Part shown: one piece after another, positions 1 through 64,000 of the stretch | Layout: the number at the start of each line of letters is the position of its first letter | Numbering within the stretch: position 1 is the stretch's first letter | Assembly: GCF_000381265.1 (NCBI RefSeq) | Contig: NZ_KB906253.1 | Span: 1-64,000 of the forward strand | Length of the DNA stretch: 64,000 nt | Source: Curvibacter lanceolatus ATCC 14669 | GTDB lineage: Bacteria > Pseudomonadota > Gammaproteobacteria > Burkholderiales > Burkholderiaceae_C | Reading direction: 5' to 3' | Translations under genes and position numbers: made by a program | Notes under the pieces: model-generated | What the model saw: the letters and a program-made list of their open reading frames with translations, nothing else | The model's database searches: none | Told to the model about the DNA's origin: nothing

Positions 1-408
1 GCCGTCGGGGTTTAGGGCCAGTTCGGTGCCGAAGCCGGTGGGGGTGAAGAAGGCGCCCACGCCAGCGCCTGCGGCGCGCAAGCGCTCGGCCAGGTTGCCC
101 TGGGGAACCAGTTCGAGTTCGATGCGGCCGCTGCGGTAGAGCTCGTCAAACACAAACGAGTCGGCCTGGCGCGGAAAGCTGCAGATGATCTTGCGCACGC
201 GACCGGTCTTGAGCAGGGCGGCCAGGCCTGCGTCGCCGTTGCCGGCGTTGTTGTTGACCACGGTGAGCTCACGAGCGCCGTGCTCGATCAGGCCGTCGAT
301 GAGTTCGTTGGGGATGCCGGCGGTGCCAAAGCCGCCAATCAGAACGGTGGCGCCGTCCTGGACCGAACTCAGGGCCTCGGCAACGGAGGCCGCAATCTTG
401 TTGATCAT
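1..408 (-). CDS. pcaI: 3-oxoacid CoA-transferase subunit A, partial (PcaI type)
   Basis: The first 136 residues of the alpha subunit of a 3-oxoacid (3-oxoadipate or succinyl) CoA-transferase; the rest lies beyond the left edge. It starts MINKIAASVAEAL and carries the glycine-rich stretch GGFGTAGIP, the NNNAGNGDAGLAALL segment, CSFPRQ and the VPQGNLAERLRAAGAG stretch, all typical of PcaI/ScoA. In the beta-ketoadipate pathway this enzyme moves CoA from succinyl-CoA to 3-oxoadipate in the cytoplasm. It is the last visible gene of a minus-strand catabolic operon; subunit B would be expected just beyond position 1. The exact acid substrate cannot be decided from this fragment. Confidence 0.88.
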   Translation of the reverse strand, partial: MINKIAASVAEALSSVQDGATVLIGGFGTAGIPNELIDGLIEHGARELTVVNNNAGNGDAGLAALLKTGRVRKIICSFPRQADSFVFDELYRSGRIELELVPQGNLAERLRAAGAGVGAFFTPTGFGTELALNPDG

Positions 409-520
409 GGATGTCTCTTCTTTGTGATGTGCCCAGGCACGAGGCCAAAGCGATGTGGCAAGTGGTGACGGGCCTGCCACGAAGGCCCCGCCGCGGCATG
501 GCGGCCCCTTCGCTGAGCCC

Positions 521-1030
521 TCAGGGCGCGCGCCTGAACAGGGTTCTTTGGGTGTTGCGGAAGGCAGGCCGGACCCGGTCGCTCCAGGGGGTGGCCCGTA
601 CCTTCAACCAGGCCGGGCTGCCCAGCACTTCGGCGTGCACCAGGTCGTAGCAGGCCCAGTAGCGCGGCCGTCCGGGCTCCTGTCGATAGCGCACGGCCCT
701 GACGGTGCCGGGTACCGAGGCCAGGCCGGGCAGGTGCTCCTGCTCATACCAGGCATTGAACTCGGCCTCCATGTCGGGCAGCACATCGGTTTCCACCACG
801 TAGTGAAAGCCTGCCACTTGCTGGGCAGCGCTGCCCGACAGTGTTTGCAGGGTCTGCAGCGGGAACACGCTGTTGTTCGTGTCCTCCTGTACCCATTGCG
901 GCAGCTCATTCAGGTAGCGGTAGCTCAGATCCTGTTCCAAGGCGTTCCAGGCGCGCACGATCGGCGTTGCAAGCCCCTGGGACGGCCATGCGCTGGAGTG
1001 GGGGCGTTTGACAAGCCAGAGCTGTGACAT
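521..1030 (-). CDS. Small dimeric alpha/beta-barrel-like protein, function unknown
   Basis: A 169-residue soluble protein with no signal peptide. Its middle part has the look of an EthD/ABM-type ferredoxin-like barrel: FHYVVETDVLP, then an acidic helix (MEAEFNAWYEQEHLP), then LASVPGTVRAVRYR. The pattern of an aromatic residue and Tyr before EHLPGL is common in small enzymes and binding proteins of aromatic degradation. It lies between the carboxymuconolactone-decarboxylase-like gene (19 bp upstream) and the CoA-transferase, so it probably works in the same pathway. A protein with a similar helix is coded at 56659-57201. No specific reaction can be named. Confidence 0.6.
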   Translation of the reverse strand: MSQLWLVKRPHSSAWPSQGLATPIVRAWNALEQDLSYRYLNELPQWVQEDTNNSVFPLQTLQTLSGSAAQQVAGFHYVVETDVLPDMEAEFNAWYEQEHLPGLASVPGTVRAVRYRQEPGRPRYWACYDLVHAEVLGSPAWLKVRATPWSDRVRPAFRNTQRTLFRRAP

Positions 1031-1049
1031 GGGAGGGCCTTTGCCGGGT

Positions 1050-1571
1050 TCAGTGTTCGACGTTCAGGGCCACCAACAAGCGCGAGACCATGTTGTAGGC
1101 CGCCACGGTGGCCACCAGCTCCACCGTGCCCTGGGCGTCGAAGTGGGCCTGAATGCGTGCCATCAGAGGGTCCGGAACGGTGATGTCGCGGGTCATGGCA
1201 TCGGCCAGTTCCAGCACCAGGTGCTCCAGGGGGGTGAACGCCTCCGACAGAACAGGGCTGCGGGTGGCCGCGATTTTCTCGCTGCTCACGCCGGCCTTCT
1301 CTGCGTGGGGAATGTGGGCATCGAATTCAAACGTGGCCTGGTTCAAGACCGCCACGCGCAGGATGATCAGCTCGCGCAGGTCGGCGGGGAGGCTGGTTTG
1401 ATTGCGCACGGCGGTCAACATGCGCTCCCACCCTGAGGCGATGGGGCCGCTGTTGAGCAAGACCTGGTACAGCAAGGAAACGCGCCCGCGCTCGGCCAGG
1501 ATGCGGCCTTCGACTTCGGCCAGCTCGGGGCGGGTGCCGGGGGTGACCAGGGGAACTCGAATGTGGGTCAT
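1050..1571 (-). CDS. Carboxymuconolactone decarboxylase (CMD) family protein
   Basis: A 173-residue all-helical protein of the CMD/AhpD superfamily. The core helix reads LRELIILRVAVLNQATFEFDAHIPHAEKAGV, with the usual Glu and His residues but no CxxC pair, so it is not an AhpD-type peroxidase reductase. The family includes 4-carboxymuconolactone decarboxylase of the beta-ketoadipate pathway and several uncharacterised enzymes; this protein is somewhat longer than PcaC (about 130 residues). It follows the Bug receptor gene by 28 bp in the same operon. A decarboxylase or isomerase step on a ring-cleavage product is a reasonable inference, not a demonstrated role. Confidence 0.75.
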   Translation of the reverse strand: MTHIRVPLVTPGTRPELAEVEGRILAERGRVSLLYQVLLNSGPIASGWERMLTAVRNQTSLPADLRELIILRVAVLNQATFEFDAHIPHAEKAGVSSEKIAATRSPVLSEAFTPLEHLVLELADAMTRDITVPDPLMARIQAHFDAQGTVELVATVAAYNMVSRLLVALNVEH

Positions 1572-1599
1572 GAGACAGTTTCTTTCAGTCTGGCTGCGG

Positions 1600-2562
1600 T
1601 CAGTCGGGTTTGATGTTCTTGGCCTTGATCAGCGCAGCCCATTTGTCCGCGTCTTTCTTCTGCAGGACGGCCAGCTCCTGAGGTGTGGAGGGCGCCGGTT
1701 CGGTGCCGGCCTTCAGCAACTTGTCTCGGATGGCCGGGTCTGCCAAGGTGGTTCGCAAGGCCTTGTTGATCGCATCAACCACCTCGGGAGGGGTCTTGGC
1801 TGGCGCAAACAGGGCGTACCAATTGTTGGTGTCGATGCCTTTGATGCCTTGCTCTTCCAATGTCTTGACATCGGGAAGGGCCGGGTGCCGCTTGCTGGAC
1901 GCCAGCCCCAGGGCCTTGAGGCGGCCGCCCTTGATGGCCGGCAGCAGTCCCGCCACGTCGCCAAACAGGCCGCTGACCTGGGCGCCCATCAGGTCGGTGA
2001 TGGCGGGCGCGGCCCCTTTGTAAGGCACGTGAAGCAGCTTGGCGCCGGTGGCATCCACCAACTGCTCGATGGCCAGGTGCGGGATGCTGCCGGTCCCGGT
2101 CGAGGCGAATGGCGTGGGGCTGGATTGACGCTTGCTGTTGGCGATGAATTCGGCGGCGTCCTTGGCCGGGTTGTTCGCGTAGGTCACCATCAGCTCGATG
2201 TTGTTGGCCACCAGCGACACGGGGGTGAAGTCACGCGCCATGTTGTAGGGCAGCTTTTCATACAAGCCGCCGTTGATGGCGGCGGCCCCCACGCTGGTGA
2301 ACCAGAGCGTGCTGCCATCGGCCGGTGATTTCATCACGTCGGTGGCACCGATGGCGCCATTGGCACCGGGCTTGTTGTCCACCAGCACGGTTCGACCCAG
2401 CTCTTTGCCCAGGCGCTCGGAGATCGTGCGGGCCACGGCATCGACCGGCCCGCCGGCCGTGAACGACACCACGATTCGGGTGGTCTTGTTCTGGGCGTGG
2501 GCTGGCCACAGGGGTGTCAGGGCCAGCAGCACCGCCGTGACGGTCATCATCTTCTTGAACAT
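1600..2562 (-). CDS. Bug/TctC-family solute-binding protein
   Basis: A 320-residue periplasmic binding protein with an N-terminal signal peptide (MFKKMMTVTAVLLALTPLW, cleavage expected after PAHA). It shows the family hallmarks FTAGGPVDAVAR, VDNKPGANGAIG, VPYKGAAPAITDLMGAQV and GLFGDVAGLLPAIKGGRLKAL. Bug proteins bind small carboxylates or aromatic acids and are greatly expanded in Burkholderiales; many lack the TctAB membrane partners nearby, as here. Position inside the catabolic operon suggests capture of the substrate or a related acid. The length matches the family norm. Confidence 0.92.
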   Translation of the reverse strand: MFKKMMTVTAVLLALTPLWPAHAQNKTTRIVVSFTAGGPVDAVARTISERLGKELGRTVLVDNKPGANGAIGATDVMKSPADGSTLWFTSVGAAAINGGLYEKLPYNMARDFTPVSLVANNIELMVTYANNPAKDAAEFIANSKRQSSPTPFASTGTGSIPHLAIEQLVDATGAKLLHVPYKGAAPAITDLMGAQVSGLFGDVAGLLPAIKGGRLKALGLASSKRHPALPDVKTLEEQGIKGIDTNNWYALFAPAKTPPEVVDAINKALRTTLADPAIRDKLLKAGTEPAPSTPQELAVLQKKDADKWAALIKAKNIKPD

Positions 2563-2597
2563 ATCGTTTTGTCTCTTTTTAGGGGGCCATGCAGGGG

Positions 2598-3398
2598 TCA
2601 GTCGCAGCGAGCCGTCATGCCGCCGTCGACCACCAGTTCGGTCCCGGTCACAAAGCGGGCGTCGTCACTGGCCAGGAACAGCACAGCGCTGGCGGTGTCG
2701 CGACCATCGCCCATGAAGCCCAGCGGAATGCGCTTCAGGCGCTGGGCCAGCAAAGCGTCCACGTCGCCACCGGTGCGCTGTTTGGCCAGCCGGGTTTCGA
2801 CCATGGGCGTGTGCAGCTGACCGGGCACAACCGAGTTGACGCGCACACCATCGGGGGCATGCTGAACCGCCACGACTCGCGACAGGTGGATCACCCCGGC
2901 CTTGGTGGCTGCATAGGCGACCTGGGCACTGCCCGTGAAGCGAAGGCCGGAGGTCGAAGCGATGTTGACGATCGAGCCACTCTTCTTGGCGATCAGGGTC
3001 GGCAGCACATGCTTGCAGGTGAGGAAGACGCTTTTGAGGTTGATGTCGACTTGCAGGTCCCAGGTTTCCTCTGCCAATTCAACCGGTCCGCCGGCAGCCG
3101 ATCCGCCCACGTTGTTGACCAGGATGTCGATGGTGCCGTAGGTGTCGATGCAGGCCTTGGCCATGGCCGCCACGCTGTCGCTGCTGGTCACGTCGCACAC
3201 CCAGGGGGTGATGGAGGCGCGGGCATCGCCCGCCAGCTCCAGGGTCTCGTCCAGGCGGGCGCGGTCACGGTCCACGGCCAGCACTTTCGCGCCTTCTTCG
3301 GCCAGGCGGACCGCGATGGCACGGCCATTGCCCCAGCCCGCGCCCACGCAGCCGGCGCCGGTCACGATGGCTACTTTGTTTTCAAATCGACGGCTCAT
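2598..3398 (-). CDS. SDR-family oxidoreductase
   Basis: A 266-residue short-chain dehydrogenase/reductase. The N-terminal NAD(P)-binding loop reads TGAGCVGAGWGNGRA, slightly longer than the classical TGxxxGxG. An Asp ends beta-2 (AVDRD), which suggests NAD preference; NNVGG, IVNIAST and the catalytic AYAATKAG (YxxxK) follow, and VVDGGM closes the fold. Its start overlaps the stop of the upstream amidohydrolase by 4 bp (ATGA), so translation is probably coupled. It likely oxidises an alcohol intermediate of the pathway; the substrate is unknown. Confidence 0.92.
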   Translation of the reverse strand: MSRRFENKVAIVTGAGCVGAGWGNGRAIAVRLAEEGAKVLAVDRDRARLDETLELAGDARASITPWVCDVTSSDSVAAMAKACIDTYGTIDILVNNVGGSAAGGPVELAEETWDLQVDINLKSVFLTCKHVLPTLIAKKSGSIVNIASTSGLRFTGSAQVAYAATKAGVIHLSRVVAVQHAPDGVRVNSVVPGQLHTPMVETRLAKQRTGGDVDALLAQRLKRIPLGFMGDGRDTASAVLFLASDDARFVTGTELVVDGGMTARCD

Positions 3399-4234
3399 GT
3401 CAGGTCTCCAAATTGATAAAGGCGTTCAGGGTTGCTCACCATCAGGGCGTGGCGGGCGGCTTCGCTGGGGGCGATCTCGTGGATCAGGTCCACCAGTTGT
3501 TGTTCGTCGGGCACCGGGCCGGCATGGTTGGGGTGGGGCCAGTCGTTGCCCCACAGAACCCGGTCTCCGAACTCGTCCACCAAGGCTTTGGCAAAGGGCT
3601 GGGCGTCTGCATAAGGGGGCCCCAGCCGGGTGATGCGGTCCATGCCGCTGACCTTGACCCAGAAGCGGCGGTCCGCCATCAGGCGGCGCAAGGCCTTGAA
3701 GGCCGGTTGGTCCAGGCCGAGTGAGGCGTCCAGGCGCCCGATGTGGTCGATCACCACCGGCGTGGGCGAGCGCAGGAGCGCGGGCGCCATGTCCGTCAGC
3801 AGGCTGGGGTCGCCGTGGATCTGCAGGTGCCAGCCCAGGGGCTCGAAGCGCGCTGCGAGGGCCAGAACCTCTTCGATGGGGGTGCGGTGACCCAGGTGCC
3901 CCATGAAATTGAAGCGCACGCCTCGAAAGCCCGCGCTGTTGAGCCGATTCAGCTCGGCTTGTGCCACGTCGGTGGGGACCAGGGCAATGCCTCGGTACGT
4001 CTGTGGGCGATGGCGGATGGCATCTTCTGCGGCACTGTTGTCAAAGCCGTGGCAGGCCGACTGCACGACCACGCAGCGTTGCAGGCCCAGTTTGTCGTTC
4101 AGGGCGTACAGCGCCTCTTTGGGCGCGTCGGCGGCCGGGATGAAACTGGCGTTGGCCGCGTAGGGGAAGGTGTCCCGCGGGCCGAACACGTGGCAGTGCG
4201 CATTGCACGCCAAAGGGGGTAGGGGTGTGTGCAT
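3395..4234 (-). CDS. Amidohydrolase family protein (2-pyrone-4,6-dicarboxylate lactonase-like)
   Basis: A 279-residue TIM-barrel hydrolase of the amidohydrolase-2 group. Visible metal or active-site elements are NAHCHVFGP near the N terminus, QIHGDP, VIDHIG, WVKVSG and the C-terminal LWGNDWPHPN with the conserved Asp. This layout matches LigI (2-pyrone-4,6-dicarboxylate lactonase) and related sugar- or aromatic-lactone hydrolases. It is the first enzyme gene of the minus-strand operon and is 4-bp coupled to the SDR gene. The LigI-like identity is a family-level assignment. Confidence 0.82.
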   Translation of the reverse strand: MHTPLPPLACNAHCHVFGPRDTFPYAANASFIPAADAPKEALYALNDKLGLQRCVVVQSACHGFDNSAAEDAIRHRPQTYRGIALVPTDVAQAELNRLNSAGFRGVRFNFMGHLGHRTPIEEVLALAARFEPLGWHLQIHGDPSLLTDMAPALLRSPTPVVIDHIGRLDASLGLDQPAFKALRRLMADRRFWVKVSGMDRITRLGPPYADAQPFAKALVDEFGDRVLWGNDWPHPNHAGPVPDEQQLVDLIHEIAPSEAARHALMVSNPERLYQFGDLT

Positions 4235-4345
4235 GCCCTCAGTGTCTTGAAGGCCGGCCCCCCGGGTAAGCCGTCGAGAGGCATATCAACTATGCGTCTT
4301 TCCTATGGCTTGCGTGCGGAGAACGTCAGTTCTCGTATGGCTGGA

Positions 4346-5230
4346 TCAGCCGCGGAAGTCCAGTTCGGTGAGCAATTTGCTGGTCTCACGGATCAAGCGA
4401 TTGGCCGGTTTGGCCTTGGGCACGGCCAGCATCAAGGTGTTCCAGATTTCGGGCGGCCCGATGGGCGTGCGCGGCAGCGGCGGGCCTTGCAGGCCCAGCG
4501 CGACAGCGCTCTCCGGCAGGATGGTGCAACCCTGGCCGTGGGCCACCAGCGCCAGAACGGTGTTGACGGCGCCGACCTCGGCATGCACCTTGAGCTGCAC
4601 GCCTTGCGGGCGCAGTGCCGCGTCCACCAGGTTGCGGATGGCGTTGGGTGCGCTGGGCAGGATCAGGGGGTAGTCGGCCAGGCTGCTCAGGCTCACGCTC
4701 TTGGGCAGGCGGTGCCCCGGCGGGGCAATCAGCAACAGGCGCTCGCGTGAGAGTTGGGTGTAGCTCAGCTGGGGTGTGGCCGGCGGGTCGAACAAGAGCG
4801 CCAGATCCAACCGGCCGGCCATCAGGGACTCACGCAGGGGGATGCTCAGCCCTTCCAGGATGGTGATCACGGCACGTGGAAACCGCTCCCGGAAGCGGCG
4901 CACCAAGGGCACGCTGATCCCCAGGGCGACCCTGGGTGGCATGCCGATCACGATGCGCCCGCTTGGGCTGTCACCCATGTCACGCAACTCGTCGCGTGCG
5001 GCGCGTGACGACGCCAGCATGGTGCGCGCATGGACCAGCAGCGCCTCCCCCGCTTCGGTGGCGGTGACGCCGCGCCCGGTGCGGGTGAGCAGGCGTTGCC
5101 CCAGCTCTTCTTCCAGCAGCGCAATTTGCCGGCTGACGCTGGGCTGGGCCAGATTCAGTGCCACGGCAGCCCGGCTGAAACTGCCGCTTTCCACGACACA
5201 CACCAGGTACTCAAGTTGTTTCAGATCCAT
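4346..5230 (-). CDS. LysR-family transcriptional regulator
   Basis: A 294-residue LysR protein with an N-terminal winged helix-turn-helix (MDLKQLEYLVCVVESGSFSR, then LNLAQPSVSRQIALLEEELG) and the two-lobed effector domain (SGRIVIGMPP, LDLALLFDPP, GQGCTILPESAV). It sits upstream of, and in the same direction as, the catabolic operon (111 bp gap) and diverges from the dctA-like gene across 171 bp. It probably controls one or both in response to a pathway intermediate. The Nac/Cbl-like SFSRAA motif is general and does not identify the ligand. Confidence 0.93.
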   Translation of the reverse strand: MDLKQLEYLVCVVESGSFSRAAVALNLAQPSVSRQIALLEEELGQRLLTRTGRGVTATEAGEALLVHARTMLASSRAARDELRDMGDSPSGRIVIGMPPRVALGISVPLVRRFRERFPRAVITILEGLSIPLRESLMAGRLDLALLFDPPATPQLSYTQLSRERLLLIAPPGHRLPKSVSLSSLADYPLILPSAPNAIRNLVDAALRPQGVQLKVHAEVGAVNTVLALVAHGQGCTILPESAVALGLQGPPLPRTPIGPPEIWNTLMLAVPKAKPANRLIRETSKLLTELDFRG

Positions 5231-5401
5231 GTTTTTTAAGTATATCTGCTATTGAAGTCATGCCCTTGTTCGATGGCTTCTCTGCTCTGACACTGCCGAG
5301 GACGTTGGGCTTGTGGCCTGGCGTTTGAGCGTTGCCCCCACGCAACTTGATTCCGACAAACACAAAAGGCTTCGCCTGCCCCAGGCCGTTGCCCAGCTCT
5401 C

Positions 5402-6695
5402 ATGAGACACCTCAAGCAGCTACACATCCAGGTTTTGATCGGCCTCCTGGCGGCCGTTGTGCTGGGCCTGACCGCACCGGAGACCGCGGCAGCCATGAAG
5501 CCGCTGGGTGATTTGTTCATCGCCTTGCTGAAGATGATGTTGGCCCCCATTGTCTTTTGCACGCTCATTCATGGCCTGGCCCATGTGCGTGACCTGGGCA
5601 AGCTGGGGCGCTTGGGCGCCAAGTCTCTGCTGTACTTCGAGGTGGTCAGCACGGTGGCCATGCTGGTGGGCTTTGTGATGGTCAACCTGTGCGAGCCCGG
5701 CGCCGGGCTGCATGCCGCCGGGATGGAACCCTCCAGTGCCGCCATGAAGGTGGCCAGCCAGTCGGGCTCGATCTCGGCCACGTCCTACCTGCTCAGCCTG
5801 GTTCCCCACACGCTGGTGGATGCCTTTGCCAAGGGCGACATCATGCAGGTGCTGATCGTGTCGCTGCTGGCGGGCTTTGCCCTGAACATGTCGGTGGGCA
5901 GCGATTCGGTGATCCTCAAGGGCATCGACGAGGCGCAGCGGGTGTTGTTCAAGATGCTTTCCTTCATCATGAAGCTGGCGCCCCTTGGGCGCCTTCGGCG
6001 CGATGGCGGCGGCCATCGGCAGCTACGGCAGTGCCACCTTGCTCTACCTGCTCAAGCTGGTGCTGGTTTATTACGGCGCTTCCCTGCTGTTTGTCGTGGT
6101 GGGGCTGGGCAGCATCTGCTGGTTCATCGGCCTGTCGCTGTGGCCGGTGGTGCGCCTGATCCGTGACGAGATCCTGCTGGTCTTCGGCACCGCCTCCGGC
6201 GAAGTGGCCTTTCCCCTGCTGATCGCCAAGCTGGAGCAGGCGGGCTGCGATGAAGCCGTGGTGGGCTTTGTTCTGCCGGCGGGCTACAGCTTCAACCTCG
6301 ACGGCACCTCGATCTACATGGCGATCGCCGTGGGCTTCATTGCCCAGGCCACCGACACGCCGTTCTCCTGGCTTCAGCAACTGGCCTTGCTGGGGGTGTT
6401 GAGCCTGACCTCCAAGGGGGGCACCACGGTGGCTGGCGGGGCCTTTGTGAAGCTGGCAGCCACGCTGCAATCGGTCAAGAGTCTGCCCATCAGCGGCCTG
6501 GGCCTGTTGTTCGGCATCGATCGATTGATGGCCACGGCCACCGCCCTCACCAACATCGTTGGCAACACCGTCGCCGTGTTCGCCATTGCGCGCTGGGAAG
6601 GCTCGTTCGATGCCGATAAATACCGCGCCCTCACGGGCAGCGTGGCGCGCCGCAGCTGGCTGGGCCCCAAGGCGTCGGCCAGGCGCGCCGATTGA
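5402..6695 (+). pseudogene. dctA: C4-dicarboxylate/cation symporter (DctA type), frameshifted
   Basis: Two overlapping frames together give a full DctA-family (DAACS) symporter of about 430 residues. The first frame runs from 5402 to about 5986 and ends its homology at SFIMKLAPLG; the second resumes at about 5987 with GAFGAMAAAIGSYG and holds the signature VLPAGYSFNLDGTSIYMAI, SKGGTTVAGGAFVKLAATL and GIDRLMATATALTNIVGN. One extra base within CCCCTTGGGC (5981-5990) explains the break. Removing it gives 431 codons including the stop, close to the 428 residues of E. coli DctA. Either a recent inactivating mutation or a sequencing error. It precedes two exported proteins on the same strand and diverges from a LysR gene. 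Confidence 0.85.
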
Positions 6696-6761
6696 TTCGC
6701 TCCACCGCAGCCAGGCCACGGGGCCAGGCGCGGTGACTCGGTTAACAAAAAGGAGACATGA

Positions 6762-8360
6762 ATGAAAAGGTACGACAACAGACTCAAGTCCATGGTGTGG
6801 CCCGCTTTGCTGGCCCTGGCAGCGATGGGCCATCCGGCCCAGGCGGCTGAACTGGAGGTGCTGGCAACGGGTGCCGTTTCCGGAGCCTTCAAGACCGTGG
6901 TGGCCGACTATGAAAAGCAGTCGGGCCATCGCCTGAAGATGTCCTGGGGCCCTTCGCTGGGTCAGTCGCATGAGGCGATTCCGGTTCGAATCAGGAGCGG
7001 TCAGGCGCCCGACGTGCTGATCATGGTGTCCACCGAGCTGGACCGCCTGATCCGTGAGCAGCGGTTCACGGCGTCGGCCCGTCTCGACGTGGCCCAGTCG
7101 GGGGTGGGTGTCGGAGTCAAGGCGGGCAGTCCGGTGCCCGACATCTCGGATGTCGCCAAGCTGCGCCAGGCCTTGCTTGCCGCACCTTCGGTGGCCTATT
7201 CGGAAGGGGCCAGCGGCACCTACATCCAGAACGTGCTGCTCAAGCGACTGGGCGTCGAGCATGAGGTGGCCGCCAAGCGCCACCTGGTGCCGGGCAAGCA
7301 GTTGGTCGGTGAGGTGCTGGCCGAGGGCGGCGCGGCACTGGGTCTGCAGCAGATCAGCGAGTTGCGGGTGGTGCCAGGGGTGCACTACGTCGGCCCGTTG
7401 CCGGAGGAGGTTCAAAAGATCTCCGTGTTGACCGCGGCCGTCTCGGGCAAGAGCACCCACTCTGCCGAGGCCCTGGATTTTCTGCGTTACCTGGGTTCGC
7501 CGGCAGCTGTGGCGGCCTTCCAGCGCAGCGGCCTGGACCTGCCTGACGTGCCTGCCACCGTGGTCGAACGCCGCCTGGTCCGTAGCGGCCAGGTGCAGAT
7601 CGAGGTGCTGAGCCAGGGGCAGGGGCCCGCGATCGTGATGCTGCCTTCGCTGGGGCGTTCCGTTCGCGACTTCGACCTGGTGGCCGCACGATTGGCCTCG
7701 CAGGGTTTTCGTGTGATCCGGCCTGAGCCTCGTGGCATTGGTGCCAGCCAGGGGCCTCTGGAGGGCTTGACCCTGCACGACTTCGCCGCCGATGTAGCAG
7801 CGGTGTGCGATGCCGAGAAGACCGGTCCGGCCGTCATTTTGGGGCATGCCTGGGGCAGCCAACCGGCGCGCATGCTGGCGGTTGACCGGCCAGACCTGGT
7901 CAAAGGCCTGATCATGGCCGCAGCTTCGGCCGGCAAGCTTCCGCCGGGCTCCACCGAGAAGCCCTATGGGCGTCTGCGCGATGCCATTGACGGCTCGGGC
8001 AACCCGGCGCTGCCGCAGGCCCAGCGTCTGCAATACCTGAAGCAGGCCTTTTTTGCTCCCGGCCATGATCCGAGCGAATGGCTGGAGGGCTGGTACGAGG
8101 CGAACCACCATGCCGAGGCCCACGCCCGCAATGTCACGCCCATCGACAGCTATTTTTCGGGCGGCAGCACCGCCCCCATCCTGGATCTGCAGGGCGAATT
8201 CGATGCGGTGGTGGTCAAGGATGTGATGAAGGCCTATTTGGGTGAGCGGGTGCAGGTCGACGTGGTCAAAGGGGCAGGGCACGCCATGTTCCCCGAGCGT
8301 CCCGCGCAGGTCTCCGAGGCCGTGGCCCGCTTCGCACGCCAGTTGAACGCCAGTCGCTGA
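6762..8360 (+). CDS. Exported fusion: ModA-like binding domain plus alpha/beta-hydrolase domain
   Basis: A 532-residue protein with a signal peptide (residues about 1-28, cleavage near AQA). Residues about 30-260 form a molybdate-binding-protein-like (type 2 periplasmic) domain: LATGAVSGAFKTVVADYEK, APDVLIMVS and GEVLAEGGAALGLQQ. Residues about 265-532 form an alpha/beta-hydrolase fold: IVMLPSLGRSVRDF, RPEPRGIGAS, the nucleophile elbow GHAWG (361-365), an acid in LDLQGEFDA and a His in GAGHAMFP. The nucleophile position is Ala363 instead of Ser, Asp or Cys. The hydrolase half closely resembles the next gene. Binding of a small molecule in the periplasm is likely; hydrolysis by a normal triad is not. 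Confidence 0.85.
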   Translation: MKRYDNRLKSMVWPALLALAAMGHPAQAAELEVLATGAVSGAFKTVVADYEKQSGHRLKMSWGPSLGQSHEAIPVRIRSGQAPDVLIMVSTELDRLIREQRFTASARLDVAQSGVGVGVKAGSPVPDISDVAKLRQALLAAPSVAYSEGASGTYIQNVLLKRLGVEHEVAAKRHLVPGKQLVGEVLAEGGAALGLQQISELRVVPGVHYVGPLPEEVQKISVLTAAVSGKSTHSAEALDFLRYLGSPAAVAAFQRSGLDLPDVPATVVERRLVRSGQVQIEVLSQGQGPAIVMLPSLGRSVRDFDLVAARLASQGFRVIRPEPRGIGASQGPLEGLTLHDFAADVAAVCDAEKTGPAVILGHAWGSQPARMLAVDRPDLVKGLIMAAASAGKLPPGSTEKPYGRLRDAIDGSGNPALPQAQRLQYLKQAFFAPGHDPSEWLEGWYEANHHAEAHARNVTPIDSYFSGGSTAPILDLQGEFDAVVVKDVMKAYLGERVQVDVVKGAGHAMFPERPAQVSEAVARFARQLNASR

Positions 8361-8447
8361 GCGCGTTTCCACCTCTTACTGCCCTGTTTCCGTTCCTATC
8401 CCTGCCCGGACCCCACCTCAAGAGGCCCGGGCCCTTGAAAGCACGCC

Positions 8448-9341
8448 ATGAAAATTGCCAAGCTCATTCTTCTCTCCGGCTTGATCGCCTGGTCCTCCTG
8501 CAGCATGGCCGCCGATGCGGTGGCCACTGCCTTGCAGCACAAGGTGATCGAGAAGGGCCCTGTTCGCATCGAAGTCACTGAACAAGGGCAAGGCCCTGCC
8601 ATCGTGATGCTGCCCTCGCTGGGCCGCTCGGGTCGTGACTATGACAAGGTAGCCGAACGGCTGGCCTCCGAAGGCTTTCGCGTGCTGCGGCCTGAGCCCC
8701 GTGGCGTCGGCCAAAGCCAGGGCCCCATGCACGGCTTGACCGTGCATGACTTTGCCGCCGACGTTGCCATGGTGATCGATGCCGAGGTCAAGGCCCCGGT
8801 GGTGGTGGTCGGGCATGCATGGGGCAACTTCGCGGCCCGCATGCTTGCCACAGACCGCCCTGACCTGGTGGCCGGCGTGGTGGTGGCCGCAGCTTCCGCC
8901 GGCAAGGTGCCGCCGGGCTCAAAAGAGCTGCCCATCGGCCCTGAGATGCGCAAGGCGATCGACGGCCCCAGCAACCCGGCCTTGTCTGAAGAGCAGCGTC
9001 TGGAATACCTGAAGATCGCGTTTTTCGCCCCTGGCAACGACCCCCGGGTGTGGCTGGGCGGCTGGCATGAGGCCACCCATGAGGCGCAATCGCATGCCCG
9101 CAACGTCACCCCGGTGGACGACTACTTTGCTGCCGGCACCGCCCCCATCCTGGATCTGCAGGCCGAGTACGACCCCGTGGCCCCGCGCCGGTTTTCGAAC
9201 GTCCTGAAGTCCATGCTGGGCGAGCGGGTGACCATCGTCGTGATCAAGAACGCCAGCCATGCCTTGGCACCTGAGCAGCCCCAGGCCATGGCAGACGCGA
9301 TTGCCGACTTTGCCAAGAAGGTGTTTTCGGCGCGCCGTTGA
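8448..9341 (+). CDS. Exported alpha/beta-hydrolase-fold protein lacking a normal nucleophile
   Basis: A 297-residue protein with a signal peptide (MKIAKLILLSGLIAWSSCSM, cleavage near SMAA). It aligns throughout with the C-terminal half of the upstream fusion: IVMLPSLGRSGRDYDKV, RPEPRGVGQSQGP, the elbow GHAWG (122-126), LDLQAEYDPVA and a C-terminal NASHALAPEQP with the expected His. The elbow residue is Ala124, coded GCA here and GCC in the fusion, so the Ala is kept although the codon differs. The gene starts 87 bp after the fusion gene and probably belongs to the same transcript. Role unknown; a periplasmic binding, lyase-like or pseudo-enzyme role is possible. Confidence 0.85.
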   Translation: MKIAKLILLSGLIAWSSCSMAADAVATALQHKVIEKGPVRIEVTEQGQGPAIVMLPSLGRSGRDYDKVAERLASEGFRVLRPEPRGVGQSQGPMHGLTVHDFAADVAMVIDAEVKAPVVVVGHAWGNFAARMLATDRPDLVAGVVVAAASAGKVPPGSKELPIGPEMRKAIDGPSNPALSEEQRLEYLKIAFFAPGNDPRVWLGGWHEATHEAQSHARNVTPVDDYFAAGTAPILDLQAEYDPVAPRRFSNVLKSMLGERVTIVVIKNASHALAPEQPQAMADAIADFAKKVFSARR

Positions 9342-9398
9342 GAGGGGCGGCCGCCCGGCTGCCAGTGCTCTGCGGCCGGCAGGCCATGACCCGCTCGC

Positions 9399-10322
9399 TC
9401 AAGCCTTGAACACCACACTCTGCCGCGGGCGCTCGTCCACCGTCAGCGAGAACACGTCCGGCCGTGCATAGTGGCCCACCACATCGAAGTCGTAGCGGGC
9501 ACGGGTCAGCTCGGCGGTGTCGATCTGGGCCACCAGCAAGCCGGTTTCGTGCTTGAGCGGGCCGGCCAGCACATCGCCCAGGGGGCCCACGATCATGCTG
9601 TTGCCGCCGATCAGGGGCAGTTCGGGGTCCCAGTGCGGGGCGTTCACGCCCAGGGCCTGGGGTGAGGGCTGTACCTGGCAGGCGCTGATCACAAAGCAAC
9701 GCCCCTCGTGGGCGATGTGGCGCATCGACGACTGCCAGATGTCGCGCGCGTCCACGGTGGGGGCGCACCAGATCTGCACGCCCTTGGCGTACATGGCGGT
9801 GCGCAGCAGGGGCATGTGGTTCTCCCAGCAGATCACGGCGCCGACGCGGCCGGCGGGCGTGTCGAGCACCGGCAGGGTGGAGCCATCGCCCTGGCCCCAG
9901 ATCAGCCGCTCGGTGCCCGTGGGCATGAGCTTGCGGTGCTTGGCCACCAGGCCCCCTTCAGGGGCGAAGAACAGGGCGGTGCAGTACAAGGTGTTGCCTG
10001 CGCGTTCGATCACACCGATCACGATGTGGGCCTGGCAGCGCTCGGCCAGGCCGGCCAGCGCCTCGGTCTCGGGGCCGGGCACATCGATGGCGTTGTTGTA
10101 GTAGCGCTCGAAGGCCTCCCGCCCCTCGGGCAGGCGGTAGCCCAGGTAGGTGCCGAAGCCCTCGCCCTTGGGGTAGCCGCCCAGCAAGGCCTCGGGCATC
10201 ACCACCAGGCTGGCGCCGGCGGCGCGGATGGCATCCTCATGCGACAGGATCTGCGCCAGGGTGGCGGCCTTGCCCTCGGGGTGGGCGCCGATTTGCAGCG
10301 CGGCAACAGTGGATCGGGTCAT
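9399..10322 (-). CDS. Nitrilase / carbon-nitrogen hydrolase
   Basis: A 307-residue nitrilase-superfamily enzyme that converts nitriles to carboxylic acid and ammonia, or hydrolyses related amides. The triad is visible as Glu44 ([11 protein letters not shown]), Lys131 ([21 protein letters not shown]) and Cys165 (VICWENHMP). The GQGDG and CWEN environment is typical of true nitrilases. The ATG at 10322 starts the conserved VAALQIG strand; an ATG 24 bp upstream would add an unconserved tail. It diverges from a LysR gene across 87 bp. This is one of two nitrilases in the window and is not closely similar to the Nit1 enzyme at 14430-15443. Confidence 0.92.
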
Positions 10323-10409
10323 GTGAACTCGCTTTCGAAACAACAAGGTGATTGCGTCATCCTCGGCCTTTGGCGATCATCAATCAACCGATTGATCAGA
10401 CAAGCTGAT

Positions 10410-11330
10410 ATGAACGACATGAATATCGACAGCGTCGACCTGAACCTGCTCAAGGTGCTGCAGGCCTTGCACGAGGAGGGCACGGCCGGCCGGGCTGCGA
10501 TCCGGCTGGGGGTCACGCAATCGGCCGTCAGCGCAGCGCTGGGGCGGCTGCGCGCCCTGTATGGCGACCCCCTGTTCGAGCGCACCGGCCGCGGCCTGCG
10601 CCCCACCCCCAAGGCCGAGGAACTGCGCCCCCTGATTGCCGAGGCCTTGCAAAAGCTGCGGCAGAGCCTGGCCCTGGCCCAGCCCGGGGGCGCCAGCCTG
10701 GCCGGGCGCACCGTGGTGCTGGGCCTGTCGGACGACCACGAGATGGCCCTGGGGCGCCGGCTCATCGACCGCCTTCAGCAGGCAGCACCCGGCCTGCGCC
10801 TGGTGCTGCGCCAGACCCACAGCGGCCTGGCCGCCGACATGCTGATGGACCGGCGCATCGACCTCAGCCTGGGCGCCGGCACGGGCAGCTCACGCACCCT
10901 GGCGCGCCAGGTGCTGGGCACCGGCCACTACGCTTGCGTGATGGACCTCGCACAGGCCCCGGCCGGGCCCCTGGGGCTGGAGGACTACCTGCGCCGCCCG
11001 CACCTGCTGATCTCATCAGGCGGCTTTGTGGGGGTGGTGGACGAAGCCCTGGCAGCCCAGGGCTTGAGCCGGCGCATCGAGGCCTCGACCAGCCACTTTG
11101 CCGCCTTGCCCCACCTGCTGCGCGGCAGCACGGCCCTGGCCACTCTGCCCGAGCACGCCGCACGGGCCCTGGCGGCCTTGGGCACCCTGGTGTGCCTGCC
11201 TTGCCCGATCGAGCTGCCCCGCTATTCCATCGAACTGGCCTGGCGCAGCAGCAGCCTGCGCGACCCGGCGCTGCAGTGCTTGAAGACCCATCTGATGGAC
11301 GTGGCCAATGGCCTGTACGCGCCGGCCTGA
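10410..11330 (+). CDS. LysR-family regulator, probably of the adjacent nitrilase
   Basis: A 306-residue LysR regulator of the NodD/PcpR-like branch, with the HTH MNIDSVDLNLLKVLQALHEE and LGVTQSAVSAALGRLRALYG followed by DPLFERTGRGLRPT. The frame is open far upstream, but homology begins only at MNDMNIDS (10410), which also leaves room for a shared promoter with the divergent nitrilase gene. It presumably activates or represses the nitrilase in response to a nitrile or its acid product. The ligand is not known. Confidence 0.92.
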   Translation: MNDMNIDSVDLNLLKVLQALHEEGTAGRAAIRLGVTQSAVSAALGRLRALYGDPLFERTGRGLRPTPKAEELRPLIAEALQKLRQSLALAQPGGASLAGRTVVLGLSDDHEMALGRRLIDRLQQAAPGLRLVLRQTHSGLAADMLMDRRIDLSLGAGTGSSRTLARQVLGTGHYACVMDLAQAPAGPLGLEDYLRRPHLLISSGGFVGVVDEALAAQGLSRRIEASTSHFAALPHLLRGSTALATLPEHAARALAALGTLVCLPCPIELPRYSIELAWRSSSLRDPALQCLKTHLMDVANGLYAPA

Positions 11331-11370
11331 GCCGGGGGCGTTTCGGCCGCGCAGCAGGGCGGCCTGCCGT

Positions 11371-11928
11371 TCAGTGCTCCTGGCTGGGGGCGGGCATGGC
11401 TGGGGTCGCCGGGGGCTGTGTCGGGCGGCTGTTCAAGCCACTGAGGGTGCCGGAGGGGGCTTGCCCTGCAGGCATGGAAAAGCTGTTGAAGCCGCAGCGA
11501 TGCAGGTAGAACAACTGCGCCCCGGTGATGGGCCCGAAGGCGCGCAACTCACCGCCAAACTTCAGTGAGGCCCTCAGGTGGTTGGCCGCGCCATAGCACC
11601 AGTCTGAATCCGGGCCGCTGATCCGCAGGGCCACCAGGGGCTGCGCCGCCAGGGCCTGAGCATGGGCCTCAAACTGTTGCTGGCTATCGACCCAGACGCC
11701 GATCTGTGACAGATCCAAGGAGGTTCCGCCGAGCAGTTCGCGCCACATGGGCAAAGGCAGGATCAGGCGCTTGTCGGCGGGTGTCGAGATCAAGTCGTCG
11801 GGCTGCTGGATCAACAGCCAGGGGTCGTCGATCCACATCTGGTTCTGCTGGCTGACCAGAAGAACCTGGGGGTTCGGCGCCTGGCTTGCTGGCTCGGCTT
11901 GGATGTCTGCGTATCGTTGTGTGGGCAT
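11371..11928 (-). CDS. DUF934-like protein
   Basis: A 185-residue soluble protein. Its C-terminal half resembles the DUF934 family, usually coded next to sulfite reductase (cysI) in proteobacteria: VALRISGPDSDWCYGAANHLR, then GGELRAFGPITGAQLFYLHRCGFNSF. The GELRA..G......LF.L.RCGF pattern is the best marker. Residues after about 155 are a Pro/Ser-rich tail. No sulfite reductase gene is nearby, so it is an orphan copy. DUF934 proteins are thought to assist sulfite reduction, but their biochemical role is not settled. Confidence 0.6.
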   Translation of the reverse strand: MPTQRYADIQAEPASQAPNPQVLLVSQQNQMWIDDPWLLIQQPDDLISTPADKRLILPLPMWRELLGGTSLDLSQIGVWVDSQQQFEAHAQALAAQPLVALRISGPDSDWCYGAANHLRASLKFGGELRAFGPITGAQLFYLHRCGFNSFSMPAGQAPSGTLSGLNSRPTQPPATPAMPAPSQEH

Positions 11929-12151
11929 GCACCGAAGTTTGGCAACAACTGCCCTGAGGCAGCCGCATCAGAAATCGGAAACTTTTCAGGATCAGTTGGC
12001 CACCCCGGCGTATGGTGCGCACAGCGTATCGATGCCGGGTTGGGCAGGGCGTCCAATTCAGCATCGTTCGACTGTCCAAATCGACATTGAAGCAGCGTCC
12101 AAAACGACATTCAACCTCTGAGCGCATCGAATCGTGCAACGCCGCCTCGCT

Positions 12152-13546
12152 TCACGCCGAGGGTGGCGGCAGTGCCTGGTCCAGCACGGACGACAGCAGC
12201 CGCAGCGCGTGCTGCAGGTCCTCGCGCCCGATCGAGCCACCCAGGCACAGGCGCAGCGCGGGTGGTGGGTCGGCATCGGTCGAGAAGGCCGCGCTGGCCA
12301 CGCAGGCGATGCCCTGGGCCCGCAGGCTGGTGGCCACCTCGATCGGGTTCCAGTCTTCGCGCAGCGGCAGCCAGACATGAAAGCCCTGCGGGTCGGCCTG
12401 CGCACCGTGCTCGGCCAGGTAGCGCTGGGCCAGGTGCTGGCGCGCGGTGGATTCCTCCCGGATGGCGGCCAGCATGGCCGGCGCCGCACCGGTCTGGATC
12501 CAGCGTGTGACCAGGGCTGCGGTGAAGGGTGAGCTCATGACCGTGGTGGCACGCAGGGCGCCCGCCGTGCGCTGCAGCAGGCGCGGGTTGGGGGTGCACA
12601 CATAAGACATGCGCAGCCCCGCGCCCAGGCTCTTGGACAGGCCCGCGATGTAGTAGGTCAGATCGGGGGCCAGGCTCAGCAGGGTGGGCAGGGGTTTGGA
12701 CTGCAGCTTGCCGTAGGCGTCGTCCTCGATCAGCGGCACGCTGTAGCGGGTGGCGATGTCGGCGATCTCGCGGCGCCGCTGCAGGCTCATGCTCACGGTG
12801 GTGGGGTTGTGGATGTTGGGGTTGCAGACCAGGGCGCGGGGCTGCATGGTCTTGCAGGCGTGCTCGAAGTCCTCGGCACTCACGCCCTCGTCGTCCATGG
12901 CCAAGGCCTGCAGCTTCACGCCCAGTTGGGCGGCAATCACCTTCATGCCGGGGTAGGCCAGGGCTTCGACGCAGAGCACCTCGCCGGGCCGGCACAGCAG
13001 GGTGATCAGGGCCAGCAGCACGCCGTGGATGCCCGGCCCCACCAGCACCTGGCTGGCGCTGCATTGCGGCACATGGCTGCGCAACCACAGGGCGCCCGCA
13101 TCGCGGGCCTCGTTGCTGCCGCCAAAGTCCTGGTAGCGCATCAGCTCGTAGTAGCCATGGGGGCCGCCATTGGCCAGGGCCTCGCCGGCCTGCTGCTGCA
13201 TCTGTTGCACCAGGGCATGGGCCTGGGGCTCGGGCGGCAGGTTCATGGTCATCTCGGCGCTGCTGCCCGAGCGCAGGGGCAGGCCAGGGATGCGGCCCCG
13301 CACCACCGTGCCGATGCCCACGTGCGAATCGATCAGGCCACGCCGCTTGGCCTCGGCATAGCCGCGGGCCACGGTGGTGTAGTTCAGCTTCAGCAACTGG
13401 GCCAGCTCACGCAGGGTGGGCATGCGCTCGCGGGTGCTGAGATCGCCGCGCTGGATGTCTTCGGCAATCAACTCGGCCATCATCAGGTAGGCCGGTCGGC
13501 TGTCCTGGCTCAGGCGCTTGCGCCAGCGGGTGGCGTTGATGGGCAT
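12152..13546 (-). CDS. MocR-type (GntR plus aminotransferase-like) regulator, probably of the Nit1 operon
   Basis: A 464-residue regulator with an N-terminal GntR winged helix (SRPAYLMMAELIAEDIQRGD, MPTLRELAQLLKLNYTTVARGYAEAKRRGLI) and a C-terminal class-I aminotransferase-like domain. The PLP lysine lies in YYIAGLSKSLGAGLRMSY; PNIHNPTTVS and the DDAYG segment are also present. The ATG at 13546 is preferred because residues encoded further upstream show no family resemblance. It diverges from the Nit1 operon over a 380-bp region that holds repeated TTGATCGCA motifs, so it is the best candidate operon regulator. The effector is probably PLP with an amino acid or amine; this is inference. Confidence 0.92.
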   Translation of the reverse strand: MPINATRWRKRLSQDSRPAYLMMAELIAEDIQRGDLSTRERMPTLRELAQLLKLNYTTVARGYAEAKRRGLIDSHVGIGTVVRGRIPGLPLRSGSSAEMTMNLPPEPQAHALVQQMQQQAGEALANGGPHGYYELMRYQDFGGSNEARDAGALWLRSHVPQCSASQVLVGPGIHGVLLALITLLCRPGEVLCVEALAYPGMKVIAAQLGVKLQALAMDDEGVSAEDFEHACKTMQPRALVCNPNIHNPTTVSMSLQRRREIADIATRYSVPLIEDDAYGKLQSKPLPTLLSLAPDLTYYIAGLSKSLGAGLRMSYVCTPNPRLLQRTAGALRATTVMSSPFTAALVTRWIQTGAAPAMLAAIREESTARQHLAQRYLAEHGAQADPQGFHVWLPLREDWNPIEVATSLRAQGIACVASAAFSTDADPPPALRLCLGGSIGREDLQHALRLLSSVLDQALPPPSA

Positions 13547-13926
13547 GGGGGGCTTTCGGGTGGGTGGGGTGGGCTGCCGGATTGATTGCATCAAGCATGC
13601 CACGCGGGCCGGGCCATCGCGCGCCAAGGCCGCACCAAAGCGGCTGTCCGGGCAGGCCGGCTGATCGCCTTTGGTGCCGAGCCGGCCAATGATGGAGTGC
13701 ATTGATCGCACGGCAAATCAAGGCTGTTTCGGGGTCTTCAGGCAGCGTCTCTTGGCTCGGAGGGCGGCTGTACTTTTTTTCTGCTGCCCGGGGGCAATGC
13801 ACGGGCGCTTGATCGCAGATTGATCGCATCGGCCAGGCCCAAACGGGCATGTGGCCTGCAATGAAGAAGGCAGACACGGGGCATTCAGCCCGGTGTCTAC
13901 CCACCAACCCTTCATGGAGCAGCCAC
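13547..13926. promoter_or_regulatory. Divergent mocR / Nit1-operon regulatory region with TTGATCGCA repeats
   Basis: This 380-bp gap contains three exact copies of TTGATCGCA at 13702-13710, 13809-13817 and 13820-13828, and a near copy TTGATTGCA at 13582-13590. The last two exact copies start 11 bp apart, about one helical turn, in direct orientation. Direct repeats are typical of MocR operators. The Nit1 operon has a GGAG ribosome-binding site at 13916-13919. No small gene was seen here. Confidence 0.6.
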
Positions 13927-14409
13927 ATGCCTAAAGTCACCCAACCCGCCCACCAAAAAGGCGATTTCCTTGTCGACTACGAAGAGAAAGTCTTTGAAGA
14001 TGTGAAGGCCGCCCCGGGCGAGAAAGCCCTGGTCACCTTTCACACCATCGCCTTCGAAGGCTCGATCGGCTTCGTCAACCTGCTGCAGGCCACCCGCCTG
14101 TTGCGCAAGGGCTTCGAGACCTCGGTGCTGCTGTATGGCCCCGGCGTCACCCTGGGCCTGCAACGCGGCTTTCCCACCCTGGGCGACGAGGCCTTCCCCG
14201 GTCATCAAAACCAGAACAACCAGCTGATCAAGTTCATGGCCGAAGGTGGCAAGGTCTATGCCTGCCGATTCGCGCTGCAGGCTTTGTACGGCCATGGCGA
14301 AGGCTCGCTGATCCCGGGCATCCGCCCCATCAGCCCGCTGGATGTGCTCGACATCAAGCTGCTGCACCGCAAAGAGGGTGCCTTGATCATCGACACCTGG
14401 ACCGTCTGA
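13927..14409 (+). CDS. MSMEG_0572/Sll0783-family nitrogen starvation response protein
   Basis: A 160-residue protein that is the usual first member of the Nit1 nitrilase cluster. It starts [22 protein letters not shown] and contains [53 protein letters not shown] and [19 protein letters not shown]. The resemblance to DsrE/YchN-like folds ([25 protein letters not shown]) is visible but no cysteine pair is present. Homologues are induced by nitrogen limitation in cyanobacteria and mycobacteria. The start has a GGAG site 7 bp upstream. The nitrilase begins 20 bp after its stop. Confidence 0.9.
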
Positions 14410-14429
14410 GTCGAGTGGGGAACATCACC

Positions 14430-15443
14430 ATGACCCAAGCTCGAATCGTCCGTGCCGCCGCTGTCCAGATCGCACCCGATCTGGAGACCCCCACCGGAAC
14501 GCTGGACCGGGTCTGCAATGCCATCGATGAGGCCGCCCGCAAGGGCGCCGAGCTGGTGGTGTTCCCCGAAACCTTTGTTCCGTACTACCCCTATTTTTCG
14601 TTCGTCCTGCCGCCTTGCCAGCAGGGCGCGCCCCATCTGCAGCTCTACGAGCGTGCCGTGGTGGTGCCCGGCCCGGTGACCCAGGCCGTGGCCGAGCGGG
14701 CCCGGGCCCGCAGCGTGGTGGTGGTGCTGGGGGTGAATGAACGCGACCATGGCAGCCTGTACAACACGCAGCTGATCTTCGATGCCGATGGTGCCCTGAA
14801 GCTCAAGCGCCGCAAGATCACCCCCACCTACCACGAGCGCATGGTCTGGGGTCAGGGCGATGCGCAGGGCCTGCGCGTGGTCGACACGGCCGTGGGCCGC
14901 GTCGGTGCCCTGGCCTGCTGGGAGCACTACAACCCGCTGGCCCGCTACGCGCTGATGACCGAGCACGAAGAGATCCACTGCGCCCAGTTCCCGGGCTCGC
15001 TGGTGGGCCCCATCTTTGCCGATCAGATGGGCGTGACCATCCGCCACCACGCGCTCGAGTCGGGCTGCTTCGTGGTCAACGCCACCGGCTGGCTGACCGA
15101 TGCCCAGATCGAGTCCGTGACCCCGGATGTGAGCCTGCAACGCGCGCTGCGCGGCGGCTGCCACACCGCCATCGTCTCGCCCGAAGGCAAGTACCTGGCC
15201 GAGCCCCTGACCGAGGGCGAGGGCATGGTGATTGCCGATCTGGACCTCGCCCTGGTCACCAAGCGCAAGCGAATGATGGACTCGGTGGGGCACTACGCCC
15301 GCCCCGAACTGCTGAGCCTGGCCATCAACCGGCGCCCGGCCCAGACCCATTTCGAGATGCCGGGTGTCCAGCCCGCCTCTTCGGCGACCGCCGCTGAGCC
15401 AGTCGCCGATCCCGCGCCCGTTTCCACCCTTGTTCAGGAGTGA
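14430..15443 (+). CDS. Nit1-cluster nitrilase (Nit6803 family)
   Basis: A 337-residue nitrilase with triad Glu47 ([12 protein letters not shown]), Lys129 ([21 protein letters not shown]) and Cys163 ([13 protein letters not shown]); Glu137 is the additional conserved glutamate. The [14 protein letters not shown] segment and the CWEHYNP box fit the Nit1 (Nit6803) type. It presumably hydrolyses a nitrile made or processed by the other cluster enzymes, releasing ammonia. ATG 14430 follows a GGGG site at 14417-14420. The C-terminal 25 residues are Ala/Pro-rich. Members of this type form large oligomers, which is family knowledge. Confidence 0.95.
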
Positions 15444-15449
15444 TCCACC

Positions 15450-16568
15450 ATGAGCCCTCAAGCCGCCTTGATGCCCGCGCCGGACACCCGGCACCTGATG
15501 AGTGAGCTGCAGTCGCTGGGCCTGCGCCTGGTCGACACCACGGCTGGCGTGGCCAGCCGGCGCGGCGGTGCCGGCCCGTCCGACCACAAGGCCGTGACGG
15601 TGGATGGCCACACCATCATGGTGCCCGTGCACACCTCCACGGCCTGGTCTTCGCCCTTTGTGGCCCAGGCCCCCGATGCCCAGGGCCGCAGCGTGATCAC
15701 CCGCGATGCGATCCCGATTGCCAGCGTCAGCTTCCCGAGGCAGCCACGCTTCTATGGGCTGCAGACCCTGGACGGCGTGCCCTACTCGCACATCGCCACC
15801 CTGCACAGCGCCGACGTGTTGGCCACCACCGTGCTGCAGACCTGCATCCGCTATGAAAGCCGCAAGAAGACCTGCCAGTTCTGCTCCATCGGCCAGTCGC
15901 TGGCGGCAGGCCGCACCATCGCGCACAAGACGCCCCAGCAACTGGCCGAGGTGGCCCGCATGGCGGTGCTGCTCGACGGTGTGAAGCACATGGTGCTGAC
16001 CACGGGCACGCCGAACGCCACCGACCGGGGTGCGGCCATCCTGTGCGACAGTGCCCGGGCCATCAAGGCCGCGGTCGACCTGCCCATCCAGGGGCAGTGC
16101 GAGCCGCCCGATGACGACGCCTGGTTCGCCCGCATGAAGGCGGCCGGCATCGACACCCTGGGCATGCACCTGGAGGCGGTCACGCCCGCCGTGCGCGAAC
16201 GCATCATGCCGGGCAAGGCCTCGGTGCCGATTGCGCGTTACCTGAGCGCCTTCGAGGCCGCGGTGCAGGTTTTCGGGCGGGGCCAGGTCAGCAGCTACAT
16301 CCTGGCCGGCCTGGGCGACAGCCGCGAGGCCATTCTGGACATGAGCGCCCGTCTGGCCGCGCTGGGGGTCTACCCCTTCGTGGTGCCCTTTGTGCCCATC
16401 AGCGGCACCCCGCTGGAGAGCCACCCCGCGCCCAGCCCCGATTTCATGCGCTCGGTGCTCGAGCCCCTGGGCCACATCGTGCGCGAGGCCGGGCTGCGCT
16501 CCAGCGACATCAAGGCGGGCTGCGGCAAATGCGGCGCCTGCTCGTCGATGTCGGTCTACGAGTCCTGA
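15450..16568 (+). CDS. MSMEG_0568-family radical SAM protein
   Basis: A 372-residue radical SAM enzyme of the Nit1 cluster. The probable cluster cysteines are in [17 protein letters not shown], spaced C-x9-C-x2-C, not the textbook C-x3-C-x2-C. Downstream barrel segments are [33 protein letters not shown] and [10 protein letters not shown], and a second Cys group ([11 protein letters not shown]) closes the protein and may hold an auxiliary cluster. It starts 6 bp after the nitrilase stop. The reaction is unknown; it is presumed to build or modify the nitrile-containing compound. Confidence 0.93.
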
Positions 16569-16613
16569 ACCGAGTCCTGAACCGGAACAAAGCAGAGCAC
16601 CTGCGGAGGCCCC

Positions 16614-17192
16614 ATGAGCAGCCTGATCACCCCCCCATTCACCCACCCCGCCGGGGCACGGGCCCCGGCTCCCGCCTGGCCGGCCTTCCATGTGCGCCAG
16701 GCCGTGCTCGACGAAGAGATCGCGCAGGCCATGGCCCTGCGCCGCGCCGTGTTCTGCGACGAGCAGGGCATCTTCGCGGGCAGCGACCGTGATGACATCG
16801 ACCTGCAGGCCCGCCTGTTGATTGCTGCCGCCTATGACGTGCAGCAGGCCCACAGCAGCGTGCTAGGCACCGTGCGCATCCACGAAGCCTCACCGGGCCT
16901 CTGGTGGGGCTCACGGCTGGCGGTGCAACGCGCCATGCGCCGTCAGGCCAGGCTGGGCGCCCAGCTGATCCGCCTGGCGGTCTGCACCGCCCATGGCCTG
17001 GGCTGCGAAACCTTTCTGGCCCACGTGCAGGTGCAGAACGTGCCCCTGTTCGAGAAGCTGCACTGGCGCTCGCTGGACACCTCCCTGGCCCATGGCCGCG
17101 AGCACCACCTGATGCAGGCCGACCTGGCGCACTACCCACCTTGCCACGACCCCCTGATGGGCTTTTTTGTCGAAGCCGGAGGTCAATCATGA
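16614..17192 (+). CDS. MSMEG_0567/Sll0786-family GNAT acetyltransferase
   Basis: A 192-residue GNAT-fold acetyltransferase. The fold is seen in [52 protein letters not shown] and [22 protein letters not shown] (the acetyl-CoA loop region), with [15 protein letters not shown] near the end. A clear GGAGG site precedes ATG 16614. Its stop overlaps the start of the AIR-synthase-like gene by 4 bp. In the Nit1 cluster it probably acylates a biosynthetic intermediate; the substrate is unknown. The N-terminal 20 residues are Pro/Ala-rich and poorly conserved-looking. Confidence 0.9.
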
Positions 17193-18202
17193 GTGCCTTG
17201 CCCGAGCTCGTGGCCGCGCTGCGCGACAGCCGCGGTTTTGCCCACAAGCGCGATATCAGCGCCGTGGTGAACTGCTTTGACGATCTCTTGGTGCAGGGTG
17301 TGGGCCAGATGGACCAGGCCGTGCCCCTGGGTGACGACTGTGCCGCACTGCCCGATGGCCAGGGCGGCTACCAACTGCTGGCCATTGAGGGGCTGGTGGA
17401 AGACTTCATCACCCGCATGCCCTGGTTTGCCGGCTACAGCAGCGTGATGGTCAACATCAGCGACATCTACGCCATGGGCGGCCGGCCCACGGCGGTGGTC
17501 AACGCGCTGTGGGGGCAGGGGGCGGGCGCCGAGACCCAGAAGATGCTGGCCGGCATGGCGGCCGCCTCGCAACGCTATGGCGTGCCCATCGTGGGCGGGC
17601 ACAGCAACCTGCGCTCCGAACGGCCTCAGCTGGCGGTCTCCATCCTCGGCCACGCCAGGAAGTTGCTCAGCAGCTTCCGGGCCCGCCCGGGCGATCAACT
17701 GCTGATGGCGGTGGACCTGCGCGGCCAGTGGCAGGAGCCGTTTCCGTACTGGAACGCCTCCACCGAGGCGCCCGCCGAGCGCCTGCGTGCCGACCTGGAG
17801 CTGCTGCCCGAGATCGCCGAGGCGGGCCTGTGCGAGGCCGCCAAGGACATCAGCATGGCCGGCACCCTGGGCACGGCCCTGATGCTGCTGGAGTGCTCGG
17901 GCGTGGGGGCCATCGTCGATCTGGACGCGATCCCCCGGCCCGCGGGCGTGCCCCTGCTGCGCTGGCTGACCGCGTTCCCGAGCTATGGCTTCATCCTCAG
18001 TGTGCGGCCTGAGCATGTGGCGGCCGTGCAGCAGCGCTTCGAGGCGCGGGGTCTGGCCTGCGCCGCGGTGGGCGAGGTCAAGGCCGCGCGGCAGCTGATC
18101 GTGCAGCAGGGCCCTGAATGGGCCTTGTTGTGGAACCTGGCCGAGCAGCCTTTCATTCAGGGCACACCGGCACGGGGTCTTGAGCTCGGGAGCCTGGCAT
18201 GA
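17189..18202 (+). CDS. Sll0787-family AIR-synthase-like protein
   Basis: A 337-residue protein of the PurM/AIR-synthase fold, expected to bind ATP. Marks are VPLGDDCAALPDGQG, MVNISDIYAMGGRPTAVVNALWG, MAAASQRYGVPIVGGHSNLRS and AKDISMAGTLGTALMLLECSGVGAIVDLD. Members such as PurM, ThiL and SelD use ATP to phosphorylate or activate a substrate. The ATG at 17189 overlaps the upstream stop (ATGA), and the stop overlaps the glycosyltransferase start in the same way, so these genes are translationally coupled. It is likely to activate an intermediate in the Nit1 pathway. Confidence 0.92.
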   Translation: MSALPELVAALRDSRGFAHKRDISAVVNCFDDLLVQGVGQMDQAVPLGDDCAALPDGQGGYQLLAIEGLVEDFITRMPWFAGYSSVMVNISDIYAMGGRPTAVVNALWGQGAGAETQKMLAGMAAASQRYGVPIVGGHSNLRSERPQLAVSILGHARKLLSSFRARPGDQLLMAVDLRGQWQEPFPYWNASTEAPAERLRADLELLPEIAEAGLCEAAKDISMAGTLGTALMLLECSGVGAIVDLDAIPRPAGVPLLRWLTAFPSYGFILSVRPEHVAAVQQRFEARGLACAAVGEVKAARQLIVQQGPEWALLWNLAEQPFIQGTPARGLELGSLA

Positions 18203-19404
18203 GAGCAAATCCGCTGCGCATTGCCCTGCTCACCCATTCCACCAACCCGCGTGGCGGGGTGGTTCATTGTCTGGAGCTGGCCGACGCGCTCTGCGCCCAG
18301 GGCCATGCGGTGACGGTGCATGCCCCCGGTGTGCCCGGCCAGCCCCTGTTTCGGAGCAGCCGGGCCGCTGTGCGCATCCTGCCCGTGCCGGCCTCGGGCC
18401 CCGGCCTGCGCGAGGTGGTTCAGGCCCGCATCCACAGCTTTGTGCAGGGCCTCTCGGAAGCCGGGCGGCCTGACTTCGATGTGTTCCATGCCCACGATGG
18501 CATTGGCGCCAACGCCTTGCTGGCCTTGCGCCGCCAGGGGCAGGTCGGGGCCTATGTGCGCACCGTGCACCATGTGGATGCCGGCTTTGGTGACCCGGTG
18601 GTGGATGCCTGGGAGGAGCAGAGCATCCGCCAGGCCGACCGCCTGGTCTGCGTCAGCGAATCGTGGGCACCCAAGTTGCGCGAGCGCTTTCAGCGCGAGG
18701 CCCAGGTCATCCACAACGGGGTGGATCTGCGCCGCTTCAGCCCCGTGCCGCGGGCCTCCGATGCCGACAGGGATCTCAATCTGGCCCGGCGCCTGGGCCT
18801 GGGCACCGGCCCGGTCTACCTGATGGTGGGCGGCATCGAGGCGCGCAAGAACACCGTGGGCGCCCTGCAGGCCTTTGTGCAGCTGCGAGCCCGCGTGCCG
18901 CAGGCCCAGTTGCTGATAGCCGGCGGCGCCAGCCTGCTGGACCACGGCCTCTACCGGCAACGCTTTGAGCGGGTTCTGGCCCAGGCCGGCCTGCAGGCCG
19001 GGCCCGGCCAGCCCGTGGTGCTGAGCGGCGTGCTGGCCGATGCCGACATGCCCGCCCTGTACCGGCTGGCCACGGCGCTGTTGTTTCCATCGCTGCTGGA
19101 AGGCTTTGGTCTGGCCATCGTCGAGGCCATGGCCAGCGGGGTGCCCGTCATCGTCTCCCAGCAGGAGCCCTTCACCGATTTTCTGGGGCCTGACGACGCC
19201 TTGTGGGTCGACCCGTACTCACCGCCCTCCATGACCGAGGCCCTGCTGCAGGTGCTGTTCCAGGGCACGGCCCAGGCGCTGCGTGAGCGCGGCCTGCCGC
19301 TGGCGCGCCGCTTTGATTGGGCCGCCGCCGCCCGGGCCCATATCGCCCTGTATGCGGCCCTGGCACAGCCTTGCCGACTGCTTTCCCAACCGTCTTTTTG
19401 CTGA
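18199..19404 (+). CDS. MSMEG_0565-family glycosyltransferase
   Basis: A 401-residue GT4-type (GT-B) glycosyltransferase. The N-terminal domain shows RIALLTHSTNPRGGVVHCLELADAL and FDVFHAHDGIGANALL; the C-terminal domain has VHHVDAGF, HNGVDLRRFSP, MVGGIEARKNTVGALQAF and the nucleotide-sugar site LLFPSLLEGFGLAIVEAMASGVPVI with the conserved E-x7-E. It probably transfers a sugar to the Nit1 pathway product. The start overlaps the AIR-synthase-like stop by 4 bp. The sugar donor and acceptor are unknown. Confidence 0.94.
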   Translation: MRANPLRIALLTHSTNPRGGVVHCLELADALCAQGHAVTVHAPGVPGQPLFRSSRAAVRILPVPASGPGLREVVQARIHSFVQGLSEAGRPDFDVFHAHDGIGANALLALRRQGQVGAYVRTVHHVDAGFGDPVVDAWEEQSIRQADRLVCVSESWAPKLRERFQREAQVIHNGVDLRRFSPVPRASDADRDLNLARRLGLGTGPVYLMVGGIEARKNTVGALQAFVQLRARVPQAQLLIAGGASLLDHGLYRQRFERVLAQAGLQAGPGQPVVLSGVLADADMPALYRLATALLFPSLLEGFGLAIVEAMASGVPVIVSQQEPFTDFLGPDDALWVDPYSPPSMTEALLQVLFQGTAQALRERGLPLARRFDWAAAARAHIALYAALAQPCRLLSQPSFC

Positions 19405-19414
19405 GGAGATTCCC

Positions 19415-19711
19415 ATGCCTGAAATGTATTTCACCGTGAAATGGCCCGATGGCGCCCAGGAGCGCTGCTACTCCCCCTCGCTGGTCATCACCGACCACCT
19501 GGCCGTGGGCGCGGACTACGCGCTGGGCGATTTCGTGGCCCGCTGCGATGCCGCCTTGAGCGAGGCTTCTGAGCGCGTGCAGCAGAAGTACGGCTACTTC
19601 TGCTCCAGTGCCGTCGACCAGCTGGGCCAGATCAAACACCGTGCCCAGGCCTTCGAGTCAGACGCTGCGCCCCGCGTGCAGGTGCTGGCCTTCACCCCCG
19701 GATCCCGTTGA
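19415..19711 (+). CDS. MSMEG_0570-family nitrogen starvation response protein
   Basis: A 98-residue small protein starting MPEMYFTVKWPDGAQERCYSPS, with VGADYALGDFVARCDAALSEASERVQQKYGYFCSSAVDQLGQIK. This is the typical short member of the Nit1 cluster, often between the glycosyltransferase and the flavoprotein genes, as here. It has a good AGGAG site (19403-19407) before ATG 19415. Two Cys residues (Cys17, and Cys in YGYFCSS) are present. No fold-level function is known; an MbtH-like carrier or partner role is possible (KWPDGxQExCYSPSLVI is reminiscent), but this is speculative. Confidence 0.88.
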   Translation: MPEMYFTVKWPDGAQERCYSPSLVITDHLAVGADYALGDFVARCDAALSEASERVQQKYGYFCSSAVDQLGQIKHRAQAFESDAAPRVQVLAFTPGSR

Positions 19712-19733
19712 TTTTTCCAAGGAGTACAAACCC

Positions 19734-21047
19734 ATGTCCACCCTCTTCAAGAACCAGGAACACCTGCTGAATCAAAAAGACTACCCCGTGGTGGTGGTCG
19801 GTGGCGGTCAGGCCGGCCTGTCGGTCAGCTACTACCTTCAGCAGCAAGGCATCGAACACATCGTGCTCGAGAAGAAGTTCGTCGCCCACGCCTGGGCCAA
19901 GGACCGTTGGGACACCTTCTGCCTGGTCACCCCCAACTGGCAGTGCCGCCTGCCCGACTTCCCCTATGCGGGCGACGACCCCGAAGGCTTCATGCTCAAG
20001 GATCAGATCGTCGAGTACGTGCAGGCCTTTGCGCTGAAGACCCGCCCGCCGGTGGTGGAGGGGGTCAGCGTGAACCACGTCAGCCGACAAAAGAGTGGTG
20101 ACCTGCTGGTGGCGACCAGCGCGGGCGATTTCCACACCCGCCACGTCATCGTCGCTACCGGTGGGTATGACCTGCCCATCATCCCGGCCTACGCCGAGCG
20201 CCTGCCCAAGCACATCAAGCAGATCCATTCGGTGGACTACCGCAACCCCGAACAGTTGCCCGAGGGCGAGGTGCTGGTGGTGGGCACGGGCCAGTCGGGT
20301 GTGCAACTGATGGAAGACCTGCACCTGGCGGGCCGCAAGGTGCACCTGTGCGTGGGCCCGGCGCCCCGCTCGCCACGGGTCTACCGTGGGCGCGAGTCCA
20401 CCGCTTGGCTGATGGACATGGGCGTGTACGAGCTGACGGTGGATCGCCACCCCCTGGGCGAGAAGGCCCGCGAGCGCACCAACCACTACATGACCGGGCG
20501 CGACGGCGGCCATGAAATCGACCTGCGCAAGTTCGCCCTGGAAGGCGTCAAGCTGTACGGCAGCATGGCCGACATCGAAGGCAGCACGCTGCGCTTCCTG
20601 CCCGATCTGGAAAAGAACCTGGACGACGCCGATGAGGTCTACGTGGGCATCCGCAGGGACATCGATCGCTACATTGCGGCCCAGGGCATCGACGCCCCGG
20701 TCGAGCCCGATTTCGTCAAGGCTTGGCGCCCCGAGCAAGAGGTGCTGGCGCTGGACGCCGAGGCCGCCGGCATCACCACCATCATCTGGGCCATCGGCTT
20801 TCGCCCCGATTACCGCTGGATCGAGCTGCCCGCCTTCGATGGCCGCGGCCACCCGAAATACGAGCGCGGCGTGTCGCCCGTGCCGGGCCTGTACTTCCTG
20901 GGGCTGCCCTGGCTCAACACCTGGGGCTCGGGCCGCTTCCTGGGCATTGCCGAAGACGCGCAGTACCTGGCCGATGTGATTGCCGGGCGCGAGGCAGGGG
21001 CCGATACGGCAGCGCAGGGCCGTGAGCACGAGGCGTTGGCTGCCTGA
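19734..21047 (+). CDS. MSMEG_0569-family flavin-dependent oxidoreductase
   Basis: A 437-residue flavoprotein monooxygenase-like enzyme. The FAD Rossmann motif is VVVVGGGQAGLSVSYYL; a second dinucleotide motif VLVVGTGQSGVQLMEDL indicates NADPH binding. FVAHAWAKDRWDTFCLVTPNWQ and IIWAIGFRPDY..WIELP resemble class-B monooxygenases such as YUC-type and N-hydroxylating enzymes. It ends the Nit1 operon. An AAGGAG site precedes ATG 19734. It could oxidise an amine or sulfur or carry out oxime/nitrile formation, which would fit a nitrilase partner; that is inference. The length is normal for the family. Confidence 0.93.
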   Translation: MSTLFKNQEHLLNQKDYPVVVVGGGQAGLSVSYYLQQQGIEHIVLEKKFVAHAWAKDRWDTFCLVTPNWQCRLPDFPYAGDDPEGFMLKDQIVEYVQAFALKTRPPVVEGVSVNHVSRQKSGDLLVATSAGDFHTRHVIVATGGYDLPIIPAYAERLPKHIKQIHSVDYRNPEQLPEGEVLVVGTGQSGVQLMEDLHLAGRKVHLCVGPAPRSPRVYRGRESTAWLMDMGVYELTVDRHPLGEKARERTNHYMTGRDGGHEIDLRKFALEGVKLYGSMADIEGSTLRFLPDLEKNLDDADEVYVGIRRDIDRYIAAQGIDAPVEPDFVKAWRPEQEVLALDAEAAGITTIIWAIGFRPDYRWIELPAFDGRGHPKYERGVSPVPGLYFLGLPWLNTWGSGRFLGIAEDAQYLADVIAGREAGADTAAQGREHEALAA

Positions 21048-21092
21048 TCGCGGACGCCAGGGCAGGGCGTTGGAGGCACCTCGCCCTTGGCT

Positions 21093-21791
21093 TCAGATCA
21101 ACTCCACATGCTGCTGCAGGTGCTCGGCCACGCGGCCCAGGGCCATGCGCACGGGGTGCACGGCCCTCTCCAGGGTGCTGTCACCCAGCCATTCGTCTTC
21201 ACGGAAAAAGACCTGGCGCACGTCGATGCGGGCCGTCCAGGCCCGCGATGGCGATGGCGAGGCCGAGGAGGTGTGCACGTCAAAGCCGTCTTCCTCGCTG
21301 CGCAGCAGGCACCAACCTGCGGTTGGGCCCATCTGAACCGGGGCCACGAAGGAGAAGCCCTGGGGCGGCGCGTTCACGGCCTGCAGGCCCTGGCCGCTCA
21401 ACTGCCAGCCCCGGCCCGTGTCCTGCGCCTGCAGCCGGTGCAGGCCCATGGGCAGGGGCACGGTGGCGGCACGCTCGCCGCTCAGCAGGTCGGGCAACAG
21501 GTACTCGCGCAGCGCGCCATTGGCCGACTGCAGCAGAAACTCGATGGCCATGCGCTGCCCCCAGAACAGCAGGGCCGCCGACATCGAGTGCTGGCACAGC
21601 TCGCTCATCCGCTCGGCCAACTCATGGGCCTCCCCACCCAGGCCGCCGTAACGGGCGGGCACGGCACACCTGAACAGGTTCAGCCGCAGCAGGTGATCCA
21701 GGTCGCTTTGGGGCGAGGGGCTGGGGGCGGCCACGGCCTGCTGGCCGCCCAGAGTCGGGTGATCGGTGAGGAAGGTCGTCGTCGTTTGCAT
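21093..21791 (-). CDS. Short acyl-CoA-dehydrogenase-like protein
   Basis: A 232-residue protein with the N-terminal and middle parts of an acyl-CoA dehydrogenase: the helix LRLNLFRCAVPARYGGLGGEAHELAERMSEL, then SMSAALLFWGQRMAIEFLL, SGERAATVPLPMG, a beta domain (WQLSGQGLQAVNAPPQGFSFVAP), and ARIDVRQVFFREDEWLG. The usual C-terminal four-helix FAD and catalytic domain is almost entirely missing (families are about 380 residues). It faces the end of the Nit1 operon with a 45-bp gap. It may be a decayed gene or a natural short form like those seen near monooxygenases; catalytic activity is doubtful. Confidence 0.7.
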   Translation of the reverse strand: MQTTTTFLTDHPTLGGQQAVAAPSPSPQSDLDHLLRLNLFRCAVPARYGGLGGEAHELAERMSELCQHSMSAALLFWGQRMAIEFLLQSANGALREYLLPDLLSGERAATVPLPMGLHRLQAQDTGRGWQLSGQGLQAVNAPPQGFSFVAPVQMGPTAGWCLLRSEEDGFDVHTSSASPSPSRAWTARIDVRQVFFREDEWLGDSTLERAVHPVRMALGRVAEHLQQHVELI

Positions 21792-21946
21792 GCCGCCGAG
21801 TATGGAAACCCCGCCCCGGCCTGTGCCGGATCAGATCCGCCGAAGCGGGGCGGATCAGAGGCAGGTCAGGGGCGGATCACGGGCCGGGGCCAGCGCTCGC
21901 GGGCCCGGCCCAGACGCGTTTCAGTTGCGCTCAGCGCCGCCGTGGC

Positions 21947-23926
21947 TCAAACGCCGTCCAGGCGGATCTGCACGCTGTTGCCCTGGTACAGCGGCGTGAC
22001 CTTGCTGAAGCCGGCCACGCTCACGCTGCTGAACTGGCCCGAGCGGGCGCCGGCCGTGAGCACGGTCAGCGTGGTGCCGACGGCGGGGGTGTAGCCCGAG
22101 AAGCTGATCTTCAGGTCGCCGCCCTTGATCACCGCATTGCCCTGGATGTTCAGCACCCCTTGCGAGGCCGACTTCATCACCAGGCTCAGCGTGCCCGCCG
22201 ACTGGCTGTAGGCACCGCCGATGGCCAGCGAACCGGCGGCCGTGCACTCCAGCGTGCCGCCCTTCACAAACACGTCGCCAGTACCCAGCGCGGCGGTCGA
22301 ATCAGCGCCCAGCGTGCCGGCGCTCAGCACCGTGCCACCGCTGTAGCTGTTGGCGCCGGTCAGGCGCAGGCTGCCGCTGCCCAGTTTGCTGAGCTTGCCC
22401 TTGCCGGCGATGTTGTTGCGCCAGCTGTCCAGCGCGTTGAAGCCGCCCAGGCTGGCCTCCATCGTCACGGCCACATCGCCATTGAAGTTGCCGTAGCCAT
22501 CAGCCGCAGCAAACAGGTTCAGGCGGCCCCAGCCTTCGCCGTCATTGCCCAGCGGGTAGCCCGAATCGAGGGCCGTGCTTTTCAGCACCACGCGACGCTG
22601 GTCGGCCGACAGATAGGGCAGGCGGGTTTCCAGCAGCACTTCGGCGCCCTTGGGCACGGTGCTGGTCTGGCCGGCCGCATTGATCTGGCTGAAGCCATAG
22701 GTCAGGCGTTGGAAGTAGCTGGCGCGGTTGCTGCTGTAGCTGGCAAAACGGTCGTAGTCGGCGCTGCTGCTGTCGGTGGTCTTGGCGGTGTGGGCGTAGG
22801 TGTTGAGTGCGTTGAAGTCGGCGCTGCCGGTCTTGCTCCGCAGGTAGGCCTGGGCCTGGTTGTAGGCGGCGCTCTTCACGGCGCTGGTGTAGTAGGCCAC
22901 GTTGGACAGGTTGTAGGCCACCACCGCGGTGGCGTGCACCCGGCCGCCCATCACGTCCAGCGGGGAATGCATGCCGGCCAGGATGCGGTTCTCGCCCATT
23001 TCCATGGCGCGGCTGATCAGCTCCTGGTAGCGCTGCGGCACCAGGTAGGCCATGGCCAGGGTGTCACGCCAGGCCTCTGCGGTGTGGCCGCTGGGAAAGC
23101 CGCCATCGGTGGCCGGCGTGCTGCTCTTGGCCGATTCCAGGGCCGGCACCACCTTCACGTCACTGCTCCAGCGCCAGGGGCGGGCGTATTTGTAGAAGCG
23201 CTTCGGCGGCTCGGTGGAGCCATCGGCCAGGCCGCCGATGAAGTCCACCGCCAGGCCCAGGTCGGCATTGGCGCTGGAGCCCACGCCGAGGTTGTTGCCG
23301 TTGTCGTTCACCGCCGGGCTCACGGCCTGCGTCGGATCGACGCTGGCGATGGTGCTGGTCTGCTGGGCCCCTTGGCGCCACAGGCTGGTCAGCGGGCCCA
23401 GGCCATCGCTCACGCTGTAGCCCTTGTTGCGGCGGTCATCCAGGTAGGCGGCCAGGGCCTGTGCCGTGCTGCGGTTCTGGGTGGCTGTCTTGACGTAATC
23501 GATGTTGCCGGCATGCACCGTGCTGTTCTTGACCGTGCCGTCCGTGCTGTCGCCCGGGATGCCGGTCCAGGTCGACGCGGTGACGGCGGGGCAGCCATTG
23601 GTCGCCGCCAGGGTCACTCCGGCGTCGACGAGCAGGGTGCTGGGCGTCCACAGGTCCAGAAAGCCTTGCAGCACCCGGGCACCGGCGTTGGTGGCCAGCG
23701 TCACGTTGCAGGGGTTGCTGCGGCTGTTGGTGGCACCCGCGTCGACATAGGCCGTGGCCGCAGGCATCGGGGCTGTGTCCGCGGCACCGACCCCGACCGG
23801 TTCGGCCGGCAGGGGCAGGCTCAGCTCGGAGCCACCGCCGCCGCAAGCGATCAGCAAGGTGGTGGTGGACAGGGCAAGGATCAGGGGGCGCAATGCCCAG
23901 GTCGGTTTCAGGCTCATGGTCGCCAT
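21947..23926 (-). CDS. Lipoprotein acid phosphatase (PAP2 type) with autotransporter-like repeat
   Basis: A 659-residue exported protein with a lipobox (TTTLLIAC followed by GGGG). The PAP2/class-A acid phosphatase motif set is complete: KX6RP in KRFYKYARP, PSGH in GGFPSGHTAEAW, and RX5HX3D in NRILAGMHSPLDVMGGR, with Asn in place of the usual Ser before Arg. The last 200 residues are rich in Gly/Ser/Thr and hold a passenger-type beta repeat (GSGSLRLTGANSYSGGTVLSAGTL). There is no clear barrel domain, so surface exposure would rely on the lipid anchor. It probably removes phosphate from external esters. The start could be 9 bp later (MSLKPTW). Confidence 0.85.
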   Translation of the reverse strand: MATMSLKPTWALRPLILALSTTTLLIACGGGGSELSLPLPAEPVGVGAADTAPMPAATAYVDAGATNSRSNPCNVTLATNAGARVLQGFLDLWTPSTLLVDAGVTLAATNGCPAVTASTWTGIPGDSTDGTVKNSTVHAGNIDYVKTATQNRSTAQALAAYLDDRRNKGYSVSDGLGPLTSLWRQGAQQTSTIASVDPTQAVSPAVNDNGNNLGVGSSANADLGLAVDFIGGLADGSTEPPKRFYKYARPWRWSSDVKVVPALESAKSSTPATDGGFPSGHTAEAWRDTLAMAYLVPQRYQELISRAMEMGENRILAGMHSPLDVMGGRVHATAVVAYNLSNVAYYTSAVKSAAYNQAQAYLRSKTGSADFNALNTYAHTAKTTDSSSADYDRFASYSSNRASYFQRLTYGFSQINAAGQTSTVPKGAEVLLETRLPYLSADQRRVVLKSTALDSGYPLGNDGEGWGRLNLFAAADGYGNFNGDVAVTMEASLGGFNALDSWRNNIAGKGKLSKLGSGSLRLTGANSYSGGTVLSAGTLGADSTAALGTGDVFVKGGTLECTAAGSLAIGGAYSQSAGTLSLVMKSASQGVLNIQGNAVIKGGDLKISFSGYTPAVGTTLTVLTAGARSGQFSSVSVAGFSKVTPLYQGNSVQIRLDGV

Positions 23927-24119
23927 GGAGGTGGAGTGACAGAAGGCTGGCGATTCTTCCGAACTTGTATGACAACTTGAAGACGTTCGGTGCCCAGCTC
24001 ATTCGGTTCGACAGGGGGCCAGTGCGGGGAGGGCCGCGGACGGCATAGAGGCGACCCGCCCCGGGGGGATCCGACGGCAGGCGCCGAAACACGGGCCGGG
24101 ATGCGGGTGGGCTGTCAGG

Positions 24120-24806
24120 CTAGACCACCAGGTGCCGCTCGATGCGTTCGCGGCCCAGCTCGGCAAAAGCCCCTTGAAGTACCTGTTCGCCATGGTCCAG
24201 CACGATGACATCGTCGGCGAAGGCCGATACGAATTCCAGGTTCTGCTCGACGATGATGAAGCTCGCACCTGTGGATTTGCGGTGCTGGATCAATCGGGCC
24301 ATGCGGTCGATGTTTTCGGGCTGAACCCCCTCGCTGGGTTCGTCAAGCAGGGCCAGCTTCGGGCGCAGGCCCAGGGTGCGGCTGAACGCCAGCAGCTTGC
24401 GCTCTCCGCCGCTCAGTGAGCCCGCGCGTTGGCTCAGCCGTCGGGCCAGCAAGGGAAATTGCTCGAACAGATCCGTGTAGCGGTCGGCGTCGCGATCGTC
24501 GAGGTGCAGCCAGAGATTTTCAGCCACGTTCAGATCGGCGAACACCACGTTGTCCTGCGGCGTGTAGGCCATGCCTTGTGCAACCCGGGTGTGAAGTGCA
24601 CTGCCTGTGATGTTGCGCCCATCCCAGATCAATTGGCCCTGGGCCAGTGGCAACAGGCCGGCCAGGGCTTTCAACAGGGTGCTCTTGCCGACCCCGTTGC
24701 GACCCACGATGGCAAGCGCCCGGCCGCCCTGCACCTGGCCGGCCACGCCTCGCACGACCAGCGTGTCGCCATAGCCGCAAACGATGTTTGTAAAGGTCAG
24801 GTTCAT
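24120..24806 (-). CDS. Branched-chain/amide ABC transporter ATP-binding protein (LivF type)
   Basis: A 228-residue ABC ATPase with Walker A GRNGVGKSTLLKALAG, signature LSGGERKLLAFSRTL and Walker B LALLDEPSEGVQP; FIIVEQNLEF gives the switch His region as Glu-Gln. These are the standard LivF/UrtE features. The start overlaps the upstream LivM-LivG stop by 4 bp. It would power an inner-membrane importer together with the fused LivM-LivG protein and LivH. It is the last gene of a five-gene amide-uptake operon. Confidence 0.94.
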   Translation of the reverse strand: MNLTFTNIVCGYGDTLVVRGVAGQVQGGRALAIVGRNGVGKSTLLKALAGLLPLAQGQLIWDGRNITGSALHTRVAQGMAYTPQDNVVFADLNVAENLWLHLDDRDADRYTDLFEQFPLLARRLSQRAGSLSGGERKLLAFSRTLGLRPKLALLDEPSEGVQPENIDRMARLIQHRKSTGASFIIVEQNLEFVSAFADDVIVLDHGEQVLQGAFAELGRERIERHLVV

Positions 24807-26533
24807 TTCCGGCCTCCGGCGTAGATGGCTCGAACGGCCGGGCTGGCCTGTATTTGCGACAACGGCCCCTGCTCCAGCAGGCGGCCCTGGTGCAGCACAT
24901 AGACCTCGCCCCCCATGGCCTCCACCGCCGAGATGTCGTGTTCAATCAGAAGGGCCGCCGCCCCGATGCGTTCCACCAGTGCTTTGATGGCTTTGATCAT
25001 GTGGTGGGTCTCCGCCGGCGAAAGCCCGGCACAGGGCTCGTCGAGCAAGACAAGGCGAGGTTCTGGCAGCAGCGTCATGGCCAGTTCCAGGGCTTGTCGG
25101 TGCCCTTGCGCCAGGGTGCCGGCCGGACTGTCCAGTTGCTCTCTCAGTGCTTGGAATTGATGCAGGATGTCCGTCAGCAAGCCGGTCTCCCAGCCTAGAG
25201 TGACCAGGCGCAGCAGGTCCGTTGCCTGGGCACGACCGGCCCACACCGCCAGCCCGAGGTTTTCCCGCACGCTCAGTGCCGGGAAGACGGAGGGGACCTG
25301 CATCTTCCGCCCGATCCCGTGGCGCGCCACTCGCCAGGCCGGCTGGTTGCCTATTTCTTCGTCGTTCAGTCTGACGCTGCCACCCAGAAGCGGCAGCCGT
25401 CCCGTGATGAGATTGAATGTCGATGTCTTGCCTGCTCCATTCGGACCGATGATGCTGCGTATGCCTGGGCCCTGCAGTGCAAGTGACAACCCGTCCAGGA
25501 TGGACACTCCCGATTGCGCTGTCCTGACCCCGGCCAGGGTGAGTGAGACCGATGGCGGAGGCGGTCGGCGCAGGTCTGGTGCATTCCGGGCCAACGCGCG
25601 CCGTGGCACTTGGCCACGGCGCATCAGACCGGCCACCCCGTTGGGAAGAAAGAGCACGACCGCGATGAACAGCATCGCGATGGCGGCCTCCCAGTAAGGG
25701 AACTGCTCCCGCAGTTCTGCTGATGCATAGCCGATGATGGTGGCGCCCAGCAGCGGCCCGAGGGCGCTGGCCTTGCCCCCGACCGCAGCCCAGATGACCA
25801 GTTCCGTCGACAGCACGAAGCTCATGGACTGAGGCGTCACGATGCCCTGGTGAGCCGCAAACAGGGCGCCGGCCAGCGCTGTCAGCAGGGCCGAGCCCGC
25901 GAAGGCCCGGGCCTTGATCCGGTCGGTGGCGTAGCCCAGCAACTGCAGCCTTTCCTCGTTCTGGGCAATGGCTTCCCAGATGACCCCGATGGGGCGCGCC
26001 ACCAGCAGGGACAGTGCCAGTGTCGACGCGACTGCGCATGCAGCAATCACCCAGTAAAGCGTCTCGTAGCGCGAGGTGCCCGGAAGTTCCGGGATGTCGG
26101 CCAGGCCGTTGAAGCCGCCAGTCAGGCCACTCCATTGCTGAGCCGCCAGAAAGCCCAGCATGGTGAGGGCCAGGGTGATGAGCGAGAAGTAGGGTCCGCT
26201 TCGTGTGCTGCGCGCGAACACCACGCGGGCGATCAGGTAGGCCAGCAGCGCAGGGGTGATGATGGCCAACGGCAGCATCAGGCACCACAAGGCCTCGCTG
26301 TTCGCCGCCCGCAGCACCCCGCCGCACAGGTAGGCCCCCAAGCCGAAGAACAGCGCATGCCCCAGCGACAGAAAGCCGAGCCGGCCCCAGCAAAGCGCAA
26401 CCCCTTGGGCGGCCATGCCGTAGACCAGGAACAAGGCGATCTGGTAGGCCGTGAAATCGTTGCTGGCCAGAGGCAGGCCCGTCAGCACGACTGCGAGTGC
26501 AGCCGCTGGTTTAGCGTCGCGAAAAAAGGCCAT
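24803..26533 (-). CDS. Fused ABC permease and ATPase (LivM-LivG)
   Basis: A 576-residue fusion of a LivM-type permease (residues about 1-300, about eight to ten membrane segments, for example AVVLTGLPLA, LFLVYGMAAQGVALCWG and FSLITLALTMLGFLAAQ) with a LivG-type ATPase (about 315-576). The ATPase has Walker A GPNGAGKTSTFNLITG, a degenerate signature LAQGHRQALELAMTL where LSxGxQ is usual, and Walker B LVLLDEPCAGLSP. Fused LivMG proteins are known in this transporter class. It overlaps livH by 23 bp and livF by 4 bp. Confidence 0.93.
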   Translation of the reverse strand: MAFFRDAKPAAALAVVLTGLPLASNDFTAYQIALFLVYGMAAQGVALCWGRLGFLSLGHALFFGLGAYLCGGVLRAANSEALWCLMLPLAIITPALLAYLIARVVFARSTRSGPYFSLITLALTMLGFLAAQQWSGLTGGFNGLADIPELPGTSRYETLYWVIAACAVASTLALSLLVARPIGVIWEAIAQNEERLQLLGYATDRIKARAFAGSALLTALAGALFAAHQGIVTPQSMSFVLSTELVIWAAVGGKASALGPLLGATIIGYASAELREQFPYWEAAIAMLFIAVVLFLPNGVAGLMRRGQVPRRALARNAPDLRRPPPPSVSLTLAGVRTAQSGVSILDGLSLALQGPGIRSIIGPNGAGKTSTFNLITGRLPLLGGSVRLNDEEIGNQPAWRVARHGIGRKMQVPSVFPALSVRENLGLAVWAGRAQATDLLRLVTLGWETGLLTDILHQFQALREQLDSPAGTLAQGHRQALELAMTLLPEPRLVLLDEPCAGLSPAETHHMIKAIKALVERIGAAALLIEHDISAVEAMGGEVYVLHQGRLLEQGPLSQIQASPAVRAIYAGGRK

Positions 26534-27365
26534 CGGGTTTCAACCACAAAAAGACAATGGAAAGCATGAGCACGACCGCGTATCCGCTGGTCTGGCCCGC
26601 AATGCTGCTGGTGATGGCTTGGGCGCCACCGATGATGCCGACACCGCCGAACAGGCCTCCCAGGGTGCCCAGGCCGCCCACCACCAGCACGAAGAAAGCA
26701 TCCAGCAGATAGTCCACCCCGATCCCTGGCTCGATCCGGATCAGGGGGGCCAGCAGCACCCCTGACAGGCCGGCCAGCATCACGCCGATCACGAAAGCTT
26801 GCGATGCGAGCCGTCGGATCGGTATCCCGAGCGCCTGGGCAAGGACCGGGTTCGACGTCATCGCACGCACGCGCAATCCGGCGGCGCTTTGCCGATACCA
26901 GACGAACAGAGCCGCCATCACCATGAGTGTGAGGACGATCAGGGCCAGGCGGTACACCGGGTACGGCGAGCCCAGGACCATGACTGGCTGCGTCAGCGTC
27001 GATTCGACGTTGCGGTACCCGCGGCCGAAGAGTGCCTCGACCAGCTTGCGCAGCAGCATGGCCAGCGCCCAGGTGGCCAGCAGCGTATCGAAGGGCCGGG
27101 CATAGAGTGGCCGGATCAGCCACCGTTCGACCGCGTAGCCAAGTAGCCCGCAAACCCCCATGGCCAGGGGCACTGCGGTGACGAGCGGCAGACCCCACTC
27201 TTGTACGGTGACCGCGGAGTAGGCGCCGATCATCACGAATTCGCCGTGGGCCATGTTCATGACCCCCAGCAAGCCGAAGACGATGGCCAGGCCCAGCGTG
27301 GTGAGCGCAAGCGTGGCCAGCTCGTACGCCAGGTTCAGAGCATGCAGAACAGTGCCGCCATCCAT
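26511..27365 (-). CDS. Branched-chain/amide ABC transporter permease (LivH type)
   Basis: A 284-residue inner-membrane permease with about eight hydrophobic segments. Typical LivH stretches are LALTTLGLAIVFGLLGVMNMAHGEFVMIGAY, LLATWALAMLLRK, RAMTSNPVLAQALGIP and VVGGLGTLGGLFGGVGIIGG. It starts just before the binding-protein stop and its end overlaps the fusion gene by 23 bp. It forms the translocation path with the LivM half of the fused partner. Confidence 0.94.
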   Translation of the reverse strand: MDGGTVLHALNLAYELATLALTTLGLAIVFGLLGVMNMAHGEFVMIGAYSAVTVQEWGLPLVTAVPLAMGVCGLLGYAVERWLIRPLYARPFDTLLATWALAMLLRKLVEALFGRGYRNVESTLTQPVMVLGSPYPVYRLALIVLTLMVMAALFVWYRQSAAGLRVRAMTSNPVLAQALGIPIRRLASQAFVIGVMLAGLSGVLLAPLIRIEPGIGVDYLLDAFFVLVVGGLGTLGGLFGGVGIIGGAQAITSSIAGQTSGYAVVLMLSIVFLWLKPDGLFSRR

Positions 27366-27368
27366 GTT

Positions 27369-28520
27369 TCACACCTTGCAGCTCTGGCCTGCGCCGATCT
27401 TGGCAAAGGTCTTGACGACCCGAAAGCCCTTGTCGGTGACCTCGGCCACATGGATGTCCTGTTCGACATGGCGGTTCTGGATCGTCACCGTTCCACGGGG
27501 GCCGCTGTAGCTGGTGCCCTCGGACACTGCGTCCATCTTGGCCACCTCCAGGCTACCTGCCTTTTTGGCCAGGGCTTCCAGCATCAGGAGGCCTTCGTAG
27601 GTGGACTCGGCCAACCCGTTCAGTGTGGGCGCATTGGCGCCTTGGTGCTTGGCATAGTCTGCGGCGAAGGCTTTGGCAGCCGGCGTGTCGAGGTTGGCGA
27701 AGTAGCCCGAGCTGGCGTACAGGTTGCGGGCGTTGCTCAGACCGATGCCCGCCAGGGTGTTCTCTTCAATCAGGGTGCCCAGGCGCAAGGCCTTGTCGGC
27801 CAGGCCAAAGCTGGCGAAGGCCTTGTTGAAGGTGACCGACGAGCCCCCGACGAGCGAGACCAGCACCGCATCCGCACCGCTGTCACGGATGCGGGCCACA
27901 CTGGCGTCGAAGTTGTCCACGGTGAAGGGCAGGTACTCATCGCCCACCACCTTGGCGCCCGTCTTCTCGATGTACCCTTTGGCCGCCGCGTTGGTGTTGC
28001 GGCCCCAGACATAGTCGTTGCCGATCAGGTACCACTTGGTGGGCTTGCGCTCGGTGACCAGCCAGGGGATGACACGCTCGAGCTGCTGCTGGGGTGTCTC
28101 CCCTTTGACATAGGTGCCACGGGCGCATTCGCCGCCTTCGTACACCGGCGTGTAGAAATAGGGCACCTGTCCTTTGAACAGGCCGACCAGCGCACCGCGC
28201 ACCGCACTGTCGTGCATGCCGATGAAGGCTTCGGCCCGCTGGCCTTTCCACAGCTTCAAGGCGGTTTGCGCAGATTCGGCCGGTGCCAGGCCGGCGTCTC
28301 CGAAGAGCAGATCAACCTGTCGCCCCAGAATGCCCCCTCGGGCATTCAGCGCCGCGGCCGCCATGTTGGCGCAGGCTTTGGCCGAGGGGCCAAACAGCCC
28401 GGCCGGCCCGCTTTGCGGAATCATGACGGCGACCTTCAGTGGGCTGGCCGCGAAGGCCGAGGTGGTGATCCCGGCGGCGGTGGCGGCCAAGGTGTTGTGC
28501 AGGAATGAACGACGGTTCAT
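27369..28520 (-). CDS. Periplasmic amide/urea-type ABC binding protein
   Basis: A 383-residue type-1 binding protein with an exported N terminus starting MNRRSFLHNTLAATAAG, possibly a Tat-like signal (RRSF), with cleavage near AFA. It resembles the UrtA/AmiC branch of LivK proteins: VAVMIPQSGPAGLFGPSA, LNARGGILGRQVDLLFGDAG, VPYFYTPVYEGGECARGTY and WYLIGNDYVWGRNTNAAAK. The YTPVYEGGE element is typical of amide and urea binders. With the amidase immediately upstream it supports uptake of an amide and its hydrolysis inside the cell. The gap to livH is 3 bp. Confidence 0.92.
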   Translation of the reverse strand: MNRRSFLHNTLAATAAGITTSAFAASPLKVAVMIPQSGPAGLFGPSAKACANMAAAALNARGGILGRQVDLLFGDAGLAPAESAQTALKLWKGQRAEAFIGMHDSAVRGALVGLFKGQVPYFYTPVYEGGECARGTYVKGETPQQQLERVIPWLVTERKPTKWYLIGNDYVWGRNTNAAAKGYIEKTGAKVVGDEYLPFTVDNFDASVARIRDSGADAVLVSLVGGSSVTFNKAFASFGLADKALRLGTLIEENTLAGIGLSNARNLYASSGYFANLDTPAAKAFAADYAKHQGANAPTLNGLAESTYEGLLMLEALAKKAGSLEVAKMDAVSEGTSYSGPRGTVTIQNRHVEQDIHVAEVTDKGFRVVKTFAKIGAGQSCKV

Positions 28521-28535
28521 GGCGTTTCCTCTGGT

Positions 28536-29954
28536 TCAGGTGGGGATGGGGGTTGCAGGAGCGGCTGGCAGGGCTGCCTGCACGGCCTCGGCGATGGCGA
28601 GCAGCTGCCGGTCGGACCCGATGGGCCCGTCGAGGGCCAAGCCCACGGGCAGCCCGTTGGACAGTCCGGCCGGCAGCGAGATGCCGGGCAGTGAGGCCGT
28701 GCTGCCCGGGTCCGTGTGGCGGATGAAGGCGCTGAACGTCGGGACCTGGACGCCGTTGAGTTCGACCGTCTCGTCTTCGCCAACGAATGCGGCCGTGCGC
28801 GGTGTCGTCGGGAACGCCAAGGCCTGCACTTGGCTTGTTTCGAAAGCCCTGGCATAGACCGCCTGCAGTTCGGCACGAGCCGTGAGCGCAGACCGATAGA
28901 CAGCCGGCGCAATCGCACCATCACCCAGCAGCGGGCCGACGATATGGCGGACATCGGGACTGGCGACATCGGCGATCAGCGCGTCGAGCGTCACGCCGCG
29001 CTTGCGCTCCCGCAGATAGATGCCCATGTCGCGGACGAATTCGTGCAGGACGATGGGGAAGCTCGCGGCTGCGCACAGGTCGGTCAGGCGTGGCAACTCG
29101 ACCTCCACCCACTCGACGCCTGCCTTGCTCAGAGCCCCCAGCGCGTCTTCGCAGGCCTTCTGCACCCCGGGTTCCAGGTCGTTCCAGAACGCCGCGCGCG
29201 GTATGCCGATGCGCACACCTTTCAGATCGATGCGTGTTGGCATGATCGGTGCCCCGGTCAGAACGGCGTCGAGCAGGGCGCAATCCGCCGCGGTCGGGGC
29301 CAACGGGCCGGCCGTGTCCCTGGTGCCCGAGATCGGGGCAATGCCGACATTCGAGACCCGCCCCACCGTGGGGCGGAATCCGGTGACTCCGCACAACGCG
29401 GCGGGAATCCGGATCGACCCGCCGGTGTCGGTCCCCAGCGCCGCCGGCACCAGGTGGGCCGCTACGGCGGCCCCCGACCCCCCGCTGCTGCCTCCCGGGA
29501 TGCGGCGGCGGTCCCAGGGATTGCGGACTGTACCCGTGACAGCGTTGTGGCTGCTGATGCCCATGGCCAGCTCGTGCATGCCGAGTTTGCCCGCGATGAG
29601 CGCACCAGCGGCTTTCAGCCGGGTCACGACCTCGGAATCGGCCTGGGGCATCTGGCCCGCCAGTGCGGTTGTGCCGGCGCCACATGGGAGGTTGATCGCC
29701 TCGATGTTGTCCTTCAGGGCGATGGGGATGCCGAGCAGTGGCAGCCGTTCTCCAGCGGCAATGCGCCGGTCGGCTTCGCGGGCCGCATCGCGCAGGGCTT
29801 GGGGGTTGAAGCTCGCCCAGGCGTTGATGTCCTGGCTGGCAGCGGCCCTGGCAATGCAGATGTCGGCGAGGTCCTGGCTGCTCACCCTTTGGGCATCCAG
29901 CTGTCGTCGTTGCTCGTGGAGGGGAAGGTCAAATGCGTGCATGGGGTCATCCAT
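28536..29954 (-). CDS. Amidase-signature family amidase
   Basis: A 472-residue amidase-signature enzyme. The Ser-cisSer-Lys triad is visible as Lys81 (IALKDNIE), Ser156 (PGGSSGGSGAAVAAH) and Ser180 (GTDTGGSIRIPAALCG). The C terminus (PGSTASLPGISLPAGLSNGLPVGLALDGP) resembles mandelamide and indoleacetamide hydrolases more than GatA. It hydrolyses an amide to the acid and ammonia in the cytoplasm. It is the first gene of the minus-strand operon, 15 bp before the binding protein gene, and faces a LuxR-type regulator. ATG at 29942 is an alternative start. Confidence 0.92.
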   Translation of the reverse strand: MDDPMHAFDLPLHEQRRQLDAQRVSSQDLADICIARAAASQDINAWASFNPQALRDAAREADRRIAAGERLPLLGIPIALKDNIEAINLPCGAGTTALAGQMPQADSEVVTRLKAAGALIAGKLGMHELAMGISSHNAVTGTVRNPWDRRRIPGGSSGGSGAAVAAHLVPAALGTDTGGSIRIPAALCGVTGFRPTVGRVSNVGIAPISGTRDTAGPLAPTAADCALLDAVLTGAPIMPTRIDLKGVRIGIPRAAFWNDLEPGVQKACEDALGALSKAGVEWVEVELPRLTDLCAAASFPIVLHEFVRDMGIYLRERKRGVTLDALIADVASPDVRHIVGPLLGDGAIAPAVYRSALTARAELQAVYARAFETSQVQALAFPTTPRTAAFVGEDETVELNGVQVPTFSAFIRHTDPGSTASLPGISLPAGLSNGLPVGLALDGPIGSDRQLLAIAEAVQAALPAAPATPIPT

Positions 29955-30124
29955 CCGTGGTGATGGGGCCCAATTTACGAAGCGGCGGTCTGGCCATCAC
30001 CTATAGGAATCGTTAGGTGGCACCCTCCGGTGTGTCGGTAAAGCTAGGGTCTGACCGGACGGGGAAACTGCAGGGCCGTCCGTAGCATCTGGCACTCGCG
30101 CATGAACCTTGCTTGGATTTCCGC

Positions 30125-31033
30125 ATGCACCTCTCCACTGTCCAGACCCGGGCGCTCGCCGACCTCATGAAGCTGATCGCCGATGCGACCGATGCCGATG
30201 AGCTTCGTGAGCGCATGGCGCTGCCCATGCTGGATCTGCTGGGGGCCGACACCTATGTGTCGATGGTCTGGGACGGCGGGCGCCAGCGCTTCGAGCGCGT
30301 GACGGCACTCAATATGTCCGAGGACAACCTGCGCTCGTGGGATGAGCACTTCCGGTTCGTGGACCCGTTGACCTTCCCCATGATGCAGCGCCGCAAGCCG
30401 ACCGTCGCCACCCAGGTCATGTGCCAGACCGACCTGTCTCGCACCGAGTTCTTCAATGATTTTTTGCTGCGCGACCGGATGTATTGGGGGGTCAATGCCT
30501 ACTTTTACGATCAGGACCAATGCGTCGGTGACGTGCGCATCTGGCGCAACCGGGAGCGCGGCAACTTCGACACCAGCGAGTTGGGCATTCTTCGGATGGT
30601 GGAGCCCGCCATCACCGCGGCCCTGAGTCGCCTGGGCCTCAAGGACCAGTCCTTGGCGCCGGACGACGGCGAATGCGCCGAGGTCACGCTGCAGCGCGAG
30701 GGGCGCTTGAGCCGGCGTGAAGCCCAGGTGGCCTGGCTCGTCAGTTGCGGGTGCGCAGACAAGGAGATCCAGCACCGGCTCGGGCTGGAGTATCCGACCG
30801 TCCGCTTCCATCTGGGCAATGCCTTCAAGAAACTGCGCGTCGCCAACCGGGCGGCCCTGGTGGGCCGGGTGCGCTCGCTGCTGGCGCATCAGCCAGTGGG
30901 GGCTGCTGCTATTGAGGGCTTGGTCGAGCCGATGGCCAGCGTGTCACCAGGGGGGCGTTTGGGCGCTCAGGCTGCTGGCTTTACAGCCCCAATTCCAGCG
31001 CCAACAACTCATCCACTGTCTGGCGACGCCTGA
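30125..31033 (+). CDS. LuxR-type regulator, probably of the amidase operon
   Basis: A 302-residue protein with an autoinducer-binding-like N-terminal domain (residues about 1-165, for example VDPLTFPMMQRRKPT, FFNDFLLRDRMYWGVNAYFYD) and a C-terminal LuxR helix-turn-helix (LSRREAQVAWLVSCGCADKEIQHRLGLEYPTVRFHLGNAFKKLRVANR). It diverges from the amidase gene across 170 bp, so it probably controls amide uptake and hydrolysis. No luxI gene is visible, so the ligand need not be a homoserine lactone. The tail after about residue 270 is Pro/Ala-rich, and its last 53 bp are antisense to the end of lysA. TTG at 30113 is an alternative start. Confidence 0.9.
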   Translation: MHLSTVQTRALADLMKLIADATDADELRERMALPMLDLLGADTYVSMVWDGGRQRFERVTALNMSEDNLRSWDEHFRFVDPLTFPMMQRRKPTVATQVMCQTDLSRTEFFNDFLLRDRMYWGVNAYFYDQDQCVGDVRIWRNRERGNFDTSELGILRMVEPAITAALSRLGLKDQSLAPDDGECAEVTLQREGRLSRREAQVAWLVSCGCADKEIQHRLGLEYPTVRFHLGNAFKKLRVANRAALVGRVRSLLAHQPVGAAAIEGLVEPMASVSPGGRLGAQAAGFTAPIPAPTTHPLSGDA

Positions 31034-32225
31034 TCAGGCGGGGCTCAGCGCCGTTGACAAGCACTTCGGCAACCAGCGGGCGTGTGTTGTAGTTGGATGA
31101 CATGGATGCGCCGTAGGCCCCGGTGTCGTGTATCACCAGCAGGTCACCCACCTCCGCCGCCGGCAGGTCGCGAGGCAATACGACGCCGCCATCGCCCTGG
31201 GTGAACACGTCGCCCGACTCGCACAGCGGGCCAGCCACCACCGTGGGTTGGCTGGGGCCATGGCTGCCATCCCGGCGCAGCACGCTGATGGCATGGAAAC
31301 TGCCATACATGGAGGGGCGCATCAGTTCGTTGAGCCCCATATCCACCAGCACAAAGTGATTGTTGCCCGCCTTTTTGGTGGCACACACTTCACCCAGCAG
31401 CACGCCTGATTCGGCCACCAGGAAGCGGCCGGGCTCAATTTCCAGCCCCAGCGCATGGCCGACGAGGGTCTCGGCGTGCTGACGCGCCCTGTCCCATATG
31501 CCGTAGTAATGCTGCGTGTCGATCACGGTATCGCCTTCGCGATAGGGGACGGACAGCCCACCGCCGGCCGAGATCGCACGCAGGTCATGCCCTTGGGAGT
31601 GCACCTGTCGCACCAAGTCCACCATGACGTCACACACCTTGGACAGGTGGCTGTAGTCCACGCCCGAGCCAATGTGCATGTGCAGACCCGCCAGCGTCAG
31701 ACCCTGCTCACGAATGGTTTGCAGTGCCAATGTCACATCGGTGTGCCAAATGCCGTGCTTGCTGTGCTCGCCGCCTGTGTTGGTCTTGTTGCTGTGACCA
31801 TGGCCAAAGCCGGGGTTGATGCGCAGCCACACCGTGTGCCCTTTGGACCGACGGCCCAACTGGTGCAGCATATCGATGGAGCCCGCGTTGACGGGGATGC
31901 CGTGCTCTACCACGCAGTCGAGCGTGGCGGCATCGAACAAGTCGGCAGTGAACACGATCTCTGAGCGCTCACCGCCTGCCTTGAACCCCGCAGCCAGGGC
32001 CCGCAGAATTTCGCCGCGTGAAACCGCGTCGACCTTCACGCCTTGCTCGCGCATCAGCTTCAGGATGTGGATGTTGGAGCAGGCCTTTTGTGCATACCGC
32101 ACCGTGTCGAAGTTGGAAAGCTGGGCAATGCGCTGGCCGATGGTGGCGGCGTCATACACCCAAAGCGGTGTACCGAACTGCTCGGCCAGTGACCACAACT
32201 GGGCGGGGGTAAAGAGAGCGGACAT
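30981..32225 (-). CDS. lysA: Diaminopimelate decarboxylase
   Basis: A 414-residue PLP enzyme that decarboxylates meso-diaminopimelate to lysine in the cytoplasm, the last step of lysine biosynthesis. The Schiff-base lysine is in VRYAQKACSNIHILK; GGGLSVPYREG, EIEPGRFLVAESGVLLGEV, CESGDVF and DTGAYGASMSSNYNTRP are conserved stretches of the group-IV decarboxylase fold. The ATG at 32225 starts MSALFTPAQLW; a further 14 residues upstream look unrelated. It diverges from a LysR regulator and converges with the LuxR gene, overlapping its end by 53 bp. Confidence 0.95.
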   Translation of the reverse strand: MSALFTPAQLWSLAEQFGTPLWVYDAATIGQRIAQLSNFDTVRYAQKACSNIHILKLMREQGVKVDAVSRGEILRALAAGFKAGGERSEIVFTADLFDAATLDCVVEHGIPVNAGSIDMLHQLGRRSKGHTVWLRINPGFGHGHSNKTNTGGEHSKHGIWHTDVTLALQTIREQGLTLAGLHMHIGSGVDYSHLSKVCDVMVDLVRQVHSQGHDLRAISAGGGLSVPYREGDTVIDTQHYYGIWDRARQHAETLVGHALGLEIEPGRFLVAESGVLLGEVCATKKAGNNHFVLVDMGLNELMRPSMYGSFHAISVLRRDGSHGPSQPTVVAGPLCESGDVFTQGDGGVVLPRDLPAAEVGDLLVIHDTGAYGASMSSNYNTRPLVAEVLVNGAEPRLIRRRQTVDELLALELGL

Positions 32226-32371
32226 GTGGGGCTTCAAAAAGAATGAGAAACAGAAAAAGGACGCCATGGCCTGCTGTCAAGGCGAGACACCGCTGAAATT
32301 CTGTCGAAGCGGGACTATTCGGTCCAATGGATATTTGTCCACAAGGTATTCACTTTCGATATGCTCTTGGC

Positions 32372-33352
32372 ATGATCCAGCCCTCCAGCAACGACCTGCA
32401 CCGCACCCGCAGCGCCCTCATCACCCACCGACACATCGAAGTCTTTCGTGCGGTGATGACCGCTGGCAGCGTGACCCATGCTGCCGCTTTGCTCAGCAGC
32501 TCTCAGCCCACAGTCAGCCGCGAATTGGCACGACTTGAGCACCTGCTGGCCTACCCACTGTTTGAACGCTCGCAGGGCCGCCTGCGCCCCAATGCCCGCG
32601 CTCTGGCGCTGTGGGACGAAGTGCAAATCTCATGGCGGGGCCTGGAGCGCGTCGTGGAGCGGGCCGTGGCCCTGGGGCAATCGCAGGAGGCACAACTTTC
32701 GGTGCTGTGCCTGCCGGCCCTCGCCCATGCTTTGTTACCTGGCGCCATGGCCCGGCTGCTTCAGGCGCAGCCCCATCTGCGTGTGTCCATCACCCCGCAA
32801 GAGTCTCCGTTGCTGGAGGAATGGATGAGCGCCCAGCGCTTTGACCTGGGCCTGAGCGAGCAGCCCGGTACGCCGGTGGGTGTGCAGGCCCTTCCGCTGC
32901 TGACGCTGGATGAAGTGGCTGTGTTGCCAGCCGGGCATCCGCTGGCTGCGCAAGCGGTACTGCGTTTGCAGGACTTTGCAGGCCAGCAGTTCATCAGTCT
33001 GGCTGCCGATGACCCTTACGGCCGTCAAATAGACCAGCTTTTTGCCGAGGAAGGCGTGGTGCGCCATTTGCACCTGCAAACCCACAGTGCAGTGGCTGTG
33101 TGCGCCATGGTGCAGCAAGGTCTGGGGCTGGCCATCGTCAACCCCTTCACCGCCCTGGCCATGGCGGGGTCGGGGCTTGTGTTGCGCAGGCTGGCGTTCT
33201 CCATCCCCTTCAGCATCACCCTGTTGCGCCCCTTGTACCGGCCGGCCATGTCAGAAACGCAGGCCCTGGTGCACTGCCTGCAGGCGCAGGCTCAGGAGGT
33301 GACCGCCGCGCTGCACCGATTGCTTGAGCCGTCATCCGCTGTTCCCCACTGA
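32372..33352 (+). CDS. lysR: LysR regulator of lysA
   Basis: A 326-residue LysR-family activator with HTH segment HRHIEVFRAVMTAGSVTHAAALLSSSQPTVSRELARLEHLL and the effector domain (LSVLCLPALAHALLPGAM, FDLGLSEQPGTPVG, QQGLGLAIVNPF). Its divergent position 146 bp from lysA reproduces the classical lysR-lysA arrangement of E. coli, in which LysR activates lysA. ATG 32372 (MIQPSSNDLHR) is preferred over ATG 32327, which would add an unconserved 15 residues. Confidence 0.92.
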   Translation: MIQPSSNDLHRTRSALITHRHIEVFRAVMTAGSVTHAAALLSSSQPTVSRELARLEHLLAYPLFERSQGRLRPNARALALWDEVQISWRGLERVVERAVALGQSQEAQLSVLCLPALAHALLPGAMARLLQAQPHLRVSITPQESPLLEEWMSAQRFDLGLSEQPGTPVGVQALPLLTLDEVAVLPAGHPLAAQAVLRLQDFAGQQFISLAADDPYGRQIDQLFAEEGVVRHLHLQTHSAVAVCAMVQQGLGLAIVNPFTALAMAGSGLVLRRLAFSIPFSITLLRPLYRPAMSETQALVHCLQAQAQEVTAALHRLLEPSSAVPH

Positions 33353-33513
33353 TCGCGCCTGAAAAGAATCCGGTGCCCGGTCTGCCTGGGTCAGTGGCGG
33401 CGCCATTGTTCCGTATGAGCAACAAAGAGGCGCTCAATACGCTATTCCCTAAAATATGGAGCAACAATAAAGTCAGGTCTTCGATTCAACCCTTCACCAC
33501 CGAAAGGCCCACC

Positions 33514-34398
33514 ATGTCCTCCAGCACTGTTCAGATCACCCCGGTCACTCAATCGCGCAGCGTCGAGCAACTGGTGCGCGGCCAGGCCACCTCGGATGGG
33601 GCGGGCGTCAAGCTCAGCCGGGTGCTGACCCAGCCGCTGCAGCACCGGCTCGACCCCTTCCTGATGCTCGATGCCTTTGGCAGCGACAACCCCAACGACT
33701 ACATCGCCGGCTTCCCCGACCACCCGCACCGCGGCTTTGAAACCGTCACCTACATGATCGCCGGCCGCATGCTGCACCGCGACAGCGCCGGCCATGAAGG
33801 CCTGCTGCAAAACGGCGGCGTGCAGTGGATGACCGCCGGCAAGGGTGTGATCCACTCCGAGATCCCGCAGCAGGAAGAGGGCGTGATGGAGGGCTTTCAG
33901 CTCTGGCTCAACCTGCACAGCAGCGAAAAGATGAACACCCCCTGGTACCGCGATTTCCAGGCCGCCGACCTGCCGCACTTCGTCACCCCCGAAGGCGTGG
34001 CGGTGACCGTGATTGCGGGCAGCAGCCATGGTGTGCAAGGCGCCGTGCAGCGCCCCATCACCCAGCCGCTGTACCTCGACCTGCACCTGCCGCAGGGCGC
34101 GCGCTTTGAGCAGGCCCTGCCGCCGCAGCACAATGCCTTTGTGTATGTGTACCGGGGCGAGGTGTCGGTGGCCGGCCAGGCCGTGCCGCTGCAGCGCATG
34201 GCCATTCTGCGCAACGAGGCCCAGGCCGATGGCGTGGTCATCGAGGCCACGGCCGATGCCCGCGTGCTGCTGATTGCCGGCCAGCCTCTGAAGGAGCCCA
34301 TCGTGCAGTACGGCCCCTTTGTGATGAACAGCAAGGAAGAGATCTACCAGGCCCTGAACGATTTCCGCGATGGCCGCCTGGGTGAAGAAGCGGCCTGA
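33514..34398 (+). CDS. Pirin family protein
   Basis: A 294-residue bicupin of the pirin family. The metal-binding N-terminal cupin shows FPDHPHRGFETVTYMIAGRMLHRDS and GVQWMTAGKGVIHSE; the second cupin has YLDLHLPQGARFEQ and the C terminus has PLKEPIVQYGPFVMNSKEEIYQAL, all strong pirin marks. Bacterial pirins can act as quercetin 2,3-dioxygenases or as redox-linked regulators. It is followed by an OsmC gene and a broken LysR gene on the same strand; pirin, OsmC and LysR together suggest an oxidative-stress unit. ATG 33514 is supported by a purine-rich site (CGAAAGG). Confidence 0.92.
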   Translation: MSSSTVQITPVTQSRSVEQLVRGQATSDGAGVKLSRVLTQPLQHRLDPFLMLDAFGSDNPNDYIAGFPDHPHRGFETVTYMIAGRMLHRDSAGHEGLLQNGGVQWMTAGKGVIHSEIPQQEEGVMEGFQLWLNLHSSEKMNTPWYRDFQAADLPHFVTPEGVAVTVIAGSSHGVQGAVQRPITQPLYLDLHLPQGARFEQALPPQHNAFVYVYRGEVSVAGQAVPLQRMAILRNEAQADGVVIEATADARVLLIAGQPLKEPIVQYGPFVMNSKEEIYQALNDFRDGRLGEEAA

Positions 34399-34422
34399 AG
34401 CCGCCTGAAGCCGCCTGAAGCC
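34393..34422 (+). repeat. Three tandem 10-bp repeats across the pirin stop codon
   Basis: GCCTGAAGCC occurs three times head to tail (34393-34402, 34403-34412, 34413-34422). The pirin TGA lies in the first unit. Together with the flanking GCGGC the units can form small GCGGC/GCCGC stems. This is a likely product of replication slippage in the pirin-osmC spacer and a place where copy number could vary between strains. Confidence 0.9.
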
Positions 34423-34464
34423 GCACCACAGCCGCCTATTTTCTGAACCGAACGGAGACCCGCC

Positions 34465-34878
34465 ATGACCATCGAAGCCACCCTGCAGCGTGCCAACGGC
34501 GCGCTCACCACCCTCAGCAACGGCCGCCACGTGTGGAACTCGGACATCGACAAGACCCTGGGCTCGCAAGACCGGGCGCCCGATCCGCATGATCTGCTCG
34601 ACTCGGCCCTGGCCGCGTGCACCACGCTGACGCTGGAGCTGTACATCCGGCGCCGGCAGCTGGCGGTGACCGCCCTGCGGGTCACGGTGGATCATGTGGA
34701 AGACAAGGCCGCCGATGGCCGCGTGCGTTATCAGCTGCAGCGGCGCATCGCCATCGAAGGCACGCTGACGGATGCCGATCGCCAGCGCCTGCTCGAGATC
34801 GCCGACAAATGCCCCATCCACCGCCTGCTGAGTGGGGAGATCCACATCCAGTCGGCGCTCGTTGCCACGGCGGGCTGA
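34465..34878 (+). CDS. OsmC-family peroxidase-like protein
   Basis: A 137-residue OsmC-fold protein. The two conserved cysteines are in DSALAACTTLTLELYIRRR and IADKCPIHRLLSGE, as in OsmC/Ohr/YhfA thiol peroxidases that reduce organic hydroperoxides. HVEDKAADGRV and YQLQRRIAIEGTL fit the middle strand region. It has a GGAGA site upstream and probably shares a transcript with pirin. The YhfA-like short form is the best fit; the physiological peroxide is not known. Confidence 0.9.
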   Translation: MTIEATLQRANGALTTLSNGRHVWNSDIDKTLGSQDRAPDPHDLLDSALAACTTLTLELYIRRRQLAVTALRVTVDHVEDKAADGRVRYQLQRRIAIEGTLTDADRQRLLEIADKCPIHRLLSGEIHIQSALVATAG

Positions 34879-34900
34879 GGCCTGACCCCGCGCGTCACCG

Positions 34901-35801
34901 ATGGAATCCCTCAACCCCAACGATCTGCTGATCTACGCCCGGGTGGCCGAGGCGGGCAGCTTCAGCAAGGCGGCCGAGCGCCTGGGCCTGCCCAAGTCCT
35001 CGGTGTCGCGCCGCGTGGCCCACCTGGAAGAGCAATTGGGTGAGCGCCTGATGTCGCGCTCCACCCGACGCTCCACCTTCACCGATTTCGGCCTGCAACT
35101 GCTTGAGCATGCCCGCCAGGTGGCGGCCGAGGTCGACGCCGTCACCGCCTTGAGTGAACACCGCCAGCTGCAGCCCACAGGGCGGCTGCGCGTTTCCATG
35201 CCCCCCGAGGTGGCCACCCTGTTGCTGCGCGACATGCTGGCCGCTTTTGTGGCCCTGCACCCCGCGGTGACGCTGGAGCTGGACCTGTCGCCCCGCCGGG
35301 TCGACCTGGTGGGCGAGGGCTTTGACCTGGCCCTGCGCTTTGGCGAGCTGCAGGACGACGGCTCACTCACCGCGCGCCGCCTGGCCACGCTGTCGATCGG
35401 CCTGTATGCCGCACCGGCCTACCTGGCCGAGCATGGCGACCCCCAGACGCCTGAGGACCTGGCCCACCACAAGAGCGTGCTGCTGCTCAAGCGCAACCTC
35501 GAGCCCGCCCGCTGGACGCTGCTGCATGGCGACACCCGCTGGGAGGGCGCCCCCCCCGTGCAGCTTTGTGGCCAACGCCCCTGGCCTGCTGCTGGAGATG
35601 GCGGTGGGCGCCTGCGGCATCGTGGCCGTGCCCGACACCATGGCCCAGGCCCGTGTGCGCAGCGGTGAACTGCGCCGTGTGCTGAACGCCTGGTGCCTGC
35701 CCCCCGAGCCCGCCTGGGCCGTGTTTCTGGGCCGGCGCCTGATGCCCAGCAAGACCCGGGCTTTCATCGAAATGCTGGAGGCGGCGTTGAAGACCGAGTG
35801 A
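34901..35801 (+). pseudogene. LysR-family regulator frameshifted at a C8 run
   Basis: The first frame gives a normal LysR N terminus (MESLNPNDLLIYARVAEAGS, LGLPKSSVSRRVAHLEEQLG) and effector domain up to about WEGAPPV. Homology then continues in another frame from FVANAPGLLLEMAVGACGIVAVPDTMAQARV to FIEMLEAALKTE. The break lies at an eight-cytosine run (35550-35557); seven cytosines would give one 299-residue protein of normal LysR length. It may be a sequencing error, a decayed gene or a slip-prone switch. It lies 22 bp after osmC and would plausibly regulate the pirin-osmC unit. Confidence 0.85.
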
Positions 35802-35898
35802 GGCGGGGGGTATCCGTTGGGGATGCTCCAAGCCGGGTTCAATGAGGTGCCGCCGCCGGCCATAGGCTATGACGGCATCGATTCATAAATCTAAGATG

Positions 35899-35935
35899 TT
35901 GGGTGTTAAGTCGAAAAATTTAGCTTAACACCCAA
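35899..35935. promoter_or_regulatory. Perfect 12-bp inverted repeat, candidate HipB-like operator
   Basis: TTGGGTGTTAAG (35899-35910) is repeated in inverted orientation as CTTAACACCCAA (35924-35935), separated by 13 bp of AT-rich DNA. It lies directly before the ATG of the XRE gene at 35940. Such palindromes ahead of hipBA operons are autoregulatory operators in other bacteria; here this is inferred from position and symmetry. Confidence 0.7.
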
Positions 35936-35939
35936 AAAA

Positions 35940-36254
35940 ATGGATTTAATTTACCAGCGCCCTGACGAGATCGTGGCGCAGCTCTGCACCCGTTTGCGGC
36001 AAGAGCGCCTGGCCCAACAGATGACGCAAGCCGAGGTGGCGGCGCGTGCCGGTGTGGGCGTGAACACCTTGTCCAACCTCGAATCGGGCCGCAATACCAG
36101 CTTTGAGAGTGTGGTCCGCGTCGCCATGGCGCTGGGGCGGTCGGCAGAGCTGGCTGCCCTGTTCCAGCCCCGGCTGGACAGCCTGGACGACATGTTGCGT
36201 TACGAGGCCAGCACCCAACGCCACCGGGTCAAACGAAAGGCGAGCCGTGCCTGA
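35940..36254 (+). CDS. XRE-family (HipB-like) antitoxin regulator
   Basis: A 104-residue protein with a helix-turn-helix of the Cro/XRE type: RLRQERLAQQMTQAEVAARAGVGVNTLSNLESGRNTSFESVVRVAMAL. This is the form that accompanies HipA-type toxins as antitoxin and repressor. Its stop overlaps a GTG start for the hipA-like remnant by 8 bp, as is usual in hipBA operons. Directly upstream lies a perfect inverted repeat. The gene looks intact although its partner is broken. Confidence 0.85.
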   Translation: MDLIYQRPDEIVAQLCTRLRQERLAQQMTQAEVAARAGVGVNTLSNLESGRNTSFESVVRVAMALGRSAELAALFQPRLDSLDDMLRYEASTQRHRVKRKASRA

Positions 36255-36827
36255 GCAGATCGATGTGTTCTACAACGGCTGGGGCTTGCATCGCGCCGCT
36301 TCGATCGGCAGGTTGGCCAGCGCATTCACCAGCAAAGCCTGGCCGCCTTCACCGGAGCCGACTTCCGCCCCCCCGGCGCGCTCGACAGCGTCCACTTTTT
36401 GCGGGCCACCCAGCTGTGCACCAACGGCATGCGCGAGAAGGGCAGGGCTTTCGAGCGGGTGGTCTTCAACGTGGTGTTCAACAACCGCGACGACCACCCC
36501 AAGAACTTCGCCTACCTCATGCAGCCCACGGGCCAATGGCAGCTGGCACCGGCCTACGACGTCACTTTTTGCGGAGGCCCGGGTGGCTACCACCAGATGG
36601 ATGTGATGGGCGAGGCCCTGGAGGTGGGCCGCAGCCACCTGATGCAGCAGGGCCGGAAAGAGGCCGAGCTGCCTGCCCAGGCGGTGGTCGGCATCCTGGA
36701 GCGCGTGTGCAGCGTGGCCAGCGCTTTCACTGCCACGGCCCACAGCGAGTGCGCCGGGCAGATCAGCCCCGGCACCCTGCGCCTGATCCAGGGGCGGATC
36801 GACGACAACGTCCGGCGGGTGGCTTAG
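36247..36827 (+). pseudogene. Internally deleted and frameshifted HipA-like kinase
   Basis: A remnant of a HipA-type protein kinase (normally about 410-440 residues). The GTG at 36247 gives a plausible N terminus (PEQIDVFYNGWGLHR), after which the frame changes; a second frame gives RRFDRQVGQRIHQQSLAAFTGADFR and the kinase core AFERVVFNVVFNNRDDHPKNFAYLM, APAYDVTF and the C terminus. Roughly 200 or more residues with the glycine-rich loop and nucleotide-binding lysine are missing. The C-terminal fragment from about 36300 to 36827 is open and could still be made, but it should be kinase-dead. Confidence 0.82.
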
Positions 36828-36856
36828 CGCTGAAGCTCGGACACCTCACCTCGACA

Positions 36857-38095
36857 TCACCTTGTTCTGAGCGTCTGCAGCCCGAGCTCCCAGGCCTGTG
36901 CCATCTGACGCCACAAGGCCGGCTTCACCCGCGCGTCGCTTTTGGCGTCGTCCAATGTCTTGCGCATGCCCTCGGCGATCCGCTCCAGAACGGCCGCAGG
37001 CCTTGGCACGCCACAAATGCGACGGCCGAATTCCAGCAACTCCTCGGTCGTTGGATAGGTCTTCGTCTGGTGCTTGCCGGCCCACAGTTTGAGCGCCAGC
37101 GTGTGGTCCTCCAGCTCCGGGCCGCCTGGGTATTGGGTGTACTTGTAGATGCTCGTTGTCACCACATCAAACATGGGCGCCAGCCAAACGTCTGAGGCGG
37201 TACGGTAGAGCAGGCCGAAGTTTTTCAGGTGGGCGTCGCCATTGCGCACCATCACCGAGAACGCCACCTGCTCGAAGAACCGGTGCAGGTTGTCGCTGTG
37301 GAGTTGGAGTTGCCGCAGCAGTTCGGCCACGCGTTGATAGCTGCCCTGGTACTTGCGGTCCGACAGGATGTCACGCACACGCAGCCCAGCCAGGGCCGCG
37401 ATGTCTTCGAAACCCAGGCGCTCCACATGGCCGTCGTCATGGATGACGAGGTCAAACCGGTCGAGCACCAGCATCTGCCCGTCATCAGAGAGCGCGAATG
37501 TTGGCACATCGATGCCGGCATGGCGGGCGGCCGTGAGGCAGAGAAATTCGTTAGCGGCCAAGCCTGGGTAGGCTGGACTGGCGGCCTTCACAATGAGTGA
37601 AGGAATGGGCACGGTCGGCCGATCCGGCACCATGATTTTGGGCTGCATGCCCGCGATGCCAGCGCCGGTGCTCAGGTAGGCGGCCACCAGTTCGTTGAAG
37701 ACTTCGGGTGTGTACGCCGTCTTGAGCAGTTCCTCCTTGCTCAAGGTGCGCGGCCGGGCGGGTCCGGTTCGGTCGGGCAGGCTGAACCCGAGCCGGCCAA
37801 TCCCGTTGCGTCCGACCAGTGCCAGCATGTGCATGGGGGTCATCGGTTGTTTGGGAAACAACTCCCGGATCTTCATGAACAAGTCGCCCTCCGGAAGGTT
37901 TTGGTCCATCGGAGGAAACAGGTCGCCGTCCTGCCAGGTCAAGCGCTCCCGGGGCGGCATGAGCAGCGCGACCGCAGGCTGCTCTGGGTCCGGCTGCAGG
38001 TAGCGGAATTCGTAAGTTGAAGCGCGAATGAGCTGCCCGGCCTGAAAACCATCGCCGATGGAGACGTTCAACAGCCGGATCTTCTCAGGCAGCAT
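36857..38095 (-). CDS. hipA: HipA-type serine/threonine kinase toxin
   Basis: A 412-residue HipA-family kinase that looks complete. Features are the glycine-rich loop GAGIAGMQPK (about 144-153), Lys170 in SLIVKAA, the catalytic loop RNGDAHLKN with Asp287, and the metal-binding Asp310 in APMFDVVTT. In E. coli HipA phosphorylates GltX and causes persistence; targets differ in other HipA types. The ATG at 38095 overlaps the antitoxin gene by 11 bp. The 3' end converges with the broken hipA copy at 36247-36827, only 29 bp away. Confidence 0.92.
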   Translation of the reverse strand: MLPEKIRLLNVSIGDGFQAGQLIRASTYEFRYLQPDPEQPAVALLMPPRERLTWQDGDLFPPMDQNLPEGDLFMKIRELFPKQPMTPMHMLALVGRNGIGRLGFSLPDRTGPARPRTLSKEELLKTAYTPEVFNELVAAYLSTGAGIAGMQPKIMVPDRPTVPIPSLIVKAASPAYPGLAANEFLCLTAARHAGIDVPTFALSDDGQMLVLDRFDLVIHDDGHVERLGFEDIAALAGLRVRDILSDRKYQGSYQRVAELLRQLQLHSDNLHRFFEQVAFSVMVRNGDAHLKNFGLLYRTASDVWLAPMFDVVTTSIYKYTQYPGGPELEDHTLALKLWAGKHQTKTYPTTEELLEFGRRICGVPRPAAVLERIAEGMRKTLDDAKSDARVKPALWRQMAQAWELGLQTLRTR

Positions 38096-38366
38096 CGTCG
38101 TCCTCGTCTTGGAAGCGGGCGGCCACCTCGCTGGCTGAGGGCATGCCTGCACTTTCAAGTCGAAGCGCCAAACCCAGTGCGCTGGCCACCGCCAGCAATG
38201 AAGACACCGTGGAGTCGTCACCTGCCTCCAGGCGGTAGATGACCTCACGAACCTTGCCGGCCTTGTCGGCCAGTGCCGATTTGCTCATGCCCAGGGCTTC
38301 CCTGCGTTCACGCAGCTGTTCACCTAGCTCGTCGGGTAGTCTAATTTTGCTAGTCATAACTGGCAT
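38085..38366 (-). CDS. hipB: HipB-like XRE antitoxin
   Basis: A 93-residue XRE-family antitoxin, DNA-binding in RLPDELGEQLRERREALGMSKSALADKAGKVREVIYRLEAGDDSTVSSLLAVASALG. The acidic end FQDEDDDAA is suited to contact the toxin. It precedes hipA with an 11-bp overlap, the usual antitoxin-first order that favours neutralisation. ATG codons at 38366 and 38357 are both possible; a TTG at 38375 is less likely. An inverted repeat lies just upstream at 38376-38395. Confidence 0.87.
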   Translation of the reverse strand: MPVMTSKIRLPDELGEQLRERREALGMSKSALADKAGKVREVIYRLEAGDDSTVSSLLAVASALGLALRLESAGMPSASEVAARFQDEDDDAA

Positions 38367-38375
38367 AGTAGGCAA

Positions 38376-38395
38376 AAAAGACTATTTTGTCTTTT
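38376..38395. promoter_or_regulatory. Inverted repeat upstream of hipB, candidate operator
   Basis: AAAAGAC (38376-38382) and GTCTTTT (38389-38395) form an inverted repeat around TATTTT, immediately before the antitoxin start on the minus strand. The region is AT-rich. A 10-bp direct repeat TGCTAGTCAT (38348-38357 and 38429-38438) brackets it. Autorepression by HipB would be expected here; no binding evidence exists in the sequence beyond symmetry. Confidence 0.5.
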
Positions 38396-38608
38396 ATAAC
38401 TTGCAGCATGACTTGGTTTTCACGCCAATGCTAGTCATGGCTAACAAAGCAGGATGTCAATGGCCACGTTGCCAGTCATCACTTGCAATCACCCGCCTTT
38501 TCTTTCATCCCCATCCCACAGCGCCGTCCCAACCCGCAACGGAGGGATGAGGTGGGCCCTGTGCCCTGAACCACAGCGGGGCTGCTGCCAGCCCCGCCGG
38601 CTTCAGCG

Positions 38609-39865
38609 TCAACCCTGGGCCAGACCTGCCTTGGCCACACCCACCGGCCGGGTGCTGACGGCCAGGCGCACGGCCAGGGCGCCCAGGGCCGCCACCGTGG
38701 CCAGGCCCACCACCCCCAGCCAGCCCCATTGGGCCAGGGCCAGGCTGCCCAGCCAGGCACCGGTGGCCATGCCGACGAACATGCCCACGAACAGCAAGGC
38801 GTTGAGCCGGCTGCGCGCTGCAGGCTCCAGGCCATACACCAGGGTCTGGTGGGCGACCAGGGTGGCCTGCACGCCGAAGTCGAAGGCCACGGCACTCAGC
38901 ACGATCAGCACCAGCTGGCCTTGCGGCGGCAGCAGGGCGGCGCCCGCCATGCTGGCGAAGGCGAGGGCGCTCAGGCCGGCACCCAGGCGGGTCACCAACT
39001 CCGGGCCGCGCCGGTCCGAGATGCGGCCGGCCAGCGGTGCGGCCAGAGCACCGGCCACGCCCGCCAGGCCAAAGGCACCGGCCGCCCCGCTGCCCAGGTG
39101 GAAGGGCTCGGCATGCAGCATCACCGCCAGGGTCGACCAGAAGGCACTGAAGCCCACCGCCAGCAGGCCCTGGGCCAGCGCGGCGTGGCGCAGCCCCGGG
39201 TAGCGCTGCCACAGCTGGCCCATCGAGCCGATCAGGGCGGTGTACGAGACCCGGGTGGTGGGGGCAAAGTCGGGCAGGCCGCGCCACAGTGCCACGGCCA
39301 GCACCGCCACCGAGGCCGCAGCCGCCCCGTACACGGCGCGCCAGCCCAGTTGCTCGGCCAGCAGGCCGCTCACCACCCGCGACAGCAGAATGCCCAGCAG
39401 CAGCCCGGTCATCACCGTGCCCACCGCCTTGCCCCGGCTGGCTTCGGGCGCCAGGATGGCGGCGGCCGGCACGATGTCCTGCGCCACCGTGGCCGACAGG
39501 CCGATCAACAGGCTGGCCAGCAGCAGCCAGGGCACCGAGGGGGCGAAGGCGCTCAGCAGCAAGGCGGCGGTCAGGGCCAGCGCCTTGGTCAGGATCAGGC
39601 GGCGCCGGTTCAGCCGGTCGCCCAGCGGCGCCAGCAGCAAGATGCCCAGGGCATAGCCCAGCTGCGTCAGCGTGGGCACCAGGCCGATGCGGCTGGCGCT
39701 GGCCTGCAGGTCGGCGCCCAGCACGCCCAGAATCGGCTGGCTGTAGTAAAGCGAGGCCACGCTGAAGCCCGCGCCTGCGGCCAGCAAGGCCAGGTGTTTC
39801 TGGCTCAGCGCCGGCGCGGCGGGTGTCTGGCGTTCGGTTTCATGCACAGTGGGTATGGAAGTCAT
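38609..39865 (-). CDS. MFS transporter
   Basis: A 418-residue major facilitator protein with about 12 hydrophobic segments. The loop after segment 2 reads LLAPLGDRLNRRRLILTKAL, a version of the MFS A-motif; the second half has APLAGRISDRRGPELVTRLG at the equivalent site. The N terminus has SLYYSQPILGVLG, seen in drug-efflux or sugar-efflux type MFS pumps. It diverges from a LysR gene across 95 bp, a common arrangement for regulated efflux. Substrate unknown. Confidence 0.92.
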   Translation of the reverse strand: MTSIPTVHETERQTPAAPALSQKHLALLAAGAGFSVASLYYSQPILGVLGADLQASASRIGLVPTLTQLGYALGILLLAPLGDRLNRRRLILTKALALTAALLLSAFAPSVPWLLLASLLIGLSATVAQDIVPAAAILAPEASRGKAVGTVMTGLLLGILLSRVVSGLLAEQLGWRAVYGAAAASVAVLAVALWRGLPDFAPTTRVSYTALIGSMGQLWQRYPGLRHAALAQGLLAVGFSAFWSTLAVMLHAEPFHLGSGAAGAFGLAGVAGALAAPLAGRISDRRGPELVTRLGAGLSALAFASMAGAALLPPQGQLVLIVLSAVAFDFGVQATLVAHQTLVYGLEPAARSRLNALLFVGMFVGMATGAWLGSLALAQWGWLGVVGLATVAALGALAVRLAVSTRPVGVAKAGLAQG

Positions 39866-39960
39866 GGGTTTCTCCGGTCAGGATCGATGTGCTGAACTGT
39901 AGGGAAGCCCTTGCCGCCTTGGTAGTGCCCCAATTTGAACAATTGATATACGCTTGGCGC

Positions 39961-40890
39961 ATGAAAAACACCCTGCCTGCCAGCCGTCAGGTCGACCGCA
40001 TCGAGCTGTTCGACACCTTTGTGCGCATCGTCGAGGCGGGCAGCCTGTCGGCGGCAGCCAGCCAGCTGGGCAGCACCCAGCCCACCATCAGCCGCCGTCT
40101 CACGGCGCTGGAGCAGCAACTGGGCCTCAAGCTGCTGCAGCGCAGCACCCACGCCATGAAGCTGACCGAAGACGGCGAGCGCTGCCTGACGCTGGCGCGG
40201 GGCCTGCTGGAGACCTGGCAGGCCATGGACGAGGGCCTGCGTGGCCAGGCTGCCCAGCCCCAGGGCACTTTGCGCGTGCTGGCGCCGCACGCCTTCGGCC
40301 AGCAGCAACTGATCGGCCCGGTGGCCGACTACCTGGCGCGTTACCCCGGGGTGTCGCTGGAATGGCTGCTGCACGACCGGCTGCCCGACTTCATCGCCGA
40401 GGGCGTTGACTGCGCCATCCACGTGGGCACGGTCGAAGACCCCAACCTGGTGGCGCTCAAGCTGGGTGAGGTGCGGCGCGTGGTGGTGGCCGCCCCCCAA
40501 TGGGTGGATGCCGCCGCGCCGCCCAGCCATCCGCGCGAGCTGGCCGACCTGCCCTGGATGGCGGTGCGCACCTTCTACCAGAACGAGGTGCTGCTGAGCC
40601 AGCGCACCACGGGCGAATCGTTCAGCTTTGCCATCCACCCGCGCTTCAGCACCGACAGCCTGTACGCCCTGCGCAACGCCGCCTTGCGCGGGCTGGGCCT
40701 GGGCATCTTCTCGCACTGGCTGGTGGATGAAGACATCGCTGCAGGTCGGCTGGTGCGCCTGTTGCCTGGGTGGGAGGCTCCGCCCCTGCCGGTGTTCCTG
40801 GTCTACCCCTACAGCCGGCTGTACCCGGCGCGGCTGAGCCGTTTCATCGAGCTGATCCGGCAGGCTGCGCCTTCGGCCATCGACGTTTGA
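39961..40890 (+). CDS. LysR-family regulator, probably of the adjacent MFS gene
   Basis: A 309-residue LysR protein. The HTH is RIELFDTFVRIVEAGSLSAAASQLGSTQPTISRRLTALEQQLGLKLLQRST; the effector domain includes LRVLAPHAFGQQQLIG, VDCAIHVGTVED and LRNAALRGLGLGIFSHWLVDEDI. It belongs to the subgroup with SxxLGxTQPTISRRLxxLE. ATG 39961 is chosen because homology starts shortly after. It likely senses a substrate of the divergent transporter. Confidence 0.92.
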   Translation: MKNTLPASRQVDRIELFDTFVRIVEAGSLSAAASQLGSTQPTISRRLTALEQQLGLKLLQRSTHAMKLTEDGERCLTLARGLLETWQAMDEGLRGQAAQPQGTLRVLAPHAFGQQQLIGPVADYLARYPGVSLEWLLHDRLPDFIAEGVDCAIHVGTVEDPNLVALKLGEVRRVVVAAPQWVDAAAPPSHPRELADLPWMAVRTFYQNEVLLSQRTTGESFSFAIHPRFSTDSLYALRNAALRGLGLGIFSHWLVDEDIAAGRLVRLLPGWEAPPLPVFLVYPYSRLYPARLSRFIELIRQAAPSAIDV

Positions 40891-41072
40891 GGTTCGGTGT
40901 GCACCGCATCGGTGCTGACCTGGCCTGATCTGGTGCAACCCGGCCTGCCCGAGAGCTCTCAAGCGACTAGATGGGCCATTTTCTGCAGGCACGGAAGCTG
41001 CTTATGCCCTCACGTGGCCGGCAGCATCGACGCTCCGCCGGCCCTTTCTGCACCGCTAACGACGGCGGACAC

Positions 41073-41143
41073 GTGTCGGTTGCGGCCTGGGGCTTGAGGC
41101 CCGGGCTGCCTGCACCGACACGGCAACACCCCCTTTGATTTTT
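41073..41143 (+). terminator. Terminator-like hairpin in the nirB leader, candidate attenuator
   Basis: GTGTCGGTTGC (41073-41083) can pair with GCACCGACAC (41112-41121) with one bulged base, enclosing a GC-rich inner region; it is followed by CCCCC and TTTGATTTTT (41134-41143). This is an intrinsic-terminator shape placed in the 331-bp leader of nirB, about 80 bp before the start codon. Another GC-rich stem (GGCCGGC with GCCGGCC) and the palindrome GACACGTGTC lie upstream. A NIT-ANTAR protein coded downstream of nirD is the kind of regulator that prevents such termination when nitrate or nitrite is present. Confidence 0.6.
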
Positions 41144-41221
41144 CCATCCATGGCAGGCTCGGCGCCCTCCGCCCCGCCCGCCGGTGCGCCGCGCCGCGCA
41201 CTTCATTCAGGAGCACGCAAC

Positions 41222-43738
41222 ATGAAAATCATCGTCGTCGGACATGGCATGGTGGGCCACAAATTTCTCGAAAGCCTGGCCGAAGCCGGCCTGCACAGTG
41301 CGCAGGTCACGGTGCTGTGCGAAGAGCCGCGCCCCGCTTACGACCGGGTGCATCTGTCGGAGTTTTTTGCCGGCAAATCGGCGCAGGATCTCTCGCTGGT
41401 CGAGCCCGGCTTTTTCGAGCGCACCGGCTTCAGCCTGCGCCTGGCGGCCCGTGCCGCCACCATCGACCGCAACGCCCGCACCGTGACCCTGGTCGATGGC
41501 CAGGTGCTGGCCTATGACAAGCTGGTGCTGGCCACCGGCTCCAGCCCCTTTGTGCCCCCGGTGCCAGGCCATGACCGGGTCGACTGCTTTGTCTACCGCA
41601 CCATCGAAGACCTGGAAGCCATGACCGATTGCGGCGCCCGGGCCCGAAGCGGCGTGGTGGTGGGCGGCGGCCTGCTGGGCCTGGAGTGCGCCAAGGCCCT
41701 GCGCGACCTGGGCCTGCAGACCCATGTGGTTGAGTTTGCCCCGCGCCTGATGGCGGTGCAGGTCGACGAGGGGGGCGGCCGCGTGCTGCGCCACAAGATC
41801 GAGGCCCTGGGCCTGCAGGTGCACACCCAGAAGAACACGCTGCAGATCATCGACGGCGAGGCGGCGCGCCACCGCATGGTGTTTGCCGATGGCAGCCACC
41901 TCGAGGCCGACATGATCGTGTTTTCGGCCGGCATCCGCCCGCGGGATGAGCTGGCCCGCGCCAGCGGCCTCACGCTGGGCCCGCGTGGAGGCGTGGAGAT
42001 CGACAGCGAGTGCCGCACCAGCGATCTGGACATCTACGCCATCGGCGAGTGCGCCGCCTGGAACGGCCAGACCTTCGGCCTGGTGGCCCCGGGCTACGAC
42101 ATGGCCCGCGTGGCCGCCCGCCACCTGGCCGGGCAGGACGACGTGGCTTTTGTGGGTGCCGACATGAGCACCAAGCTCAAGCTCATGGGCGTGGATGTGG
42201 CCAGCATCGGCGACGCCCACGGCAAGACCCCGGGCAGCCGCAGCTTCCAGTTCAGCGACGAGATCGCCCAGGTCTACAAGAAGATCGTGATCAGCGAAGA
42301 CGGCAAGCGCCTGCTGGGCGCGGTGCTGGTGGGCAATGCCGACGAGTACGGCACCCTGCTGCAGATGGCCTTGAACGGCATCGCCCTGCCCAAGAACCCC
42401 GAGTTTTTGATCCTGCCCAGCAGCGAAGGTCAGGCCAAGCCCGGCCTGGGGCCGGACGCGTTGCCCGACTCGGCCCAGATCTGCTCGTGCAACAACGTGA
42501 GCAAGGCCCAGATCTGTGCGGCCGTGGCCGGCGGCGTGACCAGCATCGGCGAGCTCAAGGCCTGCACCAAGGCGGGCGCCACCTGCGGCGGCTGCGTGCC
42601 CCTGGCCACCCAGGTCATGAAGCTGGAGATGAAAAAGCAGGGCCTGGCTGTGAACAACCACCTGTGCGAGCACTTTGCCTACTCGCGCCAGGAGATTTAC
42701 CACCTGATCCGGGTGGGCCACATTCGCAGCTTTGACGATCTGCTGGCGGCCCACGGCAAGGGCCTGGGTTGCGACATCTGCAAGCCCGCGGCGGCCAACA
42801 TGCTGGCCTCGTGCTGGAACGAGTTCGTGCTCAAGAAAGACCTGGCCAGCCTGCAAGACAGCAACGACTACTACCTGGGCAACATCCAGAAAGACGGCTC
42901 TTACTCGGTGGTGCCGCGCATGCCGGCCGGCGAGGTCACGCCCGACGGGCTGATCGCGGTGGGGCAGGTGGCCAAGAAGTACGGCCTGTACACCAAGATC
43001 ACCGGCGGCCAGCGGGTGGACCTGTTCGGTGCCCGGGTCGAGCAACTGCCCGCCATCTGGGAGGAGCTGATCGCCGCCGGCTTCGAGTCGGGCCATGCCT
43101 ACGGCAAGTCGCTGCGCACCGTGAAAAGCTGCGTCGGCTCCACCTGGTGCCGCTACGGCGTGGGCGACAGCGTGGGCCTGGCCGTGCTGCTGGAGAACCG
43201 CTACAAGGGCTTGCGTTCGCCGCACAAGATCAAGTTCGGTGTGTCGGGCTGCACCCGCGAATGTGCCGAGGCCCAGGGCAAGGACGTGGGCATCATCGCC
43301 ACCGACAAGGGCTGGAACCTGTATGTGTGCGGCAACGGCGGCATGAAGCCGCGCCACGCCGAGCTGCTGGCCTCCGACCTGAGCCAGGACGAGCTGATCC
43401 GCACCATCGACCGTTTTCTGATGTTCTATGTGCGCACCGCCGACCGCCTGCAGCGCACCAGCACCTGGCGCGAAAGCCTGGAGGGCGGCCTGGACTACCT
43501 GAAAGACGTGCTGCTGCAAGACAGCCTGGGCCTGGGCGCCGAACTCGAAGCCCAGATGCAGCAGGTGGTCGACACCTATGCCTGCGAATGGAAGGCCGCC
43601 GTGAGCGACCCGGCCACGCGCCAGCGCTTCCGCTCTTTCGTGAACAGCGATCAGCCCGACGAGCACATCGTGTTTGTCGAGGAGCGCGGCCAGATCCGGC
43701 CGGCACGCCCCGAAGAACGCACCGGCCTGCCGGCCTGA
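41222..43738 (+). CDS. nirB: Assimilatory nitrite reductase (NADH), large subunit
   Basis: An 838-residue NirB that reduces nitrite to ammonia with NAD(P)H in the cytoplasm. Order of domains: FAD-binding pyridine nucleotide-disulfide reductase domain (residues about 1-300; GGGLLGLECAKALRDLG for NAD), a BFD-like [2Fe-2S] region (ICSCNNVSKAQI with ATCGGCVP), and the siroheme/[4Fe-4S] reductase domain with SCVGSTWC (C-x5-C) and GVSGCTREC (C-x3-C). These cysteines are complete. ATG 41222 lies after a GGAG site. It precedes nirD and the antiterminator gene; no nitrate transporter or nitrate reductase gene is in view. Confidence 0.97.
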   Translation: MKIIVVGHGMVGHKFLESLAEAGLHSAQVTVLCEEPRPAYDRVHLSEFFAGKSAQDLSLVEPGFFERTGFSLRLAARAATIDRNARTVTLVDGQVLAYDKLVLATGSSPFVPPVPGHDRVDCFVYRTIEDLEAMTDCGARARSGVVVGGGLLGLECAKALRDLGLQTHVVEFAPRLMAVQVDEGGGRVLRHKIEALGLQVHTQKNTLQIIDGEAARHRMVFADGSHLEADMIVFSAGIRPRDELARASGLTLGPRGGVEIDSECRTSDLDIYAIGECAAWNGQTFGLVAPGYDMARVAARHLAGQDDVAFVGADMSTKLKLMGVDVASIGDAHGKTPGSRSFQFSDEIAQVYKKIVISEDGKRLLGAVLVGNADEYGTLLQMALNGIALPKNPEFLILPSSEGQAKPGLGPDALPDSAQICSCNNVSKAQICAAVAGGVTSIGELKACTKAGATCGGCVPLATQVMKLEMKKQGLAVNNHLCEHFAYSRQEIYHLIRVGHIRSFDDLLAAHGKGLGCDICKPAAANMLASCWNEFVLKKDLASLQDSNDYYLGNIQKDGSYSVVPRMPAGEVTPDGLIAVGQVAKKYGLYTKITGGQRVDLFGARVEQLPAIWEELIAAGFESGHAYGKSLRTVKSCVGSTWCRYGVGDSVGLAVLLENRYKGLRSPHKIKFGVSGCTRECAEAQGKDVGIIATDKGWNLYVCGNGGMKPRHAELLASDLSQDELIRTIDRFLMFYVRTADRLQRTSTWRESLEGGLDYLKDVLLQDSLGLGAELEAQMQQVVDTYACEWKAAVSDPATRQRFRSFVNSDQPDEHIVFVEERGQIRPARPEERTGLPA

Positions 43739-43779
43739 GCCCACGCCCCGCAAACGCATTGAACCGGAGACCTTCAGCC

Positions 43780-44118
43780 ATGAACACCGACACCCTGAAC
43801 TGGACCGCCGTCTGCGCGGTGGACGACATCCTGCCCAACACCGGCGTGTGTGCCCGTCTGGGGCGCCACCATGTGGCCATCTTTCGCGTGGGCCACAACG
43901 AGCTGTATGCGATCGACAACATCGACCCGGTGTCGCACGCCAGCGTGATGTCGCGCGGCCTGGTGGGCAGCCTGGGCGAGCGCACCGTGGTGGCCTCGCC
44001 GCTGTACAAGCAGCACTTCGACCTGCGCAGTGGCGAATGCCTGGAAGACCCGGCCCTGTCGGTGCGTGCCTATGCGGTGCGCCTGGAGCTGGACCGGGTT
44101 CTGCTGGCCGCAGCCTGA
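43780..44118 (+). CDS. nirD: Nitrite reductase (NADH), small subunit
   Basis: A 112-residue NirD, a Rieske-fold protein without metal ligands. It matches E. coli NirD in layout: WTAVCAVDDILPNTGVCARLGRHHVAIFRV, LYAIDNIDPVSHASVMSRGLVGSLGERTVVASPLYKQHFDLRSGECLEDPALSVRAYAVRLE. It supports NirB activity. It starts 41 bp after the nirB stop with a GGAGA site, so both are on one transcript. The NasR-like regulator follows 16 bp later. Confidence 0.95.
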   Translation: MNTDTLNWTAVCAVDDILPNTGVCARLGRHHVAIFRVGHNELYAIDNIDPVSHASVMSRGLVGSLGERTVVASPLYKQHFDLRSGECLEDPALSVRAYAVRLELDRVLLAAA

Positions 44119-44134
44119 GCGCGAGGGCTGCTCC

Positions 44135-45493
44135 ATGCCGCACAAAGCCGAGATGCACCCTGCCGAGCCCGCTGTTTTGGCAACACAATATGGCTCCATG
44201 CACCAGTCCGTTTCTCAGCTCGTCCTGCGAGCCAAGCAACTCGAGATCGAGGCCCTGCGCCACCTGGAGGCCCGCGTCCAGCTGGCGGGCATCGTCGGCC
44301 AACTGATCGACGCCCTGCAGCGCGAGCGCGGGGCCAGCAGCGTCTACCTGGCCTCGGAGGGAGCGCGCTTCGGCGCCGAACGCGAGGCCGCCTGCGCCGT
44401 CAGCCAACCCCTGGAGGCCTTGCTGCGCGCCCAGGTCGAAGCCCAGATGGCGCCCGAGCAGGGCGCCTCGGCACGCCTGCTGTCGCTGATGGCCTGGGCC
44501 TTGCTCGACCTGGAGGCACTGGCCGCGCTGCGCTACCAGATCGAGCGCCGGGCCTTCAGCGCCAGCGATGCCGTGGGCGCCTACAGCCGCCTGATTGCCG
44601 GCCTGCTGGAGCTGGTGTTCTACATGGCCGATGCGGCCCCCTACCCCGAGGTGTCGCGCCTGCTGGTGGCCTTTGTGCACCTGGTGCAGGGCAAGGAGAC
44701 GGCCGGCCAGGAGCGCGCCGTGGGCGCGCAGCTGTTTGCCTCGGGCCTGTGCCGCGACGAGCAGCAACAACGCCTGGTGCACCTGATCGATGCGCAGGAG
44801 CGCAGCCTGCGCCTGTTCGAAGAGTTTGCCGAGCCCGAGTTGCGCCAGCGCTGGCAACAGCTGCAGCTCAGCCCCAACACGGCCATGCTGGAGCGCCTGC
44901 GCCGCAGCCTGTGCATGGCGCGCGACGGCGCCGCCCTGGAGCCCCCCCTCAGCGAGACCTGGTTCGAGGTGGCCAGCGAGCGCATTGGCCAGCTCTGGCA
45001 GCTGCAGCAGGCCCTGCTCGACTGCCTGCACCAGGCCTGCGAAAGCCAGATCCAGCGTGCCCAGAGCGACTTGCAGGATTCGGCCGGCCTGCTGCGCCAG
45101 CTGCGCGACAACCCGCCGCCGCGTGCCCACGAGGCCGATCGCTTCTTTCAGCCCAGTGGCCTGGCCCAGGCAGCGGCCCCGGTGGCCAGCCCTGGTGCCG
45201 CCGACCCCGGCTCGGCTGCCTCCTTGGCCGGCCTGCTGCAGGCCCAGTCCGAGCGGCTGGCGCGCATGGAGGTCGAACTGGACGCGGCGCGCCGAGCCCT
45301 GCACGAGCGCAAGATCATCGAGCGCGCCAAGGGCGCCCTGATGGCCCGCCTGGGCCTCACCGAAGAGGCCGCTTTCCGCGCCCTGCAAAAAGCCTCCATG
45401 GACCACAACCGCCGCCTGCTCGACGTGGCCGAAGCCACGCTCAGCCTGCCCGACATGGTCGCCCCGGCGCAGCGCGGGGCGCAGCCCAAGTAA
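44135..45493 (+). CDS. NIT-ANTAR transcription antiterminator (NasR-like)
   Basis: A 452-residue protein with an N-terminal nitrate/nitrite-sensing NIT domain (roughly residues 50-290, helical, including LIDALQRERGASSVYLASEGARFGAEREAAC, the ERG.S motif being typical) and a C-terminal ANTAR RNA-binding domain (ERAKGALMARLGLTEEAAFRALQKASMDHNRRLLDVAEATL). In Klebsiella, NasR of this architecture binds nitrate or nitrite and blocks termination in the nas operon leader. Here the gene is last in the nirBD cluster and the nirB leader carries a terminator-like hairpin. ATG 44135 is chosen; downstream ATGs at 44153 and 44198 are possible. Confidence 0.88.
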   Translation: MPHKAEMHPAEPAVLATQYGSMHQSVSQLVLRAKQLEIEALRHLEARVQLAGIVGQLIDALQRERGASSVYLASEGARFGAEREAACAVSQPLEALLRAQVEAQMAPEQGASARLLSLMAWALLDLEALAALRYQIERRAFSASDAVGAYSRLIAGLLELVFYMADAAPYPEVSRLLVAFVHLVQGKETAGQERAVGAQLFASGLCRDEQQQRLVHLIDAQERSLRLFEEFAEPELRQRWQQLQLSPNTAMLERLRRSLCMARDGAALEPPLSETWFEVASERIGQLWQLQQALLDCLHQACESQIQRAQSDLQDSAGLLRQLRDNPPPRAHEADRFFQPSGLAQAAAPVASPGAADPGSAASLAGLLQAQSERLARMEVELDAARRALHERKIIERAKGALMARLGLTEEAAFRALQKASMDHNRRLLDVAEATLSLPDMVAPAQRGAQPK

Positions 45494-45523
45494 GCCAACG
45501 CCCTGATCGGCATTGGCCCCAGT

Positions 45524-45850
45524 TCAACCCAGCATCACCCACACCCGATCGCCCTCGATGCGCACCGGGTAGGTGCGCAGGTTTTGCGTCAGGGGTGCGC
45601 ACAGGGCCTGGCCGGTGCAGATGTCGAAGCGGCCCTGGTGCAGGGGGCATTCGATCTCACGCCCTTCCAGAAAGCCGTCGCTGAGGCGGGCGGCACCGTG
45701 GGTGCACAGGTTGTCGCTGGCATACACCTCGCCCTCGCACTCGTAGACGGCAATGTCGCGCCCGGCGATGCGCACGCCCAGCACTTCGCCTTCGAACACA
45801 TCGTCTCGGGCCAGGGCATCGGTCCAGGGGCCTGTCATAGCGCTTGTCAT
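45524..45850 (-). CDS. Rieske [2Fe-2S] ferredoxin of a ring hydroxylase
   Basis: A 108-residue Rieske ferredoxin with the ligand set C-x-H ([11 protein letters not shown]) and C-x2-H ([11 protein letters not shown]), as in NagAb/NdoA ferredoxins that pass electrons to aromatic-ring oxygenases. It follows the oxygenase large- and small-subunit genes in one minus-strand operon (8-bp spacing to the small subunit). The start at 45850 gives the conserved [21 protein letters not shown] region near the N terminus; a long upstream open stretch in this frame is rejected. Confidence 0.93.
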
Positions 45851-45858
45851 GGGGCTTC

Positions 45859-46365
45859 TCAGATGGGGTAGATGAGTGAGTTGGCGATCATTTCGCTGTC
45901 GTACACGCACAGGCGCGCGTGTAGCTTCAGGCCCGCGGGGGTGCTCACGATGTGGTCGTGGTACACGCCCACGTTGAACACGGTCGATTCGCCGTCGAGC
46001 TTGGTGCGGAACACGGCGTAGTTGGCCTGGGTGTGCAGCGCGCTCACGCGGCCATCCGGCCCGGTCTCGGTGCGCAGCACCCGGGGCAGGCCCACGATGT
46101 GGCGCTGGTAGTAGGGGTCGTGGTAGAGGGTCTCTTTCACGCCATACACCCGGTCGCGCATCATGGCCTGGCTCTCCAGGGCCAGCAGGCACAGGGGCAG
46201 GCCCTGCTCGTGGTTTTCGCGCGGCTGCAGGCGGTAGCTGCCGTCTTCGGTGAAGAAGTCGGGCCAGCGCTCCCAGTCGGCCGAGTCACAGGCCAGGGCG
46301 TAGTCGGTGTGCAGGGCCAGCAGCTGCTGGAAGGTGTCGAAATCAAGGGCTTGCATGGGGCTCAT
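45859..46365 (-). CDS. Aromatic-ring hydroxylase small (beta) subunit
   Basis: A 168-residue protein of the SnoaL-like beta-subunit family of Rieske non-heme iron oxygenases. Visible marks are [43 protein letters not shown], and [33 protein letters not shown]. It resembles the small subunits of salicylate 5-hydroxylase (NagH) and anthranilate dioxygenase. The beta subunit is structural and shapes the hexamer. It lies between the large subunit (7 bp) and the ferredoxin gene. Confidence 0.9.
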
Positions 46366-46372
46366 TCCTTCG

Positions 46373-47641
46373 TCACTCTTCCATCACCTGGCGCCAGTAG
46401 GCGTACATGCCGCGGATCAGGGTTTCGGTCACCATGTGCTCGCTGTCGGCAATGTCGCGCCCACCCATCTCCACCAGGGTGCGGTGCTCGGGTTTTTGTT
46501 CGAAGCCTTGCTGCGACCACTCGATCACCTCGCCGTCGTCGGCCGACACAAAGCCTGCCGGGCCGAACAGATTGGCCTGGGTGAGGCGGCGCTGCGTCAT
46601 CTCGGGGCTGTCGTCCTCGAAGCCGAAATGCGTCCACACAAAATCAAACGAGCCCGTGCCATGCGGCTGGATGTGCCGCATCGACACGCTGTTGACCTGC
46701 TGCTGGATGATCAGGCTGGGGAACACCGTGGTCATCACCGCGGTCGGCCCGCCCCACCAGGGCTCGGGCACGATGTCGAGCAGGCGCGGGTCGTTCAGCT
46801 GCATGCTGGCCTTGAAGCTGTCCACGCCAGCCACCACCTCGGCCGCTGCTGCTGCAGGCTGCCCGCCCTGACCCCGGGTCGAGATCATGGCGGCATGCCG
46901 GTGGTGGGCGTCCATCTTCAGTGCCGACTTGTTGTCCGCCCGCCAGAGCCCGAAGGTGGAGAACCAGGTGTGCAGCAGCCCAGGGTGGTAGGGGTCCTTG
47001 ATGTTCTCTTGCATGAGCTTCCAGTTGCCCGGAATGCGCTGGCGCCGGTAGCCCAGGATCTTCAGCGGCCGGCCGCTGAACACGCGGTCGAACCAGGGCA
47101 GGATGTTGGGGCCCAGGTAGTCCTCCAGCGACTCCACCGCGTGATCGAACGAGGCAAACACCACCCCGCCGCGGCACGCCACCTTGAGCCGCGTCAGGCC
47201 GTGTTCCTCGGGCTTGAAGTCTTTGGGCATGCCGCCCTGCACCTGGCCGTCCTGCTTCACGCCGCGGCGAAACGGCACCCCTTGCAGCTCGCCCTTGAGG
47301 CTGTAGTTCCACTGGTGGTAGGGGCACAGAAAATCCTTCGCCTGGCCGTGGCGCTCGCGGCAAAAGCGCATGCCACGGTGGGCGCACACGTTCTCGACCA
47401 CGTTGATGCCGCCGTCCGCGTCGCGCACCATGATCACCGAGCGCTCGCCGATCACCGAACGCCTGAAGTCGCCCGGCTGCGGGATCTCGGCCTCCAGCCC
47501 CACATAGCACCAGTGGCCTTGGTAGAACAGGCGCTCCAGCTCACGCTGATAGAGGTCGGGCCGGGTGTAGGCCCAGAAGGGGATGCGGCTGGTATCGGGG
47601 CCCGGCCAGGCGGGCGCCGCGGCGCTGTGGGGTTGGCTCAT
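46373..47641 (-). CDS. Aromatic-ring hydroxylase large (alpha) subunit, salicylate/anthranilate type
   Basis: A 422-residue Rieske non-heme iron oxygenase large subunit. Rieske ligands are Cys86, His88, Cys106 and His109 ([10 protein letters not shown]...LCPYHQW); the mononuclear iron site is DPYHPGLLH with His219 and His224, next to the bridging Asp216. The [21 protein letters not shown] stretch and the [23 protein letters not shown] start resemble salicylate 5-hydroxylase (NagG) and anthranilate 1,2-dioxygenase large subunits. It adds oxygen to an aromatic carboxylate. No reductase gene lies next to it, so electrons must come from an unlinked partner. Confidence 0.9.
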
Positions 47642-48766
47642 GGTTGTTGGCCTGTGGGTGGGCAGGCTTGTCTCTTGTTGACGGCCATTCTGCGCAGCGG
47701 AGTGATATAAGTCCATGCAGTCAAATGCATAGATCGAATCACGGATGTGAATACCAGGGCCTGATCTGGCGCGAGCGGGCATCGCTGTGACTCCAACAAA
47801 CGAAGTCTGTCGGGCGCAAATAGAGTTCGTCTGGAAAATTCCACATTGAAAAATATAGAAGTGCCTGATTGCGACGGTGTGCGTGTCGAGTCCTCGTGAG
47901 TTTTGAACTCTTGGTGCCAGAGTCGCACTGGCAAGTGGGCGTTTCGCTAGGCGGCACTCGGATCGGGAAGCCCACGGAATAGCTGAGGCCAGTGAACGAC
48001 AACGCGTTCCAGTTTGGCCAGGCCCCGAGAACTCAAGGGCAAGAACGGCCTCGCAGAACCGTGCTCCGCTGTGCATCCACGACGCAGCAGAAGAGGAAGG
48101 CATGCCCTCCGTCGAGTTGATGATCAGCCCCGATAACGCCTGGCTGTGCTGATGGAGATGCCGCAGTCGATCAATCAGCTCTTCATCAGAAATCCGACGG
48201 GAGCGTGCCCGAAGGATCCCCTGGGCTGTGTAGAAATCGCCACAAACCGGTCAACCGATGTTCCGAGCCGCGGAGTACGTCCGGATGTCAACCGAGCATC
48301 TGCAGTACTCGACACACAAGCAGATCGCCCGTATTCGAGAGTACGCGCAACACGTGGCATTGAGCTCGTGAAAACCCATGCGGACGAAGGCAAGAGCAGC
48401 CTACGACTTGCCCGGCGGCTTTCCCGGTATCCACGCCAGCAGTCAGCATGATCCTTGCGCACAGTTCAACTGTGCTTGAGCCATGATTCTCATGGTGGTC
48501 GTGGTCAGTCTTGCGCTTGGTCTTTTGCCACAAGCGTTTGCGCGACTTTTGGCAGTCGGTCTTTTCGCAGTACGACTGCCTGGGAGATTGAGGCCCAGGT
48601 TCGAAGGCCTCTCCACGTGCGCTGCTCCAAGTTTTTCCATGGCGAACTCCGTTTGAGGTCGGACTCGATATGTCGTCAGATGCAACCTCAAACTGTGGTT
48701 CTTTCATTTGACCCTGTCCCATGTTTGGGTACCGCGTTGGCAACACAGTTGCCGGCATGACGGCGG
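47642..48766. other. 1.1-kb stretch without a convincing gene; possible transposase remnant
   Basis: No frame here has a recognisable start, codon usage and domain together. On the minus strand around 48430-48520 short frames read MAQAQLNCAQG and, one frame away, LTAGVDTGKAAGQV, which is weakly like the N terminus of IS110-type transposases. Base composition is less GC-rich than the flanks and several short frames are open on both strands by chance. It may be an old insertion scar between the hydroxylase operon and the DHA2 pump. The promoter of the hydroxylase operon should lie near 47650-47800. Confidence 0.3.
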
Positions 48767-50323
48767 TCACGCGGTGTGGTGCGGGTCGCGACCGGGGCTC
48801 TGTGGCGCAGGGTCCACGGCTTGAGTTGAACCGCGCCCTAGGAAGGCGAAAACCATGACAGCGGTCGCGGCCGTCACGCTGGCCAGCACCCTCGCCAAGG
48901 TCGCGAACGCGCTCTGATAGGCGGTCTGGTAGACGCTGGCCATCGCCGCGGGCGAGATCGGGTGCCACAGCTGGACCGCGCCGCTCAAATCTCCCGCGAC
49001 GAGCCGCTGAGCGACAGCAGCGGCCACTTCCGCAGGAACAGCACTGCGCTGCACCAACTGGTTGGCAACCAGTGCCGACAGCGCCGCCGCCACGATCGCC
49101 AGCGCCAGGCCTTCACCCGCGACCCTGGTGGTGCTGAAGATGCCGGTCGCCATGCCCGCCCGCTCCTTGGGCACGACGCTGACGGCCAGCCCGTCCATCA
49201 GGCCCCACGGCAGACCCATGCCCACGCCAATCACCAACATCGGCCCCAGCGCGGCCTGCCCGGTTCCCGCCACGCTGAGCCAGGCCAGCCCCGCCGCACT
49301 CAGCAGCAAACCAGCACCGCACAGGGAGGCGGCCGAGAAGCGGCGTGCCAACAGCGCAGCGGCCGTGGGGAGCAAGAGCAGCGGTGCCGACAAGGCCACC
49401 ATCCACAACCCCGCTTGCGCGGTGGACACCCCTTCGATCCCCACGAAGCGCACCGGCAGCAACACCAGCAGCACAACGTAGCCATAGGCTGGCGCGGCCG
49501 CCAGAAGCTGCACCCCCACGAAGCGCGGGTAACGGAACAGGCTCAGGTCGAGCATCGGCCGCTCGGCGTGCCGTTCAATGCGGACGAAGCAGGCCAGCAA
49601 CAGCGCCGCACCAAACAGAGCCGCAATGGTTGAAAGGCCGCCCCAGCCGGATTCGGGCGCCTTGAGCAGGCCAAAGGTAAAAAGCGCCAGCGCCAGCGTG
49701 AACGTGATGGCCCCGGGCCCATCCAGCCGCGTCGCCTTCGGGTCGCGCGATTCGCGCAAAACGGGCGCGGCCACCATCCAGGCCATGGCTGCGCACGCGG
49801 CCACCAGCACGAAGATCGCGCGCCATCCGAGCACGGCAGTGAGCCAACCGGCGGCCACCGGACCGAGCGTCAAGCCCACCCCAAAGCTCGTACCCAACAG
49901 GCTGAAAGCACGCAGCCGCGACGGCCCCTCGAACGCCTGGGCCAGTGCCGCGGCTCCACCAGCGAACACGGCGGCGCTGGCCACCCCTTGCGCCGCGCGC
50001 AATAGATTGAACACGAACAGGCCAGGAGCACCCATCAAGGCCAGCGAAGCCAACACGAAGCCGGCAATGCCCAGGGCAAACACCCTGCGTCGGCCGTGGC
50101 GGTCTGCCAGCGCCCCGGCCAGCATCAGGAAGCTGCCGAAGCCCAGCATGAAGCCATTCGTGACCCAGGCCAGGGCCACGGGGGATCCGCCCAGGCTCTG
50201 GGCAATGTCGCGCAGTGCGATGGCCGGCCCGGTGAACGTCATGGGCATGGCCGCCGAGGCCAGACACACGCCGGCCAGGACACGCCAGGCAGACAAACGA
50301 GAAGGAAGTGAGGTCTTGTGCAT
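48767..50323 (-). CDS. DHA2-family MFS drug transporter
   Basis: A 518-residue major facilitator protein with about 14 hydrophobic segments, matching the DHA2 (QacA/EmrB) drug:proton antiporter class. Motif A is LAGALADRHGRRRVFALGIAGF; ALRDIAQSLGGSPVALAWVTNGFMLGFGSFLM and GTSFGVGLTLGPVAAGWLTAVLGWRAIF (motif C region) are typical. It diverges from a LysR gene over 95 bp. Likely expels toxic organic compounds; substrate unknown. Confidence 0.92.
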   Translation of the reverse strand: MHKTSLPSRLSAWRVLAGVCLASAAMPMTFTGPAIALRDIAQSLGGSPVALAWVTNGFMLGFGSFLMLAGALADRHGRRRVFALGIAGFVLASLALMGAPGLFVFNLLRAAQGVASAAVFAGGAAALAQAFEGPSRLRAFSLLGTSFGVGLTLGPVAAGWLTAVLGWRAIFVLVAACAAMAWMVAAPVLRESRDPKATRLDGPGAITFTLALALFTFGLLKAPESGWGGLSTIAALFGAALLLACFVRIERHAERPMLDLSLFRYPRFVGVQLLAAAPAYGYVVLLVLLPVRFVGIEGVSTAQAGLWMVALSAPLLLLPTAAALLARRFSAASLCGAGLLLSAAGLAWLSVAGTGQAALGPMLVIGVGMGLPWGLMDGLAVSVVPKERAGMATGIFSTTRVAGEGLALAIVAAALSALVANQLVQRSAVPAEVAAAVAQRLVAGDLSGAVQLWHPISPAAMASVYQTAYQSAFATLARVLASVTAATAVMVFAFLGRGSTQAVDPAPQSPGRDPHHTA

Positions 50324-50418
50324 GGCACAGAGGCTAAGGAGGATTGAATGGAAAATAAACGAGTCAAAATTCCGTTGTTAGCGGAATAAATCTCTTTAAT
50401 AAAAGGGCCGAACCGGCA

Positions 50419-51306
50419 ATGGACAAACTCAGCGGCATCAGCGCCTTCGTGAAAACCGCAGAGCTGGGCAGCTTTGTGGCAGCCAGCCGCGTGCTGGAGA
50501 TTTCGGCCTCGGCGGTTGGCAAGGCGGTGGTGCGACTGGAGCGGCAACTCGGCGTGCGCCTGCTCCAGCGCAGCACCCGGCGCGTTCAACCCACCGAAGA
50601 GGGGCTGCTCTTTCTGGAGCGCTGTCGGCAGATCCTCGATGACCTCGAGGACGCGCAGGCCATGTTGATGCAGACGACGGAACGCCCGCGCGGGCGTCTT
50701 CGGGTCAGCGCACCCATTGTCAGCTACCACTTCCTGCTACCGCTGATCCCGGACTTCCGCGCACGCCATCCCGAGGTGCAGCTTGACATCGACTTCAACG
50801 ACCGGATCGTCGATCTGATCGACGAAGGCATCGATATCGCCATCCGCAGCGGCTCGCTGCCCGACTCCCGCCTGGTCTCGCGGCCCCTGCAGGCTTTCCG
50901 GCTGTTGCTTTGTGCGTCTCCCGTCTACCTTGCCCGGCATGGCACGCCTCGCACGGTCCGTGATCTGGCGCGGCATGCGGGTGTGCGCTTCCGGTTCCCG
51001 AACTCGGGCAAGCTGCAGGAATGGCCGCTGCCGCCTGCGGAGGCTGACGCCGAACTGCGGGTGGGGACTGCGCTGGTCTGCAACAACATGGAGGCGGTGC
51101 TGGGCGCAACCCTGCGCGGCCTGGGCATCGGATGCATGCCGGATTTCCTGGTCGACCGGGCGTTGGCCAGTGGCGAACTCGTCAGCGTGCTCGGCGAACG
51201 CCAGGGTGCCGACGGTCAGTTCAATGCCATTTGGCCGTCGAGCCGGCATCTATCGCCCAAGGTGCGGGTGTTCGTCGATCACCTGAGCGAGAGGCTGGGC
51301 GGATGA
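50419..51306 (+). CDS. LysR-family regulator, probably of the DHA2 pump
   Basis: A 295-residue LysR protein: MDKLSGISAFVKTAELGSFVAASRVLEISASAVGKAVVRLERQLGVRLLQRSTRRVQPTEEG, then effector-domain elements RLRVSAPIVSYHFLLPLIPDF, DIDFNDRIVDLIDEGIDIAIRSG and TLRGLGIGCMPDFLVDRAL. The form is the common DmlR/YafC-like subgroup. It faces the transporter gene and may repress it. The upstream region 50324-50418 is AT-rich and must hold both promoters. Confidence 0.92.
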   Translation: MDKLSGISAFVKTAELGSFVAASRVLEISASAVGKAVVRLERQLGVRLLQRSTRRVQPTEEGLLFLERCRQILDDLEDAQAMLMQTTERPRGRLRVSAPIVSYHFLLPLIPDFRARHPEVQLDIDFNDRIVDLIDEGIDIAIRSGSLPDSRLVSRPLQAFRLLLCASPVYLARHGTPRTVRDLARHAGVRFRFPNSGKLQEWPLPPAEADAELRVGTALVCNNMEAVLGATLRGLGIGCMPDFLVDRALASGELVSVLGERQGADGQFNAIWPSSRHLSPKVRVFVDHLSERLGG

Positions 51307-51363
51307 CGGGCCTTTCGAATACCCTTTGGTACCTCGACTGGAAGCCGGCGAGGAGGGCGGGCC

Positions 51364-52698
51364 TCACGATGAATCCTGCATCACGGCCTCTCGAACCAAG
51401 ACCAAGGCGCGCCGGAGTTCGTCCTCCGGGACCGAGCCCAGCGCGACCCGGATGGCATGCGGAACATGCGGGGTGGTTGCAAAGGCTTCCGCCGTGGACA
51501 CGGCCACCCCACGCTGCGCCAACGCGGCAGCGATGCGGTCTGCGCGTTGATCCTCACCCAGCGGGCACCACAGGAAATAGGCGTTGGGGTGGGCGACGAG
51601 GGGCATCCCCGCGAAGGTCTTGCCGGCGATGGCCTGCCGTCGCGTGGCATCTTTGCGCTTCAGGGCTTCAAGCCGCGCGACGGTGCCGTCCTCGATCCAG
51701 GAGCAGGCGATTGAAGTGATCACACCTGCCGTGTTCCACGAGGTTGCCCTTACCGCCCGCTCGAGTGCGGGCACCAGTGAAGGTGCCGCGGCGACGAAGC
51801 CGAAGCGCAGACCGGTCGCCACGCTTTTGGACAGACTCGACACATAGACCGTGCGCTCCGGCGCCAGCACGGCAAGGGGGGCCGGCGCGGCGGGCACGAG
51901 ATAGGCATAGGCTGCGTCCTCGATCACCAGCAGCTCATGCTTGCGGGCGATCGACACCAGTCGCTGGCGCGCCTGCGCATGCATCACGCAGCCCAAGGGG
52001 TTGTGCACGGTCGGCATGCTGTAGATGGCGCGCACCGGCCTGGTCTTGCACAAACGCTCAAGTGCCTCGAGATCCGTACCCGCAGGCCCGACTGGAACCG
52101 GCGCGAGGTCCAGGCGCAGTTTCTCGGCCAGCACGCGGAAGCCGGGATAGGTCAGTGCATCAACCGCCACCACATCGCCCGGGTTCAGCAGACCCAGTGC
52201 CGTGACAGCCAAGCCGTGCTGTGCGCCGTTCACGATCAGCACCTGGTCCGCTGTCACGCGCAGCCGGCGTGTCTGCAAATGCCGCGCCACGATGGCACGT
52301 TCGTGGGGACGGCCACCATGCGCCTGGTAGTGCAGCAGCGATTCCAGATCCCCCGACAGTGCCAGACTGCGCAACGCGTCGCGCAGCAGGCCCACCTGCC
52401 CCGGGACGCTGGGCGCGTTGAAGGTCAGATCGACGGCGTTCGCATGCGGCGCGATCTGGTCAATGCCCGCGCCGCGCGCATAGGACGTATCACGCACAAA
52501 GGTGCCCCGACCGGTTTCACCCACCACCAAGCCCATGGCTTCAAGTTCGGCATAGACGCGACTGGCCGTGGACAGTGCCAGGCCGCGTGTGCGGGCCAGT
52601 TGGCGGTGCGTGGGCAGGCGGTCCGACGGTCGCAGCCGCCCGGCACGGATTTCTGTCGCCAGCGCATCGACAACCTGCTTGTAACGAACCTGCCCCAT
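51364..52698 (-). CDS. MocR-type regulator facing the DJ-1/GNAT operon
   Basis: A 444-residue MocR protein. The GntR-type HTH reads KQVVDALATEIRAGRLRPSDRLPTHRQLARTRGLALSTASRVYAELEAMGLV; the aminotransferase-like part has the PLP lysine in YVSSLSKSVATGLRFGFV, plus PTVHNPLGCVM and EDAAYAYLVP. It diverges from the gene for a DJ-1-like protein over 104 bp. In that gap AATGTATCCAT (52711-52721) and ATTGTATTTAT (52734-52744) are loose direct repeats that could be operators. It is not closely similar to the first MocR of the window. Confidence 0.92.
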   Translation of the reverse strand: MGQVRYKQVVDALATEIRAGRLRPSDRLPTHRQLARTRGLALSTASRVYAELEAMGLVVGETGRGTFVRDTSYARGAGIDQIAPHANAVDLTFNAPSVPGQVGLLRDALRSLALSGDLESLLHYQAHGGRPHERAIVARHLQTRRLRVTADQVLIVNGAQHGLAVTALGLLNPGDVVAVDALTYPGFRVLAEKLRLDLAPVPVGPAGTDLEALERLCKTRPVRAIYSMPTVHNPLGCVMHAQARQRLVSIARKHELLVIEDAAYAYLVPAAPAPLAVLAPERTVYVSSLSKSVATGLRFGFVAAAPSLVPALERAVRATSWNTAGVITSIACSWIEDGTVARLEALKRKDATRRQAIAGKTFAGMPLVAHPNAYFLWCPLGEDQRADRIAAALAQRGVAVSTAEAFATTPHVPHAIRVALGSVPEDELRRALVLVREAVMQDSS

Positions 52699-52802
52699 GC
52701 AGCACTCCCGAATGTATCCATGACAATTTCTTGATTGTATTTATTGGCATCCATACGATGTGCTGCACAGCCGGACGCGCTCGTTCGGGACAAGGACACA
52801 CC

Positions 52803-53414
52803 ATGCACATCGCAATACTGACTTTCGACGGCTTCAACGAACTGGACTCCTTGATCGCACTCGGCGTTTTGAACCGGGTGAAGCGTCCAGGCTGGCGCGT
52901 CTCTCTGGCCTGCCCATCCGCGCGGGTGTCTTCGATGAACGGGGTGACCCTGGACGCCCAGGCCTCGCTGGCAGACGCCTGCAAGGCCGATGCCGTGCTG
53001 GTGGGGAGCGGCATACGCACGCGGGAGGTGGTGCAGGACGCTGCGCTGATGGCGCAACTGAACCTCGCGCCAGCACGGCAATTGTTGGGCGCGCAGTGCT
53101 CAGGGACCTTGGTGCTGGCCAGATTGGGACTGCTCGATGGTGTTCCGGCCTGTACCGACCTGACCACCAAGCCTTGGGTGGAAGCCGCCGGTGTACGTGT
53201 GCTGAACCAGCCCTTGTTCTTCAAGGGCAACGTGGCCACCGCCGGCGGCTGCCTGGCTTCGCATTACCTGGCTGCATGGGTGATCGCTCGGCTGGTGGGT
53301 CTGGATGCCGCGGCGCAGGCGATCCACTACGTCGCGCCGGTCGGAGAGAAGGACGAATACGTCACGCGGGCCATAGGCCACATCGAGCAGGCCTTGTTGG
53401 AGTCGGCGCCATGA
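52803..53414 (+). CDS. DJ-1/PfpI-family protein
   Basis: A 203-residue DJ-1/PfpI-fold protein with the nucleophile-elbow cysteine in LLGAQCSGTLVLARLGLLDG, the first strand HIAILTFDGFNELD (conserved acidic residues) and GNVATAGGCLASHYLAAWVIARLVG near the end, as in isonitrile hydratase or inhibitor-type members. It overlaps the GNAT gene by 4 bp. Isonitrile hydratase activity would fit the nitrogen theme but cannot be shown from the sequence alone. Regulation by the divergent MocR is likely. Confidence 0.9.
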   Translation: MHIAILTFDGFNELDSLIALGVLNRVKRPGWRVSLACPSARVSSMNGVTLDAQASLADACKADAVLVGSGIRTREVVQDAALMAQLNLAPARQLLGAQCSGTLVLARLGLLDGVPACTDLTTKPWVEAAGVRVLNQPLFFKGNVATAGGCLASHYLAAWVIARLVGLDAAAQAIHYVAPVGEKDEYVTRAIGHIEQALLESAP

Positions 53415-53950
53415 TCTTTGCCGCTGGAATACCTGCTGCCGAACACGCGCAGCCCGATGACGTGGCGCAGATCGCCCAGCTCGTCAATTGTGCCTACCGC
53501 CCGGGTGACGGCCCTCAAGGATGGACACATGAGGCGGAGTTGGTCTCTGGCGCCCGGATCACGGCAGCGCAAGTGGCCGCATTGTTCGGCGACGATTCCT
53601 CCGTGCTGGTCGTGCGTCAGGACACCCATGTGGTGGCCTGTGTCCACGTCGTGTGCACGGGCCCCAGTTGCACGATCGGCATGCTCGCCACCGATCCGCA
53701 GCGACAGTCGCTGGGCGTCGGCAAGCACCTGCTGGCTGCCGCAGAGCATCTGGCGCGGCAGAGGTATGGCGCGAAGGTACTGACCATGTTCGTGCTTTCA
53801 GAGCGCCCGGAATTGTTGGCCTATTACCAGCGGCGGGGTTATGCGTTGACCGGACGCTCCGAGCCCTATCCGGTGAATGCGCATGTGGGCTTCCCTGTGA
53901 AACAAAACCTGCGGGTACTGGTGCTGGAAAAACAAGTAGACAGGTCGTAA
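53411..53950 (+). CDS. GNAT-family acetyltransferase
   Basis: A 179-residue GNAT acetyltransferase. The acetyl-CoA loop is seen in GMLATDPQRQSLGVGKHLLAAAEHLARQRYG (motif Q/R-x-x-G-x-G/A), and LSERPELLAYYQRRGYALTGRSEPYP is the C-terminal motif. The start overlaps the DJ-1 gene stop (ATGA), so translation is coupled. The substrate is unknown; with a DJ-1-like enzyme and MocR it may form a small detoxification unit. Confidence 0.9.
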   Translation: MIFAAGIPAAEHAQPDDVAQIAQLVNCAYRPGDGPQGWTHEAELVSGARITAAQVAALFGDDSSVLVVRQDTHVVACVHVVCTGPSCTIGMLATDPQRQSLGVGKHLLAAAEHLARQRYGAKVLTMFVLSERPELLAYYQRRGYALTGRSEPYPVNAHVGFPVKQNLRVLVLEKQVDRS

Positions 53951-53989
53951 CGTAGTCGACGTGGCCTAGAGGCCCGTCAGGAATTGGCA

Positions 53990-55306
53990 TCACATGGCGG
54001 TGTATGCCGATCGGCGTACGCCGAGGTAACGCTGGAACCAGTTGATCGCCGCCTGGGATGTGCTGTCGAAGTCTCGTTCGTAGACGTCGAAGTGCCCGGC
54101 TCCCGGCACGATACGCAAAGCCTTGGGTTCCAGGGCGCGAGCATAAGCGCTCAGTGCCAGATCCGTGGGCGTAACGCGGTCGTGTTCGGCCACCTGCATC
54201 AACAGCGCCGTCGGGCTGACTCGGTCGATGAAATCCACCGGGTTGTAGCCACGTGCCGCTTCAACCGACCGCAACGTGACCTCCGGCACGGCGCCGGGGG
54301 CTCGTGCATAGGCGGCGGTGTACCAGTCCACGGCCTCCTGGCTGCGGTAGATCGCATTGGAGTTCGCATCGCCCATCAGGCGCAACCGGGCCGGGGCTTC
54401 GCCACGGGCGCGGCGCAAGCGTTCTTCGGCAAAGCGCAATAGCAGCGCGGCCTCAGCCTCACCTGACGCCCGACGCTGGGCTGTCTGGCTGCCATGCGTG
54501 GTGGGCACTTGCACGGCCACGCAGCGCACACGCCGGTCCGTGGCGGCGACCACCAGCGCATGACCGCCGCTGTAACTGCTGCCCCAGACGCCGATGCGCG
54601 CCGGATCCACGGCCGGCAGACTGCTGGCATAGGTGATGGCGTGCCGCAGGTCTTCCACCTGGCGCCAGGGATCGATCTCCTGCCGCGGCTCGCCGCCGCT
54701 GGCTCCGAAGCCGCGGTGGTCGTAGAGCAGCACGGCCAGCCCTGCCGTCGCGAAGGCTTCAGCGTAGCGGTCGGTGAACATCTCCTTCGTCGTGCCGTAA
54801 CCACCAGCCATCACCACGGCCGGCGTGCGTCGTGCCGGCCCGCTGCCGGTGGGCAAGTAGAGCCAGCCCCTCAGTTGAACACCATCGGCATCGAACGCCT
54901 CGTCGTGTCGGCTGAAGCTGGTCTGCGGCGCAAAGGTGGCAGAGGCTCGTACGAGCAACTCGCGTAGCAGTGGAGAGATCCCCAGCGCCTTGGGAACCTC
55001 CGGCAGTTGGGACAGCACCTCCGGGTGGATGTAGAGCGTGCGCAAGGCAACGGGTCCGCAGGCCTGCATGTCATGCAACAGGCCCGGGGGCATCCACAGC
55101 GCATGCAATGGCGGCACGAGCCAGAAGCCCTGTTCGGTACGCACCTTCATCAAGCCGGAAACCGCGTGGATGAGCTGCCCTCGGACATGGGCGTGCCAAC
55201 CCACGACGAAGCCGTCTGGATAGTCCTTGGGCATCACTCCCAGGGGTGACTCAGCCTGCTCGTAGTCGTGGCGGTTGGTGCTCTTGCTCGCGGCCTGCAT
55301 GTACAT
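53990..55306 (-). CDS. Fusion of an AraC-type cupin sensor domain and an alpha/beta hydrolase
   Basis: A 438-residue protein. Residues about 20-120 match the ligand-sensing cupin of AraC-family regulators (VGWHAHVRGQLIHAVSGLMKVRTEQGFWLVPPLHALWMPPGLLHDM, ending LGISPLLRELLVRAS), but the AraC DNA-binding helices that should follow are absent. Residues about 140-438 form an alpha/beta hydrolase (dienelactone hydrolase/YcjY-like) with VVMAGGYGTTKEMF, LLYDHRGFGASGG, the elbow GSSYSGG with Ser244, and a final GAGHFDVYE. It could be an esterase whose activity or stability depends on a bound ligand. It converges with the GNAT gene. Confidence 0.82.
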   Translation of the reverse strand: MYMQAASKSTNRHDYEQAESPLGVMPKDYPDGFVVGWHAHVRGQLIHAVSGLMKVRTEQGFWLVPPLHALWMPPGLLHDMQACGPVALRTLYIHPEVLSQLPEVPKALGISPLLRELLVRASATFAPQTSFSRHDEAFDADGVQLRGWLYLPTGSGPARRTPAVVMAGGYGTTKEMFTDRYAEAFATAGLAVLLYDHRGFGASGGEPRQEIDPWRQVEDLRHAITYASSLPAVDPARIGVWGSSYSGGHALVVAATDRRVRCVAVQVPTTHGSQTAQRRASGEAEAALLLRFAEERLRRARGEAPARLRLMGDANSNAIYRSQEAVDWYTAAYARAPGAVPEVTLRSVEAARGYNPVDFIDRVSPTALLMQVAEHDRVTPTDLALSAYARALEPKALRIVPGAGHFDVYERDFDSTSQAAINWFQRYLGVRRSAYTAM

Positions 55307-55456
55307 GCGAACATCGTAGGCGAATCCCCTGACACGATGGCCGAAAACGGCCAGGAGCCGCGGTTCACAAGCCCTGTCCTTTGTACATTCACGCGTCGGC
55401 TTTTCCGTAACCGGCCATCCGCTCGATAAGATGCTCCCCCCTTGCCATGCTCGGCC

Positions 55457-56356
55457 CTATGCGCAGGTTTCATAAAAAAGACCGTAGCGCCCGCTTGCTC
55501 GCTTGATTCGCGCAAAGCCGAGTTCGCCCAGGTGCATGCCAGCGATCAAGAGTCCCTCCGAACTGACCAACTCTAGAAGTCGTGATCGCGTGGTGGCCGC
55601 CAGAGAAGGGTCTTGATCGAATGCAATCGACACGTCAGGCCGACTGATCTGGATGTTAGGAAAATGAACAATGTCTCCCCAGACAAGCAGACCTGAATCA
55701 TGGGATTCCACGAGATATCCGGTGTGGCCGTCGGTGTGGCCTGCCAGCGGCATCGCCCTGACGCCGGGAAGCACTTCCTCCGCATCGAAAGTACGGCGCT
55801 TGTCGCGATAAGCATCAAACACTTGCCGCGCAATCAGAAAGTTGCCGCGGGCATGCTCGCTGGCCCGACTCAGATTTGCGTCATCCTGCCAAAACTCGAG
55901 CTCCCGCCGATGAACAACCAACTCCGCGTTCGGAAAGGCCATTTCTCCGGCGGTGTCCACCAGCCCGCCAACATGGTCGGGGTGGGCGTGCGTGAGTAGG
56001 ATGGTGTCAATTTCGGATGGATCAACGCCAGCCAGCGATAGATTGGCTCTCAGGCGGCCGCCCCATTTCTTGATGCCGCCAGCGCCACCGTCGATGAGAA
56101 TCGTGTGGCCCGCTCCGCGAACCAGGTAGCAGTTGATGTGCACGGCAGAAGGCACCTTCTGCCCTGCGTCACTTTGCATTCTGGAGGCCTCGGCCGGGTC
56201 GATGTTTGACAGGAAGTCCAGGCTGGCGTTGAGGTAGCCATCGCTGATTGCCGTGATCGTGAAATTTCCGGCTCGTTGGCTTGGAAAGGGATGGGTAGAC
56301 AATGTTCTTGCTCCGGAAGACTCATCAATTTCGAGCGTGGACGTTCGAGGCGGCAT
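55457..56356 (-). CDS. Metallo-beta-lactamase-fold hydrolase
   Basis: A 299-residue MBL-fold enzyme with the zinc motif LLTHAHPDHVGG (His123, His125, Asp127, His128), a later His in LAGHTDGHTGYL, and GDIVHFP. The start MPPRTSTLEIDESSG (56356) lies inside the preceding tautomerase gene and overlaps it by 32 bp; an earlier ATG at 56419 is also open but adds unconserved residues. The form resembles lactonase/thiolesterase-type MBL proteins. It probably hydrolyses a lactone or ester intermediate in the small operon read from 57201 to 55457. Confidence 0.87.
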   Translation of the reverse strand: MPPRTSTLEIDESSGARTLSTHPFPSQRAGNFTITAISDGYLNASLDFLSNIDPAEASRMQSDAGQKVPSAVHINCYLVRGAGHTILIDGGAGGIKKWGGRLRANLSLAGVDPSEIDTILLTHAHPDHVGGLVDTAGEMAFPNAELVVHRRELEFWQDDANLSRASEHARGNFLIARQVFDAYRDKRRTFDAEEVLPGVRAMPLAGHTDGHTGYLVESHDSGLLVWGDIVHFPNIQISRPDVSIAFDQDPSLAATTRSRLLELVSSEGLLIAGMHLGELGFARIKRASGRYGLFYETCA

Positions 56357-56651
56357 GACCAAAGCATCGGATGCGCGCCTTGAGACCCGTGCAGCGCGCA
56401 ATGGCCTCGTCCAGACCATCCATCAACTTGTTCATGACGGAGGGCGTGCGAAAGCTCTCGAGCCGGTATTGGACTTCTGCGAAGACGGGATGTCCTTGAC
56501 CATGGCGAACGTCGATGTAGATGACATGAACGTTTTCGAGCGCCGCTTGAAGAACACTCGTGCAGAGTTCGAGGCAGTGACGGGAAAGCTCGGCCCGCTG
56601 CTCATCGGACGGCATTTCCTCTGAGCGAATATAGAAGGTGACGTTGGGCAT
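56325..56651 (-). CDS. Tautomerase-superfamily (4-OT/MIF-like) protein
   Basis: A 108-residue protein beginning MPNVTFYIRSEEMPSDEQRAELSRHCLELCTSVL. The residue after Met is Pro, the catalytic base of the tautomerase superfamily after Met removal; NVHVIYIDVRHGQG fits the second beta strand. It is 7 bp after the barrel protein gene and overlaps the MBL gene by 32 bp in another frame. The family isomerises keto-enol intermediates of aromatic breakdown. Substrate unknown. Confidence 0.82.
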   Translation of the reverse strand: MPNVTFYIRSEEMPSDEQRAELSRHCLELCTSVLQAALENVHVIYIDVRHGQGHPVFAEVQYRLESFRTPSVMNKLMDGLDEAIARCTGLKARIRCFGHAASNVHARN

Positions 56652-56658
56652 TGCGGAC

Positions 56659-57201
56659 CTACTGTTCCAACTCGGGCGATACCGTGCGAACGTTGGTCAG
56701 TTGGTCCGTCATCGGTGTGTAGAGGTGGACGCCTTCAAGGTTCTCGACGAACTGAGCATGTCGCCAAGGCAGTCTTGCAAGCCAGCGGCGTGCGGGGAAC
56801 TTCTCCAACGCCACTGCCTGCATGGCCAACGGCGTGAGACCCATCTGCACCAAAGGCTCGGGGCCGCTCGCGCAAAGCGCGAGGAGTTCGTCTGCACGCA
56901 CCGCCGGCGCCAGACCGATATCGTCGTAGAGGTTGCGGTGCCAGTCGGTGATGTTCAACTGCCACCGTGCAAAGTTGCCGCCGCCTTTCTGGCGATATTC
57001 CTCCCCGGTCAGCACATCGAGACCGTCGATCGTGTGTATGGCCAGATAGACCGGGCAGCCACTGCTCAAGGCCTTGAAGCGCTGCGAGGTGTGAAAGCCA
57101 GCTACCGAGATGAGGGCGGGCAGCTTTTCAAGGCTGTAAAAGTCGTTCCATTCGGCTTCGCTGCTGGGGTCCGCGAAGCTGCATTCGACGGTGTAGATCA
57201 T
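56659..57201 (-). CDS. Dimeric alpha/beta-barrel-like protein
   Basis: A 180-residue soluble protein starting MIYTVECSFADPSSEAEWNDFYSLEKLPALISVAGFHTSQRFK, a ferredoxin-like barrel start with the same EAE.N..Y..E.LP.L..V.G pattern as the protein at 521-1030. Further stretches are VYLAIHTIDGLDVLTGEEYRQ and WHRNLYDDIG. The family includes EthD-like and ABM-type proteins of catabolic clusters. It opens a three-gene operon with tautomerase and MBL hydrolase and diverges from a LysR gene. Confidence 0.65.
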   Translation of the reverse strand: MIYTVECSFADPSSEAEWNDFYSLEKLPALISVAGFHTSQRFKALSSGCPVYLAIHTIDGLDVLTGEEYRQKGGGNFARWQLNITDWHRNLYDDIGLAPAVRADELLALCASGPEPLVQMGLTPLAMQAVALEKFPARRWLARLPWRHAQFVENLEGVHLYTPMTDQLTNVRTVSPELEQ

Positions 57202-57367
57202 GAATTCTGTCCTTTTGAACGGATGGGCTCTGGATGCAAGCGATTCAGGTCATTGCATAAACGTAATGCTAGTGACCAAATTCACTGGCGAATAGCGATA
57301 TAAAATGAGCCTTCGGTGACGTTTGCTCAAGCTGGCGTCGATGCGAATACCCACCGGCGTGACTCCC

Positions 57368-58261
57368 ATGCGACGCAAGATCCCAAGCAATTCCGCGCTC
57401 CTGGCCTTTGAGGCTGCGGCGAGGCACGGCAGCTTTGCACGTGCGGCGGACGAACTGGCGCTGACCGAGGGGGCCATCAGCCGTCAGATCGGTCGATTGG
57501 AGGCGTTCCTGGGCGTCGCGCTGTTCGAGCGCGTTGGCAATCGTGTCCGGCTAGCGCCGAACGGCGCGAGATACGCGGTGCAAGTTCGCGAAATCCTGGA
57601 CCGGCTTGAGCGGGACAGCCTCTATCTGATGGGGCAGCCCGACGAGGGTGTGAGCATAGATATCGCAGCCATACCGACCTTCGCAACCCGTTGGCTCATC
57701 CCCCGGCTGAAACGTTTTCAGGACAAGCATCCGAAGATCACGGTGCACATCTCCGAGCGCTTGGACCCATTCATACTGACGGGCAGCGGCTTCGACGCAG
57801 CCATCCATTTTGAGCATCCAGCATGGACGGGTATGCGTCTGTATCACTTGCTGGAAGAGGTTCTTGTGCCAGTGTGCAGTCCGGCGCTCCTCGCGGACGC
57901 TGGTGCCGACGCCTCGTTGGATGAGCTCCCGCGCCTTCACAAGCGACAGAACCCAGATGCGTGGCAGCTCTACGCGAATGAAGCCGCTATCGAGTTAACC
58001 AACTCAGCGGTTGGCGCACGCTATGACCTCCATTCCATGTTGATCGAGGCGGCGATGGCTGGCCTAGGGGTCGCATTGGTGCCACGTCTGTATGTCGAGG
58101 CAGAGCTTGAACAAGGTCGTCTGGTGGCGCCATGGCCGGATGGCAAGTCGATCGCCAAGAACTTCTGTCTCGTACTTCCTGAGCCGGTAGAGTTAAGTGA
58201 AGCGCCGCTACAGGCATTTGCGAACTGGATACTTCAGGAAGCCCGAGGCCTGGAACCTTGA
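57368..58261 (+). CDS. LysR-family regulator (GcvA-like)
   Basis: A 297-residue LysR protein with HTH NSALLAFEAAARHGSFARAADELALTEGAISRQIGRLEAFLGVALFERVGNRVRLAPNG, and effector domain VSIDIAAIPTFATRWLIPRLKRFQ, GFDAAIHFEHPAW and AAMAGLGVALVPRLYVEAEL, characteristic of the GcvA-like subgroup. ATG 57368 (MRRKIPSN) is preferred; ATG 57341 would add nine residues. It diverges from the barrel-tautomerase-MBL operon across 166 bp and probably controls it. Confidence 0.92.
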   Translation: MRRKIPSNSALLAFEAAARHGSFARAADELALTEGAISRQIGRLEAFLGVALFERVGNRVRLAPNGARYAVQVREILDRLERDSLYLMGQPDEGVSIDIAAIPTFATRWLIPRLKRFQDKHPKITVHISERLDPFILTGSGFDAAIHFEHPAWTGMRLYHLLEEVLVPVCSPALLADAGADASLDELPRLHKRQNPDAWQLYANEAAIELTNSAVGARYDLHSMLIEAAMAGLGVALVPRLYVEAELEQGRLVAPWPDGKSIAKNFCLVLPEPVELSEAPLQAFANWILQEARGLEP

Positions 58262-58654
58262 AGCGCTTGGAACGGACCGTCGCTACTTGGCGAAAACAGC
58301 CGCTGCAGTTTGAAAGCCGCGGTCCATACCGCTCTCGGTCGGTAGGCTGCAATGGGCTTCCGATTCAACGGGTGGTAGCCAAGTCAACGACTTACACGCC
58401 CCGGTTTCGCCGGACTTTATTTGTTGGAGTCAACTCGACTCCAACCCTCAAAAGCCGTCTTCAGCGTCAAGCCTTGTTGGGGCGCTGATGGGGGCTCGAA
58501 CGCAGCCAAGTCGTGCCAGCAAGCCGTTGCGCGGCCGATCGGCATCCGAACCTGTGCGACATTGTGGCGATCCGTGCCAAGTCAAAATGAAGCACGCATC
58601 CCAGGAATGGCGCGCAGCCAACTGGTGATGAATCTGCACCCGACCAGAAAAACG
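58262..58654. other. 393-bp gap with one perfect hairpin
   Basis: No convincing gene was seen between the LysR stop and the MFS start. GTTGGAGTC (58423-58431) and GACTCCAAC (58437-58445) form a perfect 9-bp stem around AACTC; it lacks a T-tract on either strand, so it is not a standard terminator. The MFS frame stays open from 58421, but the early part shows no transporter features and is taken as leader. Confidence 0.5.
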
Positions 58655-59896
58655 ATGTCCGCGTTGAACCAATCCCCCACGGAGTCCCCCGCCGAATCCG
58701 AAGCCGCCTTGCCCTGGCTCACCCTGTTGACCTTGGTCAGCGCCTTCGCGCTGAGCCAGGCCTTTCGCACGGTCACGGCCATGATGGCGACCGGTCTGCA
58801 GCAGGAGTTCGGACTGTCCTCGCAGGACCTGGGCCTTTTTGCCGCCACTTTTGCGTTCGCCTTCGGACTGACCCAGTTCGCGGTCGGGATCGCGCTCGAC
58901 TTTTACGGGCTGCGCCGCACCTGGCTGTGCACATTCCCTCTGGCCATATTGGGTGCCCTCATTTCTGCGTTGGCCCCCAATTTTGCGGTGCTGGTGCTTG
59001 GCCAGGTTCTGATTGGCATGGGATGCTCACCGGCCTTTGTGGTGTGCACGCTGTTCATCGGCAGGCGCTTTCCGGTGAAGCGCTTTGCCGCCGTCTCAGG
59101 CACGGCCATGGGCTTGGGGGGGCTGGGGCTGATCCTCACGGGAACCCCCTTGGCCTGGCTCATCCACGCCAGTTCCTGGCGTGGGGGCTTTGCCGTGCTG
59201 ACCGGGCTGGCCTGCATTTCTTGGCTGCTGGTCTATCGCCAACTGCACGAGGGACTGGCCGCCTCCCAACAGCGCCCACAGACCCTCGGCACCGCCCTGC
59301 GAGGCTTTGGCGACATTTTCCTGCTGCCGCAGACTTGGGGCATTTTGGCCCTGGCCGGTGTCAACTACGCCTCATTTCTCACACTGCGTGGCCTGTGGTT
59401 GGGGCCCATGCTGATGCACCGCCACGCCATGACATTGGTGCAGACAGGCAACGTCGCCTTGCTGGTGTCGCTGATATCGCTGTTCACCCCCGCCTTGTTC
59501 GGCCATTTTGATCCGGGTCCGGCGCGGCGGCGACATTGGATCGTGTGCGCCGTGACGCTCATGGCCGCGGTGTCCGTGGCGATGGCCTTTGTTCCCTCGT
59601 CCTGGGTTGGCGTTGGCGGCATGGTGGCCATGGCCGTGCTGTCGGGGGCCGGTGTTCTGCAATACGCCAACGTGCGCGCTTCCTACGGCGCCGAGTTTGC
59701 CGGGCGTGCCATGTCGGTGTTCACCATGTCCATGTTTCTGGGGGTGGCCATCGTGCAAAGTCTGAGCGGTTTTGCCGCCTCCTGGTCCACCGCCTTGGGG
59801 GGCGATCCTTATGCGGGGGTTCTGGTGTGCATTGCCGTGCTGTTGGTGCTCGGTGCGATGGTGTTTCGCCTGTTGCCGGCAGCCCCGGTGCATTGA
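58655..59896 (+). CDS. MFS transporter
   Basis: A 413-residue major facilitator protein with about 12 membrane segments, beginning MSALNQSPTESP and entering the first segment at LTLVSAFALSQAFRTV. The A-motif region reads LTQFAVGIALDFYGLRRTWLCTFPLA; LIGMGCSPAFVVCTLFIGRRFPVKRFAAVSGTAMGLGGLG is typical of OFA/NNP-like or CynX-like MFS proteins. Substrate unknown. It stands alone between LysR genes, with no close divergent partner. ATG 58628 is a possible earlier start. Confidence 0.88.
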   Translation: MSALNQSPTESPAESEAALPWLTLLTLVSAFALSQAFRTVTAMMATGLQQEFGLSSQDLGLFAATFAFAFGLTQFAVGIALDFYGLRRTWLCTFPLAILGALISALAPNFAVLVLGQVLIGMGCSPAFVVCTLFIGRRFPVKRFAAVSGTAMGLGGLGLILTGTPLAWLIHASSWRGGFAVLTGLACISWLLVYRQLHEGLAASQQRPQTLGTALRGFGDIFLLPQTWGILALAGVNYASFLTLRGLWLGPMLMHRHAMTLVQTGNVALLVSLISLFTPALFGHFDPGPARRRHWIVCAVTLMAAVSVAMAFVPSSWVGVGGMVAMAVLSGAGVLQYANVRASYGAEFAGRAMSVFTMSMFLGVAIVQSLSGFAASWSTALGGDPYAGVLVCIAVLLVLGAMVFRLLPAAPVH

Positions 59897-59930
59897 GACG
59901 CGGCTGCAGCCAAGTTCGGGGCACCTACCT

Positions 59931-59986
59931 GCAACACCCGCCTGACCCCCCCCGCAACACACCCCCGCAATACCTCCCCGCAACAC
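59931..59986 (+). repeat. C-rich GCAACAC repeats directly before a LysR start
   Basis: GCAACAC occurs at 59931-59937, 59954-59960 and 59980-59986, with a variant GCAATAC at 59967-59973; the last three are exactly 13 bp apart and embedded in cytosine runs. The array ends nine bases before the ATG of the LysR gene and leaves no normal purine-rich ribosome-binding site. It may be an expansion-prone leader or reflect translation from an atypical site. Confidence 0.8.
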
Positions 59987-59995
59987 CCGCCCGCC

Positions 59996-60901
59996 ATGGA
60001 CCTGCGCCACATCGACCTGAACCTGTTGGTGGTGTTCCACCAACTGCTGCTGGACCGCAGCGTCTCGGCGGCTGCCGAGCACCTGGGCCTGACCCAGCCC
60101 GCGGTCAGCAATGCCCTCAAACGCCTGCGGGCCGGCCTGGGCGACGAGCTGTTCACCCGCACCTCGCATGGCATGGCGCCCACGCCGTACGCACTGCACC
60201 TGGCCGAGCCGGTGGCACAGGCCTTGAACACCTTGCAAGGAGCGTTGGCCACGCGCGATGCCTTCGACCCACTCAGCAGCACCCGCACCTTTCACCTGGC
60301 CATGACCGACATCGGCGAGATGTACTTCATGCCGCCCTTGATGGAAGCCCTGGCCCAGCGGGCCCCGCACATCCGCATCAGCACCTTGCGCCCGCACACG
60401 GGCGACCTCAAAGAGGACATGGCCCAAGGCCGGGTCGACCTGGCCCTGGGCCTGCTGCCGCAGCTGCAAAGCGGGTTTTTTCAGCGCCGGCTGTTTCGGC
60501 ACCGCTATGTGTGCATGTTCCGCCAGGGTCACCCCACGGCGCGTGTGCCCATGAGCCTGAAGCAGTTCTGCGAGCTGGAACACGTGGGCGTGGTGGCCGC
60601 CCACACGGGGCATGGTGAGGTCGATGGGCAACTGGAGCGCGCCGGCATCGAGCGGCGCATGCGCTTGGTGGTGCCGCACTTCATTGCGGTCGGCCACATT
60701 CTGCAAAGCACCGACCTGATCGCCACCGTGCCGCAGCGCTTTGCGCTGCGCTGCGAACAGCCCTTCGGGCTGGTCAGCTCACCGCATCCGGTACGCCTGC
60801 CCGACATTGCCATCAACCTGTTCTGGCATGGGCGCTTCAACCGCGACCCGGCCAATCTGTGGCTGCGGCAGTTGCTGATCGAGCTGTTTGCAGACCGCTG
60901 A
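59996..60901 (+). CDS. LysR-family regulator
   Basis: A 301-residue LysR regulator of the NahR/NodD-like branch: MDLRHIDLNLLVVFHQLLLDRSVSAAAEHLGLTQPAVSNALKRLRAGLGDELFTRTSHGMAPTPYA, and effector-domain stretches FHLAMTDIGEMYFMPPLMEAL, VDLALGLLPQLQSGFFQRRLF and HPVRLPDIAINLFWHGRFNRDPANLWLRQLL. The start lies behind a C-rich repeat instead of a good ribosome site. It converges with the DUF4148 gene at 60936. Regulated genes are not obvious from position; the upstream MFS gene on the same strand is a candidate. Confidence 0.92.
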   Translation: MDLRHIDLNLLVVFHQLLLDRSVSAAAEHLGLTQPAVSNALKRLRAGLGDELFTRTSHGMAPTPYALHLAEPVAQALNTLQGALATRDAFDPLSSTRTFHLAMTDIGEMYFMPPLMEALAQRAPHIRISTLRPHTGDLKEDMAQGRVDLALGLLPQLQSGFFQRRLFRHRYVCMFRQGHPTARVPMSLKQFCELEHVGVVAAHTGHGEVDGQLERAGIERRMRLVVPHFIAVGHILQSTDLIATVPQRFALRCEQPFGLVSSPHPVRLPDIAINLFWHGRFNRDPANLWLRQLLIELFADR

Positions 60902-60935
60902 CCTCAGCTCGCCACGGTCTGCCGGGGCCTACTGA

Positions 60936-61247
60936 TCAGTAAGTCAGTTCGCCGTGCGGGATCAGGCCCAGGCGGTTGGCGCGGGCGGCTTCGGCGCTGA
61001 CTTCGGCGCGCGTCAGGGTCGACTTCAGCAGGGGCTGCACACGCGACATTTCCAGCAGGCTGGGGTCTGCGATCTTCAATTGAGCGGCGGCCACGGCTTC
61101 GGCATTGACCTCGGCGCGGCTGCGTTGCGACACCACCGGTGCGAATTGATCCTTGTAAGTATCGGCCTCTCCCGTGGCAAAACTGGGGGTGGCGGTCAGG
61201 GCGGTACTTGCGGCCAACAGGGCCATGGCGATGAGAGAGCGGTTCAT
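60936..61247 (-). CDS. DUF4148-family exported protein
   Basis: A 103-residue small exported protein with a signal peptide (MNRSLIAMALLAASTALTATPSFA) and the family body: GEADTYKDQFAPVVSQRSRAEVNAEAVAAAQL and LTRAEVSAEAARANRLGLIPHGELTY. DUF4148 proteins are frequent in Burkholderiales; their role is unknown. It diverges from a paralog at 61638-61940, and both share a promoter-like block. Confidence 0.9.
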   Translation of the reverse strand: MNRSLIAMALLAASTALTATPSFATGEADTYKDQFAPVVSQRSRAEVNAEAVAAAQLKIADPSLLEMSRVQPLLKSTLTRAEVSAEAARANRLGLIPHGELTY

Positions 61248-61347
61248 TTTGGAGTCCTTTCAGGGGTGATCAACAGGGCTTGTCGGGTGCCCTTGCATCC
61301 GGCATTCGTTGAACCTGCCGTGGCGGCTTGTCCACAGTCTGGTTCGT

Positions 61348-61412
61348 CGATGGGTGAACTTTATTCTTCCCAAAATGACAATAAAACCAGTTAAATAGAA
61401 ATTGGAAATTTC
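61348..61412 (-). promoter_or_regulatory. Promoter-region block of the minus-strand DUF4148 gene, duplicated
   Basis: Read on the minus strand, this 65-bp block starts GAAATTTCCAATT and continues through GGTTTTATTG to AATAAAGTTCACCCATCG. It aligns almost without gaps with the plus-strand block at 61497-61560. A perfect 14-bp palindrome TTGGAAATTTCCAA covers 61402-61415. TAAAGT is a plausible -10 element. The block lies about 100 bp upstream of the start codon. Confidence 0.65.
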
Positions 61413-61496
61413 CAAAAACGAAACAAGATGCGCGGGCGACGGTATCGCAGGCACTCGCCTGTGACGCCTGCGCAGGCTGAATTTGTTTCTAATTCA

Positions 61497-61560
61497 GAAA
61501 TTACCAATTCCAGAAAAACCTGTTTTATTGCCGATCTTGGCGTTCTAAAGTCACGCATCG
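61497..61560 (+). promoter_or_regulatory. Promoter-region block of the plus-strand DUF4148 gene, duplicated
   Basis: This 64-bp block reads GAAATTACCAATT at its start, CTGTTTTATTG in the middle and TCTAAAGTCACGCATCG at its end. The shared parts with the minus-strand block are GAAATT-CCAATT, TGTTTTATTG-like, and TAAAGT followed by CACxCATCG. TAAAGT is the likely -10 element. It lies about 77 bp before the start codon of the second DUF4148 gene. Confidence 0.65.
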
Positions 61561-61637
61561 GCTACGGAAGCGCGTTCTGCCTTCCCCGACCCGCCGGGCC
61601 AAGCCCCGGCCTGAAACCTCATTCAAGGAACCCCGCC

Positions 61638-61940
61638 ATGCCCCGCACCTTTTTCTCCACCGCCTTGATGGCCGTCGTCACCCTTGCTGCGTCCAGCAGC
61701 TTTGCCGCCGGCGAGGCCGATACCTACCGGGACCAGTTGAACGCCCCCAGCGTGGCGCAACGCAGTCGTACCGAAGTGCGTACCGAGGCCGTGCAAGCCG
61801 CCCGCCATGGGGCCGATGTGGACCCGATGTCCCAGGGCCTGCCGGCCGTCAAGTCGGCGTTGAGCCGACAGGACGTGCGTGCTGCGGCCGCCGCCGCCAA
61901 CCGAGCCGGTTTGCTGCCGCACGGTGAAGCCAGCTTCTGA
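61638..61940 (+). CDS. DUF4148-family exported protein (paralog)
   Basis: A 100-residue exported protein with signal peptide MPRTFFSTALMAVVTLAASSSFA and body GEADTYRDQLNAPSVAQRSRTEVRTEAVQAARHG and LSRQDVRAAAAAANRAGLLPHGEASF. The motifs GEADTY.DQ, S.AQRSR.EV and GL.PHGE match the paralog at 60936-61247. AAGGAA precedes ATG 61638. It is followed by a porin gene on the same strand with a 59-bp gap, so both may be envelope-related and co-expressed. Confidence 0.9.
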   Translation: MPRTFFSTALMAVVTLAASSSFAAGEADTYRDQLNAPSVAQRSRTEVRTEAVQAARHGADVDPMSQGLPAVKSALSRQDVRAAAAAANRAGLLPHGEASF

Positions 61941-61999
61941 GCACGCGCCATGGCCCTTTCGAGCTTTTCTTGTTTCTCCATCTCCATCCGATGACACCC

Positions 62000-63163
62000 A
62001 TGAAAAAATCCCTGATCGCCCTGGCTGCGCTGAGCGCACTGACCGGCTCCATCGCCGCCCATGCCGAATCCGGCTCCAGCCTGCAGTTGTACGGCCTGAT
62101 TGATGCAGGCGTGCGCAGCGACAGCGCTGCCGTCAAGTCCAGCACTGGCGCCACCGGCTCGCAAACCCAGCTCTCCTCGGGCGTGCTGAACACCTCGCGC
62201 TTCGGCTTCAAGGGCACGGAAGACCTGGGCGGCGGTTTGCGCGCCAACTTCAACCTGGAGTCGGGCTTTAACACTGCCACTGGCGCCACCTCCAGCTCCA
62301 GCAATATCTTTGACCGCCGCGCCATCGTGGGCCTGGAAAACCAATGGGGCCGCATCGACCTGGGCCGCAACACCACCTTCAACTACGACCTGCAAGCCGG
62401 CTACATCAACGACCCGCTGGGCCAGGAGCTGACCAACAACAAGCAGTACGCCGCAGTGGCTGCCACCACGGTGAACCCCTTGGGCACCCTGGTGGGCGGC
62501 AGCCTGGACACCTCGCGCCGCGACAACATGGTCAAGTACCAGAGCCCCGTGTGGGCCGGTACGTCCCTCGGCCTGGCCTACTCGTTTGGCAATGTGGCCG
62601 GCTCGACCGCCGCCAACTCGTCGGTGCAGGCCATGCTGAAGTACGACGTGAACCCGGTGCAAGTGGGCGCTGCCTACGACCGCCTGCGCGACGTGGCCGG
62701 CCGCAACCAGACCACCTGGACCCTGGGCGGCAACTACCTGTTCAATGGCCTGCGCGTGACCGCTGGCTACACTCAGATGCAGGCCGACGCCAGCTTTGCC
62801 AACAGCAACACCTCGATCCTGACCAGCTCGAGCGCCAGCACCTCGCTGTACAAGTTCTTGAATGGCGCCAGCGCCAGCACCACCGGCCTCAAGGCCCAGG
62901 TGGCTGATGTGGGCGTGACCTTCAATGTGAGTGACCTGGTGAAGGTGGTGGGCGCGTACTACAACACCAAGTACTCGGCGGACGGCCTGTCGTCCAACCG
63001 GTACGACACCTATGTGGCTCGCGCCCGCTACACCCTCAGCAAGCGCACCGATGTGTATGCCGAACTCGACTACACCAAGGCCAATGGCGTGACGGCGGCC
63101 CAGACCGCCAGCGGCAAAAGCAACAACACCGGTGTGGCCTTCGGCCTGCAGCATCGTTTCTGA
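62000..63163 (+). CDS. Gram-negative porin (Burkholderiales type)
   Basis: A 387-residue outer-membrane general porin. Signal peptide MKKSLIALAALSALTGSIAAHA is followed by the barrel start SSLQLYGLIDAGVRSDS; LNTSRFGFKGTEDLGGGLRANFNLESGFN, DRRAIVGLENQWGRIDLGRNTT and YTLSKRTDVYAELDYTK are typical of the OmpC/Omp32-like family, and the protein ends in Phe (LQHRF), needed for BAM insertion. It forms a trimeric diffusion channel. ATG 61991 would give three more residues. A strong terminator follows. Confidence 0.95.
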   Translation: MKKSLIALAALSALTGSIAAHAESGSSLQLYGLIDAGVRSDSAAVKSSTGATGSQTQLSSGVLNTSRFGFKGTEDLGGGLRANFNLESGFNTATGATSSSSNIFDRRAIVGLENQWGRIDLGRNTTFNYDLQAGYINDPLGQELTNNKQYAAVAATTVNPLGTLVGGSLDTSRRDNMVKYQSPVWAGTSLGLAYSFGNVAGSTAANSSVQAMLKYDVNPVQVGAAYDRLRDVAGRNQTTWTLGGNYLFNGLRVTAGYTQMQADASFANSNTSILTSSSASTSLYKFLNGASASTTGLKAQVADVGVTFNVSDLVKVVGAYYNTKYSADGLSSNRYDTYVARARYTLSKRTDVYAELDYTKANGVTAAQTASGKSNNTGVAFGLQHRF

Positions 63164-63214
63164 TGCCGGGCGCGTGAGCGCCTGACACCCCAGCGGTTTT
63201 TCTCCATTGCGTTG

Positions 63215-63247
63215 ACCCCGTCACTTCAGTGTGGCGGGGTTTTTTTT
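63215..63247 (+). terminator. Rho-independent terminator after the porin gene
   Basis: ACCCCGTCAC and GTGTGGCGGGGT form a GC-rich stem around a short TTCA loop, followed by a run of eight T (63240-63247). It lies about 50 bp after the porin stop and should end the DUF4148-porin transcript. Confidence 0.9.
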
Positions 63248-63344
63248 CGTGGGGGCCGCAGCGCTGGTGTGGGTGGGGGCGGGCTGGCGTGGGCTGAGGG
63301 GGGGGGCGCGTTGTCTGCCGCGCCAGCATGCGCCAGCCGCTGGC

Positions 63345-64000
63345 TCAGTGCGCGCTGCCGGGTGGGGTAGCCTGTTGCTGCCACCCGCCGCCCAGGGCGA
63401 GGAACAGGGCGACTTCATCCCGCGCAGTCTGGCCCTGGCTTTGGGCCACTTGTTGATCCAGGCGGCTCAGCGCGCCTTGCGCCTCCAGCTGGCTGAGCAA
63501 GGGTGCGCGGCCACTCTCATAAAGCCGATGGTTGTCCTGGGCCACCTGATCGGCCTGCTCGCGGGCCTGTGCCAAGCGGGCTTGCTCGTCCAGGTCATGC
63601 ACATAGTGGCTCAGGGCGGTTTCGGTTTCGCGCAGCGCGTTCAGCACCACACCGTCGAAGTGCGCCAGGGCGGCCTGGGCATCGGCTTTCGAGGCCTGCA
63701 CGCGCGCACGTGCTGCATTGTCCGGGATCTGCCAACTGATCAGCGGGCCCAGGCCCCAGCGCGCGGTGGAGGCGTTGCCCAGGTCACCCAACACCCCGCT
63801 CAGGCCCGCCGAGGCGCCCAGGTGGATGCTGGGGTAGAGCGCGGCCGTGGCCACGCCGATGCGCGCCGTGGCGGCCGCCAGTTGGCGTTCGGCCTCACGC
63901 ACATCGGGGCGGCGTTGCAGCAGGGCGGCACCGTCGCCCACCGGCAGCGGCTGTGCGAGTTTTGGCGAGGCCTCGCAATGGGTGCGCTCGCGGCTCAGGG
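63345..64000 (-). CDS. Outer-membrane efflux lipoprotein (NodT/OprM-type), partial
   Basis: The last 217 residues of a TolC-like outer-membrane factor; the N-terminal part continues beyond the right edge. The hallmark stretch LPVGDGAALLQRRPDVREAERQLAAATARIGVATAALYPSI matches the NodT/OprM group (RRPDV.AAE), followed by long helices (ARVQASKADAQAALAHFDGVVLNALRETETAL and DEQARLAQAREQADQVAQDNHRLYESG). It would form the outer-membrane duct of an RND or MFS tripartite pump; the inner-membrane partners must lie outside the window. Confidence 0.92.
   Translation of the reverse strand, partial: LSRERTHCEASPKLAQPLPVGDGAALLQRRPDVREAERQLAAATARIGVATAALYPSIHLGASAGLSGVLGDLGNASTARWGLGPLISWQIPDNAARARVQASKADAQAALAHFDGVVLNALRETETALSHYVHDLDEQARLAQAREQADQVAQDNHRLYESGRAPLLSQLEAQGALSRLDQQVAQSQGQTARDEVALFLALGGGWQQQATPPGSAH

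Follow-up and report, generated by a model that had tools for sequence, protein, structure and literature searches.

A putative nucleophile-free alpha/beta-hydrolase family in organic-acid catabolic clusters, with one member fused to a ModA-like binding domain in Curvibacter lanceolatus

Two neighbouring proteins with alanine at the nucleophile elbow

What can an alpha/beta-hydrolase (ABH) do when alanine stands in the place of its catalytic nucleophile? The question is raised by two adjacent genes of Curvibacter lanceolatus ATCC 14669, found in a stretch of 64,000 nucleotides at the start of contig NZ_KB906253.1 (hereafter the window). The first, on the forward strand at 6762–8360, is a single open reading frame of 532 residues, in which a ModA-like periplasmic-binding-protein domain (6825–7538, forward strand; residues 22–259, profile A5) is followed by an ABH domain, ABHf (7569–8345, forward strand; residues 270–528, 375 bits with profile A1). 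Pfam detects the same order, SBP_bac_11 (5.7e-34, residues 31–258) and then Abhydrolase_1 (7.2e-17), confirming the fusion of one copy to a ModA-like domain proposed in an earlier note made from the sequence. The second gene (8448–9341, forward strand) encodes ABH2, a stand-alone ABH of 297 residues with a signal-like N-terminus, matching Abhydrolase_6 (4.7e-17) and Abhydrolase_1 (6.6e-17). The Abhydrolase_1 scores of 62.3 and 62.4 bits, against a curated cut-off of 25.8, place both proteins in the ABH superfamily, and ABHf and ABH2 are 62% identical.

Direct reading of the sequence bears out the GHAWG motif that had been noticed in both domains, at 7842–7856 in ABHf (forward strand; Ala codon GCC at 7848–7850, residue 363) and at 8811–8825 in ABH2 (forward strand; Ala124, codon GCA at 8817–8819). 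The nucleophile of the catalytic triad (Ser, Asp or Cys) is absent from the elbow in both, and the acid and histidine of the triad are present in both. A recent tandem duplication as the origin of the pair was rejected: both paralogue types co-occur in five of the 16 named-genome loci (L032, L033, L034, L039 and L040) and lie on separate branches of a quick tree, computed after three short rows had been dropped (L026 2049–3080, L047 and L032 1–708). The fused-domain clade in this tree (12 rows, SH-aLRT 100) spans several bacterial families, and the pair is therefore not the product of a recent duplication.

Signal-like and lipobox-like starts were judged by eye from the sequence, without a signal-peptide program. 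By this judgement ABH2 has its own signal-like N-terminus, and ABHf sits behind the signal-like start of the binding protein, in keeping with the suggestion that both hydrolase folds are secreted. By eye, no such segment opens the close orthologues of ABHf in loci L009–L013 (63–66% identical to ABHf and 61–66% to the ABH2 query), and this speaks against a receptor confined to the periplasm.

Conservation and predicted structure of the family

With repeated entries taken out, the alignment to the family profile comprised 94 domains, 66 of them family members and 28 comparison ABHs. Matches had been found in 21 of 399 same-family genomes (E <=1e-25), nine of 398 genomes of the phylum (E <=1e-40) and six of 300 genomes of the order (E <=1e-28); these sets overlap, each includes the genome of the window, and few candidates were scored per genome. 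In addition, 16 genomes picked for already having a match were searched deeply, 16 loci came from a scan of named genomes, and eight of 15 plasmid records were fetched.

The homologue count that the earlier note had called for gives Ala at the nucleophile site in 64 of the 66 family domains, Thr in two (GKTYG, loci L028 and L072) and Ser in none. Among the 27 comparison ABHs with a residue at this site, one further being a fragment that lacks it, Ser is found in 19, Asp in four, and Gly and Ala in two each, one of the two Ala-bearing proteins being E. coli RutD. The Ala domains use all four codons (GCC 43, GCA 11, GCG 5, GCT 5), so that the difference between GCC and GCA in the window does reflect a kept change, and a sequencing error or a single odd gene is ruled out. 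Both retained triad positions proved invariant, Asp242 (the acid) and His271 each being present in 66 of 66 domains. Family domains score at least 212 bits with the family profile and comparison ABHs at most about 86 bits; this gap carries more weight than the Ala count, since the collection was begun with an Ala-bearing query and 29 of the family's own members went into the profile.

A further signature lies in the oxyanion loop, where the family has PS followed by an invariant arginine in place of the usual HG, the oxyanion-loop motif of ordinary ABHs. In the column of that G, 61 of the 66 family domains have S and 14 of the 28 comparison ABHs have G, and the arginine, Arg60, occurs in all 64 rows with a residue there (two gaps). 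Arg131 is found in 65 of 66 domains (Lys in the other one), and Trp202 and Trp206 in 64 of 66 each. Arg85 and Asp105 are also frequent in the comparison ABHs (19/28 and 20/28), leaving only Arg60 and Arg131 as distinctive among the polar residues.

An AlphaFold2 model of mature ABH2 (pLDDT 91.2, pTM 0.91; counted from residue 25, so that model numbers are residue numbers minus 24) supplies the structure prediction that had likewise been proposed. Ala124 (model residue 100) is predicted on the nucleophile elbow between strand 94–99 and helix 102–112, and Asp242 (model 218), 118 residues past it, follows strand 210–215 in the loop behind the penultimate long strand. His271 (model 247) lies behind strand 237–242, that is, after the last strand, and Arg60 (model 36) in the loop between strand 27–31 and helix 38–50. 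The acid and histidine thus take their places after the last two strands in the model. Foldseek gave query TM-scores of 0.63–0.78 to the 50 solved chains listed, many solved ABHs matching about equally, and no PDB chain came near the family score, the best family-profile match reaching 70.9 bits. For the fused protein, the model has a pLDDT of 90.7 and a pTM of 0.67, a lower value that makes the predicted arrangement of its domains tentative.

Gene neighbourhoods and the binding domain

The transporter of C4-dicarboxylate type noted beside the two genes is indeed a DctA-type gene (Sodium:dicarboxylate symporter) at 5402–6695 on the forward strand, with the refinement that it is split over two overlapping frames, 5402–6166 and 5985–6695. 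Divergent from the DctA, binding-protein and ABH genes, the reverse strand carries a LysR-type regulator (4346–5230), an Amidohydro_2 protein whose best solved relative is 2-pyrone-4,6-dicarboxylate hydrolase (5e-69; 3395–4234), a short-chain dehydrogenase (SDR; 2598–3398), a TctC/Bug periplasmic binding protein with terephthalate-binding protein and BugD among its best solved relatives (1600–2562), and a carboxymuconolactone-decarboxylase-family protein (1050–1571). The last gene of this block (521–1030, reverse strand) encodes a protein that matches neither Pfam nor NCBIfam models and has a 56% identical counterpart in the Variovorax plasmid locus L049.

Similar neighbours recur in relatives. 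In the 16 named-genome loci, an SDR gene is found in 14 (66–71% identity to the window SDR), an Amidohydro_2 gene in 13, DctA in 11 and a ModA-like gene in 14 (15 open reading frames); L032, at a contig end, and L047 lack the recurring neighbours. An SMP-30/gluconolactonase-type gene was present in both loci scanned for one (L034 and L036). A second type of cluster is characterized by TctC proteins, and a survey of it found a DctA or ModA-like match in none of the 41 loci examined, five of which (L123, L124, L127, L130 and L132) share no neighbour with the reference gene set. Because the clusters differ between subgroups, a single shared substrate is unlikely. In L049 the block of the window (the genes at 521–1030 and 1050–1571, TctC, SDR, Amidohydro_2 and LysR) is present at 56–89% identity; an ABHf orthologue stands next to it, as does a TctC gene, with genes for ECH, CoA-ligase and MmgE/PrpD proteins nearby; the window can therefore be described as that block plus a DctA/ModA-type unit. 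The same gene types are annotated in L048, whose MmgE/PrpD protein is closest to IDS-epimerase and next to cis-aconitate decarboxylases. Family genes thus recur in organic-acid catabolic clusters.

Binding-protein genes are also close companions of the family. A TctC- or ModA-like gene adjoins 22 of 35 family loci and one of 23 loci of other ABHs (Fisher p 5e-6, with loci related by descent and hence not independent), leaving 13 of the 35 family loci with no adjoining binding-protein gene. The comparison was made with similar short flanks of up to about 1.5 kb, excluding longer-flank loci and three duplicate control loci, and about half of the controls came from the genome of the window.

The window holds the only fused open reading frame with both domains among the loci tested for fusion, which form part of the whole collection. 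In all 14 named-genome loci that have a ModA-like gene, it is a separate gene, and in L033, L034 and L039 the binding-protein gene ends and a separate ABHf gene begins with a signal- or lipobox-like segment, as judged by eye.

The likeness of the binding domain to molybdate-binding ModA is one of profile similarity (8.9e-15), and the best 15 of its 38 matches among PDB profiles are molybdate-binding proteins. A functional ModA was nevertheless rejected, the domain scoring 25.4 bits against a modA cut-off of 62.5. It differs from ModA also in its company, DctA and carboxylate enzymes, and no ABC permease was found among the genes scanned beside the ModA-like gene. Among 299 same-family genomes, the two top-scoring relatives of the domain outside the window's own (G131 and G174) have as neighbours a thiolase (L165 and L166), a gene for an MmgE/PrpD protein and one that matches ECH. 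The thiolase of L165 scores above the 3-oxoadipyl-CoA thiolase cut-off, and the ECH-matching gene there is a hydratase/dehydrogenase. These neighbours point to carboxylic-acid catabolism rather than molybdate. An aconitate isomerase of periplasmic-binding-protein fold has been characterised, the Pseudomonas sp. WU-0701 enzyme, and a link between such isomerases and the binding domain is conceivable; no aconitate isomerase appears by name among the 38 PDB profile matches.

Candidate chemistry and competing readings

Taken together, ABHf and ABH2 belong to a distinct ABH family that probably uses its Asp-His pair for acid-base chemistry, with a (poly)carboxylate as substrate and no covalent intermediate, within an organic-acid catabolic cluster; we hold this on balance, with limited confidence. 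The family has lost the covalent nucleophile, Ala replacing Ser, together with the usual HG oxyanion motif, and has kept the Asp-His pair. The histidine, polarised by the aspartate, probably serves as general base and acid towards a (poly)carboxylate that the arginine of the oxyanion loop would hold, and the proton movements (tautomerisation, isomerisation, decarboxylation or C-C/C-O lysis) would proceed without an acyl-enzyme. A family in which Ser has gone while Asp and His are strictly kept is what one would expect if the pair acts as such a general base, and the invariant arginine and polycarboxylate context suggest a carboxylate substrate. Arg60 could also be structural, and the Thr of the two GKTYG members could in principle act as a nucleophile.

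Such an enzyme would work alongside the lactonase resembling 2-pyrone-4,6-dicarboxylate hydrolase, the SDR and the carboxylate transporters. In DctA-type clusters, the ABH may be exported and paired with a ModA-like domain that captures the same acid, and in the window this pair would have merged into one polypeptide. What we infer, beyond the observed conservation, elbow position in the model, gene context and fusion, is that the chemistry is of the acid-base type, that the substrate is a carboxylate and the arginine holds it, that the protein is exported and that its function is coupled to the binding domain. In its fullest form the proposal is more tentative, and we regard it as possible rather than probable: an unnamed family of ABH proteins that work as acid-base enzymes without a nucleophile (as a tautomerase, isomerase, decarboxylase or lyase acting on polycarboxylates) by means of an Asp-His dyad and the Arg of the oxyanion loop, represented here by a two-domain periplasmic enzyme, joined to a carboxylate-capturing ModA-like domain, that may process its substrate before DctA-type uptake.

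The earlier note had judged the proteins to be no normal esterase and had offered a periplasmic receptor or an unusual lyase instead. The first part is well supported by the lack of Ser and the invariance of Asp and His, and of the two alternatives the lyase fits better. A receptor would be a non-catalytic ABH domain that binds a ligand, hands it to a transporter or senses it, and thereby aids the periplasmic binding protein. The frequent adjacency of binding-protein genes (22/35 against 1/23), the physical fusion with a ModA-like domain and the signal-like or lipobox-like N-termini seen by eye in some loci all speak for this reading. A pure binder, however, has no need of an Asp and a His kept in every member, which imply an acid-base function, and the orthologues of L009–L013 that seem to lack a signal-like start suggest a function not bound to the periplasm; we therefore consider a receptor possible but unlikely.

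Ala at the nucleophile site is rare and not unique, being found also in RutD and AqdC2. RutD (E. coli b1009, TIGR03611), recorded as 'putative aminoacrylate hydrolase', shares the ABH fold and a natural Ala at the elbow (GHALG), and has an Asp and a His that line up with the family's own. It therefore lends some credit to direct attack by water, in which the Asp-His pair would activate water to hydrolyse an ester, lactone or enamine without an acyl-enzyme, as may happen in RutD. ABH2 has both RutD (3.6e-8) and PcaD (2.1e-17) among its relatives in NCBIfam, a RidA gene lies beside one relative (L053), and lactonase-like genes occur in the same clusters. RutD, however, scores 38.8 bits with the family profile, far under the family minimum, falls outside the family in the quick tree, lies in the rut operon and differs from the family in its oxyanion-loop sequence. 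RutD orthology was rejected by score, the window proteins reaching 27.3 and 33.1 bits, about 205–211 below the TIGR03611 cut-off of 238.5. No RutD match above this cut-off was found in the whole genome of the window, nor any at E <=1e-55 in 274 genomes of the class, and no Rut protein is named among the best matches listed for seven other neighbouring window proteins. PcaD (3-oxoadipate enol-lactonase, TIGR02427), in which the nucleophile is Ser, is among the best NCBIfam matches (6e-15 for ABHf as well) and likewise has a role in organic-acid catabolism, the window domains scoring 55.3 and 63.3 bits against its cut-off of 255.85. Water attack is accordingly held to be distinctly unlikely.

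The documented precedent for chemistry by the dyad alone comes from HOD and AqdC, where a His-Asp pair deprotonates the substrate and the nucleophile is dispensable, AqdC itself having Ala at the site (PMC10548524). This makes dyad-only catalysis plausible for the preferred acid-base reading. The S101A variant of HOD keeps its kcat and has a KM raised 60-fold (PMC10548524), so that Ser is not simply neutral even there. A cofactor-free dioxygenase of this kind, in which deprotonation would be followed by reaction with O2, could also invoke AqdC2 of Rhodococcus BG43, which has Ala at the elbow (AHAHG); AqdC1 has Ser. AqdC1 (16.5 bits) and AqdC2 (26.9 bits) nonetheless fall outside the family, whose minimum is 212, and AqdC/HOD orthology was rejected on these scores. 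The acid is also placed elsewhere in the fold, in our model 118 residues beyond the elbow, whereas H251 of HOD is paired with D126, close to the elbow residue S101 (PMC10548524). HOD and AqdC act on quinolones, and no quinolone-degradation annotation was found in the five of the eight fetched plasmid neighbourhoods that carry annotation. A dioxygenase is on the whole highly improbable.

Among the matches listed in a literature search on nucleophile-less ABHs, no title concerned the ABHf/ABH2 family, and a search on the gene names of the cluster found no paper containing five of the six names. The family would offer a natural test of what the ABH fold is able to do without covalent catalysis, and its conserved clusters hint at an organic-acid pathway that may join lactonases like 2-pyrone-4,6-dicarboxylate hydrolase with binding-protein-dependent capture. 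Annotation as a hydrolase routinely follows from the ABH fold alone, and a family that lacks the nucleophile and keeps Asp and His would in this way be mis-annotated as esterases; the five annotated relatives are named 'alpha/beta hydrolase' or 'alpha/beta fold hydrolase'.

Elbow motifs within and outside the family

In the family-profile alignment, a sister subgroup comprising L028 1456-2568 and L072 1483-2424 (both reverse strand) carries GKTYG at the elbow instead of GHA[WFYH]G, with His replaced by Lys, and with Thr at the nucleophile site. Ala or Gly was aligned at the elbow nucleophile site in three alpha/beta-hydrolases outside the family, namely L029 2459-3289 (forward strand, HLVGIAGGG), which adjoins a family member, L004 1477-2256 (reverse strand, VLVGQGVGG) and L101 1273-2265 (forward strand, ALVGHGMGA).

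Neighbours in other replicons and contigs

On the Rhizobium leguminosarum plasmid pRlvC (L053 9267-12848), a RidA gene lies directly downstream of a family member and a D-amino acid dehydrogenase gene is located nearby; the pairing with RidA is reminiscent of RutC and RutD, the latter being the putative aminoacrylate hydrolase of E. coli. The genome of C. lanceolatus itself contains a second ModA-like relative (L164 4943-5782, contig C2, reverse strand), and its immediate neighbour is a gene for a TctC-type binding protein, a further sign that carboxylates may be the ligands of this subgroup of binding proteins.

Nitrilase and transporter genes of the window

A nitrilase gene cluster was identified by NCBIfam matches at 13849-21044 (forward strand), encoding an MSMEG_0572 family protein, Nit6803 nitrilase, MSMEG_0568 radical SAM protein, MSMEG_0567 GNAT protein, MSMEG_0565 glycosyltransferase and MSMEG_0569 flavoprotein, and all six scanned proteins exceed their own NCBIfam cut-offs. 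A further nitrilase-superfamily gene (9399-10346, reverse strand) adjoins the stand-alone hydrolase gene (8448-9341); its product reached 192.7 bits, far under the NCBIfam Nit6803 cut-off of 502.6, indicating a nitrilase-superfamily protein of another kind. The DctA-type transporter gene is read in two overlapping open frames (5402-6166 and 5985-6695, forward strand), of which the N-terminal part matches positions 1-184 and the C-terminal part positions 184-387 of the Pfam SDF model. Since these model parts are consecutive, either a frameshift or a mistake in the assembly interrupts the gene.
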